The notes below the pieces were generated by a model, which saw only the letters and a program-made list of their open reading frames with translations, had not been told where the DNA came from and ran no database searches. The translations under genes were made by a program, and so were the position numbers. From Bacteroidales bacterium (lineage in GTDB: Bacteria > Bacteroidota > Bacteroidia > Bacteroidales > Salinivirgaceae), in the NCBI GenBank assembly GCA_012519055.1, contig JAAYQU010000046.1, positions 1 to 64,000 of the forward strand: a stretch of 64,000 nt of DNA. Reading direction: 5' to 3'. Positions 1 to 64,000 of this stretch are shown here, piece by piece (positions within the stretch are counted from its first letter, which is position 1; every line of letters starts with the position of its first letter).

Positions 1-65
1 CATTCTTTTATACTCGTTAAACTTCACACTAGCAAGGAAAGCACAATAAACGCATACACAACCAG

Positions 66-99
66 GAGGCATCCAATAGCAAAGCGATTGGACAGCCTC
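66..99. terminator. Inverted repeat downstream of pgi
   Basis: GAGGC at 66-70 pairs with GCCTC at 95-99, and inside it ATCCAAT pairs with ATTGGA. The hairpin lies just after the pgi stop codon. The T tract is weak on both strands, so it may be a terminator or only a transcript-end stabiliser. Confidence 0.45.
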
Positions 100-106
100 A
101 TTTTAC

Positions 107-1393
107 TTAATTCGTATAACCTGGTTTTTCTAGCATTCTAAAGATATTGTTTTTATACTCTTCTACACCCGGTTGGTCAAATGGATTAACACCCAACATA
201 TAACCACTTATGCCACAGGCTATTTCGAAGAAGTAAATAAGTTTACCCAAACTAAAAGCGTTCAGTTGCTCGATTGATACTACAATGTTTGGAACTCCTC
301 CTTTAGTATGAGCCAAAATCGTTGCCTTTAGTGCAGTTTGGTTGATTTGGTGAATATTTTTATCCGCTAAGTAGTTAAGTCCATCAATATTTTCAGGGTC
401 AAAACCTGCATAAATTTTTGAATTTACGTTCTCTATCGATAAAACGGTTTCAAACAAATGTCTTTCCCCTTGCTGAATATACTGCCCAAGAGAGTGTAAG
501 TCGGTTGTAAATGTAGCACCTGAAACAAAAATTCCTTTCTGCTCCTTGCCTTCACTTTCACCATATAATTGTTTCCACCATTCAATAAAATAGAGTAGTT
601 GCGGATGATAGCTAACCAACATCTCTATCTTTTTCCCAAACGAATATATTTTGTTTCTAGCAGCAGCATATCTAATTGCCTGATTTTCTTTATTTACAAC
701 ATTATATTCTTTTTCGCCCTCAATTGCTCCGTCAATTATTTGTTTAATGTCGATTCCAGCAATTGCAATAGGTAGCAATCCTACGGGTGTTAAAACGCTG
801 TACCGTCCACCAATATCATCGGGAATAATAAATGTTTTAAAACCGTTTTCTGTTGCGAGTTTGCGTAAAGCACCTTTTGATTTATCGGTAATTGCAACTG
901 TCTGTTTATTTGCCTGCTTTATGCCAAATTGCTCGATTTGTGCCTTACGTAACAATCTGAAAGCAACTGCCGGCTCGGTAGTCGTTCCCGACTTGCTGAT
1001 TATTACAATGCTCCACTTTTTCCCCTTTAAATATTGCAAAAGTTGGGCATAATAATCAGAATCTAAATGGTGTCCTGCATAAATTATTTCGGGAGATTGT
1101 TTGTTAAAAGCAGGGGTAAGTGCCTCAATAACAGCACGAGCACCCAAATAAGAGCCTCCAATACCAACTACAACAACTACTTCACTCGATTTGCGTAATT
1201 CGACTGCTGTTTTCTGAATATCATCAATTTCTGATTGTTTTATAGATGACGGCAATTTTATCCAACCTAAAAATTCGTTGCCTTTGCCTGAACCATCTTG
1301 CAACTGTTTTAGACACTTCTGCGCAATATTAAGTTCGTTTTCTATTTCACTTGCTCCGTTATTAAAAGCTTTACTGATATCAATTTTTATCAT
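107..1393 (-). CDS. pgi: Glucose-6-phosphate isomerase
   Basis: Interconverts glucose-6-phosphate and fructose-6-phosphate in cytoplasmic glycolysis and gluconeogenesis. The 428-residue protein is the short bacterial form, comparable to Firmicutes enzymes rather than the ~550-residue enterobacterial one. Visible family motifs are VVVGIGGSYLGARA near residue 76, the sugar-phosphate loop ISKSGTTTEPA near 133 and the signature DDIGGRYSVLTPVGL near 192. A catalytic-Glu region is seen at GERHLFETV. The gene is monocistronic by appearance: a -7-type box sits 27-34 bases upstream and a hairpin follows the stop. No sequence oddities are visible. Confidence 0.96.
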   Translation of the reverse strand: MIKIDISKAFNNGASEIENELNIAQKCLKQLQDGSGKGNEFLGWIKLPSSIKQSEIDDIQKTAVELRKSSEVVVVVGIGGSYLGARAVIEALTPAFNKQSPEIIYAGHHLDSDYYAQLLQYLKGKKWSIVIISKSGTTTEPAVAFRLLRKAQIEQFGIKQANKQTVAITDKSKGALRKLATENGFKTFIIPDDIGGRYSVLTPVGLLPIAIAGIDIKQIIDGAIEGEKEYNVVNKENQAIRYAAARNKIYSFGKKIEMLVSYHPQLLYFIEWWKQLYGESEGKEQKGIFVSGATFTTDLHSLGQYIQQGERHLFETVLSIENVNSKIYAGFDPENIDGLNYLADKNIHQINQTALKATILAHTKGGVPNIVVSIEQLNAFSLGKLIYFFEIACGISGYMLGVNPFDQPGVEEYKNNIFRMLEKPGYTN

Positions 1394-1419
1394 CGCTACA
1401 CACTTTTTAGATTTGTAAT

Positions 1420-1427
1420 CAAAGATA
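1420..1427 (-). promoter_or_regulatory. Predicted -7 box of pgi promoter
   Basis: On the minus strand this reads TATCTTTG, an exact match to the Bacteroidetes consensus TAnnTTTG. It would place transcription start about 20 bases before the pgi ATG. No clear -33 box was seen. Confidence 0.5.
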
Positions 1428-1499
1428 TTAAAATTTATAATATCATATCAAAAAGTGTCTAAAACGTGATTTTATACTTTCATTCTAAAAAAATAAAAC

Positions 1500-1529
1500 A
1501 AAAGGCTATCTTATACAAGACAGCCTTTT
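1500..1529 (-). terminator. Rho-independent terminator of the POT transporter gene
   Basis: On the minus strand AAAAGGCTGTCTT pairs with AAGATAGCCTTTT (13 bp, one G-U) around a short loop. It is followed by GTTTTATTTTTTT. It begins 20 bases after the transporter stop codon. Confidence 0.85.
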
Positions 1530-1549
1530 GATATATTTTTAAAATGTTT

Positions 1550-3073
1550 TTAGCTTGCCACTCTTTCAAGCCATTTAAGCATTGATAACATTATTGTCAT
1601 AGAGATTAGACACGCTACAACAAAAACCATCCATGTCGCCCATACAGGAATGCTGTTATAGAAAATCACACCGATAAATAACAGCTGATTTCCTAAAGCA
1701 GTAGCACTTAGCCATCCACCCTGCATAATGCCTTGATATTTTGGAGGCGCAACTTTCGATACGAAAGCAATACCAAGAGGAGAGATAAACAACTCAGCAA
1801 CAGTCAATACAAGATAAGTAACAATCAACAATAGTGGAGAAACACGCATTGATTCGGGTAATCCACCCATTGCATTTCTTTCTGCTGCATCTGGCAATCC
1901 AATTGAACCTAATGCCATAATTCCAAATGCTAATGCAGCGATTCCCATACCTATTGCAATCTTTTTAGGAGTAGATACCTCCCATCCTTTGTTTCGCATC
2001 CAGCCAAATAATCCAATGATTATAGGTGTAAGCGAAACTACAAATATTGGATTAAACGCCTGAAACACTTCAGCACCCTGCAATGTGGTAAAGCCTAAGT
2101 TAATATTAATCATTCTTGTATAGTCATTGGCAAACAATGTAAGAGATTGTCCATTTTGGTGAAATGAGAACCAGAAGAAAATAACAACACCAAACACTGC
2201 AAATAGGGCATACATACGTTGTTTTATCTCTTTAATATCCATTTCAACTTCCTGAGCATTTTGTTTTACATCAGAGGATTTTACAGAAGGATCAGGTAAT
2301 CTATTTTTATTAACCAGGAATATTGCCAACGAAATAAGCATTGCGAATATTGCGATACCAAAAGAGTAGTGATATCCTTCCATAAAAATATTCAAATACT
2401 TATTAGCAAAAGCTGTTAAATCTCCCGTTACATCTCCAACTTGGGTAGCCAATTCCGACAAACGTACTTGAGCGTCGGCAGAAATTGTTCCATTCAAAAA
2501 TTGATTACAAAGAGCAGGCAAGTCTGCGTCAAATTTGAAGCCATTGTGCTGTACCCACCAGTTTCTTAAACCTACTGCCATAATGGGCGCAAACATAGCA
2601 CCAACGTTAATAAACATGTAGAAAATTTGGAAACCTGTTTCACGTCTGTCTGCATACTGTGGATTGTCGTATAGTTGACCAACAACCGCCTGTAAGTTAC
2701 CTTTAAACAGACCATTACCAAAAGCTATGGCAAACAATCCGAAACAAGTATAGCCAAGAATTAACGGAAAGTTTTTAACAGGTGTTTCTGTTGGAATGGC
2801 AATGAGAATATATCCTATCATCATCAACACCAAACCTGCCGTAATGGTGGCTTTATACTTTTTGGTTTTATCTGCAATTAATCCACCAACTAACGCTAAA
2901 ATGTAGATTAAGGCATAAAAAATAGAATAGATAATAGCTCCCTCTGAGCCGGAAAATCCGAACTTATTGTTCAGGAATAAAAGCAAAATTGCCATCATTA
3001 CGTAGAAACCGAAACGTTCGCCCATGTTGGCAAGTGCTGCAGGGATTAACCCCTTTGGTTGATTCTTAAACAT
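1550..3073 (-). CDS. POT-family proton-coupled peptide MFS transporter
   Basis: Predicted inner-membrane importer of di- and tripeptides driven by protons. The 507-residue protein has about 14 hydrophobic segments. Near the N-terminus (TM1) is NMGERFGFYVM, which keeps the ER of the ExxER proton-coupling motif but has Asn where the first Glu is usual. A later segment, FQIFYMFINVGAMFAP, matches the PTR2 FYxxINxG signature. A long loop around residues 175-225 and a charged linker near 265-290 separate bundles. The gene stands alone, with its own -7 box upstream and a terminator downstream. Peptide specificity is inferred from family only, and the altered ExxER leaves the coupling mechanism uncertain. 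Confidence 0.88.
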   Translation of the reverse strand: MFKNQPKGLIPAALANMGERFGFYVMMAILLLFLNNKFGFSGSEGAIIYSIFYALIYILALVGGLIADKTKKYKATITAGLVLMMIGYILIAIPTETPVKNFPLILGYTCFGLFAIAFGNGLFKGNLQAVVGQLYDNPQYADRRETGFQIFYMFINVGAMFAPIMAVGLRNWWVQHNGFKFDADLPALCNQFLNGTISADAQVRLSELATQVGDVTGDLTAFANKYLNIFMEGYHYSFGIAIFAMLISLAIFLVNKNRLPDPSVKSSDVKQNAQEVEMDIKEIKQRMYALFAVFGVVIFFWFSFHQNGQSLTLFANDYTRMININLGFTTLQGAEVFQAFNPIFVVSLTPIIIGLFGWMRNKGWEVSTPKKIAIGMGIAALAFGIMALGSIGLPDAAERNAMGGLPESMRVSPLLLIVTYLVLTVAELFISPLGIAFVSKVAPPKYQGIMQGGWLSATALGNQLLFIGVIFYNSIPVWATWMVFVVACLISMTIMLSMLKWLERVAS

Positions 3074-3123
3074 AGTTTTAGTATTTAATTGTTTTGTTAC
3101 TATTTATTTGTTTTGAACGAGCG

Positions 3124-3131
3124 CAAATATA
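3124..3131 (-). promoter_or_regulatory. Predicted -7 box of POT transporter promoter
   Basis: The minus strand reads TATATTTG, a perfect TAnnTTTG match about 50 bases upstream of the transporter ATG. It lies in the divergent gap shared with the nnr gene. Confidence 0.5.
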
Positions 3132-3173
3132 ATATTATTTTTAGAGAATAATTAAATAGAAATTCAATCTGTA

Positions 3174-3181
3174 TATATTTG
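3174..3181 (+). promoter_or_regulatory. Predicted -7 box of the NAD(P)HX repair gene
   Basis: TATATTTG matches TAnnTTTG and lies 31 bases before the ATG at 3213. It is divergent from the transporter promoter. Confidence 0.5.
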
Positions 3182-3212
3182 TAACAGTTTTATAAAACAA
3201 TTAACTCTTCCT

Positions 3213-4721
3213 ATGATTAAAATATTATCATCAAAGCAAATCAAAGATGTTGACATATATACAATTGCAAATGAACCTATTAAATCAATAGATTTAATGG
3301 AGAGAGCTGCAACAAATCTGTTTTACAAACTGATAAATGTGCATGGTTACAAAAAATATTTTTTATTAGCCGGTCCTGGAAATAATGGTGGCGATGCAGT
3401 TGCTTTGTTCAGAATGCTTATAGAATCAGAAATTCAAGCGAGTTTGATAGTATTAAACGAAACCGATAATTTTTCGGAAGATTGTCTTTTAAACATTCAG
3501 CGGCTAAAAGAGAAAAATATTGAATTTTTATGTTGTAAAACATTTTTTGATTTCCCGAAAATCGATGAAGAGTCAATTATTATCGATGGAATTTTTGGTT
3601 CAGGACTAAATAAACCGATAAAAGGTTTTTATGCCAATGTAATTGAACACATCAATAAACTACCAAATCATAAAATAGCAATAGACATTCCTTCGGGGCT
3701 GTTTTCTGACAATAACAGAAATAATCATGGTGCTATAATTATAGCAAATGAGACTTACACCTTGCAAATACCAAAACTTGCTTTCTTTTTTGCCGAAAAC
3801 TCTAAATATGTCGGTGATTTATCGATAGTTGATATAGGATTGCACCCTAAAGCTATAGAGTTGGCTGAAACAAAATACTTTTTAACAGAACCGAATGACA
3901 TAAACAACTTATACATACCGCGACCAAAACATACTCATAAAGGTAATTTTGGACATACACTTGTCGTTGCTGGAAACGATGGCAAATACGGAGCAATGGT
4001 TTTATGTGCCTCAGCTTGTTTAAGAAGTGGGGCAGGTTTAGTTAGCGTTTTAACAAACAATAAAGGCGAATTGGTATTAAACTCCTCTATTCCTGAAGCG
4101 ATGACAATCAGCAACTTGTCTAACTTAACACATGATGATATGAAACGATTTACATCTATAGGAATTGGTCCCGGAATTGGTGTAAGTAATGAAAGTGAAG
4201 CATTACTATTAAACATTATTAAAAATTATGATAACACAATGGTATTAGATGCAGATGCACTAAACTTAATTGCAAAGAATCGTGATATTTTAGAATTTAT
4301 CCCAAAAGAATCAGTTTTGACGCCACATGTTGGCGAGTTTGACAGACTTTTTGGCAAATGTAACGACACTCTTGAGCGAATTGAGAAAGCATCAGAATTT
4401 TGTAAAACACATAACATGTTGTTGATTTTAAAGGGAAAAAATAGTGCAGTTATTGATAAACAAGGTTGCGTCCATTTCAACAATACAGGAAATCAAGGAA
4501 TGTCAACCGCTGGAAGTGGCGATGTCTTAACTGGAATTATTTCAGGTTTATTATCAGTTGGTTATAAACCAAAATATGCAGCAATGCTAGGTGTTTGGCT
4601 ACACGGCAAAGCAGGAGATAAAGCATTAGACAAAGAGAGTTATGAAAGTTTAATCGCAACAGACATTATAAAACAGTTAGGTTCTGCTTTTAAAACAATT
4701 AGACTAAAACAACACGAATAG
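3213..4721 (+). CDS. nnr: Bifunctional NAD(P)H-hydrate epimerase / ADP-dependent NAD(P)H-hydrate dehydratase
   Basis: Repairs NADHX and NADPHX, the hydrated forms of the cofactors. The N-terminal YjeF_N/AIBP-type epimerase (about residues 1-215) carries AGPGNNGGDAVALF. The C-terminal ribokinase-like dehydratase (about 230-500) carries LDADALNLIA, LTPHVGEFDRL and the nucleotide-binding TAGSGDVLTGIISGLL. At 502 residues it is the usual length of the two-domain bacterial fusion. It is followed after 51 bases by a separately promoted lipoprotein gene. Confidence 0.94.
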   Translation: MIKILSSKQIKDVDIYTIANEPIKSIDLMERAATNLFYKLINVHGYKKYFLLAGPGNNGGDAVALFRMLIESEIQASLIVLNETDNFSEDCLLNIQRLKEKNIEFLCCKTFFDFPKIDEESIIIDGIFGSGLNKPIKGFYANVIEHINKLPNHKIAIDIPSGLFSDNNRNNHGAIIIANETYTLQIPKLAFFFAENSKYVGDLSIVDIGLHPKAIELAETKYFLTEPNDINNLYIPRPKHTHKGNFGHTLVVAGNDGKYGAMVLCASACLRSGAGLVSVLTNNKGELVLNSSIPEAMTISNLSNLTHDDMKRFTSIGIGPGIGVSNESEALLLNIIKNYDNTMVLDADALNLIAKNRDILEFIPKESVLTPHVGEFDRLFGKCNDTLERIEKASEFCKTHNMLLILKGKNSAVIDKQGCVHFNNTGNQGMSTAGSGDVLTGIISGLLSVGYKPKYAAMLGVWLHGKAGDKALDKESYESLIATDIIKQLGSAFKTIRLKQHE

Positions 4722-4740
4722 CAAAATAAAACCAAATTAC

Positions 4741-4748
4741 TATATTTG
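4741..4748 (+). promoter_or_regulatory. Predicted -7 box of the DUF4831 gene
   Basis: TATATTTG, a TAnnTTTG match, 24 bases before the ATG. It suggests separate transcription from the preceding gene. Confidence 0.45.
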
Positions 4749-4772
4749 TGGAGTATTAAATTGACTTAGAAA

Positions 4773-5999
4773 ATGAAAAACTCACTATTCATAAGCTTAG
4801 GAATAATTACATTGACGATTGCGGTTTCATGTAAATCAGAGACAAAATTAGCCAAACCGTGCATTATCCCATACTCTGAGGTAAATGAAACACCTCTATT
4901 TCTATACAACCTGCCTGCAACTACCATTGCTATGGATATTAAAGTAAAACAAACACAAAGTTTTAAAGGTCCATATTCAAGTTATGCAACGAAATTCTTA
5001 GGGTTAGATAATAAGTCCATAATAAAAAGAAATTCTATACATTTTGAGATTGTAGATGTGCAGTTTTCACAGTTTGAAACTCCTGACTCATCGCAATGGT
5101 ACGCATATATGAACGATCCTTCAATAATCCCAAATTTTTCTCTATCTCAGGAAAATGTTTTAACAAGTTTTAATGCCATTAGTGATAGTATTAAAAAAAC
5201 TGAATATCCTAATGTGCTTAATCCCACACAAGTTGAATTGGAAGGGGGATTTATTGATTTGGGAGTTATAAAAATTGAAAGTGAAGAGATTCAAACAGTT
5301 TACCGCCATATTCAGAGCGATACAGCAATAATAAAAGTACCTGTACAAGAGACTGTTAGAAGCTTAAAAAGCATTGAAGATATGGCAAGACACGTCTCCG
5401 ACTTTATTATCAAAATTAGAAATCACAGATACGAACTGGTTGCAGGTCTTTATGAAGCGTTCCCCGAAGGAGAATCGTTAAAAGTAAGCATCGAGGAGAT
5501 GTACAACGTAGAAAACAGGTATACCTCTCTGTTTACAGGCATTAATATAGATACAACGTACACATTTACATTTCTATTTACTCCGCAGGGAAATAGTATA
5601 ACACCAATTCTAAAGACTCTATGTTATTTTGATTCAGAAACAGGAGTAACGCTTATTACACCGAATCAACAATATATTAATGACAATATAAATCAGCAAC
5701 TAAGACTTGAAATTGAATATGCCAACTATCATCCTATAATAAGCCAAAGAGTTTCAAACGGTGGACCTGTTTATAGGATACCCGCACTATGTGAAGTTAA
5801 AATATTGCTTGGAGAGAAAACTGTAAGCTCTAAGCTGTTAAGTATAAATCAACTGGGCAATGTTATACAGTTGCCTGTTGGAATACTAAGTAACAGTGAC
5901 TACAAAATTGAAATAGACAGCAAAACAGGAAATCTTAAATCAATTATAACAGGAAGCGATTACGGTACAAAAAACAAAAAAAGTAGTAAACAAAAGTAA
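4773..5999 (+). CDS. DUF4831 family lipoprotein
   Basis: A 408-residue exported protein of unknown function. The N-terminus has a hydrophobic segment ending in the lipobox IAVSC (Cys20), so it is predicted to be lipid-anchored. The segment FKGPYSSYATKFLG near residue 67 matches the conserved GPYxxYAxKxLG region of DUF4831 proteins, which occur mainly in Bacteroidetes. No catalytic motif is recognised. The last 15 residues are Lys/Ser-rich. It is convergent with the response regulator gene, with only 19 bases between stops and no clear hairpin there. Family assignment is from motif recognition. Confidence 0.8.
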   Translation: MKNSLFISLGIITLTIAVSCKSETKLAKPCIIPYSEVNETPLFLYNLPATTIAMDIKVKQTQSFKGPYSSYATKFLGLDNKSIIKRNSIHFEIVDVQFSQFETPDSSQWYAYMNDPSIIPNFSLSQENVLTSFNAISDSIKKTEYPNVLNPTQVELEGGFIDLGVIKIESEEIQTVYRHIQSDTAIIKVPVQETVRSLKSIEDMARHVSDFIIKIRNHRYELVAGLYEAFPEGESLKVSIEEMYNVENRYTSLFTGINIDTTYTFTFLFTPQGNSITPILKTLCYFDSETGVTLITPNQQYINDNINQQLRLEIEYANYHPIISQRVSNGGPVYRIPALCEVKILLGEKTVSSKLLSINQLGNVIQLPVGILSNSDYKIEIDSKTGNLKSIITGSDYGTKNKKSSKQK

Positions 6000-6018
6000 C
6001 CTGAAAGTTTTCTACAGC

Positions 6019-6732
6019 TTAAATTGTAATAATCCCATTTTTAATAGCATATTTTATTAAATCTGTAAACTTTTCAAATCCTAGTTTATTAAGGATATTC
6101 TCTTTGTGCGACTCTACTGTCCTTGAACTGATATCTAAAGTAGTACTTATCTCTTTTGCAGTGGCACCGTCACACCATAGTTTAATCACATCTATTTCAC
6201 GTTCAGAAAGATCTGCATTAACCACCTTCCCTTCTTTAGATGGTAATGAAAACTTGTTTTCTGATTGAATAAGTTGTCCTGTCTTGTACAAATCAAACAA
6301 AATTTTTGAAACAGTTTTACCATAATAGTTTTCCCCTTCGCAAACAGAATCTATGGCATGAAGTATCTCAAACGTCAAATCCGACTTGCTTACATATCCC
6401 TCCACTTCAATATCCAACAATTCAAAGAGCAACTCTTCTGATGATTCAGACGATAGCATTATTATTTTAATATCTTTAAACTTAGACTTTAGGCAGCGTG
6501 ATATTTCTATCCCCGACATATCTGGTAGAACAATATCAAGTAAAATAATATCTGGAAGATTCCCTAATTCAAGAAATGAAAATAGCTCTTGACCTGTTGA
6601 AGCTTCAAAAATTATTTCAACTCTATTTTTTTTATCCTTTTTACTTAATACCGAACGTAGCCCTATTCTAAACAACTCATGGTCATCTATTACTACTACT
6701 TTTACTGTATTATATGATGTCGTATCTGTCAA
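6019..6732 (-). CDS. LuxR/NarL-type response regulator
   Basis: A 237-residue DNA-binding regulator. The receiver domain (about 8-130) has the acidic pair in VVVIDDHELF, the predicted phospho-acceptor Asp in LPDIILLDIVLPDMSG, and a switch Ser/Lys region near MLSSES and GYVSKSD. The C-terminal GerE helix-turn-helix (about 172-235) is LSEREIDVIKLWCDG followed by TAKEISTTLDISSRTVESH. It starts 19 bases after the histidine kinase stop on the same strand, so the two form a cognate pair. The regulated genes are not evident from the window. Confidence 0.93.
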   Translation of the reverse strand: MTDTTSYNTVKVVVIDDHELFRIGLRSVLSKKDKKNRVEIIFEASTGQELFSFLELGNLPDIILLDIVLPDMSGIEISRCLKSKFKDIKIIMLSSESSEELLFELLDIEVEGYVSKSDLTFEILHAIDSVCEGENYYGKTVSKILFDLYKTGQLIQSENKFSLPSKEGKVVNADLSEREIDVIKLWCDGATAKEISTTLDISSRTVESHKENILNKLGFEKFTDLIKYAIKNGIITI

Positions 6733-6751
6733 TTTAATATAGAATATGTGT

Positions 6752-8701
6752 TTATACTGTTTTCTCTAATTCAAAGGATATTTTAGTTCCTTTGTCTACT
6801 TTACTTTCAACTAATAACTTATCATCATTTTTTTCAATAAACTCCATTGATACTGTAAGCCCTAATCCGCTACCCTTTTCTCCCAAAGTGCCATCGCTAA
6901 GAATAGCCTCTTTTTTAGAAAAAATACTTGCGATTTGCTTCTCGGTCATTCCTATTCCAAAGTCTTCTACCATTACTTGCCACCCTTTCTTTGAAGATGC
7001 TATTTTTATGATAACTTCCGAACCACGATGCGAAAATTTAACCGCATTATTAATTAGATTTCTAACAACAGTGCTTATCATCTGTTTATCAGCAAAAGTA
7101 TAGCACTCTTCAGGCATTTCGGTTTTAAGTTCGATATTTTTCCTCTCTGCTGCGATTGATAACAATTTAACTGCATCATTAATGACTTCTGCCAGATTGA
7201 AAACTATGGGATTATACTTGTTTTTTCCTGTTTGAATTCTCGACCAATCCGTAAGGTTTTGCATCAAATTTACTTGTGCTTCAGAAACATCGCGTAAATA
7301 ACCGAAGTATTGTTTAATCTCTTCTGTTGTATAATTATCGTAACGTTCAATTAAATCCTCAACAACCATTTTTTGCGCTATCGTGGGGCTTTTCATGTCA
7401 TGTGAAACAATTGAAAAAAGTTTGTCCTTCGATTTATTTATAAGCTCCAATTTATTTGCATAAATTTTCCTCCCTCTGGCAAATAAAAGGAGTAGTATTG
7501 ATATTATAAGCACCGCCACGGCCAAGGCTATCAAAAAATTTTGAACGGTTTTTGATCTTTTAAGTTGCTCATTCTGCAATTTTATTTGAGCATCTTTTTT
7601 CTCAGCTTCGTATTTCACCTGAAAATCAGCAATTTTTTGCCTCAATTGTTGATTAAATATGCTGTCCTGCATTTCTACAAATATCTCTAAATTCTCAAGT
7701 GCACTTTTATAATCACTATTCTTTTTTGCAATTTTATATTTCCCTGATATAGCCTTGTGTTTAACGTACCACAAGTCAAAAGAATCACAAACCGAAATAC
7801 ATTTTCCTAAATATGAAAGAGACTCCTGATCATTGTTTTCTCTGAACTTTAACATTGCTAACTGATAGTAAGTTATAGCTATTGACACCTTATTGTTCGA
7901 TTCATTAAACACTTCAATTGCCTCAGTATAGGCGCGTTCAGCTTCTTTAAGGTTATTCATTTCATTGTATATATTCCCTAAAATACTCAATCTCCTGCCA
8001 ACTTTATCGGTTCTATTAGCTTTTCTGTCTATTTCAAGAGCTTCTAACAACAATGGTAATGCTTTATCTGTGTTTTTAATCTGCAAATACGCTTCTGATA
8101 AATTACTTAATCTAGTTGCAAATTTCTCATCATCGCCTAAAGTACGCTCTAATTCAAGAGATTCACTTAAATATTCAATTCCTTTTTCTGGCTGTTTTGA
8201 ATACAAATATATAGTGCCAATATTGTTGAAGGCCGAACTTTTTAATTTAGGTTCGCCCGTTATATTTGCAACTTCTAATGCTAAGCTGCCATTTTCAATT
8301 GCTTTCTCGAAATCGCCAATTCTCTGATAATTACACGACATTATTGAATAATTTTCAAACGTGTAATTATTATCATTTAGCTTCTTACTTATTTCCAAAG
8401 ATAATTGAGCGCACTCATTTGATTTCATGAACTCAGATTTTTCATATAAATACGCTGCTGTTCCACAACAGACGATCATTTTGATGCTATCTTCAGGTGT
8501 ATCACTACTAAATATATGTCTACTACTAAGATTTCCTCTATCATATAACTCTGAAATCAATGAGTTACACAACTTAATATCAGCATTTTTACGTTGCAAT
8601 AGTTCAAATTGAGCAAACAGACTGTCAATAGTCTGAGAATTTGCACTAAACATAAAACATGTTATAAAACATATTGTTATAAAATATTTTACCGTAGTCA
8701 T
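6752..8701 (-). CDS. TPR-containing sensor histidine kinase
   Basis: Membrane sensor kinase, predicted partner of the adjacent LuxR-type regulator. From the chosen start it has a signal peptide (ITICFITCFMFSANSQ), about seven tetratricopeptide-like repeats in the periplasm, and a TM segment LIALAVAVLIISILLLLF. A HisKA domain with phospho-acceptor His in VSHDMKSPTIAQ follows. The HATPase has an N box RNLINNAVKFSH, a G1 box DFGIGM and a G2 box GLGLTVSMEF. A longer reading frame begins at 8737, but that start lies upstream of the predicted -7 box at 8726-8733, so 8701 is preferred. The stimulus is unknown; TPRs suggest a protein or peptide partner. Confidence 0.92.
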   Translation of the reverse strand: MTTVKYFITICFITCFMFSANSQTIDSLFAQFELLQRKNADIKLCNSLISELYDRGNLSSRHIFSSDTPEDSIKMIVCCGTAAYLYEKSEFMKSNECAQLSLEISKKLNDNNYTFENYSIMSCNYQRIGDFEKAIENGSLALEVANITGEPKLKSSAFNNIGTIYLYSKQPEKGIEYLSESLELERTLGDDEKFATRLSNLSEAYLQIKNTDKALPLLLEALEIDRKANRTDKVGRRLSILGNIYNEMNNLKEAERAYTEAIEVFNESNNKVSIAITYYQLAMLKFRENNDQESLSYLGKCISVCDSFDLWYVKHKAISGKYKIAKKNSDYKSALENLEIFVEMQDSIFNQQLRQKIADFQVKYEAEKKDAQIKLQNEQLKRSKTVQNFLIALAVAVLIISILLLLFARGRKIYANKLELINKSKDKLFSIVSHDMKSPTIAQKMVVEDLIERYDNYTTEEIKQYFGYLRDVSEAQVNLMQNLTDWSRIQTGKNKYNPIVFNLAEVINDAVKLLSIAAERKNIELKTEMPEECYTFADKQMISTVVRNLINNAVKFSHRGSEVIIKIASSKKGWQVMVEDFGIGMTEKQIASIFSKKEAILSDGTLGEKGSGLGLTVSMEFIEKNDDKLLVESKVDKGTKISFELEKTV

Positions 8702-8725
8702 TAACTGAAAATTCTGGAAATCACA

Positions 8726-8733
8726 CAAAAATA
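8726..8733 (-). promoter_or_regulatory. Predicted -7 box of the kinase-regulator operon
   Basis: The minus strand reads TATTTTTG, matching TAnnTTTG. It is 25 bases before the preferred kinase start and helps choose that start. Confidence 0.45.
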
Positions 8734-8785
8734 ACAATTTTTATGCGACAATAAAAGCTAAATTGCGGAAAACACCTACTAGCCT

Positions 8786-8803
8786 ATCCGTAAAAATACG
8801 GAT
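8786..8803. promoter_or_regulatory. Palindromic operator-like site upstream of the kinase
   Basis: ATCCGTA, AAAA, TACGGAT: a perfect 7-bp inverted repeat with a 4-base spacer. It lies about 55-75 bases upstream of the predicted kinase -7 box. Its size and symmetry suit a dimeric helix-turn-helix regulator, possibly the LuxR-type protein encoded downstream. This is an inference. Confidence 0.4.
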
Positions 8804-8926
8804 TGCATTAAACTAAAATATTATTTTACTTTGTATATGAAATTAAAACTACAACCAAAAAGGAATAAATAATATTAAACTAAGTCTATTCAAAACCAAA
8901 ACCGTAATTTCTGATTTAAGTGGGTG

Positions 8927-9026
8927 TTGCTAAGACCTTAAGCTTAGCAAAGTTCTAAACGAAAGAGTACAAAAAGGGAGAAAGTATGGCAACTACAAAG
9001 TTTTGCTAATACTTTCTTCCTTTTTT
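8927..9026 (+). ncRNA. Candidate small structured RNA with terminator
   Basis: In the 473-base gene-free gap before etfB, the perfect hairpin TTGCTAAG/CTTAGCAA (8927-8950) is followed by a long terminator hairpin. AAAAAGGGAGAAAGTAT (8971-8987) pairs with ATACTTTCTTCC plus a T6 run (9009-9026). No gene on the plus strand precedes it, so the terminator must end some other transcript, probably a short RNA. A near-match to a -7 box (TACTTTG, one base short) lies near 8830. No known RNA family was recognised. Confidence 0.45.
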
Positions 9027-9147
9027 GACATTGTGAAAAACACCATAAACCTGAAATAATCTCGATATTTTTAAGGAATTACAATCAAAAACAGATAACG
9101 TAAAAAGCAATTTTTATTAACAAACTACAAATTACACGGTAATTTTT

Positions 9148-9155
9148 TATCTTTG
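9148..9155 (+). promoter_or_regulatory. Predicted -7 box of the etfB operon
   Basis: TATCTTTG, an exact TAnnTTTG match, lies 55 bases before the etfB ATG and downstream of the candidate RNA terminator. Confidence 0.55.
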
Positions 9156-9210
9156 TCACTCAAAAGTAAACTTAGAAAGCAAAATTTTTGATAATAATAA
9201 AACAAAAAAC

Positions 9211-10086
9211 ATGAGTGGATTAAAAATTGTAGTATTGGCAAAACAAGTCCCCGATACACGAAATGTGGGTAAAGATGCCATGAAAGCTGACGGTACTGTT
9301 AACCGTGCAGCATTAGAAGCAATATTCAACCCCGAAGATTTGAATGCCTTAGAACAAGCTCTACGACTTAAAGATCGCATTCCAGGCTCAATCATAACTA
9401 TTCTTACAATGGGACCGATTAGAGCTGCAGAAATTATTCGTGAAGGGTTGTATCGCGGAGCCGATAACGGCTACCTTTTAACAGACCGTGCTTTTGCAGG
9501 AAGCGACACACTTGCAACGTCGTATGCAATTTCTAAAGCAATAGAAAAAATTGGCAAATTCGACATTATCATTGCCGGACGACAAGCTATTGACGGCGAT
9601 ACAGCACAAGTAGGGCCACAGGTCGCCGAAAAACTCGGTTTACCTCAGATCACCTATGCTGAAGAGATAATTGATGTCAAGGGGAAAGAGATAATTGTAA
9701 AACGTCGTCTAGAACGCGGCGTTGAAACTGTGAAAGGTACGCTACCCTTAGTTATCACGGTTACAGGCTCTGCAGCAGAATGTCGTCCCAGAAACGCCAA
9801 GTTTACAATGAAATATAAACATGCACGCTCTGCTTCTGAACTGCAAGATGCTACAGAAGATTTCATGCAACTGTATAACTCAAGACCTTACCTTAAACTA
9901 TCTGAACTTTCAGTAAATGACGTTGATGTCGATCATGAACAACTTGGTTTGAGTGGTTCGCCAACAAAAGTTAAAGAAATAGAAAACGTTGTACTGCAAG
10001 CTAAAGAATCAAAAGTAATTGGAAACAACGACCAAGAAATTGAAGAGATGATTGTTGAGTTAATAAAAAATCATACTATCGGTTAA
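9211..10086 (+). CDS. etfB: Electron transfer flavoprotein beta subunit, bifurcating type
   Basis: Small subunit of the cytoplasmic ETF heterodimer that exchanges electrons with acyl-CoA dehydrogenases. The 291-residue protein has the ETF-beta core, including a GPIRAAEIIREGLYRGAD segment near residue 70. It also has GRQAIDGDTAQVGPQVAEKL near 124-143. From knowledge of the family, DGDTAQVGP is typical of NADH-oxidising, electron-bifurcating ETFs and differs from the DDDCNQTG found in mitochondrial-type ETF. The gene is first in an operon with etfA (29 bases on) and an acyl-CoA dehydrogenase. Bifurcation is inferred from this motif only. Confidence 0.93.
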   Translation: MSGLKIVVLAKQVPDTRNVGKDAMKADGTVNRAALEAIFNPEDLNALEQALRLKDRIPGSIITILTMGPIRAAEIIREGLYRGADNGYLLTDRAFAGSDTLATSYAISKAIEKIGKFDIIIAGRQAIDGDTAQVGPQVAEKLGLPQITYAEEIIDVKGKEIIVKRRLERGVETVKGTLPLVITVTGSAAECRPRNAKFTMKYKHARSASELQDATEDFMQLYNSRPYLKLSELSVNDVDVDHEQLGLSGSPTKVKEIENVVLQAKESKVIGNNDQEIEEMIVELIKNHTIG

Positions 10087-10115
10087 TTTATGTCAAATTC
10101 TAAAATTTATATACT

Positions 10116-11135
10116 GTGAACAATTTGTTTGTATTTTGTGAAATCGAAGATGGCCAGGTTGCTAATGTCAGTCTTGAGTTACTGACAAAAGGGAGATCAT
10201 TAGCAACACAGTTAGGCTGTAAGCTCGAAGCTATAGCCATTGGTCACAAATTAGATAATATTGCAAGTCAGGTGGCTCCTTATGGAGTAGATGTTTTACA
10301 CATTGCTGACCATAAGAAATTAGAACACTATTTGACTTTACCCTACACATCAATAATCATTGATTTGTTTTCAAAAACAAAACCTCAAATCGCCCTGTTA
10401 GGAGCAACTTCTGTTGGACGCGATTTGGGACCACGTGTTTCATCTGCATTAAAAAGTGGGCTTACTGCCGACTGTACATCACTTGTAATCGGCGATCACG
10501 AAGATAAAAAAGCTGGTAAAGTTTATAAAAACTTGCTTTATCAAATTCGCCCTGCGTTCGGCGGAAATATTATTGCTACCATCGTTAACCCCGACTGTCG
10601 TCCTCAAATGGCAACGGTTAGAGAAGGTGTAATGAAAAAAGAGGTTTTCAATAATTCGCATAAATGCGAAATCAAGAAAATTGATGTTGAGTCCATTGTT
10701 AGTGAAGCCGATTTTGTAGTTTCAATAATCGAGAGACACATAGAAAAACGCAAGATAAATATTCAAGGCGCACCAATCATTGTATCAGGAGGATACGGAG
10801 TTGGTTCAAAAGAAAATTTTAAACTTCTGTATGATTTGGCTGCCGTATTAGGTGGCGAAGTTGGAGCTTCACGCGCAGCCGTTGACGCCGGATTTGCCGA
10901 ACACGAGCGTCAAATCGGTCAAACAGGAATTACCGTCCGCCCGAAACTATATATAGCTTGCGGTATTTCAGGACAGATACAACACCGTGCGGGTATGGAT
11001 CAATCATCAATGATTATATCTATCAATACTGACCCACACGCGCCAATTAACGCAATTGCCGATTATTCAATTATTGGAAATATAACCGATATTATTCCAA
11101 AAATGATCGCAGCATATAAGAAAAACAGCAAATAA
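10116..11135 (+). CDS. etfA: Electron transfer flavoprotein alpha subunit
   Basis: FAD-binding large subunit of the ETF heterodimer, 339 residues. The C-terminal FAD domain holds GGYGVGSKENF, GGEVGASRAAVDAGFAEHER, GQTGITVRPKLYIACGISG and IQHRAGM in the usual order. The start is GTG at 10116. The nearest upstream ATG (10089) is out of frame and stops after nine codons. A 20-base gap precedes the acyl-CoA dehydrogenase gene, so all three are probably co-transcribed. Confidence 0.95.
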   Translation: MNNLFVFCEIEDGQVANVSLELLTKGRSLATQLGCKLEAIAIGHKLDNIASQVAPYGVDVLHIADHKKLEHYLTLPYTSIIIDLFSKTKPQIALLGATSVGRDLGPRVSSALKSGLTADCTSLVIGDHEDKKAGKVYKNLLYQIRPAFGGNIIATIVNPDCRPQMATVREGVMKKEVFNNSHKCEIKKIDVESIVSEADFVVSIIERHIEKRKINIQGAPIIVSGGYGVGSKENFKLLYDLAAVLGGEVGASRAAVDAGFAEHERQIGQTGITVRPKLYIACGISGQIQHRAGMDQSSMIISINTDPHAPINAIADYSIIGNITDIIPKMIAAYKKNSK

Positions 11136-11155
11136 AAACTATAAAAAATAAAGCA

Positions 11156-12883
11156 ATGGCTAATTTCTATACAGATAACTCAGATATGAAGTTTCATCTA
11201 ACGCATCCGTTGATGAAAAAAATTATTGCTCTTAAAGAAAACAATTACACTGAGAAAGACATATACGATTATGCACCTGTTAATTACGAAGACGCGATTG
11301 ACAGTTACGATAAAGTTTTAGAGATAGTAGGTGATATTTGCGGAAATGTAATAGCACCCAATGCAGAAGCAGTTGACCAAGAAGGTCCTACGGTTGTAAA
11401 TAGTAGAGTTGTATATGCAGCAGGAACGCAACAAAACCACGACACCTTAACACAAGCCGGTTTGGTTGGCATGTCGTTACCACGCAAATATGATGGTTTG
11501 AACTTTTCAATGGTGCCTTACGTAATGGCAGCTGAACTAGTATCACGCGCTGACGCTGGTTTTGCCAACATATGGGGACTGCAGGACTGCGCGGAAACTA
11601 TTCACGAATTTGCATCAGAAGAGCAAAAACAAAGATATTTACCACGATTCAATAAAGGAATTACAGCTGCCATGGGACTTACAGAGCCTGACGCAGGTAG
11701 CGACTTGCAAGCAGTTCAACTACGTGCAACCTATAACGAATCTGACGGAAAATGGTATTTAAACGGTGTAAAAAGGTTTATTACCAACGGCGACGCTGAT
11801 GTAAATCTTGTTTTGGCTCGCTCAGAAGAAGGAACAAGCGATGGTCGTGGACTATCACTGTTTCTATATGACAAAACCAGCAACGCTGTAATAGTACGTC
11901 GAATAGAGAATAAAATGGGTATCAAGGGCTCTCCTACTTGTGAATTAGTTTTCACCAACGCACCAGCAGAACTTGTTGGCGATCGTAAAATGGGGCTAAT
12001 CAAGTATGTAATGTCGTTAATGAATGGTGCACGTCTTGGTGTGGGAGCACAATCGGTTGGTATAGCTGAAGCAGCTTATCGCGAGGCTCTTGAATATGCG
12101 GCAGACCGCACACAGTTTGGTAAAACAATTAATCGGTTCCCGGCTGTTTACGAAATGCTAACAAACATGGACGCAAAAACCAAGGCTATACGTTCATTGC
12201 TATATGAAACCACTCGTTTCGTTGATATCTATAAAGCTCTCACACATATTTCCAATGAACGTAAGTTAGAAGTCGAAGAGCGTAACGAGATGAAAACATA
12301 CCAAAAACTTGCAGATATTTTCACTCCACTTCTAAAATTAGTTTCAAGCGAATACTGTAACCAAATAGCTTACGATTCAATACAAATTCACGGTGGTTCA
12401 GGTTTCATGAAAGATTACCCTATTGAAAGAATGTATCGTGATGCTCGCATCACCACCATTTATGAAGGAACTTCGCAACTTCAAGTTGTTGCAGCAATAC
12501 GAGGTATAGTTACAGGTTCTTATATGGCACAAATTCGTGAATACGAAAAAACCTCAGTGCTACCTAAACACGAGCCTTTGAAGAAAAGATTAATTAATAT
12601 GGCAAACGAACTTGAAGAAACAATCAAATACGTTGTAGATATCAACTCTAAAGCAGGAAATTCTGATTTCATTGATTTCCATGCTCGCAGGTTAGTTGAA
12701 ATGGCTGGAAATATAATAATGAGCTGGCTACTAATTATTGACAGTACTAGAGATGAAATATTTGAGAAACATGCATCAGTATTTGTTAAAATTGGAGCGG
12801 CTCAAAATAAACAACATATAGAATATATCAGAAATTGCAACTTAGACGAAATTTCAATGTTTAAAGTTGTTAATGAAGAATAA
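11156..12883 (+). CDS. Acyl-CoA dehydrogenase (extended form)
   Basis: FAD enzyme predicted to catalyse alpha-beta desaturation of an acyl-CoA, or its reverse, with the adjacent EtfAB as electron partner. Family motifs are AAMGLTEPDAGSDLQA near residue 170, KRFITNGD, and YAADRTQFGKTINRFPAVY near 315. Also seen are IQIHGGSGFMKDYPIERMYRDARI and TTIYEGTSQLQ near 435, where Glu of YEGT is the usual base position in many members. At 575 residues it is longer than the ~380-residue short-chain enzymes. It has an N-terminal extension and a C-terminal helical domain of about 100 residues, as in AcdA/FadE-like forms. Substrate is not determinable. Confidence 0.93.
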   Translation: MANFYTDNSDMKFHLTHPLMKKIIALKENNYTEKDIYDYAPVNYEDAIDSYDKVLEIVGDICGNVIAPNAEAVDQEGPTVVNSRVVYAAGTQQNHDTLTQAGLVGMSLPRKYDGLNFSMVPYVMAAELVSRADAGFANIWGLQDCAETIHEFASEEQKQRYLPRFNKGITAAMGLTEPDAGSDLQAVQLRATYNESDGKWYLNGVKRFITNGDADVNLVLARSEEGTSDGRGLSLFLYDKTSNAVIVRRIENKMGIKGSPTCELVFTNAPAELVGDRKMGLIKYVMSLMNGARLGVGAQSVGIAEAAYREALEYAADRTQFGKTINRFPAVYEMLTNMDAKTKAIRSLLYETTRFVDIYKALTHISNERKLEVEERNEMKTYQKLADIFTPLLKLVSSEYCNQIAYDSIQIHGGSGFMKDYPIERMYRDARITTIYEGTSQLQVVAAIRGIVTGSYMAQIREYEKTSVLPKHEPLKKRLINMANELEETIKYVVDINSKAGNSDFIDFHARRLVEMAGNIIMSWLLIIDSTRDEIFEKHASVFVKIGAAQNKQHIEYIRNCNLDEISMFKVVNEE

Positions 12884-12908
12884 CACTAAAAAACATTGAT
12901 TGCATACG

Positions 12909-13010
12909 AAAGACTGTCATAAACAAAACTAATAGAAAGGATATAAAATCCTTACTCACAGCTTACTAATTAAAACAAAAGTTTTGACCATATATGACAG
13001 TCTTTTTATT
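12909..13010 (+). terminator. Long branched terminator after the etf-acyl-CoA dehydrogenase operon
   Basis: AAAGACTGTCATA (12909-12921) pairs perfectly over 13 bp with TATGACAGTCTTT (12993-13005), then TTATTTT follows. The 71-base interior holds its own hairpin, AAGGAT/ATCCTT (12937-12953). The outer stem plus T tract looks like a terminator. Confidence 0.65.
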
Positions 13011-13031
13011 TTGACATATCAAATGTCAAAA
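13009..13031. promoter_or_regulatory. Inverted repeat upstream of the polysaccharide export genes
   Basis: TTTTGACAT, ATCAA, ATGTCAAAA: a perfect 9-bp inverted repeat with a 5-base spacer. It ends 65 bases before the predicted -7 box at 13096. It may be an operator for the Wza/Wzc pair. Confidence 0.4.
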
Positions 13032-13095
13032 CTCTCTTTTATCAAATATTCCTACCTTTTTGCATAAAATATTCTATTTTAAAGCAAGTAAATAA

Positions 13096-13103
13096 TATAT
13101 TTG
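13096..13103 (+). promoter_or_regulatory. Predicted -7 box of the polysaccharide export operon
   Basis: TATATTTG matches TAnnTTTG. Transcription would begin near 13110, which argues against the upstream TTG start at 13101 for the next gene. Confidence 0.5.
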
Positions 13104-13130
13104 CAGGTTAATTGTTATATGTTATATACA

Positions 13131-13934
13131 ATGAGAATATTAATAAATAAAAACTGCCACTTGTTACCATCAAAATATAAAAAATCTTATCTGTTAAGCC
13201 TGATGTTTCTGGCAATAATGGTTATGTCATGCGCTAGACACGACAAATTACTTTACTTAAACACAGAAGATTTTAACGTAAGTAACCCGCTTTATACGGA
13301 ATATGTCTTAAAACCAAACGATGCTTTATATATCAGGATAGTTTCCGCAGATGAGCGCGTAAACAATCTATTTAAGCCCGTTGCTGAAGACAGGATTTAC
13401 AACGTATCCGAAAGCAATCTTTATTTATTTAGCTACTTGATCAGCAACGACAGTATGATTGCTCTACCAATCATTGGTAAAATAAATGCAGCCGGACTAA
13501 CAGTAATTGATTTTGAGAGCAAACTACAAGAAGCTGTGAACGAAGTCGTAAACGAAGCCTTTGTCACAGTTAGGTTAGTTAATTACAATGTTACAGTGAT
13601 AGGTGAAGTTGCTAGACCTGGCACAATCCCAATATATCAACCAAACTCAACAATATTTGACGTTCTTGCGAAAGCTGGAGACATTTTAAATAGCGGTAAT
13701 CGAAATGAAATATCTGTTCTTAGGGAAGAAGACAATGTTTTGACAAAATATAAAATTGACTTAGGCTCTATTGACGCGATAAAGTCGCCGGTATACTACT
13801 CTTATCCAAACGACGTTATAATTGTTAAACCACTTAAATACAAAACCATCAGAGAAAACATTCCTTTATATTCACTTTTACTATCAACTATTACCACGTT
13901 TTTATTAGTTTTGAACGTAATTAATAAAAAATAA
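13131..13934 (+). CDS. Wza-like polysaccharide export lipoprotein
   Basis: Outer-membrane exporter component for exopolysaccharide or capsule, 268 residues from the chosen ATG. After a hydrophobic segment the lipobox is IMVMSC. A Poly_export domain follows (YVLKPNDALYIRIVSADE). Then comes an SLBB-like segment (VIGEVARPGTIPIY, then IFDVLAKAGDILNSGN). The C-terminus has a hydrophobic helix (LYSLLLSTITTFLLVLNVI). The start at 13131 is preferred over in-frame TTG 13101 because the predicted -7 box overlaps 13101; ATG 13119 remains possible. The tyrosine autokinase gene begins 23 bases downstream, a classic Wza-Wzc pair. Confidence 0.87.
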   Translation: MRILINKNCHLLPSKYKKSYLLSLMFLAIMVMSCARHDKLLYLNTEDFNVSNPLYTEYVLKPNDALYIRIVSADERVNNLFKPVAEDRIYNVSESNLYLFSYLISNDSMIALPIIGKINAAGLTVIDFESKLQEAVNEVVNEAFVTVRLVNYNVTVIGEVARPGTIPIYQPNSTIFDVLAKAGDILNSGNRNEISVLREEDNVLTKYKIDLGSIDAIKSPVYYSYPNDVIIVKPLKYKTIRENIPLYSLLLSTITTFLLVLNVINKK

Positions 13935-13957
13935 ATAAACTATTTTAGGTTCAAACC

Positions 13958-16381
13958 ATGGAACAACAATTGGTCAATCAGATACAAAGTAGCGACAACA
14001 TCGACTTAAAAAGAATTTTATTCAGGCTCTTAGCAAATTGGTACTGGTTAGTTTTAGGAAGTTTAGTAGGCTACACGGTTGCTTATGTTATTAACAGATA
14101 CACAGTTCCAGTCTACGGGGTATCAACCACAATGGTTTTGTCAATTGATAATAGTTCAAGCTATTTTGATAGAAGTTTAATTGATGGTTTAAATCTGATC
14201 AAAAAAGAAAAGAATTTAGAAAATGAGATCTCCATTCTTAAATCGTATGATCTAAACTCAAAGGTTATTAATCAACTTAATTTTGATGTGACATATGTTG
14301 GATTAGGACGAATTAGAGACGGCGAAGTATATAAAAATAATCTTTTCTATATTGACTACGACACAAGTTTTGTGCAGGCAAAACACACCCCTTTCATACT
14401 CACACCTTTAGACAACAACAAAATTAAAATACACTTTGAAACTCTTGGAGAATATGTTACGGTTGATTATGGCGAATGGATAGAAAACGATCTGTTTCGA
14501 TTTCGTGTCATATCCCTAGGCAATGATAATACAATTCGTCCAGACAAATATTCTATCTGGTTTAACGATACCGAGTCTCAAATACAGCGATATAGATCTA
14601 AGTTACAAATAAGTAAGTTGTCAGAAGATGGAACAATTTTAAAACTCTCATCATCTGGTGAAGTTCCTAGTAAAGAGATTGATTATCTAAACACACTTAC
14701 CGAACTATACATCAAACGTGATTTAGAAGAGAAACATCAAATGATAGAGAGCATTATTGACTTTATTGATCAACAACTATCCGATATCACTGACTCACTA
14801 TACAAAGCAGAAATACGTTTACAGAACTTCCGCTTAGAAAACGATGTTATAGATATATCCAAAGAAGGTCAAGTGTTGTTATCCAAGTACGAATCTTTGC
14901 AAACAGAAAAAGATCAAGAGGTTGTAAAGTATAAATATCTTAAGTATTTAAAAAAACAGCTAGAAGATAAGAAAAGTGACCCTTCAATACTTGCCCCGGG
15001 TGTAGCTGGAATAAACGATCCTATACTTACCAATATAATTTCTCAGATAAATCAGGCAAAATCTGAAAAACATAGTTTAGCATATTCTACTCGCAAAGAA
15101 ATATCCTCTATTACACTACTTGATCAAAAAATCTCAGGCTTGGAAGAGGGGCTTGAAATGAATGTTAAATCACTTATAGAACAAGTTAATATTAGAATTG
15201 TTGATTTAAATAAGAGAATAGATGATGTCTTTGCCGAACTTAAAAAGCAGCCTGTTAATGAGCGACTTTTATTAAACATTCAAAGAAAATTTACTTTAAA
15301 CGACAACATTTATACCTATTTACTTGAAAAAAGAGCCGAAGTTGGAATTACAAAATCCAGTATATTATCAGATGCTAAAGTACTTGATGCTGCAGGGTTA
15401 AGTGGTATAAGTCAACTTTATCCTAAAAGAAAACAAAATCTGATGATGGGTGTATTTACCGGTATTTTAATACCCATACTATTAATTTTAATACTCGATT
15501 TCCTAAACCTAAAAATTTTAGACAGAAAAGAAGTTGAAGAAAACACTATGGTACCTATACTCGGAGGCATTGGACACAACACAACCCTTTTGGAACACGT
15601 AGTTGACGAAAAACCGAGATCTTCAATCGCAGAATCGTTTAGAAGCCTAAAAACAAACTTGCAATTTATGATTGGGGAAGAAGGAAGTAAAATTATTTCA
15701 ATTACATCGGGTATAAGTGGAGAAGGAAAAACATTCTGTTCAACTAACTTAGCAATAGTTTATGCTTCGCTAAACAAAAAGACAGTTATTGTTGGATTAG
15801 ATTTAAGGCGCCCAAAAATTCATAAGAGTTTTGATATTAAAAATGATATAGGTATCACAAATTATTTGCTTAATAAAGTATCGTTAGATGAAATAATTTT
15901 CCCCACAAAAATCAATAACTTAGATTTAATTCCCACAGGTATACAACCTCCAAACCCAAATCAACTCATTGAGTCTGCTAAATTTAAAGAATTGTTATCG
16001 CAATTAAAATCTATGTACGACATAATTGTTATTGACACTCCTCCTGTAGCATTAGTCAGCGACGCAGTTTATATTTCAAAATTATGTGACATAAACGTCT
16101 TTGTTATCAGATTAAGATATACAACCCGACCAGTTTATAATATCATAAACGACTTATACGAAAACAGAGGTATAAAAAATCTGGCAATAGCACTGAATGA
16201 TATAAAAAGCAGTGGATATTATGGATACAGAAGCTATAGATATAGTTACGGGTACGGTTATAATTATGGATATGGATACGATAATTATTACGGAGCTCAT
16301 GAAGAGTATTTCGACGATGTTTTACCAAAAAAACCTTGGCTAATACGCAATATAGAAAAATTCAGAAAGAACAAAGCCTAA
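13958..16381 (+). CDS. Polysaccharide co-polymerase / tyrosine autokinase (Wzc-like)
   Basis: Inner-membrane protein that controls polymer chain length and export through cyclic tyrosine phosphorylation. The 807 residues comprise a Wzz-type N-terminal TM (WYWLVLGSLVGYTVAYVI), a long periplasmic region with coiled coils (about 260-470), and a second TM near 492-515. The cytoplasmic BY-kinase domain follows. Kinase motifs are Walker A SGISGEGKTFCSTN, Walker A' VIVGLDLRRPK and Walker B YDIIVIDTPP. The C-terminus has a dense tyrosine cluster (about 15 Tyr in 40 residues from SGYYGYRSYRYSYGYGY), the usual autophosphorylation tail. No glycosyltransferase genes follow. Confidence 0.93.
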   Translation: MEQQLVNQIQSSDNIDLKRILFRLLANWYWLVLGSLVGYTVAYVINRYTVPVYGVSTTMVLSIDNSSSYFDRSLIDGLNLIKKEKNLENEISILKSYDLNSKVINQLNFDVTYVGLGRIRDGEVYKNNLFYIDYDTSFVQAKHTPFILTPLDNNKIKIHFETLGEYVTVDYGEWIENDLFRFRVISLGNDNTIRPDKYSIWFNDTESQIQRYRSKLQISKLSEDGTILKLSSSGEVPSKEIDYLNTLTELYIKRDLEEKHQMIESIIDFIDQQLSDITDSLYKAEIRLQNFRLENDVIDISKEGQVLLSKYESLQTEKDQEVVKYKYLKYLKKQLEDKKSDPSILAPGVAGINDPILTNIISQINQAKSEKHSLAYSTRKEISSITLLDQKISGLEEGLEMNVKSLIEQVNIRIVDLNKRIDDVFAELKKQPVNERLLLNIQRKFTLNDNIYTYLLEKRAEVGITKSSILSDAKVLDAAGLSGISQLYPKRKQNLMMGVFTGILIPILLILILDFLNLKILDRKEVEENTMVPILGGIGHNTTLLEHVVDEKPRSSIAESFRSLKTNLQFMIGEEGSKIISITSGISGEGKTFCSTNLAIVYASLNKKTVIVGLDLRRPKIHKSFDIKNDIGITNYLLNKVSLDEIIFPTKINNLDLIPTGIQPPNPNQLIESAKFKELLSQLKSMYDIIVIDTPPVALVSDAVYISKLCDINVFVIRLRYTTRPVYNIINDLYENRGIKNLAIALNDIKSSGYYGYRSYRYSYGYGYNYGYGYDNYYGAHEEYFDDVLPKKPWLIRNIEKFRKNKA

Positions 16382-16387
16382 TAAAAT

Positions 16388-16420
16388 ACAAAAGGAGAGC
16401 AACAAAAGCCCTCCTTTGTT
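16388..16420 (+). terminator. Terminator after the tyrosine autokinase
   Basis: ACAAAAGGAG pairs with CTCCTTTGT around a short loop and is followed by TTTTT. It starts seven bases after the stop codon. Confidence 0.75.
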
Positions 16421-16460
16421 TTTCATGATATTTGTATAATATTTAGTGACATATTTTGAA

Positions 16461-16468
16461 TATATTTG
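16461..16468 (+). promoter_or_regulatory. Predicted -7 box of lysS
   Basis: TATATTTG, a TAnnTTTG match, 34 bases before the ATG at 16503. It lies inside the longer frame from GTG 16446 and so rules against that start. Confidence 0.55.
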
Positions 16469-16502
16469 CCACTCTATTAAACAAAGAACAACTTTTTACA
16501 AT

Positions 16503-18224
16503 ATGACAATTTTAGATCTAAGCGAACAAGAAATAATCAGACGTGAGTCACTGCAGGAATTAAGGAAAATGGGAATTGAACCCTATCCACAGGAAACGTA
16601 TGAAGTTAATACAACCACAGAAGACATTAGAGAAAAATTTGACCCCGAACAAAACAACTTCCAAAACATAAGTTTGGCGGGGAGAATAATGAGCCGTAGA
16701 ATTATGGGCAAAGCTTCATTTGCTGAACTTATGGACAGTAAAGGAAGAATACAACTCTACTTCAACCGCGATGAAATATGCAAAGGCGAAGATAAAACAC
16801 TATATAACGAAGTATTTAAAAAGCATCTAGATATAGGTGACATCATAGGTGTAAAAGGATATGCTTTTGTTACTCAAGTTGGTGAAAAAAGTGTTTTTGT
16901 ATCAGAATTCAAGATACTATCTAAAACACTGCGTGTATTACCAATAGTAAAAGAGAAAGATGGCGTAACATACGATGCCTTTACCGACCCCGAACAAAGG
17001 TACAGACAAAGATACGTCGATCTAATAGTAAACCCACACATAAGAGACGTTTTCGTGAAACGCACTATCATTGTTGACACCATGCGTAAAATGTTTAATG
17101 AACGTGGATACTTAGAAGTTGAGACACCCATTTTACAACCTATTCCAGGTGGAGCAGCAGCACGTCCATTCGTTACCCATCACAATGCTTTAAACATACC
17201 TCTGTATCTTCGGATAGCCAATGAACTATATTTGAAAAAACTTATAGTCGGTGGATTTGAAGGTGTTTACGAATTTTCCAGAAATTTCAGAAACGAAGGT
17301 ATGGATAGAACCCATAACCCCGAATTTACAGTTATGGAGATATATGTTGCCTACAAAGATTACAACTGGATGATGGGGTTTACCGAAACAATGTTGGAAA
17401 AAGTAGCTATAGCACTTCACGGGACAACAAAAGTAACGGTTGGCGACAAAGTCTTGGATTTCAAAGCTCCGTACAGACGAGTTACTATGATTGACGCCAT
17501 CAAAGAACATACAGGTATCGACATCACAGGAAAAGATGAAAACGAACTTCGAAAAATATGTAAAGAATTGAACATTGAGGTTGACGAATCATTCGGGAAA
17601 GGCAAACTTATAGACGAAATATTTGGCGAAAAGTGCGAGCAACACATGATTCAGCCAACATTTATCATCGACTACCCAATAGAGATGTCTCCTCTTTGCA
17701 AAAAACACAGAACAAACCCCGAGCTGACTGAGCGTTTCGAGCTAATGGTTAACGGCAAAGAGTTGTGTAACGCCTATACAGAGCTTAACGACCCAATCGA
17801 CCAGCTTGAACGTTTCCAAGAACAACTGAAACTAAGCGAAAAAGGCGATGACGAGGCAATGTTTATCGACCACGATTTTGTGAGAGCATTAGAATATGGT
17901 ATGCCACCAACAGCAGGAATGGGAATAGGAATCGATAGACTTGCAATGATAATGACAAATCAACCATCTATACAAGATGTCCTGTTTTTCCCACAAATGC
18001 GTCCCGAGAAAAAGGCTGAAACAGATAGTCCTGAAAAATTCACAGCAATCGGCGTTCCAAGCGACTGGGTCGATGCAATTAAAAAAGCAGGATTTCTAAC
18101 AGTTTCATCATTAAAAGAGACAAATGTGAATAAAATACATCAGGCAATATGTGGTGTCAATAAAAAATTCAAACTTGGATTGCAAAATCCTACTATTGAA
18201 GAGATTAAGGGTTGGATATCGTAA
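16503..18224 (+). CDS. lysS: Lysyl-tRNA synthetase, class II
   Basis: Charges tRNA-Lys with lysine in the cytoplasm; 573 residues from the chosen start. It has an N-terminal OB-fold anticodon domain ([20 protein letters not shown]). The class II core follows, with motif 1 near [19 protein letters not shown], motif 2 [20 protein letters not shown] and motif 3 [12 protein letters not shown]. About 65 extra C-terminal residues follow motif 3 and look like a small helix-hairpin-helix-type appendage ([20 protein letters not shown]), seen in several Bacteroidetes LysRS proteins. The ATG at 16503 is used because a promoter box overlaps the upstream GTG frame. Confidence 0.95.
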
Positions 18225-18260
18225 ACAATACGTTACCTGCAACTATAATAAACCGACAGG

Positions 18261-19397
18261 ATGAATGAACAGATATTCATATTAAATAAAAACCAATCTT
18301 TGGTAGAATTGAATGAAAGTGAATTCATGACTGAAAAACATTTTCAGGAATTATTAGAGAATTACCCTAATTTAATTTCAGGTAGTCAAATAAATCCTGA
18401 CAATCCAAGAAAATGGATACTTATTTCAAGAGAATTTGGAATTCCAAATGAAGAAGCAGGAAATAATATTTGGTCATTAGACCATTTATTTATTGACCAA
18501 GACGGAATACCAACATTAGTAGAAGTAAAAAGAAGTTCTGACACGAGAATAAGAAGAGAAGTAGTTGGACAAATGCTTGATTATGCTGCAAATGCAGTAA
18601 CTTATTGGTCGTTAAATGAAATTAGAAATAAGTATGAAAAATATTGTGAAACAATTAACATTGACCCTGAAATAAAAATTCAAGAATTGATTGATGAATC
18701 AGGAGATATTGAAAAATTTTGGGATACTGTTGGAACTAATTTGAAAGCAGGAAAAATAAGAATGTTATTTATCGCAGACAAAATCCCTAAAGAACTTCAA
18801 AGAATTATTGAATTCCTAAATGAACAAATGACTCCTGCAGAAGTACTTGGATTAGAAATCAAACAATTTGGAAATGAAACAATAAAAACGCTTGTTCCGA
18901 GAGTTATTGGACAGACTTATTCTGCTCAAATAAAAAAGGGACTTCGAGAATACAACCAATGGACAGAGGAAACCTTCTTCAATGAATTGGAACGAAGAAA
19001 CGGAAAAATTGCAGGAGATATAGTTAGAAAAATAATTGAGCATCTTGAAAACAAAGTTTCCCGATTTTGGTTTGGAAAAGGGAAAAGGAGTGGTTCAATT
19101 GTTCCAGCATTGGACTTATCGGATAATTCTCATTTTCCATTTGCAATATGGACTTATGGAAAAATTGAAATTTATTTTCAGTGGTATAAAGACAAGCCAC
19201 CATTTGACAGCATTGAAACAAGAATGAAAATTTTAGAGAAACTGAATGAAATAAAAGGAGTTAGTATTTCTGAAGACAAAATTGACAAAAGACCATCTTT
19301 TGACATTAAATTATTGAAAGACAAATCAGAATACGAAAAATTTATTAGGCTTTATGATTGGTTTTTTGAAGAATTAGATAAAATTGATAGCAGGTAA
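18261..19397 (+). CDS. PD-(D/E)XK nuclease-like protein of unknown function
   Basis: A 378-residue protein. The N-terminal third has a nuclease-type core: Asp74 in WSLDHLFIDQDG, Glu88 and Lys90 in PTLVEVKRSS, and the downstream QxxxY-like GQMLDYAA (Gln104, Tyr108). The pattern D-x13-E-x-K resembles the catalytic motif of NucS/RecB-type nucleases and DUF91-like proteins. The remaining 260 residues were not recognised. No Shine-Dalgarno is evident beyond AGG just before ATG. It is the sole cargo of a cassette-like insertion, which fits defence or DNA-processing functions often found in accessory cassettes. Nuclease activity is inferred from motifs only. Confidence 0.7.
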   Translation: MNEQIFILNKNQSLVELNESEFMTEKHFQELLENYPNLISGSQINPDNPRKWILISREFGIPNEEAGNNIWSLDHLFIDQDGIPTLVEVKRSSDTRIRREVVGQMLDYAANAVTYWSLNEIRNKYEKYCETINIDPEIKIQELIDESGDIEKFWDTVGTNLKAGKIRMLFIADKIPKELQRIIEFLNEQMTPAEVLGLEIKQFGNETIKTLVPRVIGQTYSAQIKKGLREYNQWTEETFFNELERRNGKIAGDIVRKIIEHLENKVSRFWFGKGKRSGSIVPALDLSDNSHFPFAIWTYGKIEIYFQWYKDKPPFDSIETRMKILEKLNEIKGVSISEDKIDKRPSFDIKLLKDKSEYEKFIRLYDWFFEELDKIDSR

Positions 19398-19398
19398 T

Positions 19399-19513
19399 AC
19401 GCAATAAAAAAACATAGGGCGGAAAGTGGTAAATTTGAACTACATAACATTTAATAAACAGCTTGGTAAATTGATAGGTAGCTACTTTTAATTGTCCTAC
19501 GTCTCTTATTGCC
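19399..19513. repeat. attC-like imperfect inverted repeat
   Basis: Left arm 19401-19427 and right arm 19484-19512 pair in three blocks of 7, 4 and 5 bp with bulges. The GCCAACCGTTATG boundary lies at the right end. Bulged pairing with a fixed outer boundary is typical of attC sites rather than of a terminator; no T run follows. Confidence 0.45.
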
Positions 19514-19594
19514 AACCGTTATGAGAAAAAAAGCCAGTAGCCATATGCTTTTCTTTCATAGCACGCAAGACTCTCTAAAAACAATTCCACTGCT

Positions 19595-19626
19595 TTTGAC
19601 AATTGATAAACAAATTGGTATTTTTG
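19595..19626 (+). promoter_or_regulatory. Promoter of trmD operon
   Basis: TTTG (19595-19598) and TATTTTTG (19619-19626) are spaced by 20 bases, matching both -33 and -7 boxes of the Bacteroidetes primary sigma factor. The ATG follows 19 bases after the -7 box. It lies outside the cassette-like unit, so it is probably native. Confidence 0.65.
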
Positions 19627-19645
19627 ACAATTATTACGGCAAGCC

Positions 19646-20338
19646 ATGCGCATTGATATTCTTACAGTTTTACCTGAACTATTAAGCAGTCCTTTCGAGC
19701 ACTCGATTTTAAAAAGAGCTCGTGAAGCAAAAGTTGTAGAAATTTTTATTCACGATATCCGCAACTGGTCAACCAACAAGCACAAACGTGTTGATGACTA
19801 CGCTTTCGGCGGTGGTGCCGGTATGGTTATGACAATTGACCCTGTTTTTAGGGCTATAGAACAGCTAACGTCCGAGCGAGAATATGATACAATTATCTAC
19901 ACTTCACCCGATGGCGAGAGGTTTAACCAACAGACAGCCAACCGATTATCGACAAAGCAAAACATAATGATATTGTGTGGTCACTACAAGGGAATAGACC
20001 AACGTATTCGCGACCACTTAATTACTGAAGAGATTTCAATTGGCGATTACGTTTTAACCGGTGGCGAACTTGCAGCAGCTGTAATTTGCGACTCTGTAGT
20101 CAGGCTACTTCCGGGTGCTATTAGCGATGAGACATCGGCGTTAACCGATTCATTTCAAGACAGTTTGCTCGCTCCACCTGTTTACACACGCCCTGCGGAA
20201 TACAGAGGCTGGAAAGTTCCAGATGTTCTGCTCTCTGGCAACGATGCCGAAATAGAAAAATGGAGATTTAACCAATCATTGGAACGAACACGCAGGCTAC
20301 GCCCCGATTTAATGAATGATGATAATAATTTATCATAA
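19646..20338 (+). CDS. trmD: tRNA (guanine37-N1)-methyltransferase
   Basis: Methylates G37 next to the anticodon of a tRNA subset, preventing frameshifting. The 230-residue SPOUT protein shows [33 protein letters not shown], the trefoil-knot SAM site [12 protein letters not shown] and [16 protein letters not shown]. The C-terminal tRNA-binding part includes [22 protein letters not shown]. It is the first gene of a small operon; the lysO N-terminal half begins six bases after its stop. Confidence 0.96.
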
Positions 20339-20344
20339 CGCACT

Positions 20345-20620
20345 ATGTTTACTGTAATAATTATCATTGCTTTAGGTATTATTGTTGGCTATTTTTTGCG
20401 AAATAAGTCAAAAACTAAAAGCTTTATCGAAAAACTTACTATGGTAGTAATTTTTGCACTATTGTTTGTCTTGGGCGTTGCAATCGGGAACGATAAAAAC
20501 ATAATGAATTCTTTGCAAACATTAGGCTTACAGGCTATGATAATATCGCTCGGAGCTATCGCAGGGAGCGTTCTGTTGGCTTGGTGGGCATATATAGCAA
20601 TTTTCAAAAACCGTAAGTAA
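20345..20620 (+). CDS. LysO-family exporter, N-terminal half
   Basis: A 91-residue membrane protein with three hydrophobic helices. FALLFVLGVAIGNDKNIM resembles the first DUF340 repeat of the lysine exporter LysO. The gene for the C-terminal half starts four bases after its stop, so the two would assemble as one transporter. LysO exports lysine and analogues in E. coli; substrate here is inferred. Confidence 0.75.
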   Translation: MFTVIIIIALGIIVGYFLRNKSKTKSFIEKLTMVVIFALLFVLGVAIGNDKNIMNSLQTLGLQAMIISLGAIAGSVLLAWWAYIAIFKNRK

Positions 20621-20624
20621 ACCT

Positions 20625-21233
20625 ATGCTTGGAAGCCTTATAATACTTATATTCTTTATAATCGGCACATTAGTAGGATATTACGACATTTTACCATTCG
20701 ACCTGCAAAATTATAATGTCGATGAGTATACTCTTTACTTACTGATGTTTTTGGTTGGAATTGGCATTGGTTCAAACAAAGAGTCGCTGTCAATTATCAA
20801 AAAAATCAATTGGAAAATGGTTATTATTCCTCTAATAACTATTGTAGGGACATTTTTGGGAGTTACCGTTTCAGCACTCTTTATTAGCGGCATAAGTATT
20901 TACGATATATGGGCAATTGGTGCAGGATACGGATATTACAGTTTATCAAGTATCTATATATCAAGCATACGCGGAGAGGCTCTCGGAGCTATCGCTCTGT
21001 TATCAAATATAATACGGGAGCTGTTTACATTGGTATTTACACCGGTTTTAGTGCGGTATTTCGGAAAAATTGCACCCATATCGTCGGGTGGCGCAACAAG
21101 CATGGATACTACATTACCGATAATAACAAAATACTCGGGTAGCGATTACGCTTTAATTTCTGTTTTCCACGGAACAGTGTTAACAGTGTTAGTGCCGATA
21201 ATAGTTACTTTTTTTGCTAATCTAAACCCCTGA
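20625..21233 (+). CDS. LysO-family exporter, C-terminal half
   Basis: A 202-residue membrane protein with about six TM segments. LYLLMFLVGIGIGSNKES repeats the DUF340-like element of the preceding gene, followed by GAGYGYYSLSSIYIS and SSGGATSMDTTLPII, hallmarks of the LysO core. It is translationally close to the preceding half (four-base gap). Its last 12 bases overlap the 3' end of the convergent acyltransferase gene. Most Proteobacteria encode LysO as one chain. Confidence 0.82.
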   Translation: MLGSLIILIFFIIGTLVGYYDILPFDLQNYNVDEYTLYLLMFLVGIGIGSNKESLSIIKKINWKMVIIPLITIVGTFLGVTVSALFISGISIYDIWAIGAGYGYYSLSSIYISSIRGEALGAIALLSNIIRELFTLVFTPVLVRYFGKIAPISSGGATSMDTTLPIITKYSGSDYALISVFHGTVLTVLVPIIVTFFANLNP

Positions 21234-22145
21234 ATTTACTCGTTGTCTGTGCATTTCCATCATCTGCGCAATTGTTTCGTCACTGTGTTTCCAACGTCTA
21301 TGCGACCATAGATAGTACTCTGGCTTGCGCCTAATTATCTCTTCCACTTTAGCCATATACTTTTGGGTAACTTCTCCATACTTGGTTTCTGCCGGGTTTT
21401 CAATCATATCAATTATCTCCAACGTATAATAGCCACGCTTAACCTTTTGAACATCAAAATAGACAAGTGGTATATTTTGAGTGCGCGAATACTCTTCAGC
21501 TCCATGTAAACAAGGCGTATCGTATCCAAAGAACTTTGCCATTATTGATTTTTGGACATTTGTTGGATTTTGGTCAGCAGCTAATATTATACTCGAGGGC
21601 TTCTCTTTTTTCGACATAAAGAAATCACGGGTACCCTTGATAGATACCATTTGCATACCAAAACGCTCACGCTTTTTACGCGACCAGTTCTCCATTAAAA
21701 CATTAGTCATTGGCATATAGATAGATACTGTTTGATGTTTTATTTGCATATCTACAGCCAAAATTCCCCACTCCCAGTTACCATAGTGCGAGGCAAGATT
21801 GATAACATCTCTGCCCTCCAAAAAATATTTATCCAAAGCCTCTGGATTCAACACTTTCCAACGTTTTTTTAATTGACGTTCCGACATATAAAATCCTTTC
21901 AAAGTTTCAAGGATTACATCAGATAGATGTAAATAGAACTTTCGGGCAATTCCTCTTATCTCCTTTTCGTCTTTTTCAGGAAAACACTTGTGTAAATTGC
22001 TATAAACCACCTTTTTGCGATATCCCACAACGTGATACAAAACAAACGCCATTAAGTGCGAGTTTAACTGTAGAATCCAAAACGGCGTTATTCCTACTGA
22101 AAAAACAAAAGCCCTGAACAGCTGAAAAAGAATTTTATTTACCAT
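21222..22145 (-). CDS. Lipid A biosynthesis-type lysophospholipid acyltransferase (LpxL/HtrB family)
   Basis: Predicted inner-membrane enzyme adding a secondary acyl chain to lipid A, or a related acyl transfer. The 307-residue protein has an N-terminal membrane helix. The catalytic HxxxxE motif is in ASHYGNWEWG near residue 122. Downstream are FGMQMVSIKGTRDF, ILAADQNPTN and EYYLWSHRRWKH near the C-terminus, the usual pattern. It is monocistronic, with its own -7 box. The exact acyl donor and acceptor cannot be read from sequence. Confidence 0.88.
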   Translation of the reverse strand: MVNKILFQLFRAFVFSVGITPFWILQLNSHLMAFVLYHVVGYRKKVVYSNLHKCFPEKDEKEIRGIARKFYLHLSDVILETLKGFYMSERQLKKRWKVLNPEALDKYFLEGRDVINLASHYGNWEWGILAVDMQIKHQTVSIYMPMTNVLMENWSRKKRERFGMQMVSIKGTRDFFMSKKEKPSSIILAADQNPTNVQKSIMAKFFGYDTPCLHGAEEYSRTQNIPLVYFDVQKVKRGYYTLEIIDMIENPAETKYGEVTQKYMAKVEEIIRRKPEYYLWSHRRWKHSDETIAQMMEMHRQRVNSGV

Positions 22146-22167
22146 GGTTTTAGTCTTATTTTAGCTA

Positions 22168-22175
22168 CAAATTTA
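22168..22175 (-). promoter_or_regulatory. Predicted -7 box of the acyltransferase
   Basis: The minus strand reads TAAATTTG, matching TAnnTTTG, 22 bases before the ATG. Confidence 0.45.
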
Positions 22176-22377
22176 GAAATTAAACGTTTCTATATCGTTT
22201 TAAAAAAAAATAATATTAAGAGTTAAGCTGCTTTACATGGTTTAACTCTATTTTTAATTCGTTGCTTTGCATCAGTAAACTGTATTATCTTTAGCTGACA
22301 CCTGCCTTATTATCACACACTTGAATTGCATTTACCAATTGAGCCTGCAAAATATTATTCTATTTAAAATGAATGCT

Positions 22378-22385
22378 TAACTTTG
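22378..22385 (+). promoter_or_regulatory. Predicted -7 box of the transketolase subunit gene
   Basis: TAACTTTG matches TAnnTTTG and lies 30 bases before the ATG at 22416. Confidence 0.45.
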
Positions 22386-22415
22386 TAGTTCTCAATTATA
22401 AAATATCTAAAAAAT

Positions 22416-23369
22416 ATGACTCTTTTTAAAAATACTGGAGATAAAGATACCCGATCGGGGTTTGGCGAGGGGCTTTTTGAAGCTGCAAAGAAGAACGAAA
22501 ACATAGTTGCACTTTGTGCCGACCTTACAGGCAGCGTAAAAATGGATAAGTTTGCTGCTGAATTTCCAACTCGCTTTTTCCAGACAGGAATTGCCGAAGC
22601 AAATATGATGGGCGTAGCAGCAGGATTAACTATTGGGGGGAAAGTACCTTTTGCGGGAACCTTTGCCGAATTTGCCTCCGGACGCGTTTACGACCAAGTC
22701 CGTCAAAGCATAGCTTACAGCAATAAAAACGTTAAAATTGCCGCATCACATGCAGGTGTTACTTTAGGTGAAGATGGTGCAACACACCAAACTATGGAAG
22801 ATATTGCTTTGATGAAGGTTTTGCCAAACATGGTAGTAATAAATCCGGCTGACTTTAATCAAACAAAAGCGGCAACCATCGCTGCGGCAGAATATAAAGG
22901 TCCTGTATATTTGCGCTACGGACGTCCAAAAGTACCCAATTTTACACCTGAAGATATGCGTTTCGAAATTGGTAAAGCGTGGACACTTAAAGAGGGCAAA
23001 GATGTAACTATCTTTGCCACAGGTCATTTGCTGTGGAAAGCCATTGAAGCCGTTGAAATTCTATCTGCGAAAAACATTGATGTTGAGTTGATAAATATCC
23101 ACACAATAAAGCCTTTAGACAAAGAAGCTGTTTTAAAATCGGTAGCCAAAACAAAAGCTGTTGTTACTGCTGAAGAACACTTAATGAATGGCGGACTTGG
23201 CGACAGTATTGCTCAACTGTTGGCTCAAAAACTACCCACACCTATTGAGTACGTAGCTGTAGATGACCAGTTTGGCGAAAGCGGAACACCTGAACAGCTT
23301 TTAGAAAAATTTTGTCTTGATACCAAAGACGTTGTCAAGGCTGTAGAGAAAGTTCTAAAACGCAAATAA
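22416..23369 (+). CDS. Transketolase C-terminal subunit
   Basis: Half of a split transketolase or DXS-like thiamine enzyme: the pyrimidine-binding and C-terminal domains, 317 residues. Motifs include RFFQTGIAEANMMGVAAGL (the catalytic Glu region for TPP), AASHAGVTLGEDGATHQTMED and YLRYGRPKVP. The C-terminal domain has TAEEHLMNGGLGDSIA. It should pair with an N-terminal subunit to make the pentose-phosphate enzyme, but no such gene is adjacent or anywhere in this window. It stands alone between a divergent acyltransferase gene and a sigma factor gene. Confidence 0.9.
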   Translation: MTLFKNTGDKDTRSGFGEGLFEAAKKNENIVALCADLTGSVKMDKFAAEFPTRFFQTGIAEANMMGVAAGLTIGGKVPFAGTFAEFASGRVYDQVRQSIAYSNKNVKIAASHAGVTLGEDGATHQTMEDIALMKVLPNMVVINPADFNQTKAATIAAAEYKGPVYLRYGRPKVPNFTPEDMRFEIGKAWTLKEGKDVTIFATGHLLWKAIEAVEILSAKNIDVELINIHTIKPLDKEAVLKSVAKTKAVVTAEEHLMNGGLGDSIAQLLAQKLPTPIEYVAVDDQFGESGTPEQLLEKFCLDTKDVVKAVEKVLKRK

Positions 23370-23462
23370 ATATTTCAGTTTAAGATTATTTAAAAACATA
23401 TATGTCTTTAAATCAAATACTTATTTTAAAAAAATGCTAATTTCGTGTACCTAACACATTAA

Positions 23463-24017
23463 ATGAGCAACAAGCAAATAGATAAAAAAATAATTGAACT
23501 AATGAAGTCCGAAAGTAACCATAATCGTGCTTTCGGACTTTTGGTATCTGAGTATGGTCAACGACTTTACTGGCATATTCGTAAAATGGTTATTAGCCAC
23601 AGTGATACAGACGACATTTTACAAAACACCCTTCTCAAAGCATATCAAGGTTTCGATTCTTTTCGAGGCGATTCATCGCTCTTTACATGGCTTTACAAAA
23701 TTGCAACAAATGAAACTATCAATTTTATAGACAAGAAAAAACGCCATTTAACAGGTTCTAACAATTTGTATGAACACAACATGTCACTATTACAATCTGA
23801 AAACGAAATATCTGGTGACCAAATACAGTTAAAACTTCAAAAAGCCATTCAGCAACTACCTGATAAACAGCGTTTAGTATTCAATATGAAATACTTCGAT
23901 GATATGAAATTTTCTGAAATGTCGAAAATTTTAGATACAAGTGTTGGCGCACTTAAAGCCTCGTATCATCACGCTGTTAAAAAAATTGAGAAGTATCTGC
24001 TAGACAACTCATTGTAA
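23463..24017 (+). CDS. ECF-type RNA polymerase sigma factor
   Basis: A 184-residue sigma-70 family regulator. Region 2 covers about residues 20-90 with FRGDSSLFTWLYKIATNETINFIDKKKR. Region 4 covers about 128-180 with LPDKQRLVFNMKYFDDMKFSEMSKILD then a recognition helix SVGALKASYHHAVKKI. No anti-sigma factor gene follows; the next 376 bases are non-coding, with strong RNA structure. The target regulon is unknown. It could be controlled by transcription or by an unlinked anti-sigma. Confidence 0.9.
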   Translation: MSNKQIDKKIIELMKSESNHNRAFGLLVSEYGQRLYWHIRKMVISHSDTDDILQNTLLKAYQGFDSFRGDSSLFTWLYKIATNETINFIDKKKRHLTGSNNLYEHNMSLLQSENEISGDQIQLKLQKAIQQLPDKQRLVFNMKYFDDMKFSEMSKILDTSVGALKASYHHAVKKIEKYLLDNSL

Positions 24018-24104
24018 ATTAATATTTCTACAATTATTTAAACTTATCACACTATTTAGCCAAGTTCAAATACTATTACTTGATAAAAATGGTACACTTA
24101 TTGC

Positions 24105-24345
24105 AATAAACAGAGGTAGTCAGGGTAATCCTGTTAATGCGCGAAAGCACATTCATAAGAGGGTAATTTCTGACATTAGATGTTTGACAATATGTATAAT
24201 TATCCGAAATATTTAAATGATTAAACTTTCCGGCACCCTAACGACTCACTCGCATAACTGTACCAGTACACATGCAACTATGAGCAACACTGAAAACCGC
24301 ACTTTTATTCCCTCAAATGCTCATAACGCCGGAAAGTTTTTTTTT
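24105..24345 (+). ncRNA. Candidate structured leader or small RNA upstream of sodB
   Basis: The 376-base gap between the sigma factor and sodB is dense in pairing. AACAG/CTGTT (24109-24135) and a GNRA-capped hairpin AATGCGC-GAAA-GCACATT (24136-24153, one mismatch) come first. A 12-bp closing stem AAACTTTCCGGC/GCCGGAAAGTTT (24223-24234 with 24328-24339) then encloses two branch hairpins. These are GCAT/ATGC with TGTA/TACA (24252-24275) and ATGAGCA/TGCTCAT (24280-24324). A nine-T run follows. AGGGTAAT occurs twice upstream and CACCCTAA sits inside the stem, so a long-range pairing is possible. Layout suggests a riboswitch-like terminator or an independent RNA. No known family was recognised. 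Confidence 0.5.
24223..24345 (+). terminator. Branched terminator before sodB
   Basis: A 12-bp GC-containing stem encloses about 93 bases and is directly followed by T9. It could end the sigma factor transcript, or act as a conditional terminator about 50 bases before the sodB start. Confidence 0.6.
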
Positions 24346-24393
24346 ACAGTTTAATATGTATATTTAAAGTATAATCAACTAAACTATTTTTTT

Positions 24394-24969
24394 ATGACAC
24401 ACAAATTACCTGAATTGCCATATGCAAAAAATGCGCTCGAGCCGCATATTTCACAAAAAACGCTTGAATTCCATCACGGGAAACACCATCAAACGTATGT
24501 GAACAATTTAAACAACCTTATTAAAGGTACCGAATTTGAACAGATGTCGCTGCTTGATATTATTAAAAAAAGCTCTGGTGGAATTTTCAACAATGCCGCC
24601 CAAGTTTGGAATCACACATTTTATTTTGAGCAGCTATCATCAACTCCTAAAAAAAGCCCTTCGGGGACATTGGAAAACCTTATAAACTCAAGTTTTGGTT
24701 CATTAGAGAAGTTTAAAGCTGAATTTGATAAAGCTGCTGCTACACTTTTTGGCAGCGGTTGGGCTTGGTTAGTTAAAGACGACAAAGGGAAACTATCTAT
24801 TCAACAAACTTCAAATGCCGAAACTCCAATTAGAACAGGTACTAAATGTTTAATGGTTATTGATGTTTGGGAACACGCCTATTATTTAGACACCCAAAAC
24901 GCAAGACCTAAATACATTGAAAACTTCTGGAACGTTTTAGATTGGAAAGTTATTGAAAGCAGACTTTAA
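24394..24969 (+). CDS. sodB: Superoxide dismutase, Fe type
   Basis: Converts superoxide to oxygen and hydrogen peroxide in the cytoplasm; 191 residues. Metal ligands are visible: His in TLEFHHGKHHQTYVNNL, His in VWNHTFYF, and Asp and His in VIDVWEHAYYLD. The Gln in NNAAQVWNHT is at the position usual for iron rather than manganese enzymes; metal choice is still an inference because cambialistic members exist. It lies downstream of the structured region at 24105-24345, with no Shine-Dalgarno. Confidence 0.95.
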   Translation: MTHKLPELPYAKNALEPHISQKTLEFHHGKHHQTYVNNLNNLIKGTEFEQMSLLDIIKKSSGGIFNNAAQVWNHTFYFEQLSSTPKKSPSGTLENLINSSFGSLEKFKAEFDKAAATLFGSGWAWLVKDDKGKLSIQQTSNAETPIRTGTKCLMVIDVWEHAYYLDTQNARPKYIENFWNVLDWKVIESRL

Positions 24970-24993
24970 TTTTGTGCTCAAATAAAAGCACGG

Positions 24994-25022
24994 AAGCTAT
25001 TGCAAAGCATATAAGCTTTTTT
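24994..25022 (+). terminator. Weak terminator-like hairpin after sodB
   Basis: AAGCT (24994-24998) pairs with AGCTT (25014-25018) and a T7 run follows. The stem has only five pairs. Confidence 0.4.
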
Positions 25023-25059
25023 TATCGCTGCACAACTTGCAAAACTATTTAAAACAACA

Positions 25060-25134
25060 ACGAGAGAGATGAATTCATCTCTCTCGTACCATTTATTAAC
25101 CCTTAAAACCATGTTGACAGTTGTTCTCTGTCAA
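25060..25134. repeat. Perfect 28-bp palindrome and adjacent hairpin
   Basis: ACGAGAGAGATGAA joined directly to its reverse complement (25060-25087) has no spacer. A second perfect hairpin, TTGACAG/CTGTCAA, lies at 25114-25134. The gap 24970-25305 otherwise holds no gene. The palindrome could be a cruciform, a terminator lacking a T tract, or a protein-binding site. Confidence 0.6.
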
Positions 25135-25305
25135 AACTTAAAACCTTGCCAAATATACGGATTATTTCTTCAAATGTTACAAAATTGTTAAAACAATTAG
25201 TTTTTATATAGTTTCTAGAAATATCTTAACAAGGAATGAGAAATAAATAGCAAAATTACGCAAAACATTTAAAAAAATAAATAGTAAAAATTAAAAGTAG
25301 TAACT

Positions 25306-25313
25306 TATATTTG
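25306..25313 (+). promoter_or_regulatory. Predicted -7 box of the pyrBI operon
   Basis: TATATTTG, a TAnnTTTG match. Transcription would start near 25320, giving pyrB a leader of about 250 bases. Confidence 0.5.
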
Positions 25314-25351
25314 TATCGTCTAAGACAAAACAAAAAAGACGGAAAAATTAG

Positions 25352-25564
25352 ATGTCATTTACTAATCAAACAGATCAAAACAAATCGTATTTAAACATCA
25401 GGCAACTTTTTTCAATTTCCTCCATTTCCGTTTTTCTCACAACAAAGCTACCAGTATTAGTATTAACAATATATTCAACAATTAAACAAATAAAATATTT
25501 GCTTGCTAATAATAAGATAAAGTTTTTTAGCAAACAGTTACATATTTGTTTTAGCAAACATTAA
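25352..25564 (+). other. Possible leader peptide frame before pyrB
   Basis: A 70-codon frame lies wholly within the predicted pyrB leader and stops eight bases before the pyrB ATG. It spans a pyrimidine-rich tract (25405-25439). CGGAAA near its start (25340-25345) could pair with TTTCCG (25425-25430), flanked by A- and T-rich runs. This resembles, in layout only, the UTP-sensitive pyrL attenuation of enterobacterial pyrBI. The peptide matches no family known to me, and no clear terminator hairpin follows. Confidence 0.25.
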
Positions 25565-25572
25565 CTAAAGTG

Positions 25573-26481
25573 ATGAAGAACAAAAGTTTAGTATCAATTA
25601 CCGATTATTCGAAAGAGGATTATTTAGAAATTATAAGAGTCGCTTCCGAATTTGAAAAAGATCCAATTCAGGACATATTACGAGGATACGTTATTGCTAC
25701 CCTTTTTTTTGAGCCATCAACAAGGACTCGCCTGAGTTTCGAAAGTGCAGTTAATAAATTAGGAGGAAGAGTCATTGGATTTACCGATGCGGGGACATCA
25801 AGCGTGCAAAAGGGCGAATCACTAAAAGATTCTATTCTCACGGTAGCAAACTATTCTGATTTGATTGTAATGCGACATCCCATCGAAGGTAGCGCACGAT
25901 TTGCTAGTGAAATATGTAATATTCCAATTGTGAACGCAGGTGACGGAGCAAACCAGCACCCTACACAATGCTTGTTAGACTTGTACAGCATTTACAAAAC
26001 ACAAGGAACTTTAGAAAATTTGAATATTGCCATGGTAGGCGATTTAAAATATGGACGTACAGTTCACTCTTTGATTATGGCACTATCAGAGTTTAACCCA
26101 ACTTTCAACTTTATTTCGCCAGACGAACTCAGAATTCCCCTAAAATATAAGGCTTTCTTAAATAATAAAGGATTAAAGTATTATGAACATACTGAATTAG
26201 AAGATGCATTGCAATACTCTGATATCATATATATGACAAGGGTTCAAAGAGAGCGTTTTTCGGACCCAATTGAGTACGAAAAGGTAAAAAATGCATATGT
26301 ACTGAAAAATTCAATGCTACAGAATACCAAAGATAATATGAAGATTTTACACCCTCTGCCAAGAGTCAACGAAATTAGTACCGATGTGGACACAAATCCT
26401 AAGGCATACTATTTTCATCAAGCGCTTAATGGCGTGTACACTCGCCAAGCTATTATTTCTAAAATATTGGGTGTTAAATAA
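25573..26481 (+). CDS. pyrB: Aspartate carbamoyltransferase catalytic subunit
   Basis: Condenses carbamoyl phosphate and aspartate in the first committed step of pyrimidine synthesis. The protein is 302-303 residues. Carbamoyl-phosphate motif [15 protein letters not shown] lies near residue 47, [13 protein letters not shown] near 99, and [16 protein letters not shown] near 127. Also seen are [13 protein letters not shown] and HPLPRVNEI near 260. The ATG at 25573 is used; an in-frame GTG sits immediately before it. The regulatory-chain gene follows after 25 bases, so the enzyme is likely the allosteric catalytic-regulatory dodecamer. Confidence 0.97.
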
Positions 26482-26506
26482 TTGATAATAATAAAGAACT
26501 AAACAT

Positions 26507-26962
26507 ATGAAAGACAAAACATTAAGTGTAAGCGCTATAAAAGAGGGAACTGTAATTGATCATATCCCTGCCAATCAACTTTTCGATGTTATCTCTATTT
26601 TAAAGCTAGATAAACTAAATACCACAATGACATTCGGAACTAACTTGCCAAGCAAAAAATTGGGTACAAAAGCAATCATAAAAATTGAGGGCAAGTTTTT
26701 CGAGGTTGATGAGATAAACCGCATTGCATTGGTTGCACCACAAGCTAAATTAAATATTATTCACGATTACACCGTCACAGAAAAGTGGGTTGTTGAAGTC
26801 CCCGAAGAGATTATCGGAATTGCTAAATGTGTTAACCCAAAATGCATAACGAATAACGAAGCTGTAGTCACAAAATTTACAGTTGTTGATAAAGAAAAAG
26901 TAGCTTTAAAATGTAGATATTGCGAAAAAGTTACAGACAGACAGCATCTAGTTGTTATTTAA
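26507..26962 (+). CDS. pyrI: Aspartate carbamoyltransferase regulatory subunit
   Basis: Binds allosteric nucleotides and holds the PyrB trimers together; 151 residues. The N-terminal nucleotide domain has AIKEGTVIDHIPANQ. The C-terminal zinc domain has CVNPKC and CRYC, giving the four cysteine ligands. It follows pyrB as in enterobacteria; the pair predicts feedback control by CTP/ATP, inferred from family. Confidence 0.97.
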   Translation: MKDKTLSVSAIKEGTVIDHIPANQLFDVISILKLDKLNTTMTFGTNLPSKKLGTKAIIKIEGKFFEVDEINRIALVAPQAKLNIIHDYTVTEKWVVEVPEEIIGIAKCVNPKCITNNEAVVTKFTVVDKEKVALKCRYCEKVTDRQHLVVI

Positions 26963-27106
26963 CTGAAAACCATTAACATAAGAAGATTTTTCACTTTTTG
27001 GATTTTCCTAAGAATTTTTAATGCATAAAATATAAGCTATCTAAAACATAACTGTTGAACAGCTATCAAATTACTTTTATTATTATTGCATTAATTTAAT
27101 TTGATT

Positions 27107-27766
27107 ATGAGAAGTTTGATTAAAAGCGAACGATTTATACTCACTATATATTTGTTGGTATTCATTTCTGCAATATTAATTCTTTTATCGTTTGATAAGA
27201 TCCACATACACTTGTTTATCAACAGAAATTCAAATGAAACTCTAGACTTTATTTTCAGATACATTACAATTTTAGGAGATGGTTTTTTTGTAGCTTCATT
27301 CTGCCTGTTGCTTATACTTTACAAATACAAAACCGCAATTACACAAACTTTAGCATTTGCTTTATCAGGAATTACTGTGCAATTAATAAAAAATTTAATT
27401 TTTAACGACTCTCCACGTCCTAATCTCTACTTCGAAGCCTTTCCCGAATATTCTCTAAGATTTGTTGAAGGTGTAAAAGTAGCTAATTATTACAGTTTCC
27501 CATCCGGTCATACGGCAAGCGCTTTTGCCCTGTTTTTTATATTCATTTTTATGATAAAAAACAGATGGTTAAAAGTTCTTTTCTTAATAATAGCGATGCT
27601 TGTAGGCTATTCAAGAATGTATCTCTCACAACATTTTATGATTGATATTACATTTGGCTCATTAATAGGAGTAATATCTGCTATAATTATTTATTCATTT
27701 ATGGGTCGCTACAATAACGAGAAACTTGAAAGCTCGTTAATTAAAACATTTTTTAAACTAAAATAA
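27107..27766 (+). CDS. PAP2-superfamily membrane phosphatase
   Basis: Integral membrane phosphatase with about six TM helices, 219 residues from the ATG. The three-part PAP2 signature is complete: KNLIFNDSPRP (KxxxxxxRP), FPSGHTASAF (PSGH) and SRMYLSQHFMIDI (SRxxxxxHxxxD). Substrates of relatives include phosphatidate, undecaprenyl pyrophosphate and lipid A phosphates, and which applies is unclear. The upstream in-frame TTG is considered less likely than the ATG. Confidence 0.88.
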   Translation: MRSLIKSERFILTIYLLVFISAILILLSFDKIHIHLFINRNSNETLDFIFRYITILGDGFFVASFCLLLILYKYKTAITQTLAFALSGITVQLIKNLIFNDSPRPNLYFEAFPEYSLRFVEGVKVANYYSFPSGHTASAFALFFIFIFMIKNRWLKVLFLIIAMLVGYSRMYLSQHFMIDITFGSLIGVISAIIIYSFMGRYNNEKLESSLIKTFFKLK

Positions 27767-27806
27767 TATTGATTAAATTACGTCTGTTGTTTATTTGAGA
27801 GCAAAA

Positions 27807-27822
27807 AGTGATTTATATCACA
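27807..27822. promoter_or_regulatory. CRP-type palindrome upstream of the methylmalonyl-CoA operon
   Basis: AGTGATTTATATCACA matches the CRP/FNR-family consensus TGTGA-N6-TCACA at nine of ten fixed positions. Its inner arms GTGAT/ATCAC are perfect, with AT-rich flanks as in the E. coli consensus. The centre is about 80 bases before the predicted transcription start. No crp gene lies in this window. A cAMP-producing cyclase is encoded at 56671-60582. Confidence 0.5.
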
Positions 27823-27883
27823 TTGTAGTGAAATAATACGCTTTTTTTCTTTCAAATAATTCGCTAAAGACAAAAGGGTTAAC

Positions 27884-27891
27884 TACATTTG
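27884..27891 (+). promoter_or_regulatory. Predicted -7 box of the methylmalonyl-CoA epimerase operon
   Basis: TACATTTG matches TAnnTTTG. It lies 101 bases before the epimerase ATG. Confidence 0.5.
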
Positions 27892-27992
27892 CGGATAAAC
27901 TAAAAATTCGAAAGTGTAGCATATTGTTTTAAGCAAAACTGACTGCACATAAACTATTTTATAAATGAATTTAACCTAATAAATTATACAAT

Positions 27993-28394
27993 ATGAAACC
28001 CTCACACATTGAACACATTGGCATCGCGGTTAAAAATCTTGACGATGCTATTCCATTTTTTACAAAACTTCTTGGACAAGAATGTTACGCCATTGAAGAA
28101 ATTAAAGATCAGAAAGTAAAAACCGCTTTCTTCAAAGTTGGTCAAACAAAAATTGAACTGTTAGAACCAACAGACCCTGAAGGACCAATAGGTAAATTCA
28201 TTGAGAAAAGAGGAGAAGGCATTCATCATATAGCCTTTGCTGTTGACGATGTAAATGCTGCACTCAAAGGAGCCGAAGAGATGGGCATCAACCTAATTGA
28301 CAAAAAAGGTCGCAAAGGAGCAGAAAATTTAAACATTGGTTTTCTACACCCAAAATCAACATACGGAGTATTAACCGAGTTTTGCAGTAAATAA
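27993..28394 (+). CDS. mce: Methylmalonyl-CoA epimerase
   Basis: Interconverts (R)- and (S)-methylmalonyl-CoA, linking the mutase to the decarboxylase; 133 residues of the VOC superfamily. Metal-ligand regions are HIEHIGIAVKNLDDAI, KIELLEPTDPEGPI, GEGIHHIAFAVDDV and GVLTEFC. It is the first gene of a propionate-pathway operon, 91 bases ahead of the carboxyltransferase subunit gene. The product of the decarboxylase is propionyl-CoA, consistent with succinate-to-propionate fermentation. Confidence 0.94.
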   Translation: MKPSHIEHIGIAVKNLDDAIPFFTKLLGQECYAIEEIKDQKVKTAFFKVGQTKIELLEPTDPEGPIGKFIEKRGEGIHHIAFAVDDVNAALKGAEEMGINLIDKKGRKGAENLNIGFLHPKSTYGVLTEFCSK

Positions 28395-28485
28395 AACCAT
28401 TTCAAATAGTTTTATCGCTTAGTGATATAAGTCCTAAACTGTATTTATTAAAATAATAAAATACAATCATTAATATTTTCAACAA

Positions 28486-30045
28486 ATGACAAATCAAGAT
28501 AAAGTAAAAAAATTAATCGATCTGCGAGCAGAGGCTAAACTCGGTGGTGGAGAAAAACGCATTGCCTCGCAACACAAAAAAGGAAAACTTACAGCACGCG
28601 AAAGAATTGACCTTTTGCTTGACGAAGGTAGCTTTGAAGAGATGGACATGTTCGTAACACACCGTTGCACCGATTTCGGCTTGGAAAACGAACATTACTA
28701 CTCCGATGGTGTTGTTACAGGATACGGAACAATCGAAGGACGACTTGTTTACGTGTTTTCACAAGATTTTACCGTGTTCGGAGGTTCGCTCTCTGAAACA
28801 TTTGCTCAAAAAGTTTGTAAAATCATGGATACAGCTATGAAAGTAGGTGCCCCCGTAATAGGTATCAACGACTCTGGAGGAGCACGTATTCAAGAAGGTG
28901 TTGTATCATTAGCAGGCTACGCTGAAATTTTTCAACGTAACATTTTGGCATCAGGCGTTATCCCACAAATTTCTGCAATCTTCGGACCATGTGCAGGCGG
29001 AGCAGTATATTCACCTGCGCTAACAGACTTTATAATAATGTCAAATGACACAAGCTATATGTTTGTTACCGGACCTAAGGTTGTAAAAACAGTTACCGGC
29101 GAAACAGTTACATTAGAAGAGTTGGGCGGTGCGTCAATACACTCCACAAAATCAGGTGTGGCTCACTTCTCGGTTGAAAACGAAGAAAAAGGTATTCAAC
29201 TACTTAGAAAACTGCTTACATATTTGCCACAAAACAATATGGAAGAGGCTCCGATTGTACCAACCGACGACCCAATCGACCGACTTGAAGATTCTCTAAA
29301 CAGTATCATACCCGACCTGCCAAGCATTCCATACGATGTGAAAGATGTAATTAAAGCTATCGTTGACAACGGCGAATACCTTGAGGTGCAAGCAAATTAT
29401 GCACAAAATATCGTTACATGTTTTGCGCGTTTCGACGGTCAATCAGTTGGATTGGTTGCCAATCAACCTAAAATTTTGGCAGGCGTACTCGATATAAATG
29501 CTTCTAGAAAAGCAGCAAGATTTGTACGTTTTTGCGATGCATTCAACATTCCACTCGTTACTTTAGTTGATGTTCCAGGATTTTTGCCCGGTACTGGTCA
29601 AGAGTACAACGGAATAATCATTAACGGAGCAAAATTGCTCTTCGCTTATGGCGAAGCAACAGTTCCAAAGGTTACAGTAATCCTTCGCAAAGCCTACGGT
29701 GGTGCTTATGACGTGATGAGTTCAAAACACCTAAGAGGTGACTTGAACTATGCTTGGCCCACAGCCGAAATTGCAGTAATGGGACCTAAAGGAGCTATAG
29801 AAGTACTATACAGTTCTGAGCTGAAAAAAATAGAAGACGAGGCTGAAAAAAATAAGTTTCTTGAAGAGAAAGAGAAAGAGTATATAGAAAAGTTTGCAAA
29901 CCCCTATGTTGCAGCAAAATATGGATATATCGATGATGTGATTGAACCGAGAAACACACGCTTTAGAGTAATCAGGGCACTGCAATCGCTTGCAACAAAG
30001 AGAGGTAGCAATCCTCCTAAAAAACACTCAAATCTACCACTATAA
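28486..30045 (+). CDS. mmdA: Methylmalonyl-CoA decarboxylase / acyl-CoA carboxylase carboxyltransferase subunit
   Basis: Transfers the carboxyl group between methylmalonyl-CoA and biotin; 519 residues. The crotonase-like halves include [35 protein letters not shown] and [20 protein letters not shown]. The C-terminal half has [14 protein letters not shown] and [11 protein letters not shown]. The family also serves propionyl-CoA carboxylase, but the following Na+-pump subunits and absence of a biotin carboxylase gene favour the decarboxylase direction. The oadG-like gene follows in 14 bases. Confidence 0.94.
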
Positions 30046-30059
30046 AACTCTGTAAAACA

Positions 30060-30959
30060 ATGAGAAAGAATTTTTATAGCATTCTGGTAGCAACAATCCT
30101 AACCTTTGTCTGTTTCAGCGTGTCAACTGCGCAGTCAATTAGCGACTTGCGTATCAACGAAGTTATGTTGGAAAACACCGACAACTACGTTGACCAATTC
30201 GGAAACCGCAGTGTTTGGATTGAGATAATGAACCTTGGATATAATGATGTAAACATTGCTAACTGCTACTTAACAAACGACATCAATAATCCCAAAATGT
30301 ATCGTATCCCCGAAGGCGACCCCGTGACAGTGATTCCAAAAAGATATTTCATGCTATTTTTTGCAGATGGAGTGACACAACACGGAACTCAACACCTGAA
30401 CTTCACTCTTGAAACAAAAAGATTTGTAGCACTATTCAGTTCTGACGGAAGAACTTTAATTGACAGTGTAACACTTCCGAATTTACCGCCAAATACCACA
30501 TATTGTCGAAAGCCAGACGGAGTTGGCAATTGGCAAGTAAGCGAAATTACAACACCGGGCGCAACAAACGATATTTTTGACAATACTGCTACAGCAAACG
30601 AAACCTTTGCAAAGTTAGACCCCTACGGAGTTATTATGACAATTATAGCCATGATAGCTGTGTTTATCCCGCTTTGGATACTCTATCGCATTTTTGAATT
30701 TATAGGAAATGTGAATCAAGGAAAATTCAAGTTGCGTAGGAAAAAAGGTGCCAAAGAAGATAGCATTGCAGATGAAGAAGAACAAATTTCTGGCGAAGTT
30801 ATCGCAGCAATTTCGGCTGCTATTCATCTATTTAAAGAGAATCAGCATGACCTTGAATCTGAAATTATTACAATTAAGCGCACATCCAAAATGTATTCAC
30901 CTTGGAGTTCTAAGATTCATAACTTAACAAAAACGCCAGAAGTAAGACGTAACAAATAA
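30060..30959 (+). CDS. Lamin-tail-domain / OadG-like decarboxylase gamma subunit fusion
   Basis: Predicted membrane-anchoring subunit of the Na+-translocating decarboxylase, 299 residues. It begins with a signal peptide (ILTFVCFSVSTAQS). A periplasmic lamin-tail-like beta-sandwich of about residues 27-165 follows (INEVMLENTDN, VWIEIMNLGYNDVNIANCY, and SVTLPNLPPNTTYCRKPDG with PGATND). One TM helix comes next (VIMTIIAMIAVFIPLWILY). A charged cytoplasmic tail ends in a basic stretch. Classical OadG has only the TM and tail at about 85 residues; the exported domain is an addition seen, to my knowledge, in Bacteroidetes. It sits between mmdA and the biotin carrier. Confidence 0.82.
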   Translation: MRKNFYSILVATILTFVCFSVSTAQSISDLRINEVMLENTDNYVDQFGNRSVWIEIMNLGYNDVNIANCYLTNDINNPKMYRIPEGDPVTVIPKRYFMLFFADGVTQHGTQHLNFTLETKRFVALFSSDGRTLIDSVTLPNLPPNTTYCRKPDGVGNWQVSEITTPGATNDIFDNTATANETFAKLDPYGVIMTIIAMIAVFIPLWILYRIFEFIGNVNQGKFKLRRKKGAKEDSIADEEEQISGEVIAAISAAIHLFKENQHDLESEIITIKRTSKMYSPWSSKIHNLTKTPEVRRNK

Positions 30960-30979
30960 CAATACAAATATCAATAAAC

Positions 30980-31411
30980 ATGAAAGATTTCAATTTCAAA
31001 ATAAACGACAACGAATATAAAGTACAGATTATCAATGTTGAAGAAAATATTGCTTCGGTCGAAGTAAATGGCACTCTATACAACGTTGAATTGGAAAAAG
31101 CATTACAAAAACAAATCGTACGCCCTGTGCATAAAGCACCTGCGATACAACAACACCAACAGGCTGTAATTGCCTCAAGTACACCGTCAACCAGTGGTGC
31201 CAGTCCATTGAAAACGCCACTACCGGGAACAATTCTCGATATCGTTGTTGCAGTGGGCGATACAGTTAAAACAGGGCAAAAACTGATCGTACTCGAAGCT
31301 ATGAAAATGGAAAATAGCATCGAGGCACACAGAGATGGAAAGATTATTAATATTAAAGTTAACAGGGGCGACTCAGTTCTTGAAGGTGATGTACTTTTAA
31401 CAATCGGATAA
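30980..31411 (+). CDS. mmdC: Biotin carboxyl carrier subunit of the decarboxylase
   Basis: Carries the carboxyl group on biotin between the transferase and the membrane pump; 143 residues. An N-terminal domain (1-45) and a flexible Gln/Ser/Pro linker (about 52-78) precede the biotinyl domain. The biotinylated Lys is Lys109 in LEAMKMEN, with PLPGTILDI before it. It is four bases from the beta subunit gene. Confidence 0.93.
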   Translation: MKDFNFKINDNEYKVQIINVEENIASVEVNGTLYNVELEKALQKQIVRPVHKAPAIQQHQQAVIASSTPSTSGASPLKTPLPGTILDIVVAVGDTVKTGQKLIVLEAMKMENSIEAHRDGKIINIKVNRGDSVLEGDVLLTIG

Positions 31412-31415
31412 AGCT

Positions 31416-32579
31416 ATGACACAATCAAACGATTTTTTATCATTTCTGGCTGATAACCTCAAACAATTTTGGTATGCCACAGGATTCTATAACTTCCAAT
31501 TAGGAAATGGAATCATGATTCTTGTAGCTCTATTCTTCATCTATCTGGCAATTAAAAAAGAATATGAGCCACTCTTACTCATACCTATTGGATTTGGTAT
31601 GATTATCGGAAACATCCCTTTTGCTCCCGGATTTGATGTTGGGATTTACGAAGAGGGTTCGGTACTAAACTATCTCTATTTTGGCGTTTCTAAAGGAGTA
31701 TATCCACCGTTGATTTTTCTTGGAATTGGCGCACTAACCGACTTTGGTGCTCTTATAGCAAATCCAAAACTTCTGCTTGTTGGAGCAGCTGCCCAGTTTG
31801 GCATCTTTGGTGCCTATATGGCTGCCTTGGCTTTCGGATTTACACCTATGGAGGCTGGCGCAGTTGGTATTATCGGTGGTGCAGACGGACCAACGGCTAT
31901 ATTTCTATCATCAAGACTTGCACCCGAACTTATGGGAGCAATTGCCGTTTCGGCGTATTCTTATATGGCTTTAGTGCCTGTTATTCAGCCTCCTATCATG
32001 AGGTTGTTTACAACAAAAAAAGAACGAGTTATAAAAATGAAGCCACTGCGACAAGTATCGAAACTCGAAAAAATTCTTTTCCCAATATTTGGTATGTTAC
32101 TAACAAGTTTTATTGTTCCCTCTGCCCTACCCCTTTTAGGCATGTTGTTTTTCGGAAACTTGCTTAAAGAGAGTACTGTAACAAAACGACTTGCAGATAC
32201 AGCAGGTGGTCCACTTATCAATATTGCAACTATTTTAGTTGGGCTAACTGTTGGAGCATCAACTCAGGCTTCAACTTTCTTGACTTCAAAATCAATTTTT
32301 ATTTTTATTTTGGGAGCATGCGCATTTATCATTGCAACCTCAGCAGGGGTTCTTTTTGTTAAAATCATGAACTTGTTCTTGAAAGAGGGTCGCAAGATTA
32401 ATCCGCTTATTGGAAACGCTGGAATTTCAGCTGTTCCGATAGCTGCACGTGTATCGCACGTTCTTGGTCAGGAGTATGACAAATCGAACTATCTGTTGGT
32501 ACACGCCATGGGACCAAACGTTGCAGGTGTAATCGGAAGTGCCGTTGCAGCGGGAGTTCTATTAGCATTTTTAGGATAA
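31416..32579 (+). CDS. mmdB: Na+-translocating decarboxylase beta subunit
   Basis: Membrane pump that couples decarboxylation of carboxybiotin to sodium export; 387 residues with about eight to ten TM helices. Family motifs are FLGIGALTDFGALIANPKLL, GIIGGADGPTAIFLSSRLAP (loop with the Na+-site Asp), and YSYMALVPVIQPPIMRL. Near the C-terminus are NPLIGNAGISAVPIAARVSH and HAMGPNVAGVIGSAVAAG. It is the last gene of the operon, followed by a strong bidirectional terminator. Confidence 0.95.
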   Translation: MTQSNDFLSFLADNLKQFWYATGFYNFQLGNGIMILVALFFIYLAIKKEYEPLLLIPIGFGMIIGNIPFAPGFDVGIYEEGSVLNYLYFGVSKGVYPPLIFLGIGALTDFGALIANPKLLLVGAAAQFGIFGAYMAALAFGFTPMEAGAVGIIGGADGPTAIFLSSRLAPELMGAIAVSAYSYMALVPVIQPPIMRLFTTKKERVIKMKPLRQVSKLEKILFPIFGMLLTSFIVPSALPLLGMLFFGNLLKESTVTKRLADTAGGPLINIATILVGLTVGASTQASTFLTSKSIFIFILGACAFIIATSAGVLFVKIMNLFLKEGRKINPLIGNAGISAVPIAARVSHVLGQEYDKSNYLLVHAMGPNVAGVIGSAVAAGVLLAFLG

Positions 32580-32608
32580 GAGAAATTTTTTATAATAAGT
32601 TTAGTTTT

Positions 32609-32648
32609 AAAAGAGGCAAGCGAGAAAAAACGCTTGCCTCTTTTGTTG
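32609..32648. terminator. Bidirectional terminator
   Basis: AAAAGAGGCAAGCG pairs perfectly over 14 bp with CGCTTGCCTCTTTT around AGAAAAAA. The arms end in A and T runs on both strands. It separates the convergent mmdB and UbiD-family genes. Confidence 0.9.
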
Positions 32649-32651
32649 AAC

Positions 32652-32675
32652 GGTGACTGAGTTTATCGAAGCCAC
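32652..32675. repeat. REP-like palindromic element
   Basis: GGTGACTGAGTTTATCGAAG followed by CCAC. It closely resembles the dispersed palindromic element GTGACTGAGCTTGTCGAAG known to me from many bacterial genomes, including Bacteroidetes. Only one copy is visible here, immediately after a terminator. Confidence 0.4.
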
Positions 32676-32720
32676 TTATAGTTAACACAATGGTCGCTTC
32701 TATAAACCCAGCGCCCACTC

Positions 32721-34502
32721 TTATAGTGTAGTTTCTGCTCCCTTAGTTTTAACGAGCTTTACAACATCTAACGATGGCGATTTAATAAAGGGTAGTTTTG
32801 TTAATTGTTCCCACTTTTTATCAACCTTGAAAATCGTCTCCTCGTCCATAGTTACAACATTGGGCCAACGTCTGTTATGTCTCTTTTTCCTTCCATCAAT
32901 GATTATGGAAAAATGTGAGCCTTTATCTCTAATCTCAATATCGCGTTGTGGGTCGATATTATTTAATAAGTACCAAGTTTTTAGACCGTTAGACAAACTT
33001 TCAAGTTCTGGTTCAAGAACTACTACTATTTGAGATTTGCCTTCAGATGTTTCTCTGCTCCATTTGTTACTGTCTATATTTTTCTCACTATCAATATAAT
33101 GGAATAGCAGTTCTACTCGCGCCTCGTTGCCATCTTGCACGGTGTTGTCTTTTGTCAAATCTATACACACTTTCCCTCCAAAGCCCATAACGTTGGTTGA
33201 GTGGTCGAGTATATCAATAGGTCCTTGCGAAAAGAGTATTTGCGAGGGGCTGTGCAAATTTTTAAGTATCGTTTCGGTAACTTCTGAATAGTTGCAAATA
33301 TCAACGCTTTCATCAAAAACCAACAGTGTTTTATTAAACATCATCTGACCAGCTCCCCACATCGTTTGTGCTACTTTAAAGGCCTGCCCCTGATACTCTT
33401 TTTTTATCGACACAAGTGCCAAGTTGTGGGCGACTCCCCATATAGGCATATGTAAATCAGCAACTTCAGGAGCTAACGCAAATTTTATCAGTGGCGTAAA
33501 TATCTTTTCAGTTGCCTTTGCTATATAAGCATCTTCCATTGGCGGAACTCCAACTACTGTAGCAGGATAAATTGCACCTTTACGATGTGTGATAGCAGTT
33601 ATATGCATTTTGGGATAGAGGTCGGTTAACGAGTAAAATCCTGTGTGGTCGCCAAAGGGTCCCTCTATAATTAAATCTTCAGAAGTGTCAACATAACCCT
33701 CAATTACAATATCAACATCTTCGGGAACCCAAATATCATTGGTAATACATTTCACCATTTTTACAGGTTTATTTCGTAAAAATCCTGCTAATAGATATTC
33801 ATTAATGTTTTCAGGCATTGGCGCAGTGGCTACAAAAGTATAAACGGGGTCACCGCCTAACGTAACCGAAACAGGCATTTTTAATCCCAACTTTTTATAC
33901 TCGTTAAAATGCCTTGCTCCTGTTTTATGTTTATGCCAGTGCATGCCAACTGTCGTGCTGTCAAAGACTTGCATACGGTACATGCCAATATTTAGTGTGC
34001 CATTCTCTGGGCAAACAGTATGAACACAGGGCAATGTAATAAAGCGTCCGCCATCAAAGGGCCAACATTTAAGTATTGGTAATAATTGAATATCAACTGT
34101 TTCGAACACTTTTTCCTGACACTCGCCTTTTCTTGTTGTCCTACGTGGAATCCATTTTCTGATTTTTGCCAAATCAAAAAACATTCCTACTTTTTGCCTA
34201 ACATTTTCTGGTTTATTGGTATAGAGTGATATTATTTCTGAAACTTTATCCTTTAGGCACTCTAATGAATTAGTTTGCAAGGCTTTTGCCATCCTTTCAT
34301 CTGAACCAAAAGCATTTATCAGAAGTGGGAAATTTGTTCCTGTATTTTTAAATAATATGGCTTTATTATAGTCATTTGATTTACTTAGCCGATCAACTAT
34401 TTCAGTTATTTCTAAGTTATAATCAACAAGTTCATCGATTATAATTATATCATCAGACTTAATAAGTTCTTCTATAAATTTATTTAAAGAATAAGCTGAC
34501 AT
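32721..34502 (-). CDS. UbiD-family decarboxylase (menaquinone biosynthesis type)
   Basis: Prenylated-FMN-dependent decarboxylase, 593 residues from the chosen start. UbiD features include WPFDGGRFITLPCVHTVCPE near 160, the MQVFDSTTVGMHWHKHKTGA segment, and SVTLGGDPVYTFVATAP. Also present are IEGPFGDHTGFYSLTDLYP and PPMEDAYIAKATEKIF. In Bacteroidetes this type is commonly labelled menaquinone biosynthesis decarboxylase; substrate is uncertain. The long frame begins at 34541, but that lies inside the eno terminator hairpin, so the ATG at 34502 (MSAYSLNKF) is used. No promoter box was seen, so read-through from eno is possible. Confidence 0.85.
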   Translation of the reverse strand: MSAYSLNKFIEELIKSDDIIIIDELVDYNLEITEIVDRLSKSNDYNKAILFKNTGTNFPLLINAFGSDERMAKALQTNSLECLKDKVSEIISLYTNKPENVRQKVGMFFDLAKIRKWIPRRTTRKGECQEKVFETVDIQLLPILKCWPFDGGRFITLPCVHTVCPENGTLNIGMYRMQVFDSTTVGMHWHKHKTGARHFNEYKKLGLKMPVSVTLGGDPVYTFVATAPMPENINEYLLAGFLRNKPVKMVKCITNDIWVPEDVDIVIEGYVDTSEDLIIEGPFGDHTGFYSLTDLYPKMHITAITHRKGAIYPATVVGVPPMEDAYIAKATEKIFTPLIKFALAPEVADLHMPIWGVAHNLALVSIKKEYQGQAFKVAQTMWGAGQMMFNKTLLVFDESVDICNYSEVTETILKNLHSPSQILFSQGPIDILDHSTNVMGFGGKVCIDLTKDNTVQDGNEARVELLFHYIDSEKNIDSNKWSRETSEGKSQIVVVLEPELESLSNGLKTWYLLNNIDPQRDIEIRDKGSHFSIIIDGRKKRHNRRWPNVVTMDEETIFKVDKKWEQLTKLPFIKSPSLDVVKLVKTKGAETTL

Positions 34503-34517
34503 AAAATTATTATAAAA

Positions 34518-34546
34518 AAGGGACGTATTAGTAACATACATCCCTT
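34518..34546 (-). terminator. Terminator of eno
   Basis: On the minus strand AAGGGATGTAT pairs with ATACGTCCCTT around GTTACTA, followed by TTTTTATAAT. It begins nine bases after the eno stop codon. Confidence 0.8.
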
Positions 34547-34555
34547 ATTATTTTG

Positions 34556-35842
34556 TTATCTACAATATTTGAATTGCTTTCCAATATATCTGGCTGATGT
34601 GCCGAGAGACTCTTCAATTCTCAACAATTGATTATATTTTGCAACTCTTTCAGTGCGCGAAACCGAACCGGTTTTAATTAATCCTGTATTCAAGGCAACA
34701 GCAAGATCGGCAATAAATGTGTCTTCTGTTTCTCCACTTCTATGACTTATAATAGTTGTAAATCTATTCTGTTTTGCCATATTAACAGCATCAATAGCTT
34801 CAGATAAAGTGCCTATTTGATTAACTTTAACTAAAATACTGTTAGCAGATTCCTCTTTAATACCGCGTTGAAGTCTATTAACGTTAGTTACAAATAGATC
34901 GTCTCCAACAATTTGAACTTGGCTCCCAATCTCCTTTGTAAGTATAGCCCAACCTTCCCAATCTTCTTCATCTAGACCGTCTTCTATTGATATTACGGGA
35001 TATTTAGTGACGAAATTTTTCCAATAGTCGATCATTTCTAATGTTGAGTACTCTTTATTGTTTGATTCAAGTATGTATCTCTTTTTATTCTTATCGTAAA
35101 ACTCTTTTGCAGCTGCATCTATAGCTATTAAAATATCGTCACCAGGTATATATCCAGCTTTTTCTATAGCTTTTAATATAATTTCAATTGCCTCTTCGTT
35201 TGACTTCAAATCAGGTGCAAATCCTCCTTCATCACCAATATTAGTTGAATGCTTTAGCTCTGTAAGAACTTTTTTTAAATTGTTGAATATTTCAACTCCA
35301 ATACGTATTGCATCAGAAAAGGAAGGTGCATTAACTGGCATTACCATAAATTCCTGAATATCAATTTTATTATCGGCATGACTGCCACCATTTATAATAT
35401 TCAACATAGGAATTGGTAATGTATTTGCGCTAACTCCGCCAATATATCTGTAAAGTTCTTGTCCAGAAGATATTGCAGCAGTTTTTGCAACTGCTAACGA
35501 AACTCCGAGAATTGCATTTGCTCCTAAACGACTTTTATTTTCTGTTCCGTCTAATTCTATCATCATGGAATCGATTAGGTTTTGATCAAAAACATATTGA
35601 CCTTTAATATGTTCGCTGATAACAGTATTTACATTATTGACTGCTTTAAGAACGCCTTTTCCTCCGAAACGGGCTTTGTCTCCGTCTCGCATTTCATGTG
35701 CTTCAAAAGCACCTGTTGAAGCTCCACTTGGAACCGCAGCACGTCCTACAACGCCCTGCCGAGTTATAACTTCTACTTCGACTGTAGGATTGCCTCTTGA
35801 ATCCAATATTTGTCGTGCATAAATGTGTGATATTATACTCAT
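34556..35842 (-). CDS. eno: Enolase
   Basis: Converts 2-phosphoglycerate to phosphoenolpyruvate; 428 residues, the usual length. Motifs include [17 protein letters not shown] at the start and [18 protein letters not shown]. Also present are [45 protein letters not shown] and the signature [17 protein letters not shown]. The final catalytic region is [18 protein letters not shown]. It lies 105 bases after rplQ with a terminator between, a neighbourhood common in Bacteroidetes. Confidence 0.97.
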
Positions 35843-35874
35843 ATAATTTTCAATTTTAATTTTAAATACTTCAA

Positions 35875-35903
35875 TAAAAAGGGATAAAGTTACACTTCAT
35901 CCC
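35875..35903 (-). terminator. Terminator of the ribosomal protein cluster
   Basis: On the minus strand GGGATGAAGT pairs with ACTTTATCCC (one G-U) around GTA, followed by TTTTTATTG. It marks the end of the rpsL-rplQ run. Confidence 0.8.
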
Positions 35904-35947
35904 TCTCTAGTCTTGAAGATATTATTTTGAATATCTATTTTAAAAAA

Positions 35948-36457
35948 TTATTCTGCAGTTTCTGCAGTTTCATCAGTTTCAACACTGTCATTATTTTCTA
36001 TAGCCTCATGTTTTGCTTCAACTGTTTCAGTTTTTTTCGCACCACGGCCACGACGCGTTGATTTTCTCTTAGTTGTAGTTTCTTTCGCTACATCGTGATC
36101 AAAGAAATCAACCAATTCGATAATTGCCATTTCGGCATTATCTCCTTGTCTATTGCCTTTTCTAAGGATACGTGTATATCCTCCTGGTCGGCTTCCCACT
36201 TTGGTTGCAACTTCTCTGAAAAGTATAGTTACGCTCTCTTTATTTTGTAGGTAACTAAAAACAATGCGGCGAGAATGTGTTGAGTCAACTTTTGATTTTG
36301 TAATCAAAGGCTCAACATATGAACGTAAAGCTTTAGCTTTTGCGACCGTAGTCTCAATTCTCTTATGCATAATAAGCGATGATGCCATATTAGCGAGCAT
36401 TGCTTTGCGGTGCGAGCTTGTACGTCCTAAATGATTAAATCCTTTTTTATGTCTCAT
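35948..36457 (-). CDS. rplQ: 50S ribosomal protein L17
   Basis: Large-subunit protein near the exit tunnel; last gene of the cluster. The core of about 115 residues ([29 protein letters not shown]) is followed by an added tail of about 50 residues. The tail is first basic ([13 protein letters not shown]) and then acidic and Glu/Thr-rich, an extension typical of Bacteroidetes L17 that E. coli lacks. It starts five bases after rpoA. Confidence 0.96.
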
Positions 36458-36462
36458 TAGTA

Positions 36463-37452
36463 TTATTCCTTATCAAGTTTATACTTACTTATATCCATGC
36501 CGAAAGACAATTTAATAGATGATAAAAATTCTTCCAGCTCAGCAAGCGACTTCTTTCCAAAATTACGGAATTTCAATAAGTCGTTTTTATTATAAGTTAC
36601 TAAATCTCCTAAAGTCTCGACATCAGCTGCCTTGAGACAATTAAGCGCTCGTACTGACAGATCTAAATCTGAAAGGCGAGTTTTTAACAGTTGTCTCATG
36701 TGTAGAACTTCCTCGTCGAACTCTACTCCATAGCTTTCTTCGGTCTCTAGTGTTATTTTTTCGTCGGAAAATAGTGCAAAATGGTGAATTAGTATTTTTG
36801 CTGCCTCTTTAAGTGCATCTTTCGGATGTATCGTACCATCAGTTGTTATTTCAATAGTCAGCTTATCGTAATTGGTTTTTTGCTCAACTCTAAAGTCATC
36901 TCTCCTATATTCAACATTAACAATAGGAGTATACACAGAGTCGACAGCAATCACACCTATCTCACCTGTCTGAACAAAATTCTCTTCGGCAGCAACGTAT
37001 CCGCGTCCTTTATTGATTGTGATAACCATTTGCAACTTAACATCTTTTGTCATATTGCATATGACAAAATCTTTATTAACCACCTGAAAATTAGATAGGT
37101 ATTTATTAAGATCACCGGCTAAGAATTTTTCTTTTCCAAGAATTGTAACATTAATTGTCTCCTCATCAAAGTCGGGAACAACTTGTTTTAATCTAATTTC
37201 TTTTAAATTAAGAACTATATCTGTTACATCTTCAATTACACCAGGAATGGTTGTAAATTCGTGGTCAACACCCTCAATTTTAACGCTGGTTATGGCAAAA
37301 CCTTCTAACGATGAGAGTAAAATCCGACGGAGAGCATTACCAATTGTTAAAGCATATCCGGGCTCCAACGGACGGAATTCAAATGTGCCGACGTAATCAT
37401 CGGACTCAATCATGATAACCTTGTCAGGTTTTTGAAAAGCTAGAATCGCCAT
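36463..37452 (-). CDS. rpoA: RNA polymerase alpha subunit
   Basis: Assembles RNA polymerase and contacts upstream DNA and activators; 329 residues. The N-terminal dimer domain has [20 protein letters not shown] and [20 protein letters not shown]. After a linker the C-terminal domain has [19 protein letters not shown] and [19 protein letters not shown]. It is 12 bases after rpsD and five before rplQ, the standard alpha-operon order. Confidence 0.98.
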
Positions 37453-37464
37453 ATACCTATTTTT

Positions 37465-38073
37465 TTACTTAGAATACAATTCAACTATTAGTTGCTCTTT
37501 AATATTTTCTGGGATATCTTCTTTTTGAGGAACGCTTAAATATTTTCCTGTCAATGTTGAACTATCCCATTCTATCCATGAGTATTTACTTACTTTATTT
37601 CTTTCTGTACTTTCAGTAATTACTTCCAATGATTTTGAACGTTCTCTTACTCCAACTATATCACCTGGTCGTACGCCGTATGATGGAATATTTACAACTT
37701 CACCGTTAACGGTAATATGTTTGTGACCAACTAATTGACGAGCTGCTGCTCTGGTTGGTGCAATACCCATTCTATATACTACGTTATCTAACCTGGCTTC
37801 AAGCATTTGAAGTAGAATTACACCGGTAACACCTTGTTTACTTCGAGCTTTCTTGTAATAATTCAAAAACTGTTTTTCAAGAATACCGTATATGTATTTT
37901 GCTTTTTGTTTTTCGTTAAGCTGTAAACCGTATTCTGATTGTTTTCTTCGTCTTCTATTAGCTCCGTGTTGTCCGGGAGGATAATTTTTACGTTCGAAAT
38001 GTTTGTCTGCGCCGTAGATTGGTTCTCCGAAACGGCGAGCAATTTTTGTCTTGGGTCCAATGTATCTTGCCAT
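37465..38073 (-). CDS. rpsD: 30S ribosomal protein S4
   Basis: Primary 16S-binding protein; 202 residues. The N-terminal part [20 protein letters not shown] lacks the cysteine zinc ligands of some S4 proteins. The S4 RNA-binding domain is [20 protein letters not shown] with [19 protein letters not shown]. In E. coli S4 represses the alpha operon; whether that holds here is not visible. Confidence 0.98.
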
Positions 38074-38096
38074 TTTTTCTTTCTTTTTGCGGTTAA

Positions 38097-38486
38097 TTAA
38101 ACTCTTCTACGTTTTGGAGGTCTGCATCCATTGTGCGGTAGCGGTGTAACGTCAACAATCTCGGTAACTTCAATTCCTTTATTATGAAGTGTTCTGATTG
38201 CAGACTCTCGCCCGGCACCGGGACCTTTTACATAAACCTTCACTCTACGTAAACCGGCGTCATAGGCAACGGTAGCACACTCTTCCGTAGCAACTTGTGC
38301 TGCATAAGGAGTGTTCTTTTTTGACCCTTTAAATCCCATTTTACCAGCCGATGCCCATGAAATAACGTCTCCATTCATGTTCGTAAGTGTAATAATAATA
38401 TTATTGAACGAAGAGTGAATGTGCGCTTGTCCTGTAGGCTCGACCTTAACCACTCTTTTTCGAGTGCTTCTTGACTTTTGTGCCAT
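38097..38486 (-). CDS. rpsK: 30S ribosomal protein S11
   Basis: Platform protein near the mRNA exit; 129 residues. Shows [58 protein letters not shown] and the C-terminal [18 protein letters not shown]. Gap of 17 bases from rpsM. Confidence 0.98.
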
Positions 38487-38503
38487 AATTTACAAATCTC
38501 TAA

Positions 38504-38881
38504 TTATTTAGTCGCTTTCTTCTTGTTTGCCACAGTTTTACGTTTTCCTTTACGTGTACGGGCATTGTTTTGGGTGTTTTGTCCACGAACTGGTAACCCA
38601 ATACGATGACGAATTCCTCGGTAACAACCGATATCCATCAATCGTTTAATGTTCATCTGTACTTCAGAGCGCAGTTCGCCCTCAAGTTTGTATTGTTCAC
38701 CTAATATGCGACGTAATTCTGCTATTTGATCGTCGTTCCAGTCTTTAACCTTAATATTACGGTCTATTCCTGCTTCAGCTAAAATTTTATTTGCGCTGCT
38801 ACGTCCTATTCCATAAATAGCAGTTAAACCTATTTCGCCACGCTTATTCTTAGGTAAATCTACGCCTACTAATCGTGCCAT
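38504..38881 (-). CDS. rpsM: 30S ribosomal protein S13
   Basis: Head protein contacting the P-site tRNA and the intersubunit bridge; 125 residues. [20 protein letters not shown] and [13 protein letters not shown] open the protein. [19 protein letters not shown] and a basic tail ([18 protein letters not shown]) close it. Confidence 0.98.
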
Positions 38882-38926
38882 ATATTCTCTTTTACTTTGT
38901 TAAAAAGGTTTGCAAAGTTAATAAAA

Positions 38927-39043
38927 TTATCCTTGTCTTTGTTTAAACCTAGGATTTTTTTTGTTGATTACATATACGCGTCCTTTGCGTCTGATTATTT
39001 TATCATCCGCTGAACGTTTCTTAACTGATGCTCTTACCTTCAT
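38927..39043 (-). CDS. rpmJ: 50S ribosomal protein L36
   Basis: A 38-residue protein read directly from the minus strand. It begins [20 protein letters not shown] and ends with [16 protein letters not shown]. The zinc-ligand cysteines and histidine of the C+ form are all absent; ADDK stands where many relatives have PECK. It starts six bases after infA and ends 45 bases before rpsM. Confidence 0.95.
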
Positions 39044-39049
39044 TGTGTT

Positions 39050-39271
39050 TTAATTTTTATATCTGAAAACAATTCTTCCTTTTGTTAAATCATAGGGTGA
39101 CATTTCTACTTTAACTTTATCACCCGGTAAAATTCTAATATAATGCATTCGCATTTTTCCACTGATATGTGCGGTTATAACATGTCCGTTTTCTAATTCT
39201 ACGCGAAACATAGCATTAGATAACGCTTCTGTTATAGTTCCATCTTGCTCAATGCTTGCTTGTTTAGCCAT
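39050..39271 (-). CDS. infA: Translation initiation factor IF-1
   Basis: Occupies the A site during initiation; 73 residues forming an S1-type OB fold. Shows [40 protein letters not shown] and the C-terminal [11 protein letters not shown]. It directly follows secY with a 13-base gap; the map gene often found between them in Bacteroidetes is absent. Confidence 0.97.
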
Positions 39272-39284
39272 ATCCTCAGTTTGT

Positions 39285-40613
39285 TTACGCTGACCTGCGA
39301 CCTTTAATTCTACCAGATTTCAATATTCCGTCGTAGTGGCGCATCATCAAATGACTGTCAATTTGCTGCAATGTGTCAAGACAAACTCCAACTAAAATAA
39401 GTAGAGAAGTACCTCCATAGAATTGGGCAAATCCTGTACTAACGCCTGCCGCAGCAGCAAATGCAGGTAAAATTGCTATTAAAGCTAAAAATAGTGAGCC
39501 GGGAAGAGTAATCCTTGACATAATAGTATCAATAAACTCAGCTGTCTTCTTGCCAGGTTTAACGCCAGGAATGAAACCTCCGTTACGCTTCAAATCTTCA
39601 GCCATTTGCGTAGGATTGATAGTTATTGCGGTATAGAAATAAGTAAATCCTATTATTAACAACGCAAACACAACGTTATACGCTACACTTGTATAATCAG
39701 TGAATGCAGCAGCAAAACCGGTTGCAGCTTCCGAGCTTGAGAATCCCAATATCATAACCGGTATAAACATTAACGCTTGTGCAAAAATGATAGGCATAAC
39801 ACCTGATGCATTAATCTTTAACGGTATATATTGACGAACTCCACCATACTGTTTATTTCCTACAATGCGCTTTGCATATGTTACAGGCACTTTTCTTGTT
39901 CCTTGTACCAACAATATAGCTAATATAATAACTGCTGCCAGCATTATCATCTCAACCAAGAAAATAACTAGTCCACCACCTTGTTCCTCAACTCTTGAAA
40001 TAAATTCAGCTACGAAGGCAAATGGCAAACGAGCAACTATCCCAACCATAATTATTAGGGATATCCCGTTTCCAATTCCTCTGTCGGTTATTTTCTCGCC
40101 AATCCACATCACAAACATTGTTCCTGCTGTCAGTATTACAACACTTGTGACTTTAAACAGTGTGCCGCTTATAATAAAAGCATCAGCTGGTAATGTTGCA
40201 CTTAGGTTTGCCAAATATGCGGGAGATTGAAGAATAAGAATCGCTACGGTTAAGTATCGCGTAATTTGATTCATTTTTCTTCTTCCGCTTTCTCCTTCAC
40301 GTTGTAACCTTTGGAAATAAGGAATGGCTATACCCAAAAGCTGTATGACGATTGAAGCCGAGATATAAGGCATAATTCCCAATGCCATAACCGAGGCATT
40401 TGAGAAAGCACCGCCTGAGAACATATCCAACAGACCTAATACTCCGCCTGCCGTTTGATCTGACAGAGCCTGAAGTTTAGTTGGATCAATGCCTGGAAGT
40501 ACAACATGTGCTCCCAGACGATAAACCAACAATAGACCTAATGTTGTCAATATTCGTTTTCGGAGATCTTCGATCTTCCAAATATTCTTTAAGGTTTCTA
40601 TTAGCCGTTTCAT
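39285..40613 (-). CDS. secY: Preprotein translocase subunit SecY
   Basis: Forms the protein-conducting channel in the inner membrane; 442 residues with ten TM helices. Family segments are [20 protein letters not shown] and [20 protein letters not shown]. Also seen are [18 protein letters not shown] (cytosolic loop contacting SecA), [20 protein letters not shown] and [20 protein letters not shown]. It starts three bases after rplO, the usual spc arrangement. Confidence 0.97.
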
Positions 40614-40616
40614 TGA

Positions 40617-41063
40617 TTAAAGTTTTATAACGTTTCCGGATTGCGCTTCTATTGCTGCTTGTGCAGATTTTGAGAAAGCGTGTGCTTTTACTTCTAATTT
40701 TGAACTAATCGTTCCGTTTCCTAAAATTTTAACCAAATCACTTTTAGAAACTAAACCATTTTCTATTAATGTATCCACATCAATAGTTGTAGTATTAAGT
40801 TTATCGGCTAATGATTGAATAACATCAAGATTAATAGCCTTATACTCTTTGCGGTTTGGGTTTGTGAAACCAAATTTTGGAAGACGTCTTTGCAAAGGCA
40901 TTTGACCTCCTTCAAAACCGACTTTTTTGGCGTATCCTGATCTTGACTTAGCTCCGTTTAAACCACGGGTTGCATGACCTCCGTGACCGGAACCTTCACC
41001 ACGTCCAATACGTTTACTATTACGTACTGATCCTTTGGCGGGGGTTAAACTGCTTAAATCCAT
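40617..41063 (-). CDS. rplO: 50S ribosomal protein L15
   Basis: Late-assembly 23S-binding protein; 148 residues. The flexible Gly-rich N-terminus shows LTPAKGSVRNSKRIGRGEGS and GHGGHATRGLNGAKSRSGY; the core has GFEGGQMPLQRRLPKFGF. Confidence 0.98.
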   Translation of the reverse strand: MDLSSLTPAKGSVRNSKRIGRGEGSGHGGHATRGLNGAKSRSGYAKKVGFEGGQMPLQRRLPKFGFTNPNRKEYKAINLDVIQSLADKLNTTTIDVDTLIENGLVSKSDLVKILGNGTISSKLEVKAHAFSKSAQAAIEAQSGNVIKL

Positions 41064-41068
41064 AAGGC

Positions 41069-41254
41069 TTATTTTTTTATTTCGGTAACTTCTACCAAAT
41101 GTTTAACTTTATCTACCATGCCAATTATTTCCGGAACATTTTCATGTTCAACGGTTTGGCGAATCTTACGCAACCCTAGTGCTTCTAGTGTTCGTTTTTG
41201 TCTCTGGGTGCTGCCAATACTGCTGCGAACCTGTGTAATCTGTATTTTAGCCAT
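41069..41254 (-). CDS. rpmD: 50S ribosomal protein L30
   Basis: Small peripheral protein, 61 residues. [20 protein letters not shown] followed by [20 protein letters not shown] is the standard sequence pattern. Fourteen bases after rpsE and five before rplO. Confidence 0.97.
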
Positions 41255-41268
41255 AACTTCAATTTTGT

Positions 41269-41781
41269 TTATCCGTTAAAAACTTTTTCAAGATCTATTC
41301 CACGTTCAGTTGCAACTGCGTAGGCATCACGAAGTTGTGTTAAAGCCACCATTGTTGCTTTTACAACGTTGTGAGGGTTACTTGAACCTTGTGATTTTGC
41401 AAGAACATCTTGTATTCCAACGCTTTCAAGAACAGCACGCATAGAACCCCCAGCTTTAACTCCCGAACCAGGAGATGCTGGTTTTACTAATACCCTTGCT
41501 CCACCGTACTTTCCTGTTGTTTCATGAGGAATTGTGTTGTGAATAATAGGCACTTTTATCAAATTTTTCTTTGCTTCTTCTACTGCTTTTGAAATAGCGG
41601 TTGTAACCTCTCCGGCTTTTCCTAATCCGTATCCAACTATTCCGTTTTCATTTCCAACAACAACTATTGCCGAGAAACTGAACGTTCTACCACCTTTTGT
41701 AACCTTAGTAACTCTATTTATAGCTACCAATCGATCTTTAAGCTCGAGGTCACTGGTTTTTATCTTTCTTATTCCTGACAT
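41269..41781 (-). CDS. rpsE: 30S ribosomal protein S5
   Basis: Helicase and fidelity protein at the mRNA entry; 170 residues. The N-terminal double-stranded-RNA-binding part has [20 protein letters not shown] and [19 protein letters not shown]. The C-terminal part has [20 protein letters not shown] and [19 protein letters not shown]. Confidence 0.98.
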
Positions 41782-41787
41782 AACTGA

Positions 41788-42147
41788 TTAAAATTTAAGA
41801 CCTCCTTCGCGTGCTCCTTCAGCCAAAGATTTTACTCTTCCATGATAAAGGAATCCGCCACGATCAAAGGTTACATTTGTAATTCCTTTCTCTATTGCTC
41901 GTTGGGCGATAAGTTTTCCAACAAGATTTGCAGACTCGGTTTTCGTGATATTTTTCTTCTCTGCAATCTCTTTGCATAAAGATGAAGCTGCTACAAGAGT
42001 ATTACCTTTAACATCGTCAATAAGTTGAACAGAGATATTGGCATTACTCCTGTAAACGTTCATTCTGGGGCGTGCTTCTGTCCCCAATACGCGTTTGCGA
42101 ATACGATATTTAATTCGTTGTCTGCGCTCTTTTTTATTTAGTGACAT
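41788..42147 (-). CDS. rplR: 50S ribosomal protein L18
   Basis: Binds 5S rRNA with L5; 119 residues. Motifs are [37 protein letters not shown] and the C-terminal [20 protein letters not shown]. Confidence 0.98.
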
Positions 42148-42164
42148 AGTTTTCTTTCCTCCTA

Positions 42165-42725
42165 TTAAGAACTTTTGACTGCTGACTTACCAGCTTTACG
42201 ACGAACTATTTCATTTTCGTATCTAATACCTTTTCCTTTGTATGGTTCAGGTTTTCTCAACGATCTGATTTTTGCAGCCACATGACCAATTAGTTGTTTG
42301 TCGATACTCGACAACGTAATCTTAGGATTTGATCTTCTGTCGGACTTAGCTTCTACAGAAATTTCTTTCGGAAGTTCTATAAAAATACTGTGTGAATAAC
42401 CTAAGTTAAGTTCCAGCATTTGTCCGTTAGCTTCTGCGCGAAAACCTACACCAACAAGCTCAAGCGTAATATTATAACCCTCTGAAACTCCAACCACCAT
42501 GTTTTTTACAAGAGATCTTGTCAAACCATGTAATTCTCTATGTTGTTTGTTATCAGTCGGGCGAGTTACAACAACAGCATTATTCTCAACTTTTATCTCC
42601 ATTTCTGGATCAAATGATTGTTGAAGCTGTCCTTTCGGCCCCTTTACTGTAACATTGTTCGATTTATCAATGTTAACAGTAACTCCAGCCGGAATATTTA
42701 TCGGTAATTTACCTATCCGTGACAT
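42165..42725 (-). CDS. rplF: 50S ribosomal protein L6
   Basis: Lies near the factor-binding site; 186 residues. The start [20 protein letters not shown] is chosen because it matches the family N-terminus. The frame extends nine codons further up, but that would overlap rpsH. The C-terminal signature region is [20 protein letters not shown]. Confidence 0.96.
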
Positions 42726-42736
42726 TTTAATCTGTT

Positions 42737-43132
42737 TTAATATACGTAACAAATAACTTCTCCGCCAACATTTTGTCGACGAGCTTCTTTATCTGTAATC
42801 ACTCCGTGTGAGGTTGACATTATAGCTATGCCTAATCCGTTAAGGACTCGTGGAATATCATCCACATTGACATACTTACGTAAACCTGGTCTGCTAACAC
42901 GTTGAATACTTTTAATAACCGGTTGTTTTGTGGAAGGGTTATATTTCAAAGCTATTTTAATTGTTCGATGAGTTGCATCAGGCTCTTCGAACTTGTAATT
43001 TAAAATATAGCCTTGTTCATAAAGTATCTTTGTGATAGCTTTTCTCATATTTGAAGACGGTACTTCAAGGACTTTATGTTTTGCCATTGAAGCATTTCGT
43101 ATTCTTGTTAAAAAATCGCCAATTACATCCAT
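42737..43132 (-). CDS. rpsH: 30S ribosomal protein S8
   Basis: Central-domain 16S binder; 131 residues. N-terminal VIGDFLTRIRNASMAKHKVL and C-terminal GIAIMSTSHGVITDKEARRQ with GGEVICYVY. In E. coli S8 is the spc operon repressor; no binding site was identified here. Confidence 0.98.
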   Translation of the reverse strand: MDVIGDFLTRIRNASMAKHKVLEVPSSNMRKAITKILYEQGYILNYKFEEPDATHRTIKIALKYNPSTKQPVIKSIQRVSRPGLRKYVNVDDIPRVLNGLGIAIMSTSHGVITDKEARRQNVGGEVICYVY

Positions 43133-43152
43133 TGTCTGTTGTTAATTAAAGT

Positions 43153-43422
43153 TTACCAACTTGCTTTTTTTACTCCGGGAATTAATCCCTGATTTGCCAT
43201 TTCGCGGAAGCATATACGACTAATACCAAATTGTCTCATATAACCTTTTGCTCTGCCAGTTAATTGACAGCTGTTGTGTAGTCTTACTGGTGAAGCATTT
43301 TTGGGTAATTTTTGCAATCCAACATAATCACCTGCTGCTTTTAATTCAGCACGTTTTTTTGCATATTTTTCGACAAGTTTAGCGCGTTTTCTTTCGCGTG
43401 CTTTCATTGATTCTTTTGCCAT
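43153..43422 (-). CDS. rpsN: 30S ribosomal protein S14, zinc-free form
   Basis: An 89-residue S14 of the longer C-minus type. [20 protein letters not shown] and [20 protein letters not shown] are present, without the CxxC pairs of the short zinc form. It starts three bases after rplE. Confidence 0.97.
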
Positions 43423-43425
43423 AGC

Positions 43426-43983
43426 TTAATTCTTTTTTTCATTTTTAAATGGAATACCAAAAGCTTTAAGTAATGCATAAGCTTCTTCATCAGTTTCCGC
43501 TGTGGTGACAAAAGTTATGTCCATACCCATAATATGGTTTATTTTGTCGATGTCGATTTCGGGAAATATAATTTGCTCTGAAATTCCCAGAGTATAATTT
43601 CCACGTCCATCTAGTTTGCCTCCCACTCCTTGGAAGTCGCGGATTCTTGGTAAAGCTACACAAATTAATCTTTCTAAGAACTCGTACATTTGTTGACGCC
43701 GCAATGTTACCTTCACACCTATCGGCATTTTCTTACGTAGTTTGAAGTTTGAAATGTCTTTTCGCGATAGTGTAGGAACAGCTTTCTGTCCAGCTATAGC
43801 GGTCATTTCGTTAACTGCTGTGTCAATTAACTTACGGTCTGCAGTTGCTTTACCAACTCCTTGATTGAGAACAATCTTTTTCAAACGAGGTACTTGCATA
43901 ACTGAGGTATATTTAAACTCAGATTTTAATGCAGGGATTATCTCCTCGTCATATTTTACTTTTAAATTTGGGACGTAAGCCAT
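43426..43983 (-). CDS. rplE: 50S ribosomal protein L5
   Basis: Binds 5S rRNA and contacts P-site tRNA; 185 residues. Motifs: [60 protein letters not shown] and [18 protein letters not shown]. It begins two bases after rplX. Confidence 0.98.
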
Positions 43984-43985
43984 TG

Positions 43986-44306
43986 TTAAATCTCCTCTCC
44001 TGATTTTTTCAAAAATCTAACTAATTTTCCTTTATCATTCAAACGACGACCCACTCTTGAGGGTTTGCCTGTTTTGGGATCTTCAGGTAGAAGGTTTGAA
44101 ATATGAATAGAACCCTCTTTTTTGATAATCCCACCATTTGGATACTGGGCATTAGGTTTCGTATGTTTTGAAATCATGTTAACACCTTCAACTATTGCTC
44201 GCTCGTTTTTAACATCAATTTCAAGAACTTTACCTTTTTGTCCTTTTGAATTTCCTGATAGTACAACAACTATGTCGCCCTTCTTGATATGTAATTTTTT
44301 TCGCAT
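43986..44306 (-). CDS. rplX: 50S ribosomal protein L24
   Basis: Assembly initiator near the tunnel exit; 106 residues with an N-terminal KOW motif ([20 protein letters not shown]). The segment [20 protein letters not shown] follows, then the HISNL signature. Confidence 0.98.
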
Positions 44307-44324
44307 TTCTAAAATGTTTTGCGG

Positions 44325-44690
44325 TTACAATACTTCAGGTGCCAAAGATACTATTTTCATGTATCCATCACGTAATTCTCTGGCAACTGGTCCAAAAATG
44401 CGGGTTCCTCTAATTTCACCCGCAGGGTTCAACAATACACATGCATTGTCATCGAAGCGAATATAAGAGCCGTCGCTGCGTCTAACCTCTTTACGTGTTC
44501 TAACGACAACTGCTCTGGCTACTGATCCTTTTTTCACCTCGCTTAATGGCACTACATTTTTAACGGCTACTACTATGATATCACCGATACTTGCGTATTT
44601 TTTCTTTGAGCCACCTGGTACATTTATACAAAGTACCTCTTTTGCTCCACTGTTATCAGCAACAGCAAGCCTTGATTCTTTCTGTATCAT
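44325..44690 (-). CDS. rplN: 50S ribosomal protein L14
   Basis: Binds 23S rRNA and bridges to 16S; 121 residues. [20 protein letters not shown] at the start, [20 protein letters not shown] and [14 protein letters not shown] near the end. Two bases after rpsQ. Confidence 0.98.
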
Positions 44691-44692
44691 GA

Positions 44693-44953
44693 TTACTTCG
44701 CTCTTTCAATTATTTCTACTAATCTCCAATTTTTGGTCTTGCTCAAAGGGCGTGTCTCCATGATTCTAACGGTGTCGCCGATATTGCATTCGTTCTTTTC
44801 GTCATGCGCTTTTAGCTTCGTTGTAGCTTTGACGAATTTTTCGTAAATTGGATATTTTACTTTTCTTTCTACAGCCACAACAATAGACTTATCCATTTTA
44901 TTGCTGACCACTACACCGACTCTTTCCTTGCGTAGGTTTCTTTTATTTTCCAT
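44693..44953 (-). CDS. rpsQ: 30S ribosomal protein S17
   Basis: OB-fold 16S binder; 86 residues from [20 protein letters not shown]. Three extra in-frame codons upstream are not family-like, so this ATG is preferred. The C-terminal signature region is [20 protein letters not shown]. Confidence 0.95.
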
Positions 44954-44964
44954 CACACACAAAA

Positions 44965-45168
44965 TTAATTTGTTGTTTTAGTTAATTCTCGTTGTTGTAA
45001 CTCGGTCATCAATCTTGCTATATCTTTTTTCAACAAATTAATTTGCATCGGATTATCTAACGGCGATACTGCGTGATTGATTCTCAATTGAGTTAATGTG
45101 CTTTTGAGATCTTGTATGCGTTCTCTCAAATCTTTATCGTTTAATTCTCGTACTTCTGACATTTTCAT
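44965..45168 (-). CDS. rpmC: 50S ribosomal protein L29
   Basis: Small helical hairpin at the tunnel exit; 67 residues, [20 protein letters not shown] onward. AAAGGA lies seven bases before this ATG, a rare recognisable Shine-Dalgarno here, so it is preferred to the ATG two codons further in. Confidence 0.96.
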
Positions 45169-45182
45169 ATCTCTATCCTTTC

Positions 45183-45605
45183 TTAATTTTCATGATAGTC
45201 TGAACGAACAATAAAGCGAGTTTTAACCGGTAATTTTTGTGCGGCTAAACGCAATGCTTCTTTAGCGACATCCAAAGGTACACCTTCTGCTTCAATAATA
45301 ATGCGTCCGGGTGTAACTGGAGCGACAAATCCTTCTGGAGCACCTTTCCCCTTACCCATACGAACCTCAGCAGGTTTTTTAGTAATAGGCTTGTCTGGGA
45401 AGATTCTTATCCAGATTTGTCCTTGACGTTGCATATAACGAGTAACAGCAACCCTTGCTGCTTCTATTTGGCGTCCATCAATCCATGCATTTTCGAGTGT
45501 TTTTATTCCAAATGACCCAAAAGCAAGTTGATTTCCTCTTTGTGCGTTTCCTTTCATTCGTCCTTTCTGACTACGACGGAACTTTGTTTTCTTAGGTTGT
45601 AACAT
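45183..45605 (-). CDS. rplP: 50S ribosomal protein L16
   Basis: Lies near the A-site tRNA elbow; 140 residues. [20 protein letters not shown] at the start, [20 protein letters not shown] and [19 protein letters not shown] in the middle. Confidence 0.98.
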
Positions 45606-45630
45606 TGTTTTATCTCCCTAATTTGTAAGG

Positions 45631-46338
45631 TTATCTTCGCTTTCTACGGAATCCTCTTGTTGGTTTTGCGCTCGTTGGACTTGATTGTCTTGCATTTGGC
45701 GACAAATCACGTTTTCCGTACACTTCACCTTTGAAAATCCATACTTTAATGCCCATTAGACCAAACTTGGTTTGTGCTTCACCTAAATTATAGTCAATAT
45801 CAGCACGTAATGTGTGCAATGGAATACGTCCTTCTTTGTATGTTTCAGAGCGTGCCATTTCTGCACCACCAATGCGTCCAGATAATGTAACTTTTACGCC
45901 TTTTGCACCTACTCTCATACTTGAAGCAATAGCTGTTTTAATTGCTCTTCTGTATGATACACGACCTTCAAGTTGACGTGCAATATTATGGCTAACCAAA
46001 GTTGCGTCCATTTCGGGGCGTTTAATCTCAAAGATATTGATTTGAACATCCTTGCCTGTAAGTGTTTTCAATTCCTCTTTGAGCTTATCAACTTCTTGTC
46101 CGCCTACACCAATAATTATACCAGGTCTTGCTGTGTGTATGGTAATTGTAACGAGTTTTAACGTTCTCTCAATTACAATTCTTGACACACTTGCTTTAGC
46201 AAGTCTAGTTTGCAGGTATGTGCGAATTTTCTTATCTTCTACAAGCTTATCGGCATAGTTATTACCACCGTACCAATTGGAATCCCATCCTCTGATGATT
46301 CCTAAGCGATTTCCTATAGGATTTGTTTTTTGTCCCAT
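45631..46338 (-). CDS. rpsC: 30S ribosomal protein S3
   Basis: Part of the mRNA entry helicase; 235 residues. It opens [20 protein letters not shown]. The KH domain has [20 protein letters not shown] and the C-terminal domain has [21 protein letters not shown] basic Ser/Arg tail ends in RGFRRKRR. Confidence 0.98.
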
Positions 46339-46344
46339 TGAATT

Positions 46345-46752
46345 TTAGTTTTCTATTGTATTAAGGCTGCCCAATACGATTGTAACATGATTTGAACGCT
46401 TGCGAATTCGATATGCACGTCCTTGCGGTGCTGGTCTCAATCTCTTAAGCATTCTAGCTGAATCAACATATGCTTCTTTTACATATAAGCCTGCTTCTTC
46501 AATTCTTGCTCCTTGATTTTTATTTTGCCAATTAGAAATAGCCGACATAAGTAATTTTTCAACTCTTCTGGCTGCTTCCTTTTGCGTAAATTGCAAAATA
46601 TCAAGTGCTTTGTTAACTTCTTTTCCTCGAATTAAATCGACTACTAATCTCATTTTTCTTGGAGAAGTTGGGCAATCTTTAAGAGATGCAAATGCTTTTT
46701 GCTTATTTGCCTCTTTTCTTTCTTGTGCTTTTATACGTTTTCTTGCACCCAT
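46345..46752 (-). CDS. rplV: 50S ribosomal protein L22
   Basis: Lines the exit tunnel; 135 residues including an N-terminal basic extension ([20 protein letters not shown]) of about 20 residues before the core. The core has [20 protein letters not shown] and the tunnel-loop [20 protein letters not shown]. Confidence 0.97.
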
Positions 46753-46771
46753 TATTCCTCAGTTTTACATG

Positions 46772-47041
46772 TTATTTATTTTTCTTACCAGCATGTCCTC
46801 TGAAGATACGAGTAGGCGCAAACTCTCCTAGTTTATGTCCTACCATATTTTCTGTAATGTACACAGGTATAAACTTATTCCCATTGTGAACGGCAACAGT
46901 ATGACCTACAAAATCGGGAGAAATCATTGATGCTCTTGACCAGCTTTTAACAACTTGTTTTTTGTTATTAGCATTCATTTCAAGAATTCTTTTCTCTAAT
47001 TTGTAGTCAATATAGGGTCCTTTTTTTAATGAACGACTCAT
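46772..47041 (-). CDS. rpsS: 30S ribosomal protein S19
   Basis: Head protein; 89 residues. [40 protein letters not shown] and a C-terminal [20 protein letters not shown]. Confidence 0.98.
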
Positions 47042-47062
47042 AATATCAATAGTTTATCTGTT

Positions 47063-47887
47063 CTATTTTTTTCTACGCTCCAAAATGTAACGACTTGAAG
47101 CTTTTTTCGGATCACGAGTTCTATATCCTTTAGACATTAAACCTTTACGCGATCTTGGATGCCCACCACTGGCACGTCCTTCTCCACCGCCCATTGGGTG
47201 GTCAACCGGGTTCATAGCTACACCACGAACACGGGGTTTGCGTCCTAACCAACGACTACGACCTGCTTTACCTGATACTTCAAGGGCATGGTCAGGATTT
47301 GATACAGAGCCGATAGTTGCTTTACAACTTGTAAGGACAAGTCTGGTTTCGCCCGAAGGCAATTTAATAATAGCATATTTACCGTCACGGCTTGTGAGTT
47401 GAGCATGTGACCCTGCACTACGTGCTAAGCTGGCTCCTCTACCAGGGGTTAGCTCAATGTTATGAATAATTAATCCTAATGGAATTTCAGACAAATAAAG
47501 GGTATTGCCTATTTCTGGGCTTACTCCGTACCCTGATTCAATTTTCTGTCCTACTTGTAATCCATGAGGAGCAATAATGTAACGTTTTTCTCCATCAGCA
47601 TAAACAACTAATGCAATCCTTGCCGAACGGTTTGGATCGTATTCAATTGTTTTGACAGTAGCGACCATATTTTCTTTCTCACGTTTGAAATCAATAATGC
47701 GATACTGTCTCTTGTGACCTCCACCTCTATTTCTCACTGTCATCTTACCGGTGTTGTTACGACCACCAGAACTTTTGAGGCTTTTCAACAGTGATTTCTC
47801 AGGTGTTTTTGTGGTAATACTTTCAAAATTGCTTACCACTTTGTGTCTTTGTCCCGGTGTTACCGGTTTTAATTTTCTTACACCCAT
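47063..47887 (-). CDS. rplB: 50S ribosomal protein L2
   Basis: Needed for subunit joining and peptidyl transfer; 274 residues. [40 protein letters not shown] and the conserved [20 protein letters not shown] near the peptidyl-transferase centre are present. Confidence 0.98.
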
Positions 47888-47896
47888 TGTTGTTGA

Positions 47897-48187
47897 TTAA
47901 ATATTACTGTAAAAATCAATTGTGTGACCCTCTTTAAGTGTAACAATTGCTTTTTTAAAAGCATTTGTTTTTCCATAAATTACGCCACTTTTGGTGTTTC
48001 GTGCTCGCGTCTTACCTCCGTAAACCGATGTATTAATACTCTCGATTTTTACATTGTACATTTTTTCGATTTCTCTACGAATCTCAGGCTTTGTAGCGTT
48101 CTTACTTACAACAAAACCTACTCGATTGAATTTTTCACTAATCTCAGTCATTCTTTCTGTGATAAGTGGTTTAATAATAATGCTCAT
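47897..48187 (-). CDS. rplW: 50S ribosomal protein L23
   Basis: Docking site for trigger factor and SRP at the tunnel exit; 96 residues. IIIKPLITERMTEISEKFNR, and a C-terminal KKAIVTLKEGHTIDFYS. Starts 11 bases after rplD. Confidence 0.97.
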   Translation of the reverse strand: MSIIIKPLITERMTEISEKFNRVGFVVSKNATKPEIRREIEKMYNVKIESINTSVYGGKTRARNTKSGVIYGKTNAFKKAIVTLKEGHTIDFYSNI

Positions 48188-48198
48188 TTTCTTTGGTT

Positions 48199-48831
48199 TT
48201 ATTGTTTGTTAAACATTGATTCTACATTTTTAATACTACTTTCTGTAAAAACTAAAGTTTTTGCATTAAGTATATTGTATGTAATCAAACCATTGTTTGT
48301 TACTACTTTAGCATTCCTGATATTTCGCGCCGAACGTATAATGTTTTGGTTTACGTCAGGAAGCACCATTAAGGATTTCTGATTTTCGATTTTTAAGTTG
48401 CTAAGAATTGCAACGTATTCTTTTGTTTTTGGAGCTTCTAACGTGAAGTCCTCAATAACGATAACTTGTCCGTTCTTAGCTTTGTAACTTAATGAAGATA
48501 TTCTCGCCAATCGTTTTAGTTTTTTGTTTAATTTAAAACGATAACTACGAGGTCTTGGTCCGAATACAGTTCCACCTGATGCGAATAACGGAGATTTTAA
48601 AGAACCTGCACGGGCTCCTCCGGTACCTTTTTGACGCTTAATCTTACGTGTACTTCCTGCAACTTCACCTCTTTCTTTTGTTTTGTGCGTACCTTGTCTT
48701 TGATTAGCAAGATATTGTTTTACATCGAGATAAATTGCGTGATCATTTGGCTCTATGCCAAAGATTTCTTCACTTAACTGAACTTTACGTCCGGTATCTT
48801 TTCCTTCGATATTATAAACACTTAGTTCCAT
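48199..48831 (-). CDS. rplD: 50S ribosomal protein L4
   Basis: Early 23S binder with an extended tunnel loop; 210 residues. The loop is [20 protein letters not shown], then [19 protein letters not shown] and [19 protein letters not shown]. Its ATG overlaps the rplC stop by one base (TAATG), implying translational coupling. Confidence 0.98.
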
Positions 48832-49448
48832 TAGTCTTCAATAATTAAGTATTGTCCTTTTGCTCCTGGTACCGAACCTTTAACTAAAAGTAGATTGCTT
48901 TCTGGGATAATTTTAACGATTCGAAGGTCAATCATTTTAACTCGATTACCTCCTGTTTGCCCAGCCATTCGCTTCCCTTTAAAAACGCGTGAGGGAGTGG
49001 ATGCAGCTCCGATTGAACCGGGTGCTCTTAGACGATTGTGTTGACCATGTGTTGATTCGCCAACACCGCCATATCCGTGGCGTTTCATTACGCCTTGGAA
49101 TCCTTTCCCTTTCGATATTCCCACCACATCAACCCAATAGCTGTCTGTGAAAATATCGACTGTCAATACATCACCGGGTTTAAGCTCTTGCTCAAAATCC
49201 TGAAATTCAGCTAATTTGTGATAAGGATTTACTCCGGCTTTCTTAAAATGTCCAAGCATTGGTTTTGTAACATTCTTTTCAGATGTTTCGATAAAACCAA
49301 GCTGATAAGCGCTATAACCATCTTTTTCGACGGTCTTAACTTGTGTGACAACACAAGGGCCCGCTTCGATGACGGTGCATGGGATATTTTTCCCCTCGGC
49401 ACTGAACACCGATGTCATTCCAATTTTTTTTCCAATTAGTCCTGCCAT
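48831..49448 (-). CDS. rplC: 50S ribosomal protein L3
   Basis: Assembly initiator near the peptidyl-transferase centre; 205 residues. [20 protein letters not shown], then [37 protein letters not shown] and [15 protein letters not shown]. Six bases after rpsJ; shares one base with rplD. Confidence 0.98.
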
Positions 49449-49454
49449 TTTTTA

Positions 49455-49760
49455 TCAGACTTTAATTTCAACTTCTACACCACTTGGCAACTCAAGTTTC
49501 ATAAGCGCGTCAATAGTTTTAGCCGTTGAGCTATAAATATCTAATAGGCGTTTGTGTGAATTTAACTCAAATTGCTCACGTGATTTTTTATTAACAAATG
49601 TTGATCGCAAAACTGTAAAAATTCTTTTGTGAGTTGGGAGTGGGATCGGACCACTAACAACTGCACCTGTAGCCTTCACTGTTTTAACAATCTTTTCTGC
49701 TGACTTGTCGACCAAATTATGGTCATAAGATTTCAGTTTAATACGAATTTTTTGGTTCAT
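49455..49760 (-). CDS. rpsJ: 30S ribosomal protein S10
   Basis: Head protein and, in E. coli, NusB partner; 101 residues. [40 protein letters not shown] and [10 protein letters not shown]. It follows fusA by nine bases with no tuf between, as in other Bacteroidetes. Confidence 0.98.
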
Positions 49761-49769
49761 AATAGTTTG

Positions 49770-51881
49770 TTATAACAAATCTGTTCTTCCTTTAACTTTT
49801 TCTAATACATTCAAAGCAATATTTTTTGGCACTATATCGTAATGAGAAAACTCCATTGCGTACGATGCGCGTCCTGATGAGAGTGTTCTTAATACTGTTA
49901 CGTAACCAAAATTTTCAGCTAGTGGCACTAGTGCTTTGATAACTCTGTCGCCACTCTTTTCATCCATACCACTAATAGTTCCACGACGTTTATTAATATC
50001 ACCAATAATATCACCCATATACTCTTCGGGTGTTGTTACTTCTACTGACATTATTGGCTCTAACAAAAGTGGAGACGCTTTGCGGGTTGCTTCTCTAAAT
50101 GCAAATTTTGCACAAAGCTCAAATGATAGTTGGTCTGAATCAACCGGGTGATATGAACCATCTATCAAGGTAACTTTCATATTATCGAGTGCATATCCTG
50201 CAAGGGGTCCGTTTTGCATGGCTTCTTTAAATCCCTTTTCGACTGAGGGTATATATTCACGCGGAATATTTCCGCCTTTTACTTCGTCAATAAATTGTAA
50301 TCCTGTCTGTCCTTCATCTGCCGGCTCGATTCTTACAATAATATCTGCAAACTTACCTCGTCCACCTGTTTGTTTTTTAAACACTTCGCGGTGCTCTACG
50401 GCTTTTGTTATGGATTCTTTATATTTAACCATTGGCGCACCTTGATTGCATTCTACCTTAAATTCACGTAGCAGACGATCAATAATTATTTCAAGATGCA
50501 ACTCTCCCATTCCACTAATAACTACCTGACCTGAATCCTGATCAGTATGTACATTGAAAGTTGGGTCTTCTTCCATCAACTTTGAAAGTGCATTATCCAT
50601 TTTGTCAGAGTCAGCCTGCGTTTTAGGCTCAATAGCCACATCTATTACAGGATCAGGAAACTCCATTTTTTCAAGAACTATTGGCTTGTCAGGATCGCAA
50701 AGTGTATCTCCTGTACGTATGTTTTTAAGTCCAACAACAGCACATATATCGCCCGTACCAATTACATCCATAGGATTTTGTTTGCTGGCATGCATCTGAA
50801 AAAGTCTTGAAATCCTCTCTTTTTTTCCAGTTCTCGTGTTAAGAACATTCATTCCTGTTTCCAAAACTCCAGAATAGACTCTTACGTAACACAATCTTCC
50901 TACATATGGATCGGTTGCCACCTTTACGGCCAGAGCACTTAGTGGCTCTTCTTCGGATGGTTTACGTTCGATAACTTTATCAGGGTTATCTAACATTGTT
51001 CCTTGTACTGCGTCAATGTCGACAGGACTTGGCAAATAAGCGCAAACAGCATCTAAAAGGCGTTGAATTCCTTTGTTTTTAAATGCTGCTCCGCACATTA
51101 CGGGCACCATAACTCGAGCAATTGTTGCTTTTCTCAGTGCCGCACGCATCTCTTCAGCTGTAATCGCTTCCGGATCTTCAAGATATCTCTCAAGTATTTT
51201 ATCATCAGCTTCGGCAATTGCTTCAACCATTATATGACGATATTCATTTACCTGATCCATTAAATCAGCCGGAATATCTATATAATTATAATTTGTCGTG
51301 CCGGTTTCATCGTCATACCACTGTATTGCTCTTTTTTCTACCAAATCGACAACACCTCTGAATGTGTCTTCAACACCAATAGGGATTTGTATTGCAACTG
51401 CGTTAGCTTTCAAGCGGTCGCGCATTTGTTGTATAACGTTGAAATAGTCTGCTCCTACGCGATCCATTTTGTTTACAAATGCAATCCGAGGAACATTGTA
51501 TTTATTTGCTTGTCTCCAAACAGTTTCTGACTGTGGCTGTACGCCTCCAACTGCGCAGTAAACTGCTATGGCTCCATCTAAAACCCTGAGATATCGCTCT
51601 ACTTCGACAGTAAAATCGACGTGTCCAGGAGTGTCTATTATATTTATTTTGTATTGAGTATCTTGATATTTCCAATATGTTGTTGTCGCTGCCGAAGCTA
51701 TTGTAATGCCTCTCTCCTGCTCTTGCTCCATAAAATCCATGGTGGCAGCTCCATCATGTACTTCACCCATACGATGAGTCTTACCCGTGTAGAATAAAAT
51801 CCTCTCGGTAGTCGTAGTCTTACCGGCATCAATGTGTGCCATAATGCCGATGTTACGGGTTAAGTTTAAATTGGAACTCAT
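49770..51881 (-). CDS. fusA: Elongation factor G
   Basis: GTPase driving translocation and, with RRF, ribosome recycling; 703 residues. G motifs are [18 protein letters not shown] (P-loop), [14 protein letters not shown] (switch I region), [12 protein letters not shown] (switch II) and [12 protein letters not shown]. Domain IV has the tip region VMYKESIT-like [14 protein letters not shown] and the C-terminal [20 protein letters not shown]. It is between rpsG (26 bases) and rpsJ (nine bases), the str operon position. Confidence 0.97.
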
Positions 51882-51907
51882 GGGTTATCTGTGTACTTCT
51901 TTATAAT

Positions 51908-52384
51908 CTAAAATCTGAAATGTGAGAATGCTTTATTAGCTTCTGCCATTCTATGTGTGTCTTCTTTCCTTTTGAATGCTCCACCTTCGTTATTGTATGC
52001 GGCTAAAATTTCAGCTGCAAGTTTGTCTGCCATAGAGCGTCCTGCGCGTTTTCTGGCAAATTGTATCATATTTTTTACGCTGATAGCTACTTTACGAGAT
52101 TCACGTATTTCCATTGGTATTTGGAAAGTGGCTCCACCAACACGGCGACTTTTTACCTCAACTTGTGGAGTAATATTTTCTAAGGCTTTTTGCCAAATTT
52201 CGAACGATGATAATTCGATGTTTCCTTTTTTCTTTTCAACTATATCAAGTGCTTCGTAGAAAATAGCGAAAGATAGATTTTTTTTACCTCTCATCATTAA
52301 GTCGTTGACAAATCGTGTAACTTGTGTGCTGTTATACTTTGGATCTGGCAACAATTCTCTTTTCTTAGGTGTTGATTTTCTCAT
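51908..52384 (-). CDS. rpsG: 30S ribosomal protein S7
   Basis: Head assembly protein near the E site; 158 residues. [26 protein letters not shown]-like [37 protein letters not shown] and [16 protein letters not shown]. Sixteen bases after rpsL. Confidence 0.98.
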
Positions 52385-52400
52385 TGCTCTTTGCGATTAA

Positions 52401-52784
52401 TTATTTTTTTGTTGCTTTTGGTTTCTTTGTACCATATCTTGAACGTCTTTGTTTGCGTCCTTCTACACCTGAAGTGTCTAATGCTCCACGAACAATGTGA
52501 TAGCGTACACCTGGTAGGTCTTTAACACGACCTCCACAAATGAGAACTATCGAGTGCTCTTGTAAGTTGTGTCCTTCGCCTGGAATGTAGGCGTTGACCT
52601 CTTTACCGTTAGTTAAACGTACTCTGGCAACTTTACGCATTGCAGAGTTTGGTTTTTTAGGCGTTGTTGTATATACACGTGTACATACTCCACGACGTTG
52701 CGGACAAGAGTCTAAAGCCGGAGCTTTACTCTTTTTCTCTATTGTCTTACGCCCTTTACGTACTAGTTGTTGTATTGTTGGCAT
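52401..52784 (-). CDS. rpsL: 30S ribosomal protein S12
   Basis: Decoding-centre protein; 127 residues. [20 protein letters not shown], then [20 protein letters not shown] and [20 protein letters not shown]. Lys in the PKKPNSA loop is the common streptomycin-sensitive residue. It opens the 17 kb ribosomal run, behind a good promoter. Confidence 0.98.
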
Positions 52785-52833
52785 AGTTTGCTTATTATAA
52801 ATATTTTCAATATATTTTTTACAAATCGGACTG

Positions 52834-52865
52834 CAAAAGTAGAAACTTTTTCTCTATCTACAAAA
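52834..52865 (-). promoter_or_regulatory. Promoter of the str-S10-spc-alpha run
   Basis: On the minus strand TTTTG (52865-52861) and TACTTTTG (52841-52834) are separated by 19 bases, matching both boxes of the Bacteroidetes primary promoter. The -7 box is 50 bases before the rpsL ATG. Confidence 0.75.
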
Positions 52866-52982
52866 TTTATTTGTTTTTTTTGCAAAAAACCGATTAAATT
52901 GTAATATACCGCAATGAATAAAAATACAATTTTATTTTAAAGAAAAAACGAGACTTCCTCTATCAAGTATTAGGCCAAAAGA

Positions 52983-53780
52983 TTACTTTGATGTCTCTAT
53001 TTTTCCAGTTTCCCTGTTCAACTCACTGCCACGTGTCGAATGTGGAATGGAATTAATAACAAGAGTGCTTATTGTAGCCAGAACAATCAGCCATTTTCTG
53101 CTTTTTTTGATATTTAGCGCAACTGCTATTGACCACAATATGAAAGCTATTAGCGTTTTGTTGTCTGTTAGGTCGTAGCCCAATGGGAAGCCTGTCCAGT
53201 ATTGTCCGAAGGCAAATTTCTGGACAATGGGTCCGAAAATCAAACCTCCGGCGGTTAATGCAATAAGAGTAAGACGGGCTATTAGACGGTAGTTACCTTT
53301 CTTTAATATTATCATAAATAGGGCAACAATGCTAAGAAGTGACGCGCTAAACATCAATATTATGTGTGGTATAAGTACCAAAGCAGGTACGCTATCTTTA
53401 AAACGTATTATTGCAGGTTGATCTTTTGTGTCAAAAACAGTTTCACTGTTTTGAGTTAATATAATATGGTATTCTAATTTTCCGGCTGATGGTTGTGTAG
53501 GCAAAATAGCTTCCCATATACTGTCTTTTAACGTAAATTGCAGTGTGTCATAATTGTATGTTCCTGGATAATATTTCCACAAAAGATACGCATTGTCGAA
53601 TTTAACGCTCTCGGAAATAACAATTTTACAATCCTTGTCGGTTGTGGAGCTTCGTGGTAGTTTTATTTTGGTCTCTTCGTAGGTTACTTTCAGCGGATAC
53701 GTGGGTCCTGTGGTTTTTTGATAAACTATGATAATCAAGGTAAATATTATTGATATTACCCAAACAATTGTTAGTCTCAT
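52983..53780 (-). CDS. Membrane protein of unknown function
   Basis: A 265-residue protein I do not recognise. One TM helix at the N-terminus (IVWVISIIFTLIIIVY) is followed by about 110 residues of beta-rich extracytoplasmic sequence. Four predicted TM helices follow (ILMFSASLLSIVALFMIIL, LTLIALTAGGLIFGPIV, LIAFILWSIAVALNI and LIVLATISTLVIN). The polar C-terminus is RGSELNRETGKIETSK. It starts 12 bases after the M28 peptidase stop on the same strand, so the two are likely co-transcribed. Confidence 0.75.
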   Translation of the reverse strand: MRLTIVWVISIIFTLIIIVYQKTTGPTYPLKVTYEETKIKLPRSSTTDKDCKIVISESVKFDNAYLLWKYYPGTYNYDTLQFTLKDSIWEAILPTQPSAGKLEYHIILTQNSETVFDTKDQPAIIRFKDSVPALVLIPHIILMFSASLLSIVALFMIILKKGNYRLIARLTLIALTAGGLIFGPIVQKFAFGQYWTGFPLGYDLTDNKTLIAFILWSIAVALNIKKSRKWLIVLATISTLVINSIPHSTRGSELNRETGKIETSK

Positions 53781-53792
53781 TTCTGTACAAGT

Positions 53793-55547
53793 TTAAAATT
53801 TAATCAAAATTACTTTTTGCTTTTTATCTCTCTCAATGGTAATATTTGATATTTGATTTGGCGCTATATGTTGTAGCTTCTCCATATAGTCATATATGTT
53901 GTGAATTTTAGTTCCGTCTATATTAACAATTTTGTCGCCTTTTTTCAACTCTGCTCTGTCGGCTACACCTCCGGCTGTGACTCCCATAATATTTAATCCT
54001 GTGTTATCGCTTCCTGTGACATCCGGAATTATTCCGAGTGACACCTTAAGAGAGTTTCTTGTTGCGTGAGTTAATTTCTGTGGTTCTGTTTGACGATATG
54101 CAAGATCTGATTGAGGCATTGATATCGCCCTTAATAGTAGTTCAGAATAGTCAATAACTGACATTATTCCTGGATAATTAATGTTAGAAGCAATATCGTC
54201 TGGGGTATGATAATCTATATGAACTCCTGTGCTGAAGTATAGTACTGGTATTCCTTCACTGTTGAACGAAGCATGGTCAGACGGACCTGTTCCATATTGC
54301 GATTTTCTTATTTGTAGTGGTGTTTTAAGAGTGTCTATAATAGTATTGAATGCATCTGCTGTTCCTACTCCTCCAACACTGAGGACATTTTCATCCATAC
54401 GACCTACCATATCATAGTTCAGCATTGCTTTTATCTTTTTTTTCTCAACAGGCAGGTTTTGCACCAAGTGTTGCGAGCCTAAAAGTCCCATCTCTTCAGA
54501 GGCGAACAAGGCAAAAACGACCGATACGGGTAAAGGATTGTTACTTAAACGTGTAACGAGTCCTAATACGGCTGCTGTTCCGGAAGCGTTGTCATCTGCA
54601 CCGTAATGAATTTCTATTCTATTTGGTTCTCGAGAACTTGTTTCGTACCCACCATATCCCAAATGATCAAAATGTGCGCCTATTATTATGTATTGATCTG
54701 GACGTTCTGTCCCCTTAATGTAACCTAATACATTTTGTGTCTTACATGTAATCGGGTTAACCTCAATTGTAGTGTTAATAGTTATTTTTGACTGCTCAGA
54801 TAACCTACTACTAGCAATAATAACCTCGTACGATTTTTTTGTTATCATTAATAGTGGTATTGGGACACGAAAAACTCCTCGACAAAACGTTATTTTGGAA
54901 ATGTCCCCTTTATCATTTTTAACAAACAATTTATTACTTCCTTTGTATTGCGTTCTTATAAGTTGATTGTTTTGCGAACTGTAATATATGGGATTGCTCT
55001 TTCGCTCATTGCCTAACGAATTGACTATAAAGACTATCCCCTTGATATTCTCTTTTGAAGCATTGGTCGCCCATCTCATATATTCCCGAACTGAGGGATT
55101 ATAGTTTCCTATTTCAACAGCTATCCACTTGTGTTGGGATTCAAGAGAAAGGGAGCCACTTATCAAAGAATCGAATGGGATATTAATTAATTCCGATTGA
55201 TAGTTTCCTTCAGCTGTTACATTTACTGGTTCAAAATCTTCAAATAGGTTTAAAGAGGTATTGCCTATTGTGAGCCTGTTTGTTGGGGTTATTTTGACCC
55301 CAATATCAATACCAAAATATTGATAAAAACCTGATTCAAAGGGATTAACTTTTTTTGACTCTAAATGTTTTTTTATGTAATTCGCTGCTAAGCTATCTCC
55401 GGTAGTACATGGTAATCGACCCTCCAAAGCATCTGACGCTAAATATTCTACGTGCTTACGAATAGTTTCTTTAGTTTGCGCAAATAAGGTTACTTGGGAA
55501 AAAATAAGGGTAATGATAAAGAATATATAACGATATTTATTTTGCAT
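53793..55547 (-). CDS. Secreted M28-family metallopeptidase with PDZ domain
   Basis: Predicted zinc aminopeptidase exported by a signal peptide (YIFFIITLIFSQVTLFAQ); 584 residues from the chosen start. A PA-like inserted domain (about 115-260) precedes the M28 catalytic core. Metal and catalytic residues lie in GAHFDHLGYGG, YGADDNASGTAAVLGL, LFASEEMGLLGS, YDMVGRMDE and HIDYHTPDD. A C-terminal PDZ domain (SLGIIPDVTG, VADRAELKKGDKIVNIDG) may bind substrates. Start 55547 is preferred over 55571 because the predicted -7 box at 55582-55589 would leave almost no leader for the longer form. Confidence 0.92.
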   Translation of the reverse strand: MQNKYRYIFFIITLIFSQVTLFAQTKETIRKHVEYLASDALEGRLPCTTGDSLAANYIKKHLESKKVNPFESGFYQYFGIDIGVKITPTNRLTIGNTSLNLFEDFEPVNVTAEGNYQSELINIPFDSLISGSLSLESQHKWIAVEIGNYNPSVREYMRWATNASKENIKGIVFIVNSLGNERKSNPIYYSSQNNQLIRTQYKGSNKLFVKNDKGDISKITFCRGVFRVPIPLLMITKKSYEVIIASSRLSEQSKITINTTIEVNPITCKTQNVLGYIKGTERPDQYIIIGAHFDHLGYGGYETSSREPNRIEIHYGADDNASGTAAVLGLVTRLSNNPLPVSVVFALFASEEMGLLGSQHLVQNLPVEKKKIKAMLNYDMVGRMDENVLSVGGVGTADAFNTIIDTLKTPLQIRKSQYGTGPSDHASFNSEGIPVLYFSTGVHIDYHTPDDIASNINYPGIMSVIDYSELLLRAISMPQSDLAYRQTEPQKLTHATRNSLKVSLGIIPDVTGSDNTGLNIMGVTAGGVADRAELKKGDKIVNIDGTKIHNIYDYMEKLQHIAPNQISNITIERDKKQKVILIKF

Positions 55548-55581
55548 GGTAACTGATCGTTTATTTTTCATTTACGGAGTG

Positions 55582-55589
55582 CAAATATA
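55582..55589 (-). promoter_or_regulatory. Predicted -7 box of the M28 peptidase
   Basis: The minus strand reads TATATTTG, matching TAnnTTTG. It is divergent from the NlpC/P60 gene promoter. Confidence 0.5.
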
Positions 55590-55689
55590 ATTACAGTATC
55601 GACATTAACAAAACCGACCTAAGCCTTTTTAAACATTAATAATTTGATAAGATTCTGCACTTTTTAATTAGTTTTAAATTTCATTTTTC

Positions 55690-55697
55690 CTACATTT
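55690..55697 (+). promoter_or_regulatory. Predicted -7 box of the NlpC/P60 gene
   Basis: TACATTTG matches TAnnTTTG, 28 bases before the ATG. Confidence 0.5.
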
Positions 55698-55725
55698 GTT
55701 GACGTTATAAAATTATTTTTACACA

Positions 55726-56676
55726 ATGAACAACTGTAAAAAAAATAGTGTAACCTCATCTTTTGCACAACCCTTTTTTATGATATTTACATTACTGTTT
55801 TTGTGTTCGCAAGTGACACTCGGACAGCGATACATAAAAAAGCTAGACAGATGGGACAACAAGCAAAAGTATGAAAAACTATCAAGAAGAGCTCCGCGAT
55901 TAATAAAAAAGAACCCAAATGACACACGTATATATTATTATGCTGCTTATTCTGAAATGAAACTTTCGGAAAAGAGTTCAAATCGCGAAAAAGGGTACAA
56001 GCATTTGTTGAACGGCATAAAGTTTTATAACGTATATCAAGCGAAAGTGCCTGAAACACAAATACCTATTGAACTTAAAAGGGGATTACATTCTTTATCG
56101 AAAGATTATTATAAATATTTTGAGGATTTAGGGAATAGCTCTTCTGTAATGATACTTGACGGTATTTTGGCATATACTTTTAATGATACAACTGGAAGTA
56201 ATAACGATTTTTTTGTTTCAAAAAACATCAAAAGTGATATTCCAGACAATAAATTGGTCAAACACAAATATCGCGAAATGATTGTTTCTGAAGCTATTAA
56301 ACACGAAGGCAAACCTTATAAATATGCAGCTAACGGACCTGATAAATTTGATTGTAGTGGTTTTGTCCAATATGTTTATCTGCAAGCAACCGGATATAAA
56401 TTACCTCATAGTGCGTCCGCACAATCAAAATTAGGAAAAAAAATCCGACAAGATGAGGTAATGCCTGGTGATTTAGTGTTTTTTGGAAATCCCACAACAA
56501 AACATATAAATCATGTCGGGATAGTTATAAAAACGTCTGACAACAAAGTTAATAGCATTATTCATGGTACAAACTCTGGTATAACTATTGATAACAGCGA
56601 AAGTGCTGGTTGGAAAAAGCATTGGAAATCAATAATTGTGAAGTTTATAACTTTTGAAGAATTGATAGATTTATAG
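55726..56676 (+). CDS. C40-family (NlpC/P60) cell-wall peptidase
   Basis: Predicted D,L-endopeptidase acting on peptidoglycan stem peptides; 316 residues. A signal peptide (FFMIFTLLFLCSQVTLGQ) is followed by a helical, TPR-like N-terminal region (about 40-145). The C-terminal NlpC/P60 domain has nucleophile Cys210 in DKFDCSGFVQYVY, PGDLVFFGN, catalytic His in HINHVGIVIK, and IIHGTNSG. Its last six bases overlap the 3' end of the convergent cyclase gene. Confidence 0.92.
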   Translation: MNNCKKNSVTSSFAQPFFMIFTLLFLCSQVTLGQRYIKKLDRWDNKQKYEKLSRRAPRLIKKNPNDTRIYYYAAYSEMKLSEKSSNREKGYKHLLNGIKFYNVYQAKVPETQIPIELKRGLHSLSKDYYKYFEDLGNSSSVMILDGILAYTFNDTTGSNNDFFVSKNIKSDIPDNKLVKHKYREMIVSEAIKHEGKPYKYAANGPDKFDCSGFVQYVYLQATGYKLPHSASAQSKLGKKIRQDEVMPGDLVFFGNPTTKHINHVGIVIKTSDNKVNSIIHGTNSGITIDNSESAGWKKHWKSIIVKFITFEELIDL

Positions 56677-59600
56677 TTCGGCAAGGAATTGCTTAAATGA
56701 TTCGTTAGGTGTAATGCCATCACCGTTTTGTGAATATTCTGTTTTTATTCTGTTTACAAAATACATGTCGAACATACCTCGATTTTTAATCTCCTGTTTT
56801 CCGCGATACTCACACTCGAAATAATCTTTAATCATTTTATACGTACTTCCCGAAATATTTACCCTACCAGGATCACACGATGACTCCATACGTGAGGCAA
56901 TGTTAACAGTATCGCCCCAAACATCATAAGCAAATTTTTGTTTTCCAATTACCCCCGAAATTATTTCTCCTGTATGCAATCCTACTCTAAACTCCCAAGC
57001 CAAACGACCCTCATTTACTTTTCTTTGATTAATTTCATGGGCTTTTTTCTGTATTTGTAATCCTACCAATAAAGTATTAAAGGCATGTGAGCTGTTTGAT
57101 ACCGGTACGCCACCAACACACATGTACGCATCTCCAACGGTTTTGATTTTTTCAACATAATTCTGTTTTATTATTTCGTCAAACTCGTTAAAATATTCGT
57201 GTAATTCATGTAAAAGTTGCTGTGGAGTGAGCGATTGACAATATTTTGAAAAATCTTTCACATCGGCAAACAGTACAGTAACCGACTTGTAATATCTTGG
57301 AGTTGCAAAGCCTTTCGATTTTAATTCTTCGGCTATCTCTTCAGGTAAAATGTTCTTTAATAGTTTGTCAGTATTTTCTTTTTGAATAATAATCTCCTCT
57401 TCTGCCTCTTTAATACGAGTTATATCTGTTTCAACCGCAATAAGTTGTTCATATTTATGTTCGTGAAAAATAATAGGAGTTAAAACTGTCTGAATCCATT
57501 TTTCCTTTCCTTCCGGGGTAACATGTTTTGAAACAAATGATTGTGTCTGATCTGTTTCATATAAGTCTTTTATTCGCTGTAAGCTATCTGCATCATTATG
57601 AAACTCAAAAATTGTTGTTCCGTAAAGATTTTTAAACTCATCTAGGGATATTTCATACATACGGTGAAATCCTTCGTTAACCCATTCAATTTCTCCGTGT
57701 TTGTTCATAATAATAACTGCATTATCTGTTTTTGATGCTACTAAAGAGAGCTTTCTTAATTCATTGTTTATATGTTTAATATGAGTAATGTTGATTTCAA
57801 TTACCGCTATCATTTGAAGATTACCCTTGTCATCATAAACAGGTGTTAGCGTCGATTGCACCCAAAGTTCTTCGCCCATTTTGTTCGAAGTTCGGTTACT
57901 GTAAGTTACTGACCTTTTATTAGTTAAAATTTCTTCAATAACGTGTTCGATTTTTTTATTTGACTTTGAATCTAAAATTTTTTTCCCATGGGCATCTATA
58001 TATTCGTCAAGTGTATATCCATACATTTTAGTAAATCCTTCATTAGCCCACTCCCACTCCAAATTTTTGTTTGCTATTAAAACAGCATTGTCGGTTTTAC
58101 TTGCGACTACAGATAATTTTTTGAGCTCTGCGTTCATTAATGATAAGTTTTCTGCTTGAACTCTTAACTCTTCTCCCTGTTGTTGAACACGCATTGTTTC
58201 AAGTTGTAACTCAATGGTACGGCTTTCAACAAGTTCTTTTAACATTCTATTTCGTCTTATTAGGGCTAATTGCCTATACCATAAAAACAATGCCATTCCG
58301 AGTAATATTATCAAAATGAGTAAAGCAATAAACCAAGCTGTTTGATAAAATGGTGGTTTTACAACTATTGGGATTGATATTTCGTTTTCGCTCCATTCTC
58401 CTTCGCCATTAGTTGCTTTAGCTCTAAAAATATATTTTCCGGGTGGAATAAATGAGTAGGTTGCAATATTTGTTGAACTCGGCTTTATCCATTCTGCATC
58501 GAGGTTTTCCATAAAATATGAATAGATCACATTTGAAGGCAATTTCATATCTATAGCTTTAAAGCTAAAGATTAAATTATTGTTGTCATGGGATAGGATA
58601 ATGCCTTCAGCAGGTTTATTCAATACTGGATAATAGTAGTTTGATACTGTATTAGTAGTTGTTATACATGTAAAATGTAACTTTACTTCAGCACTATGAG
58701 TATGCTTTGCTTCTGAATTGAATACTGATACTCCATAAATATTTCCAATCCAAATACAGCCATCAGAATCATCAAAAAGTGCATTTAAGTTACACTCAAG
58801 ACCTTCGAATCCTTGCTCTACTCCGTAAGCGACTATATACGGTTCTGCCGAAGGTTGTCGAAATAGAACTTGATGAACTCCTCTGTCGGTTCCAAACCAA
58901 ACTGAACCATTTTCAGCTGTCAATACGCTATATATGTTGTTTGATAAAAGCCCTGTTGCTGTTGTGTATTGTAAAGTTGTTCCGTCTGGTTTGATGCAAA
59001 ATAATCCATAGGCAAAGGTTCCAACCCATAGATTGCCATACATATCGTAATCAATACCACAAACTAGATTTTTCTTAGTAAAAGGGAGTTGATTATAATT
59101 TATTTTCAAATCTGAAGGATTGGTAGATTCAAAATACTCGTCAATTTGATTATATTCAAGTGAAAAAGCTCCGCCATCTTCTGTGCCTATCCAAACCGTA
59201 TCTCTATTTGTAATTGAAATTGTTTTGATATTTATACCAGGGATGTCTTTTTGGATATTCATAACCTTTTGGTTTGAAATCACATAAACTCCATCTTTTG
59301 CTGTTCCAAACCATATTCGACCCTTTGTATCTTCTTTTATAACTATTGCTCCAACTATTTTTTTGTTCTCAGGAGTATGGTATGTTTTTACTGTTTTTTT
59401 ATCTTTTTCAATAATAATCACATCTGAATCCTTGCTCCCTACAAGAATACGCCCGTCTTTTAAATGTTCTATACTATATATAACATTCGACGGCATTTGA
59501 CTATTCCCGGCAAATTTACTTACTTTTTGTTTTTTATCAATTATTACAATACCATTTCCAAAAGTTCCGATCCATTTATTGCCTGACTTATCTTGGCTTA

Positions 59601-60582
59601 TAGTCATTACTGCTTCGAATAGTGGATTGTCTGTTTTAAGATAGTGTAAAAACTGTTCTCCAGAGAATTTTACAAGTCCTCCTCCATCAGTTCCTATCCA
59701 AATATTATTGGAAAAATCGTGTACAATGGCTGTACAAAATAAATTCGGTAGCCCGTTAGCACTATTTAAGAAAAAGTGTTTTTCCCTATCCCACTTTACT
59801 ACACCTGATCCGTAGGTAGAAAACCAAATCTCATTAGGAGAAAACGTTAGTATTTGAGTAATACTTGAGTTTACTCTAGAATTAAATTTTTTATCCCAAA
59901 ACCACGTGTCGTTTTCGAAATAGGCCACTCCTCTATTGGTTGCTGCCCAAATAATTCCGTCTGTATTAACTTTAATCTGATTTACTTCGATACCCTTAAA
60001 CAAAGGTATATTACTTACAGTTGTATCTTTTCTTAAATATAATCCTTTTGTAGTTGATATAAATAGTGAGTCTTCTGAAACAAAAGATAAGGACTTAATT
60101 GAATAACCTAACGATAGTTCGTGAATTACTGTTGTATCTCCCTCTAATCTAAAAATATCTCCCTCGTCGTTGCCGAACCAAATTTCTCCATTCTCCTTTT
60201 GTGTAAAGGCCGTTACTGTTGTGTTACCGTAAAGGGTATCGGAATCGAAGTTTAAAATTGTATCACGTTTTATGATAGAGAAAAAATGTTGTTTTATTCC
60301 ACAAATTACCTCATTATTGTCCCTGACAATAAGTGAAACAACTCTGGTATATGATAATCCTTGCTCAGTTTTAATATTTGTAAACTGTTTCCCGTCGAAA
60401 TAGTCAACCCCACCACCATCAGTTCCTAACCATAGATAACCGTACTTGTCAATTTCCATGCAAGTAACCTGAGATTGTGATAGTCCTTTGTCTAAAAAAA
60501 AGCGAGTATAATTCAAGTGCTGCCCTATAGCTACATTAGTGCAAATAAGACAAATAAGCAGTGTAACATTTCGCACTTTCAT
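56671..60582 (-). CDS. Beta-propeller / Y_Y_Y / double-PAS receptor adenylyl cyclase
   Basis: Predicted transmembrane class III nucleotide cyclase of 1303 residues. A signal peptide is followed by about 14 two-component-regulator propeller repeats (G-x-[IL]-W-[IF]-G-T pattern, about 30-650) and a Y_Y_Y domain (about 670-745, ending GEWSENEISIPIVVKPP). One TM follows (WFIALLILIILLGMALFLWY). Then come a coiled coil, two near-duplicate PAS domains (each starting VASKTDNAV, about 820 and 945) and a cyclase domain (about 1090-1270). Metal Asp lies in VLFADVKDF and KTVGDAYM. Lys of IKTVGD and Asp of AYDVWGDTVN are the purine-selecting pair expected for ATP; NIASRM has the transition-state Asn/Arg. 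Propeller receptors usually end in histidine kinases; here the output is cAMP. Confidence 0.9.
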   Translation of the reverse strand: MKVRNVTLLICLICTNVAIGQHLNYTRFFLDKGLSQSQVTCMEIDKYGYLWLGTDGGGVDYFDGKQFTNIKTEQGLSYTRVVSLIVRDNNEVICGIKQHFFSIIKRDTILNFDSDTLYGNTTVTAFTQKENGEIWFGNDEGDIFRLEGDTTVIHELSLGYSIKSLSFVSEDSLFISTTKGLYLRKDTTVSNIPLFKGIEVNQIKVNTDGIIWAATNRGVAYFENDTWFWDKKFNSRVNSSITQILTFSPNEIWFSTYGSGVVKWDREKHFFLNSANGLPNLFCTAIVHDFSNNIWIGTDGGGLVKFSGEQFLHYLKTDNPLFEAVMTISQDKSGNKWIGTFGNGIVIIDKKQKVSKFAGNSQMPSNVIYSIEHLKDGRILVGSKDSDVIIIEKDKKTVKTYHTPENKKIVGAIVIKEDTKGRIWFGTAKDGVYVISNQKVMNIQKDIPGINIKTISITNRDTVWIGTEDGGAFSLEYNQIDEYFESTNPSDLKINYNQLPFTKKNLVCGIDYDMYGNLWVGTFAYGLFCIKPDGTTLQYTTATGLLSNNIYSVLTAENGSVWFGTDRGVHQVLFRQPSAEPYIVAYGVEQGFEGLECNLNALFDDSDGCIWIGNIYGVSVFNSEAKHTHSAEVKLHFTCITTTNTVSNYYYPVLNKPAEGIILSHDNNNLIFSFKAIDMKLPSNVIYSYFMENLDAEWIKPSSTNIATYSFIPPGKYIFRAKATNGEGEWSENEISIPIVVKPPFYQTAWFIALLILIILLGMALFLWYRQLALIRRNRMLKELVESRTIELQLETMRVQQQGEELRVQAENLSLMNAELKKLSVVASKTDNAVLIANKNLEWEWANEGFTKMYGYTLDEYIDAHGKKILDSKSNKKIEHVIEEILTNKRSVTYSNRTSNKMGEELWVQSTLTPVYDDKGNLQMIAVIEINITHIKHINNELRKLSLVASKTDNAVIIMNKHGEIEWVNEGFHRMYEISLDEFKNLYGTTIFEFHNDADSLQRIKDLYETDQTQSFVSKHVTPEGKEKWIQTVLTPIIFHEHKYEQLIAVETDITRIKEAEEEIIIQKENTDKLLKNILPEEIAEELKSKGFATPRYYKSVTVLFADVKDFSKYCQSLTPQQLLHELHEYFNEFDEIIKQNYVEKIKTVGDAYMCVGGVPVSNSSHAFNTLLVGLQIQKKAHEINQRKVNEGRLAWEFRVGLHTGEIISGVIGKQKFAYDVWGDTVNIASRMESSCDPGRVNISGSTYKMIKDYFECEYRGKQEIKNRGMFDMYFVNRIKTEYSQNGDGITPNESFKQFLAEL

Positions 60583-60652
60583 CTATATATTTTTTCAGAA
60601 TAAGTGGGCTAGCGGATACCCAAATTAATTATCGTATATAAGATGTATAGAC

Positions 60653-60685
60653 AACAAAGTCTTTCATATTCAGAAAGACTTTGTT
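60653..60685 (-). terminator. Hairpin between siaB-like and cyclase genes
   Basis: AACAAAGTCTTTC pairs perfectly over 13 bp with GAAAGACTTTGTT around ATATTCA. The T tract on the minus strand is short. It probably reduces read-through from the SiaB-like gene into the cyclase gene. Confidence 0.6.
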
Positions 60686-60706
60686 AACACCTATTAAATT
60701 ATTCTA

Positions 60707-61288
60707 TTAATCATCTCCTGAATCAGGATCTGCTGCAATTTTCACTTTTAGTAAAAAGAAAAAGTTGTCTTTGTCATCTAAAGGCAAAAATTGATACTCA
60801 AGCTTACGACCGGTTTTTCTAGCAATATCAATTAATCCTAATCCTGCACCTCCTTTTTCAGAAAGAGTACCTTCTTTAATTTGCTTTTTGTACAGAGCTT
60901 TTAATTCTTCCTGCGAAAGCGAATTAATTGTATCTATTGACCGTTTTAGCGGGTCAATTTTCTCTCGGTAAATTTTATTAGCTGTAATGATATTCCAAAA
61001 GCCATCTTTTTTACCGACAATAAACATTCCGTTACCAATCCTATCGTTAGCATCATAATCATCAGAGTGTTTTGTCATATTCTGCAGACACTCGACCATT
61101 ACATGAAAAACTTTGCGGCGCACCGACTTGTCTTCATTTTGCTTGTCCATGTTATTTTCAGTCATGGAGGTAAACATTTTCATAATTTCATGACTGAACA
61201 CACCCTCATAAACAAGCGAAAAGCCATTTGATACCATTTCGTCGTGTAGCGCTAATACTGTTTTTATAAAATTAATGTTTGCACTCAT
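60707..61288 (-). CDS. SiaB-family GHKL kinase-like protein
   Basis: A 193-residue protein with a GHKL ATP-binding fold: N box VMVECLQNMTKHS near residue 66 and Gly-rich lid SEKGGAGLGLIDIARKTG near 143. It resembles SiaB, which in Pseudomonas phosphorylates SiaC, and the Bacteroidetes DUF6272 group. It lies upstream of the cyclase on the same strand; no DUF1987/SiaC-like or PP2C/SiaA-like gene is adjacent. Kinase target and role are unknown. Confidence 0.8.
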   Translation of the reverse strand: MSANINFIKTVLALHDEMVSNGFSLVYEGVFSHEIMKMFTSMTENNMDKQNEDKSVRRKVFHVMVECLQNMTKHSDDYDANDRIGNGMFIVGKKDGFWNIITANKIYREKIDPLKRSIDTINSLSQEELKALYKKQIKEGTLSEKGGAGLGLIDIARKTGRKLEYQFLPLDDKDNFFFLLKVKIAADPDSGDD

Positions 61289-61413
61289 ATCATCTGTTAT
61301 TTTTCATTAAATACTGTTTTGGTCTCGGACGTTTGATATTTATTATGTTAATAAAATGTTAAACTAATATATCTGTATCAATTTTGATTCGGTATACTGG
61401 TTTTTTGTGATTG

Positions 61414-61421
61414 CAAATTTA
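61414..61421 (-). promoter_or_regulatory. Predicted -7 box upstream of the SiaB-like gene
   Basis: The minus strand reads TAAATTTG, matching TAnnTTTG, about 125 bases before the ATG. The intergenic 61289-61552 shows nothing else clear. Confidence 0.35.
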
Positions 61422-61552
61422 TTATACTAAATATTTAATAAAGCTCTCTCGGCCTGACAAACAGACTGTTACATTCTGTTCTGTTTACTTATTATTCTTT
61501 CAAAAACGCTAAGTTACAAAAAGGTTTTGAATCAAACACAAAGCTAATAAAA

Positions 61553-62701
61553 TTATTTATTAAAACAATCATTAAATTTCCACACGAACCCAGTTTCAAC
61601 ATAATCGGCTGAACCAAAATGTGATTTTAATGCTACCATTAAACAAACTTGTTGTGTTACATCTACTTCTAAAATCCAACGATTAAAATATATGCGATCC
61701 AAAGCATTGTAGAAATACAATCCCATTTGAATATTGAAGGTTATTTTCCCGAAATGCATTGACCAATTCGCATGACATGCAGGAGAAAAATTTTTTGCCA
61801 AACTTGGATTGGATATGCTGTCGGGAGCGATATAAAATTGTCCTGCACGATACTTGACGGATTTGCGCATACTGCCATCGTAAAGGAGATCAACTCCTCC
61901 GCCCCACGAGTTTGTGTGAGAAAATCTTTTACGGATAGTGTAGTGTATGTCAGCTACAAAATTTTTTGTTCCGTCAATCGGTGTTGCTTCTTTATATCCA
62001 AGACCAAAGTGTATTAAGTTTTCCCACTTTTTGGTTACTTTACTGACAGTTGTGTTACTAAGTTTTTGTCTATCATCTAACTTATGTTTGGCTCCGAACA
62101 TTACAAAAAATGTATTAAGCCCCCAGTTGGGCATATCAGTGTTTCCGTTTGAATAGTGATTTAACCCAAAATCTAAACCTAACGATGTTTTGCTGGTTGG
62201 ACGATATTCAATTCCAGAAGTAATAAGTAGAAATGCATTGAAGTGCGAACCGATTGCAGTGTTATTTGGATTTGTAACTGAGTGAAATTTTTTGGATACA
62301 TATCCAAGACCTGCTCCAAGATTGTAGTTCCATACAAATCTGTTAGTTTCTATTATCGGGATATCAAGGTATCCAAAGGCTGCATGACCATATCCTAATA
62401 TGCTTGGGTTGCTAAAATCAGAAATCATATATCCGACGCCTGCTGAGGGACATCTGTATGCTTTTTCCCAGTCGGAACTGCCGTTGAAACGCCAGCCAAC
62501 ACGTAGTTGTGCTCCTCGCGTATAGTCCTCTATAAAATATATCATTGACCTGTGATGAGCATACAAATATCCTGTGTAGGTAGATGCCTGAAAATAAATT
62601 GAGGGGCGCAAACTGTCTTCGACAGACTGAGAACGTGTAGTGGTAGTTAAAAGCAGTGATAATAATGAAAAAACAAAAAGTCGATATTTATTGATAATCA
62701 T
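61553..62701 (-). CDS. Acyloxyacyl hydrolase / PagL-like outer-membrane lipid A deacylase
   Basis: Predicted outer-membrane beta-barrel of 382 residues that removes a lipid A acyl chain. It begins with a signal peptide (LFVFSLLSLLLTTTTRSQ). Alternating amphipathic strands follow. The catalytic HxSNG motif is in GLNHYSNGNTDMPNWG near residue 181, as in PagL-type enzymes, and strand GVGYMISDFS resembles the N-terminal family region. The protein is longer than Pseudomonas PagL (~170 residues), as in the Bacteroidetes group. Substrate is inferred. Confidence 0.82.
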   Translation of the reverse strand: MIINKYRLFVFSLLSLLLTTTTRSQSVEDSLRPSIYFQASTYTGYLYAHHRSMIYFIEDYTRGAQLRVGWRFNGSSDWEKAYRCPSAGVGYMISDFSNPSILGYGHAAFGYLDIPIIETNRFVWNYNLGAGLGYVSKKFHSVTNPNNTAIGSHFNAFLLITSGIEYRPTSKTSLGLDFGLNHYSNGNTDMPNWGLNTFFVMFGAKHKLDDRQKLSNTTVSKVTKKWENLIHFGLGYKEATPIDGTKNFVADIHYTIRKRFSHTNSWGGGVDLLYDGSMRKSVKYRAGQFYIAPDSISNPSLAKNFSPACHANWSMHFGKITFNIQMGLYFYNALDRIYFNRWILEVDVTQQVCLMVALKSHFGSADYVETGFVWKFNDCFNK

Positions 62702-62770
62702 CGTGTTTATACCGTTTGTAATATTTACATCGTAAAAAATTGTATATCAGAAGTATTTTTCATGCTAAGC

Positions 62771-63484
62771 TTACTGATTTATATATAGTTTGCCCTTTCC
62801 GTAGCTTTCTCCTTTGATATGCTCTATTCCCCCATTTTGATAAATATTACCGTTTCTATAAATTTTCCAATTCAACTCTTTTTGTGCACTTGTGTAGCAG
62901 TGTCCATTCGACAATTGGTTACATTGAACCTTTGTGGCGAAAAGTTCAGTTGCATCAATAGTTGCTAATCCGCGATTGTAAATGTATAGATAGTTAGTGT
63001 TACCACTAAGCATATACTTCCCACTACAATCATTTATTTTAATCTCAATGTTTTCGGCGATTAGTTTTAAATTGCAGTCTCCCATATCGCCTTTTTGCGA
63101 AAACAAAAAACTCTGAACACGCATTGTATCAGTGAAATAGACCCGCGCTGCTTCTGTAATCTCAATTTCGGTAAGCAAGTTTGTGTGCAAATAAACTTTT
63201 ATAGTTCTGTATCCTTGTGTTGCTATTACTTTAGCAGTATTGTCTAATGTTAGCTTGAGATTAACACTATCATATAAAGTTTTTATTGTTTTGGCTTGAT
63301 TTTCACCACACTCTATTATAAGTTGATTAGTAGAATCGGGTGTTACATAAACATCAAACACATCGTTAATTGTTAACGACTTAACTTCACCAATAGATAT
63401 TTCATTGATAACAATATCGCCTTCAGCTGGATAAATAAGTTGACAAGATTGTATATAAAACATTGCTAACAAGACACTTAACAT
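62771..63484 (-). CDS. DUF2807 (GIN-domain) lipoprotein
   Basis: Surface-type protein of unknown function, 237 residues from the chosen start. The start MLSVLLAMFYIQSC gives a compact lipoprotein signal with lipobox YIQSC. A frame from 63556 would add 24 residues ahead of it, and I cannot exclude that. The segment INDVFDVYVTPDSTNQLIIE opens the domain; strand repeats follow as in DUF2807 beta-helices. It is seven to eighty bases from the next DUF2807 gene on the same strand, depending on the start. Confidence 0.75.
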   Translation of the reverse strand: MLSVLLAMFYIQSCQLIYPAEGDIVINEISIGEVKSLTINDVFDVYVTPDSTNQLIIECGENQAKTIKTLYDSVNLKLTLDNTAKVIATQGYRTIKVYLHTNLLTEIEITEAARVYFTDTMRVQSFLFSQKGDMGDCNLKLIAENIEIKINDCSGKYMLSGNTNYLYIYNRGLATIDATELFATKVQCNQLSNGHCYTSAQKELNWKIYRNGNIYQNGGIEHIKGESYGKGKLYINQ

Positions 63485-63563
63485 GCATCTCGCACTTAAA
63501 ATAGCCTTTCTTACCTTATTTATGAAAAAACCAATGTGTATATTTTTATTTTTCAAATAATTG

Positions 63564-64000
63564 CTAATCGTTAATTGTTAAACTTCCTGCTTTACTAACG
63601 CTTTTCTTTACATTTTGCGGATTACCATAACATACTATGTCGCTTGCACCTGAAACGGAAATGTTAAGATTATCGGTTACATATACATTGCCATCGGAAG
63701 AACCCGAAAAACTGGCTTCGCAAATCTGCGATACCAACCCTTTCGCTATTACGTCGCTTGAACCACTTGAGCTTAGTTTCAAACATTTAGATTTCCCCGA
63801 TAAATATGCATCACTTGAACCGGTAAGGGTAATTTGGCACTGCTCAGCATCAATATCATGTAAAACAACATCGCTCGAACCACTTGCGTTTACAAATATT
63901 TCTGTTGCAGACAAGAATCGAATCTTGGAATTACAGCTGCCTGAAAATCGACCATCGAATGAGCTACATTTAAGCAATAGATTCTCCAAATCGGAGCTTC
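63564..64000 (-). CDS. DUF2807 protein, 5' end beyond the window
   Basis: The frame remains open to the last base of the window (codons before 63989 read SSD), so the N-terminus and signal lie outside. The visible ~145 residues have five GSSD/GASD-type repeats spaced about 20 residues apart (ASGSSDVVLHDID, LTGSSDAYLSG, SSGSSDVIAKG, FSGSSDGNVYV, VSGASDIVCYG). This matches right-handed beta-helix rungs of GIN-domain proteins. It ends NVKKSVSKAGSLTIND, a usual closing motif for the family. Function is unknown; it pairs with the neighbouring DUF2807 gene. Confidence 0.8.
   Translation of the reverse strand, partial: SSDLENLLLKCSSFDGRFSGSCNSKIRFLSATEIFVNASGSSDVVLHDIDAEQCQITLTGSSDAYLSGKSKCLKLSSSGSSDVIAKGLVSQICEASFSGSSDGNVYVTDNLNISVSGASDIVCYGNPQNVKKSVSKAGSLTIND

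Follow-up and report, generated by a model that had tools for sequence, protein, structure and literature searches.

The single gene between lysS and trmD in the window, i.e., the 64,000-nucleotide stretch of DNA that was analysed as a whole, very probably represents a gene cassette from an integron system of the Bacteroidota, moved by an IntI-related integrase without the I2 additional domain. The cassette would thereby belong to a large, Bacteroidota-wide integron branch that is apparently undescribed, as a limited literature search found no description of an I2-less Bacteroidota integron branch.

The cassette between lysS and trmD

The features of the locus are collected in Table 1. The initial annotation had described one gene between lysS and trmD with CGTTACC and CGTTATG ends, and it is present as described: the 378-aa reading frame is the sole ORF between the two host genes and is flanked by CGTTACC (18231–18237) and CGTTATG (19517–19523). 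The 3′ tail is a bulged inverted repeat (GCAATAA/TTATTGC, CATAGG/CCTACG) terminating in GCCAACCGTTATG. Read as an attC-like site, it has the R′′ box CAGGTAAT at 19391–19398, overlapping the cargo stop codon, and the R′ box GTTATGA at 19518–19524, with unpaired spacers adjoining both R boxes. The R′′ sequence CAGGTAA at the stop codon pairs with TTACCTG, the 5′ end of the same cassette, and does not match the sequence that follows R′. At the left junction, the crossover would fall between G18232 and T18233.

Table 1. Features of the lysS–trmD locus (positions in the window)
Feature	Position	Strand	Remarks
lysS, left host flank	16446..18224	+	ORF list; stop at 18224
Left junction, attI-like TATCGTAAACAATAC^GTTA, overlapping the lysS stop codon	18217..18235	+	16/19 identical to own attI core
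Inserted gene cassette, 1286 bp (TTACCTG ... CCAACCG)	18233..19518	+	G^TT at both ends
Cargo gene, 378 aa, PADLOC PDC-S11 candidate defence protein, weak Shedu-type nuclease similarity	18261..19397	+	
attC-like site, 17–20-bp stem, ~65-nt apical region	19391..19526	-	R1 match, L033 homologue, covariation
trmD, right host flank	19646..20338	+	start at 19646

The R′′ box reads GGTAAT instead of RYYYAAC, with AAT replacing the AAC that most family members have. The attC of the window copy may be impaired, because a C-G pair stands where it has AAT in 119 of the 121 sites of the family. Folded alone, neither strand of the repeat outperforms shuffled sequence: of 200 shuffles each, 151 and 161 fold at least as well. 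The single-sequence fold is thus not significant, and the claim of an attC-like site therefore needed comparative testing.

A family of attC-like sites

A 125-bp tail in another genus of the same order (locus L033, genome G055) is 82% identical to that of the window (E 1e-27). It precedes a gene unlike the window cargo and has textbook ends, GTTCAAC ... GTTGGCG. In the same genome, a host repeat of ~200 nt flanks the cassette on both sides (L064, ~7800–8005 and 9330–9530), and the downstream attC breaks off directly after R′′. L033 was found as a one-mismatch motif match that proved real; the short-motif searches (GCCAACCGTTA; ACAGCTTGGTAANTTGAT; CCGCCAAC..CGTTGGCGG) otherwise returned mostly coding or chance matches and were set aside. 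The earlier expectation that the ends recur holds in part: the same ends stand around different genes in the own genome and across Bacteroidota, whereas the short strings (GCCAACCGTTA; the central motif) occur near chance frequency. A scanner for the R′′–stem–R′ geometry gave 8 candidates in the first locus set vs. 2 in reversed controls, and in one of the candidates (L023) the attC-like site closes the first cassette 3′ of a tyrosine recombinase.

A covariance model, R1, was built from 12 sites aligned as bottom strands. Its structure comprises 24 pairs, 16 of them with compensatory changes among the 12 aligned sites, and its stem includes two conserved G.T wobbles, one of which is present in 12/12 sequences. 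For 121 sites collected by the model, 96% of cells are paired and the covariation is 0.661, vs. 0.158 for shuffles and at most 0.121 for slid structures, in an alignment that was fitted to R1 and therefore leans towards the structure. The sites are near-constant in length (~134 nt), with a stem of ~19 bp, spacers of unequal length and a long apical region; classical attC sites have extrahelical bases in the L box, for which the consensus stem, with its G.T wobbles, shows no constant counterpart, and individual sites do have bulges.

R1 scores the window site, which was a training sequence, at 101 bits (E 1e-19, bottom strand). At E < 1e-3, the own genome holds 13 sites, of which only that of the window was in the training set. 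Within the order, 180 of 295 genomes gave R1 matches; across the Bacteroidota, 124 of 296 sampled genomes (42%) did so at E ≤ 1e-6. No site was found in 298 kb around Xer genes, and 604 kb of viral contigs gave one strong match (L089), on a contig chosen for its R′′/R′-like ends. With the L033 copy and the structure and covariation of the family as its basis, we take the attC-like tail to be real; together with the G^TT junctions, this bears out the proposal that the insertion resembles an integron cassette and has an attC-type site at its 3′ end.

Integrases, attI sites and arrays

A profile search of the own genome found no recombinase at the IntI cut-off. It does encode an I2-less tyrosine recombinase (G000:C45:242-1078; NF040815, 238 bits, cut-off 220), adjoined by an attI-like site, TTTCGTAAATTATAC^GTTAGCAGC, at which the cassette start points away from the integrase; the contig ends ~55 bases into this first cassette. 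The initial annotation had the cassette as one "without a linked integrase", which is true of the lysS–trmD locus only, given this candidate integrase, its attI-like site and the arrays in the own genome. Its broader notion of an integrase-less cassette class fails, as many relatives have arrays with a related integrase at the head.

The attI core at C45, written TTTCGTAAATTATAC^GTTA, is 19 bases long. Six genome-wide matches have at most two mismatches: the integrase site, the known cassette starts on C37, C1 and C31, and sites on C44 and C45, the last two lying one gene upstream of sub-threshold R1 matches. At three mismatches, the matches include the window's left junction, which is weaker than most, and the C33 cassette. 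There were 19 matches vs. 4 for a reversed-pattern control, and the three-mismatch class includes chance sites. Because its left junction matches the core at 16 of 19 positions, the window cassette probably entered a secondary, attI-like site located at the stop codon of lysS. Most cassettes of the own genome lie on contigs other than that of the integrase, which counts against the proposed system. Upstream of several own-genome cores stands TATATTTG, which resembles the -7 promoter element of Bacteroidota and may be part of a Pc promoter for the arrays. The attI core is preceded by repeats of ATATACGAATGTT, of which several copies are scattered over the genome (L407, L420, L422 and L419, on C45, C33, C39 and C26); this suggests duplicated attI sites as well as look-alikes.

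Integrases beside an attI site and a cassette array, i.e., the layout of an integron platform, were found in relatives. The recombinase adjoins an array of single- or few-gene cassettes in G003 (a complete genome), G363, G402, G618, G624 and G020, the largest mapped array having 15 attC sites in 20 kb. As read from coordinates, integrase and cassettes are co-oriented in 15 of 18 platforms and divergent in G020, G624 and the own genome. In 13 of 15 platforms, the start of the first cassette, as predicted from R′′, coincides with a GTT located 73–225 nt past the stop of the integrase gene, and most of these starts are preceded by a shared motif such as TATAAACGA^GTT. Several integrase contigs break off less than 300 bases from the integrase, which would fit arrays that vary within the population. 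Two further observations concern recombinase genes in relatives. The complete genome G003 has at least nine near-identical genes for 310–316-aa tyrosine recombinases within 200 kb (G003:C1:110157-303189), perhaps a shufflon or transposon family; and in a relative of the same genus (L297, G001:C13), an integrase of the I2-less branch is broken by internal stop codons.

The association between integrases and attC sites was measured with a profile of nine array integrases at a threshold of at least 270 bits. Matches were found in 31 of 40 attC-rich genomes vs. 0 of 20 attC-free ones, in which the top match is a broken 231-bit fragment; 8 of the 40 had given profile sequences, and without them 23 of 32 are positive. 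Nine of the 40 attC-rich genomes have no integrase of the array family at this threshold. At 20 integrase loci outside the training of both models, R1 found attC sites in 10 (23 sites, 220 kb), vs. adjoining sites in 0 of 20 Xer control loci from the same genomes.

The missing additional domain

A block of ~43 residues that contains the I2 helix, near patch III, is absent from every array integrase examined and present in three controls, namely IntI1, a Kovacikia IntI and the IntI of G012. Two array integrases score 220–234 bits against TIGR02249, under its cut-off of 265. The columns Arg, Lys, His, Arg, His and Tyr, presumably the catalytic ones from what is generally known of tyrosine recombinases, are invariant in the recombinase alignment A6, and a C-terminal S/N-P-L-D tail is common to array integrases and IntI. 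In trees that are small and serve as a guide only, the array recombinases group with IntI, apart from Xer, with moderate support (UFBoot ~80), and IntI is monophyletic. Most members of the branch also have an extra N-terminal module, absent from the integrases of the own genome and G618. This module, which has W..W..P-type repeats (e.g., ARWSRTLNTWHIPY) and no clear Pfam match, is present in one to three copies, as in L199 (2939–4567), L196 (7548–8990) and L405 (7368–8822).

I2 has been described as necessary for cassette capture and as occurring in no other protein, with no phylogenetically inferred ancestor sequence available (PMC7790495), and the insertion is not fully conserved within the integron-like recombinase subgroup (PMC8138268). 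As judged from these alignments, the branch is integron-like in anatomy yet fails the test that defines IntI, because its array integrases are without the additional domain.

In an alternative reading, the window holds a classical cassette, moved by an ordinary IntI that came in from elsewhere, and the I2-less recombinases beside the arrays are unrelated Xer-like enzymes. Structurally diverse attC sites are indeed substrates of classical IntI (PMC9668308), and a bona fide IntI (367 bits) is encoded in G012, alongside I2-less relatives and attC sites. However, in the stretches scanned, no attC lies beside the IntI gene of G012, and this enzyme was rejected as the cassette mobiliser. Moreover, of 21 genomes, 20 have no IntI above the family cut-off despite abundant attC sites, and the own genome is among these 20, whereas the I2-less integrases head the arrays at the short distances given above and track attC across genomes as the chromosomal Xer of the same genomes do not. 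We therefore consider this alternative improbable.

Cassettes as units and their proposed mobilisation

The sequences delimit the cassettes as units. Among 73 cassettes with a site on either side, 4.26 of the 5 variable positions of R′′ are complementary to the start of the same cassette, vs. 1.88 of 5 for the start of the next cassette and 1.91 ± 0.13 for shuffled starts. Such complementarity would follow if an attC is restored when the excised cassette closes into a circle, and pairing of R′′ with its own rather than the next cassette is the hallmark of integrons.

This pattern also bears on whether the 3′ hairpin is instead a terminator, a REP-like repeat or a structured RNA that has spread with genes and is no recombination site. 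A long hairpin of near-constant length immediately 3′ of the stop codon would suit such an element, but an RNA or terminator function does not predict that R′′ complements the far-end start of its own cassette. In addition, the junctions lie exactly at G^TT, conserved R boxes stand outside the hairpin stem, and Rfam returned no matching family for the three loci tested, all of which make such an origin of the hairpin very unlikely.

A cassette moved by the I2-less integrase would thus be mobilised as follows. The IntI-related tyrosine recombinase, in the own genome presumably that of C45, would excise circles at R′ (G^TT), with the attC-type 3′ end folding on the bottom strand and reacting as a folded single strand. 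The circles would be inserted at double-stranded attI, with the core ...TATAAACGA^GTT in relatives and TTTCGTAAATTATAC^GTTA here, and genomic look-alikes of attI may serve as alternative targets. For the lysS–trmD cassette, the target would have been a look-alike of this kind at the stop codon of lysS, with the integrase acting in trans. The cassette units, the attC family, the attI-like junctions, the association of integrases with arrays and the absence of the additional domain can be read directly from the sequences; catalysis by the C45 integrase, the single-strand reaction and the direction of the window insertion are deduced.

Cargo genes

The window cargo had been proposed as a PD-(D/E)XK-like nuclease, possibly in defence. 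The defence part is favoured by a PADLOC match of the 378-aa protein to PDC-S11 (3e-14), whereas the nuclease assignment relies on motifs and a sub-threshold Shedu match: against SduA_C, the protein scores 17 bits (cut-off 27; E 0.007), below what would make it a Shedu (SduA) protein. Its AlphaFold model is poor (pLDDT 55) and has no meaningful fold match. We regard the protein as a candidate defence protein. Among the other cassettes of the own genome, that on C37 encodes an Mrr-type type IV restriction enzyme (6e-82), and many further cassettes carry genes without a defence match.

Proteins 85–87% identical to the cargo are encoded in MAGs assigned to KSB3 and Cloacimonadota, in unrelated flanks. 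The homologue in the KSB3 MAG has an R1 site immediately 5′ of it, and its cassette opens with the same GTTACCTG; this context supports transfer of the cassette, with mis-binning possible. The KSB3 homologue also has the AAT change of the window copy. A Celaenobacter MAG (L012, 5001–6131) has an 85%-identical cargo gene and no attC-like site. No homologues were found in viral contigs, and those in plasmids are distant ones only.

That the gene is an old resident, cassette-like by chance, could appeal to the non-significant single-sequence fold and to the lysS–trmD adjacency, which was looked for in 18 relatives and not seen, so that there is no empty site to compare, but it is already contradicted by the family evidence and highly improbable, given that a tail with 82% identity adjoins an unlike gene in a second genus, and given the close cargo homologues in MAGs assigned to other phyla, and a left junction that resembles the genome's own attI.

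Comparison with known systems

With classical integrons (IntI/attI/attC; class 1 and Vibrio superintegrons), the branch has in common single-gene cassettes that end in attC and lie in one orientation, R′′/R′ boxes of the form RYYYAAC/GTTRRRY, a presumed G^TT crossover and an attI-like site beside the integrase. We note three differences. First, IntI1 depends on its additional domain (I2 helix), which the branch integrase is without; the latter mostly has the extra N-terminal module. Second, integrase and array are usually co-oriented in the branch. Third, in contrast to classical attC, the branch sites are near-constant in length, with two G.T wobbles and no constant extrahelical consensus base.

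Recombinase-associated acquired interbacterial defence (rAID) arrays are known from gut Bacteroidales. A Parabacteroides distasonis plasmid array with the rAID layout has a recombinase (WP_004316061.1) that nests in the I2-less branch, with the additional domain absent. In its intergenic sites (~50 nt), the complementarity within a cassette is 8/8 in 7 of 7 cassettes, whereas other pairings average 5.7. Taken as a whole, the branch shares with rAID, examined in this one rAID-like plasmid, a related recombinase, co-oriented arrays and intergenic motifs. They differ in the short sites of rAID with a CA^TTA core and in its cargo of orphan T6SS immunity genes, whereas other kinds of gene are found in the window cassette and in those examined from the own genome. 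Judged from this plasmid array, the gut rAID immunity arrays belong to the I2-less branch. A recent paper on rAID reports the recombinase, the co-oriented genes and the intergenic motifs, and the word integron is absent from it (PMC12247911).

Cassettes without a neighbouring integrase are a feature in common with CALIN and single attC cassettes (IntegronFinder 2.0, PMC9024848), and insertion at genomic secondary sites is one in common with attG insertions, as far as these are presented where PMC12901181 cites them (Loot et al. 2024). Unlike in either, an I2-less integrase is encoded in the own genome, and its attI is what the dispersed insertion sites look like. Among PDC-S11 and Shedu-like proteins, the cargo is linked to the former by profile and to SduA_C by similarity below the Pfam cut-off.

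Implications

Integrons are the main known platforms of bacterial gene capture, and surveys usually define them via IntI with its additional domain. I2-less integrons are likely to have been overlooked by standard surveys, because their integrase is without the domain thought to define integrons. Complete integrons are reported to be rare in Bacteroidota, with IntegronFinder 2.0 naming only Salinibacter ruber within Bacteroidetes (PMC9024848). We lean towards a picture in which phylum-wide integrons, the gut rAID arrays included, have an integrase that never acquired or has lost I2, G.T wobbles in attC replace the extrahelical bases that dock with I2, and the branch represents a missing sister or ancestral stage of IntI.

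The occurrence of one attC-like family in 42% of 296 Bacteroidota genomes suggests that genes are exchanged on a large scale by a route so far overlooked, which carries restriction and candidate defence genes and ties environmental arrays to the rAID arrays of the gut. The I2-less relatives would provide material for testing how single-strand attC recombination evolved.
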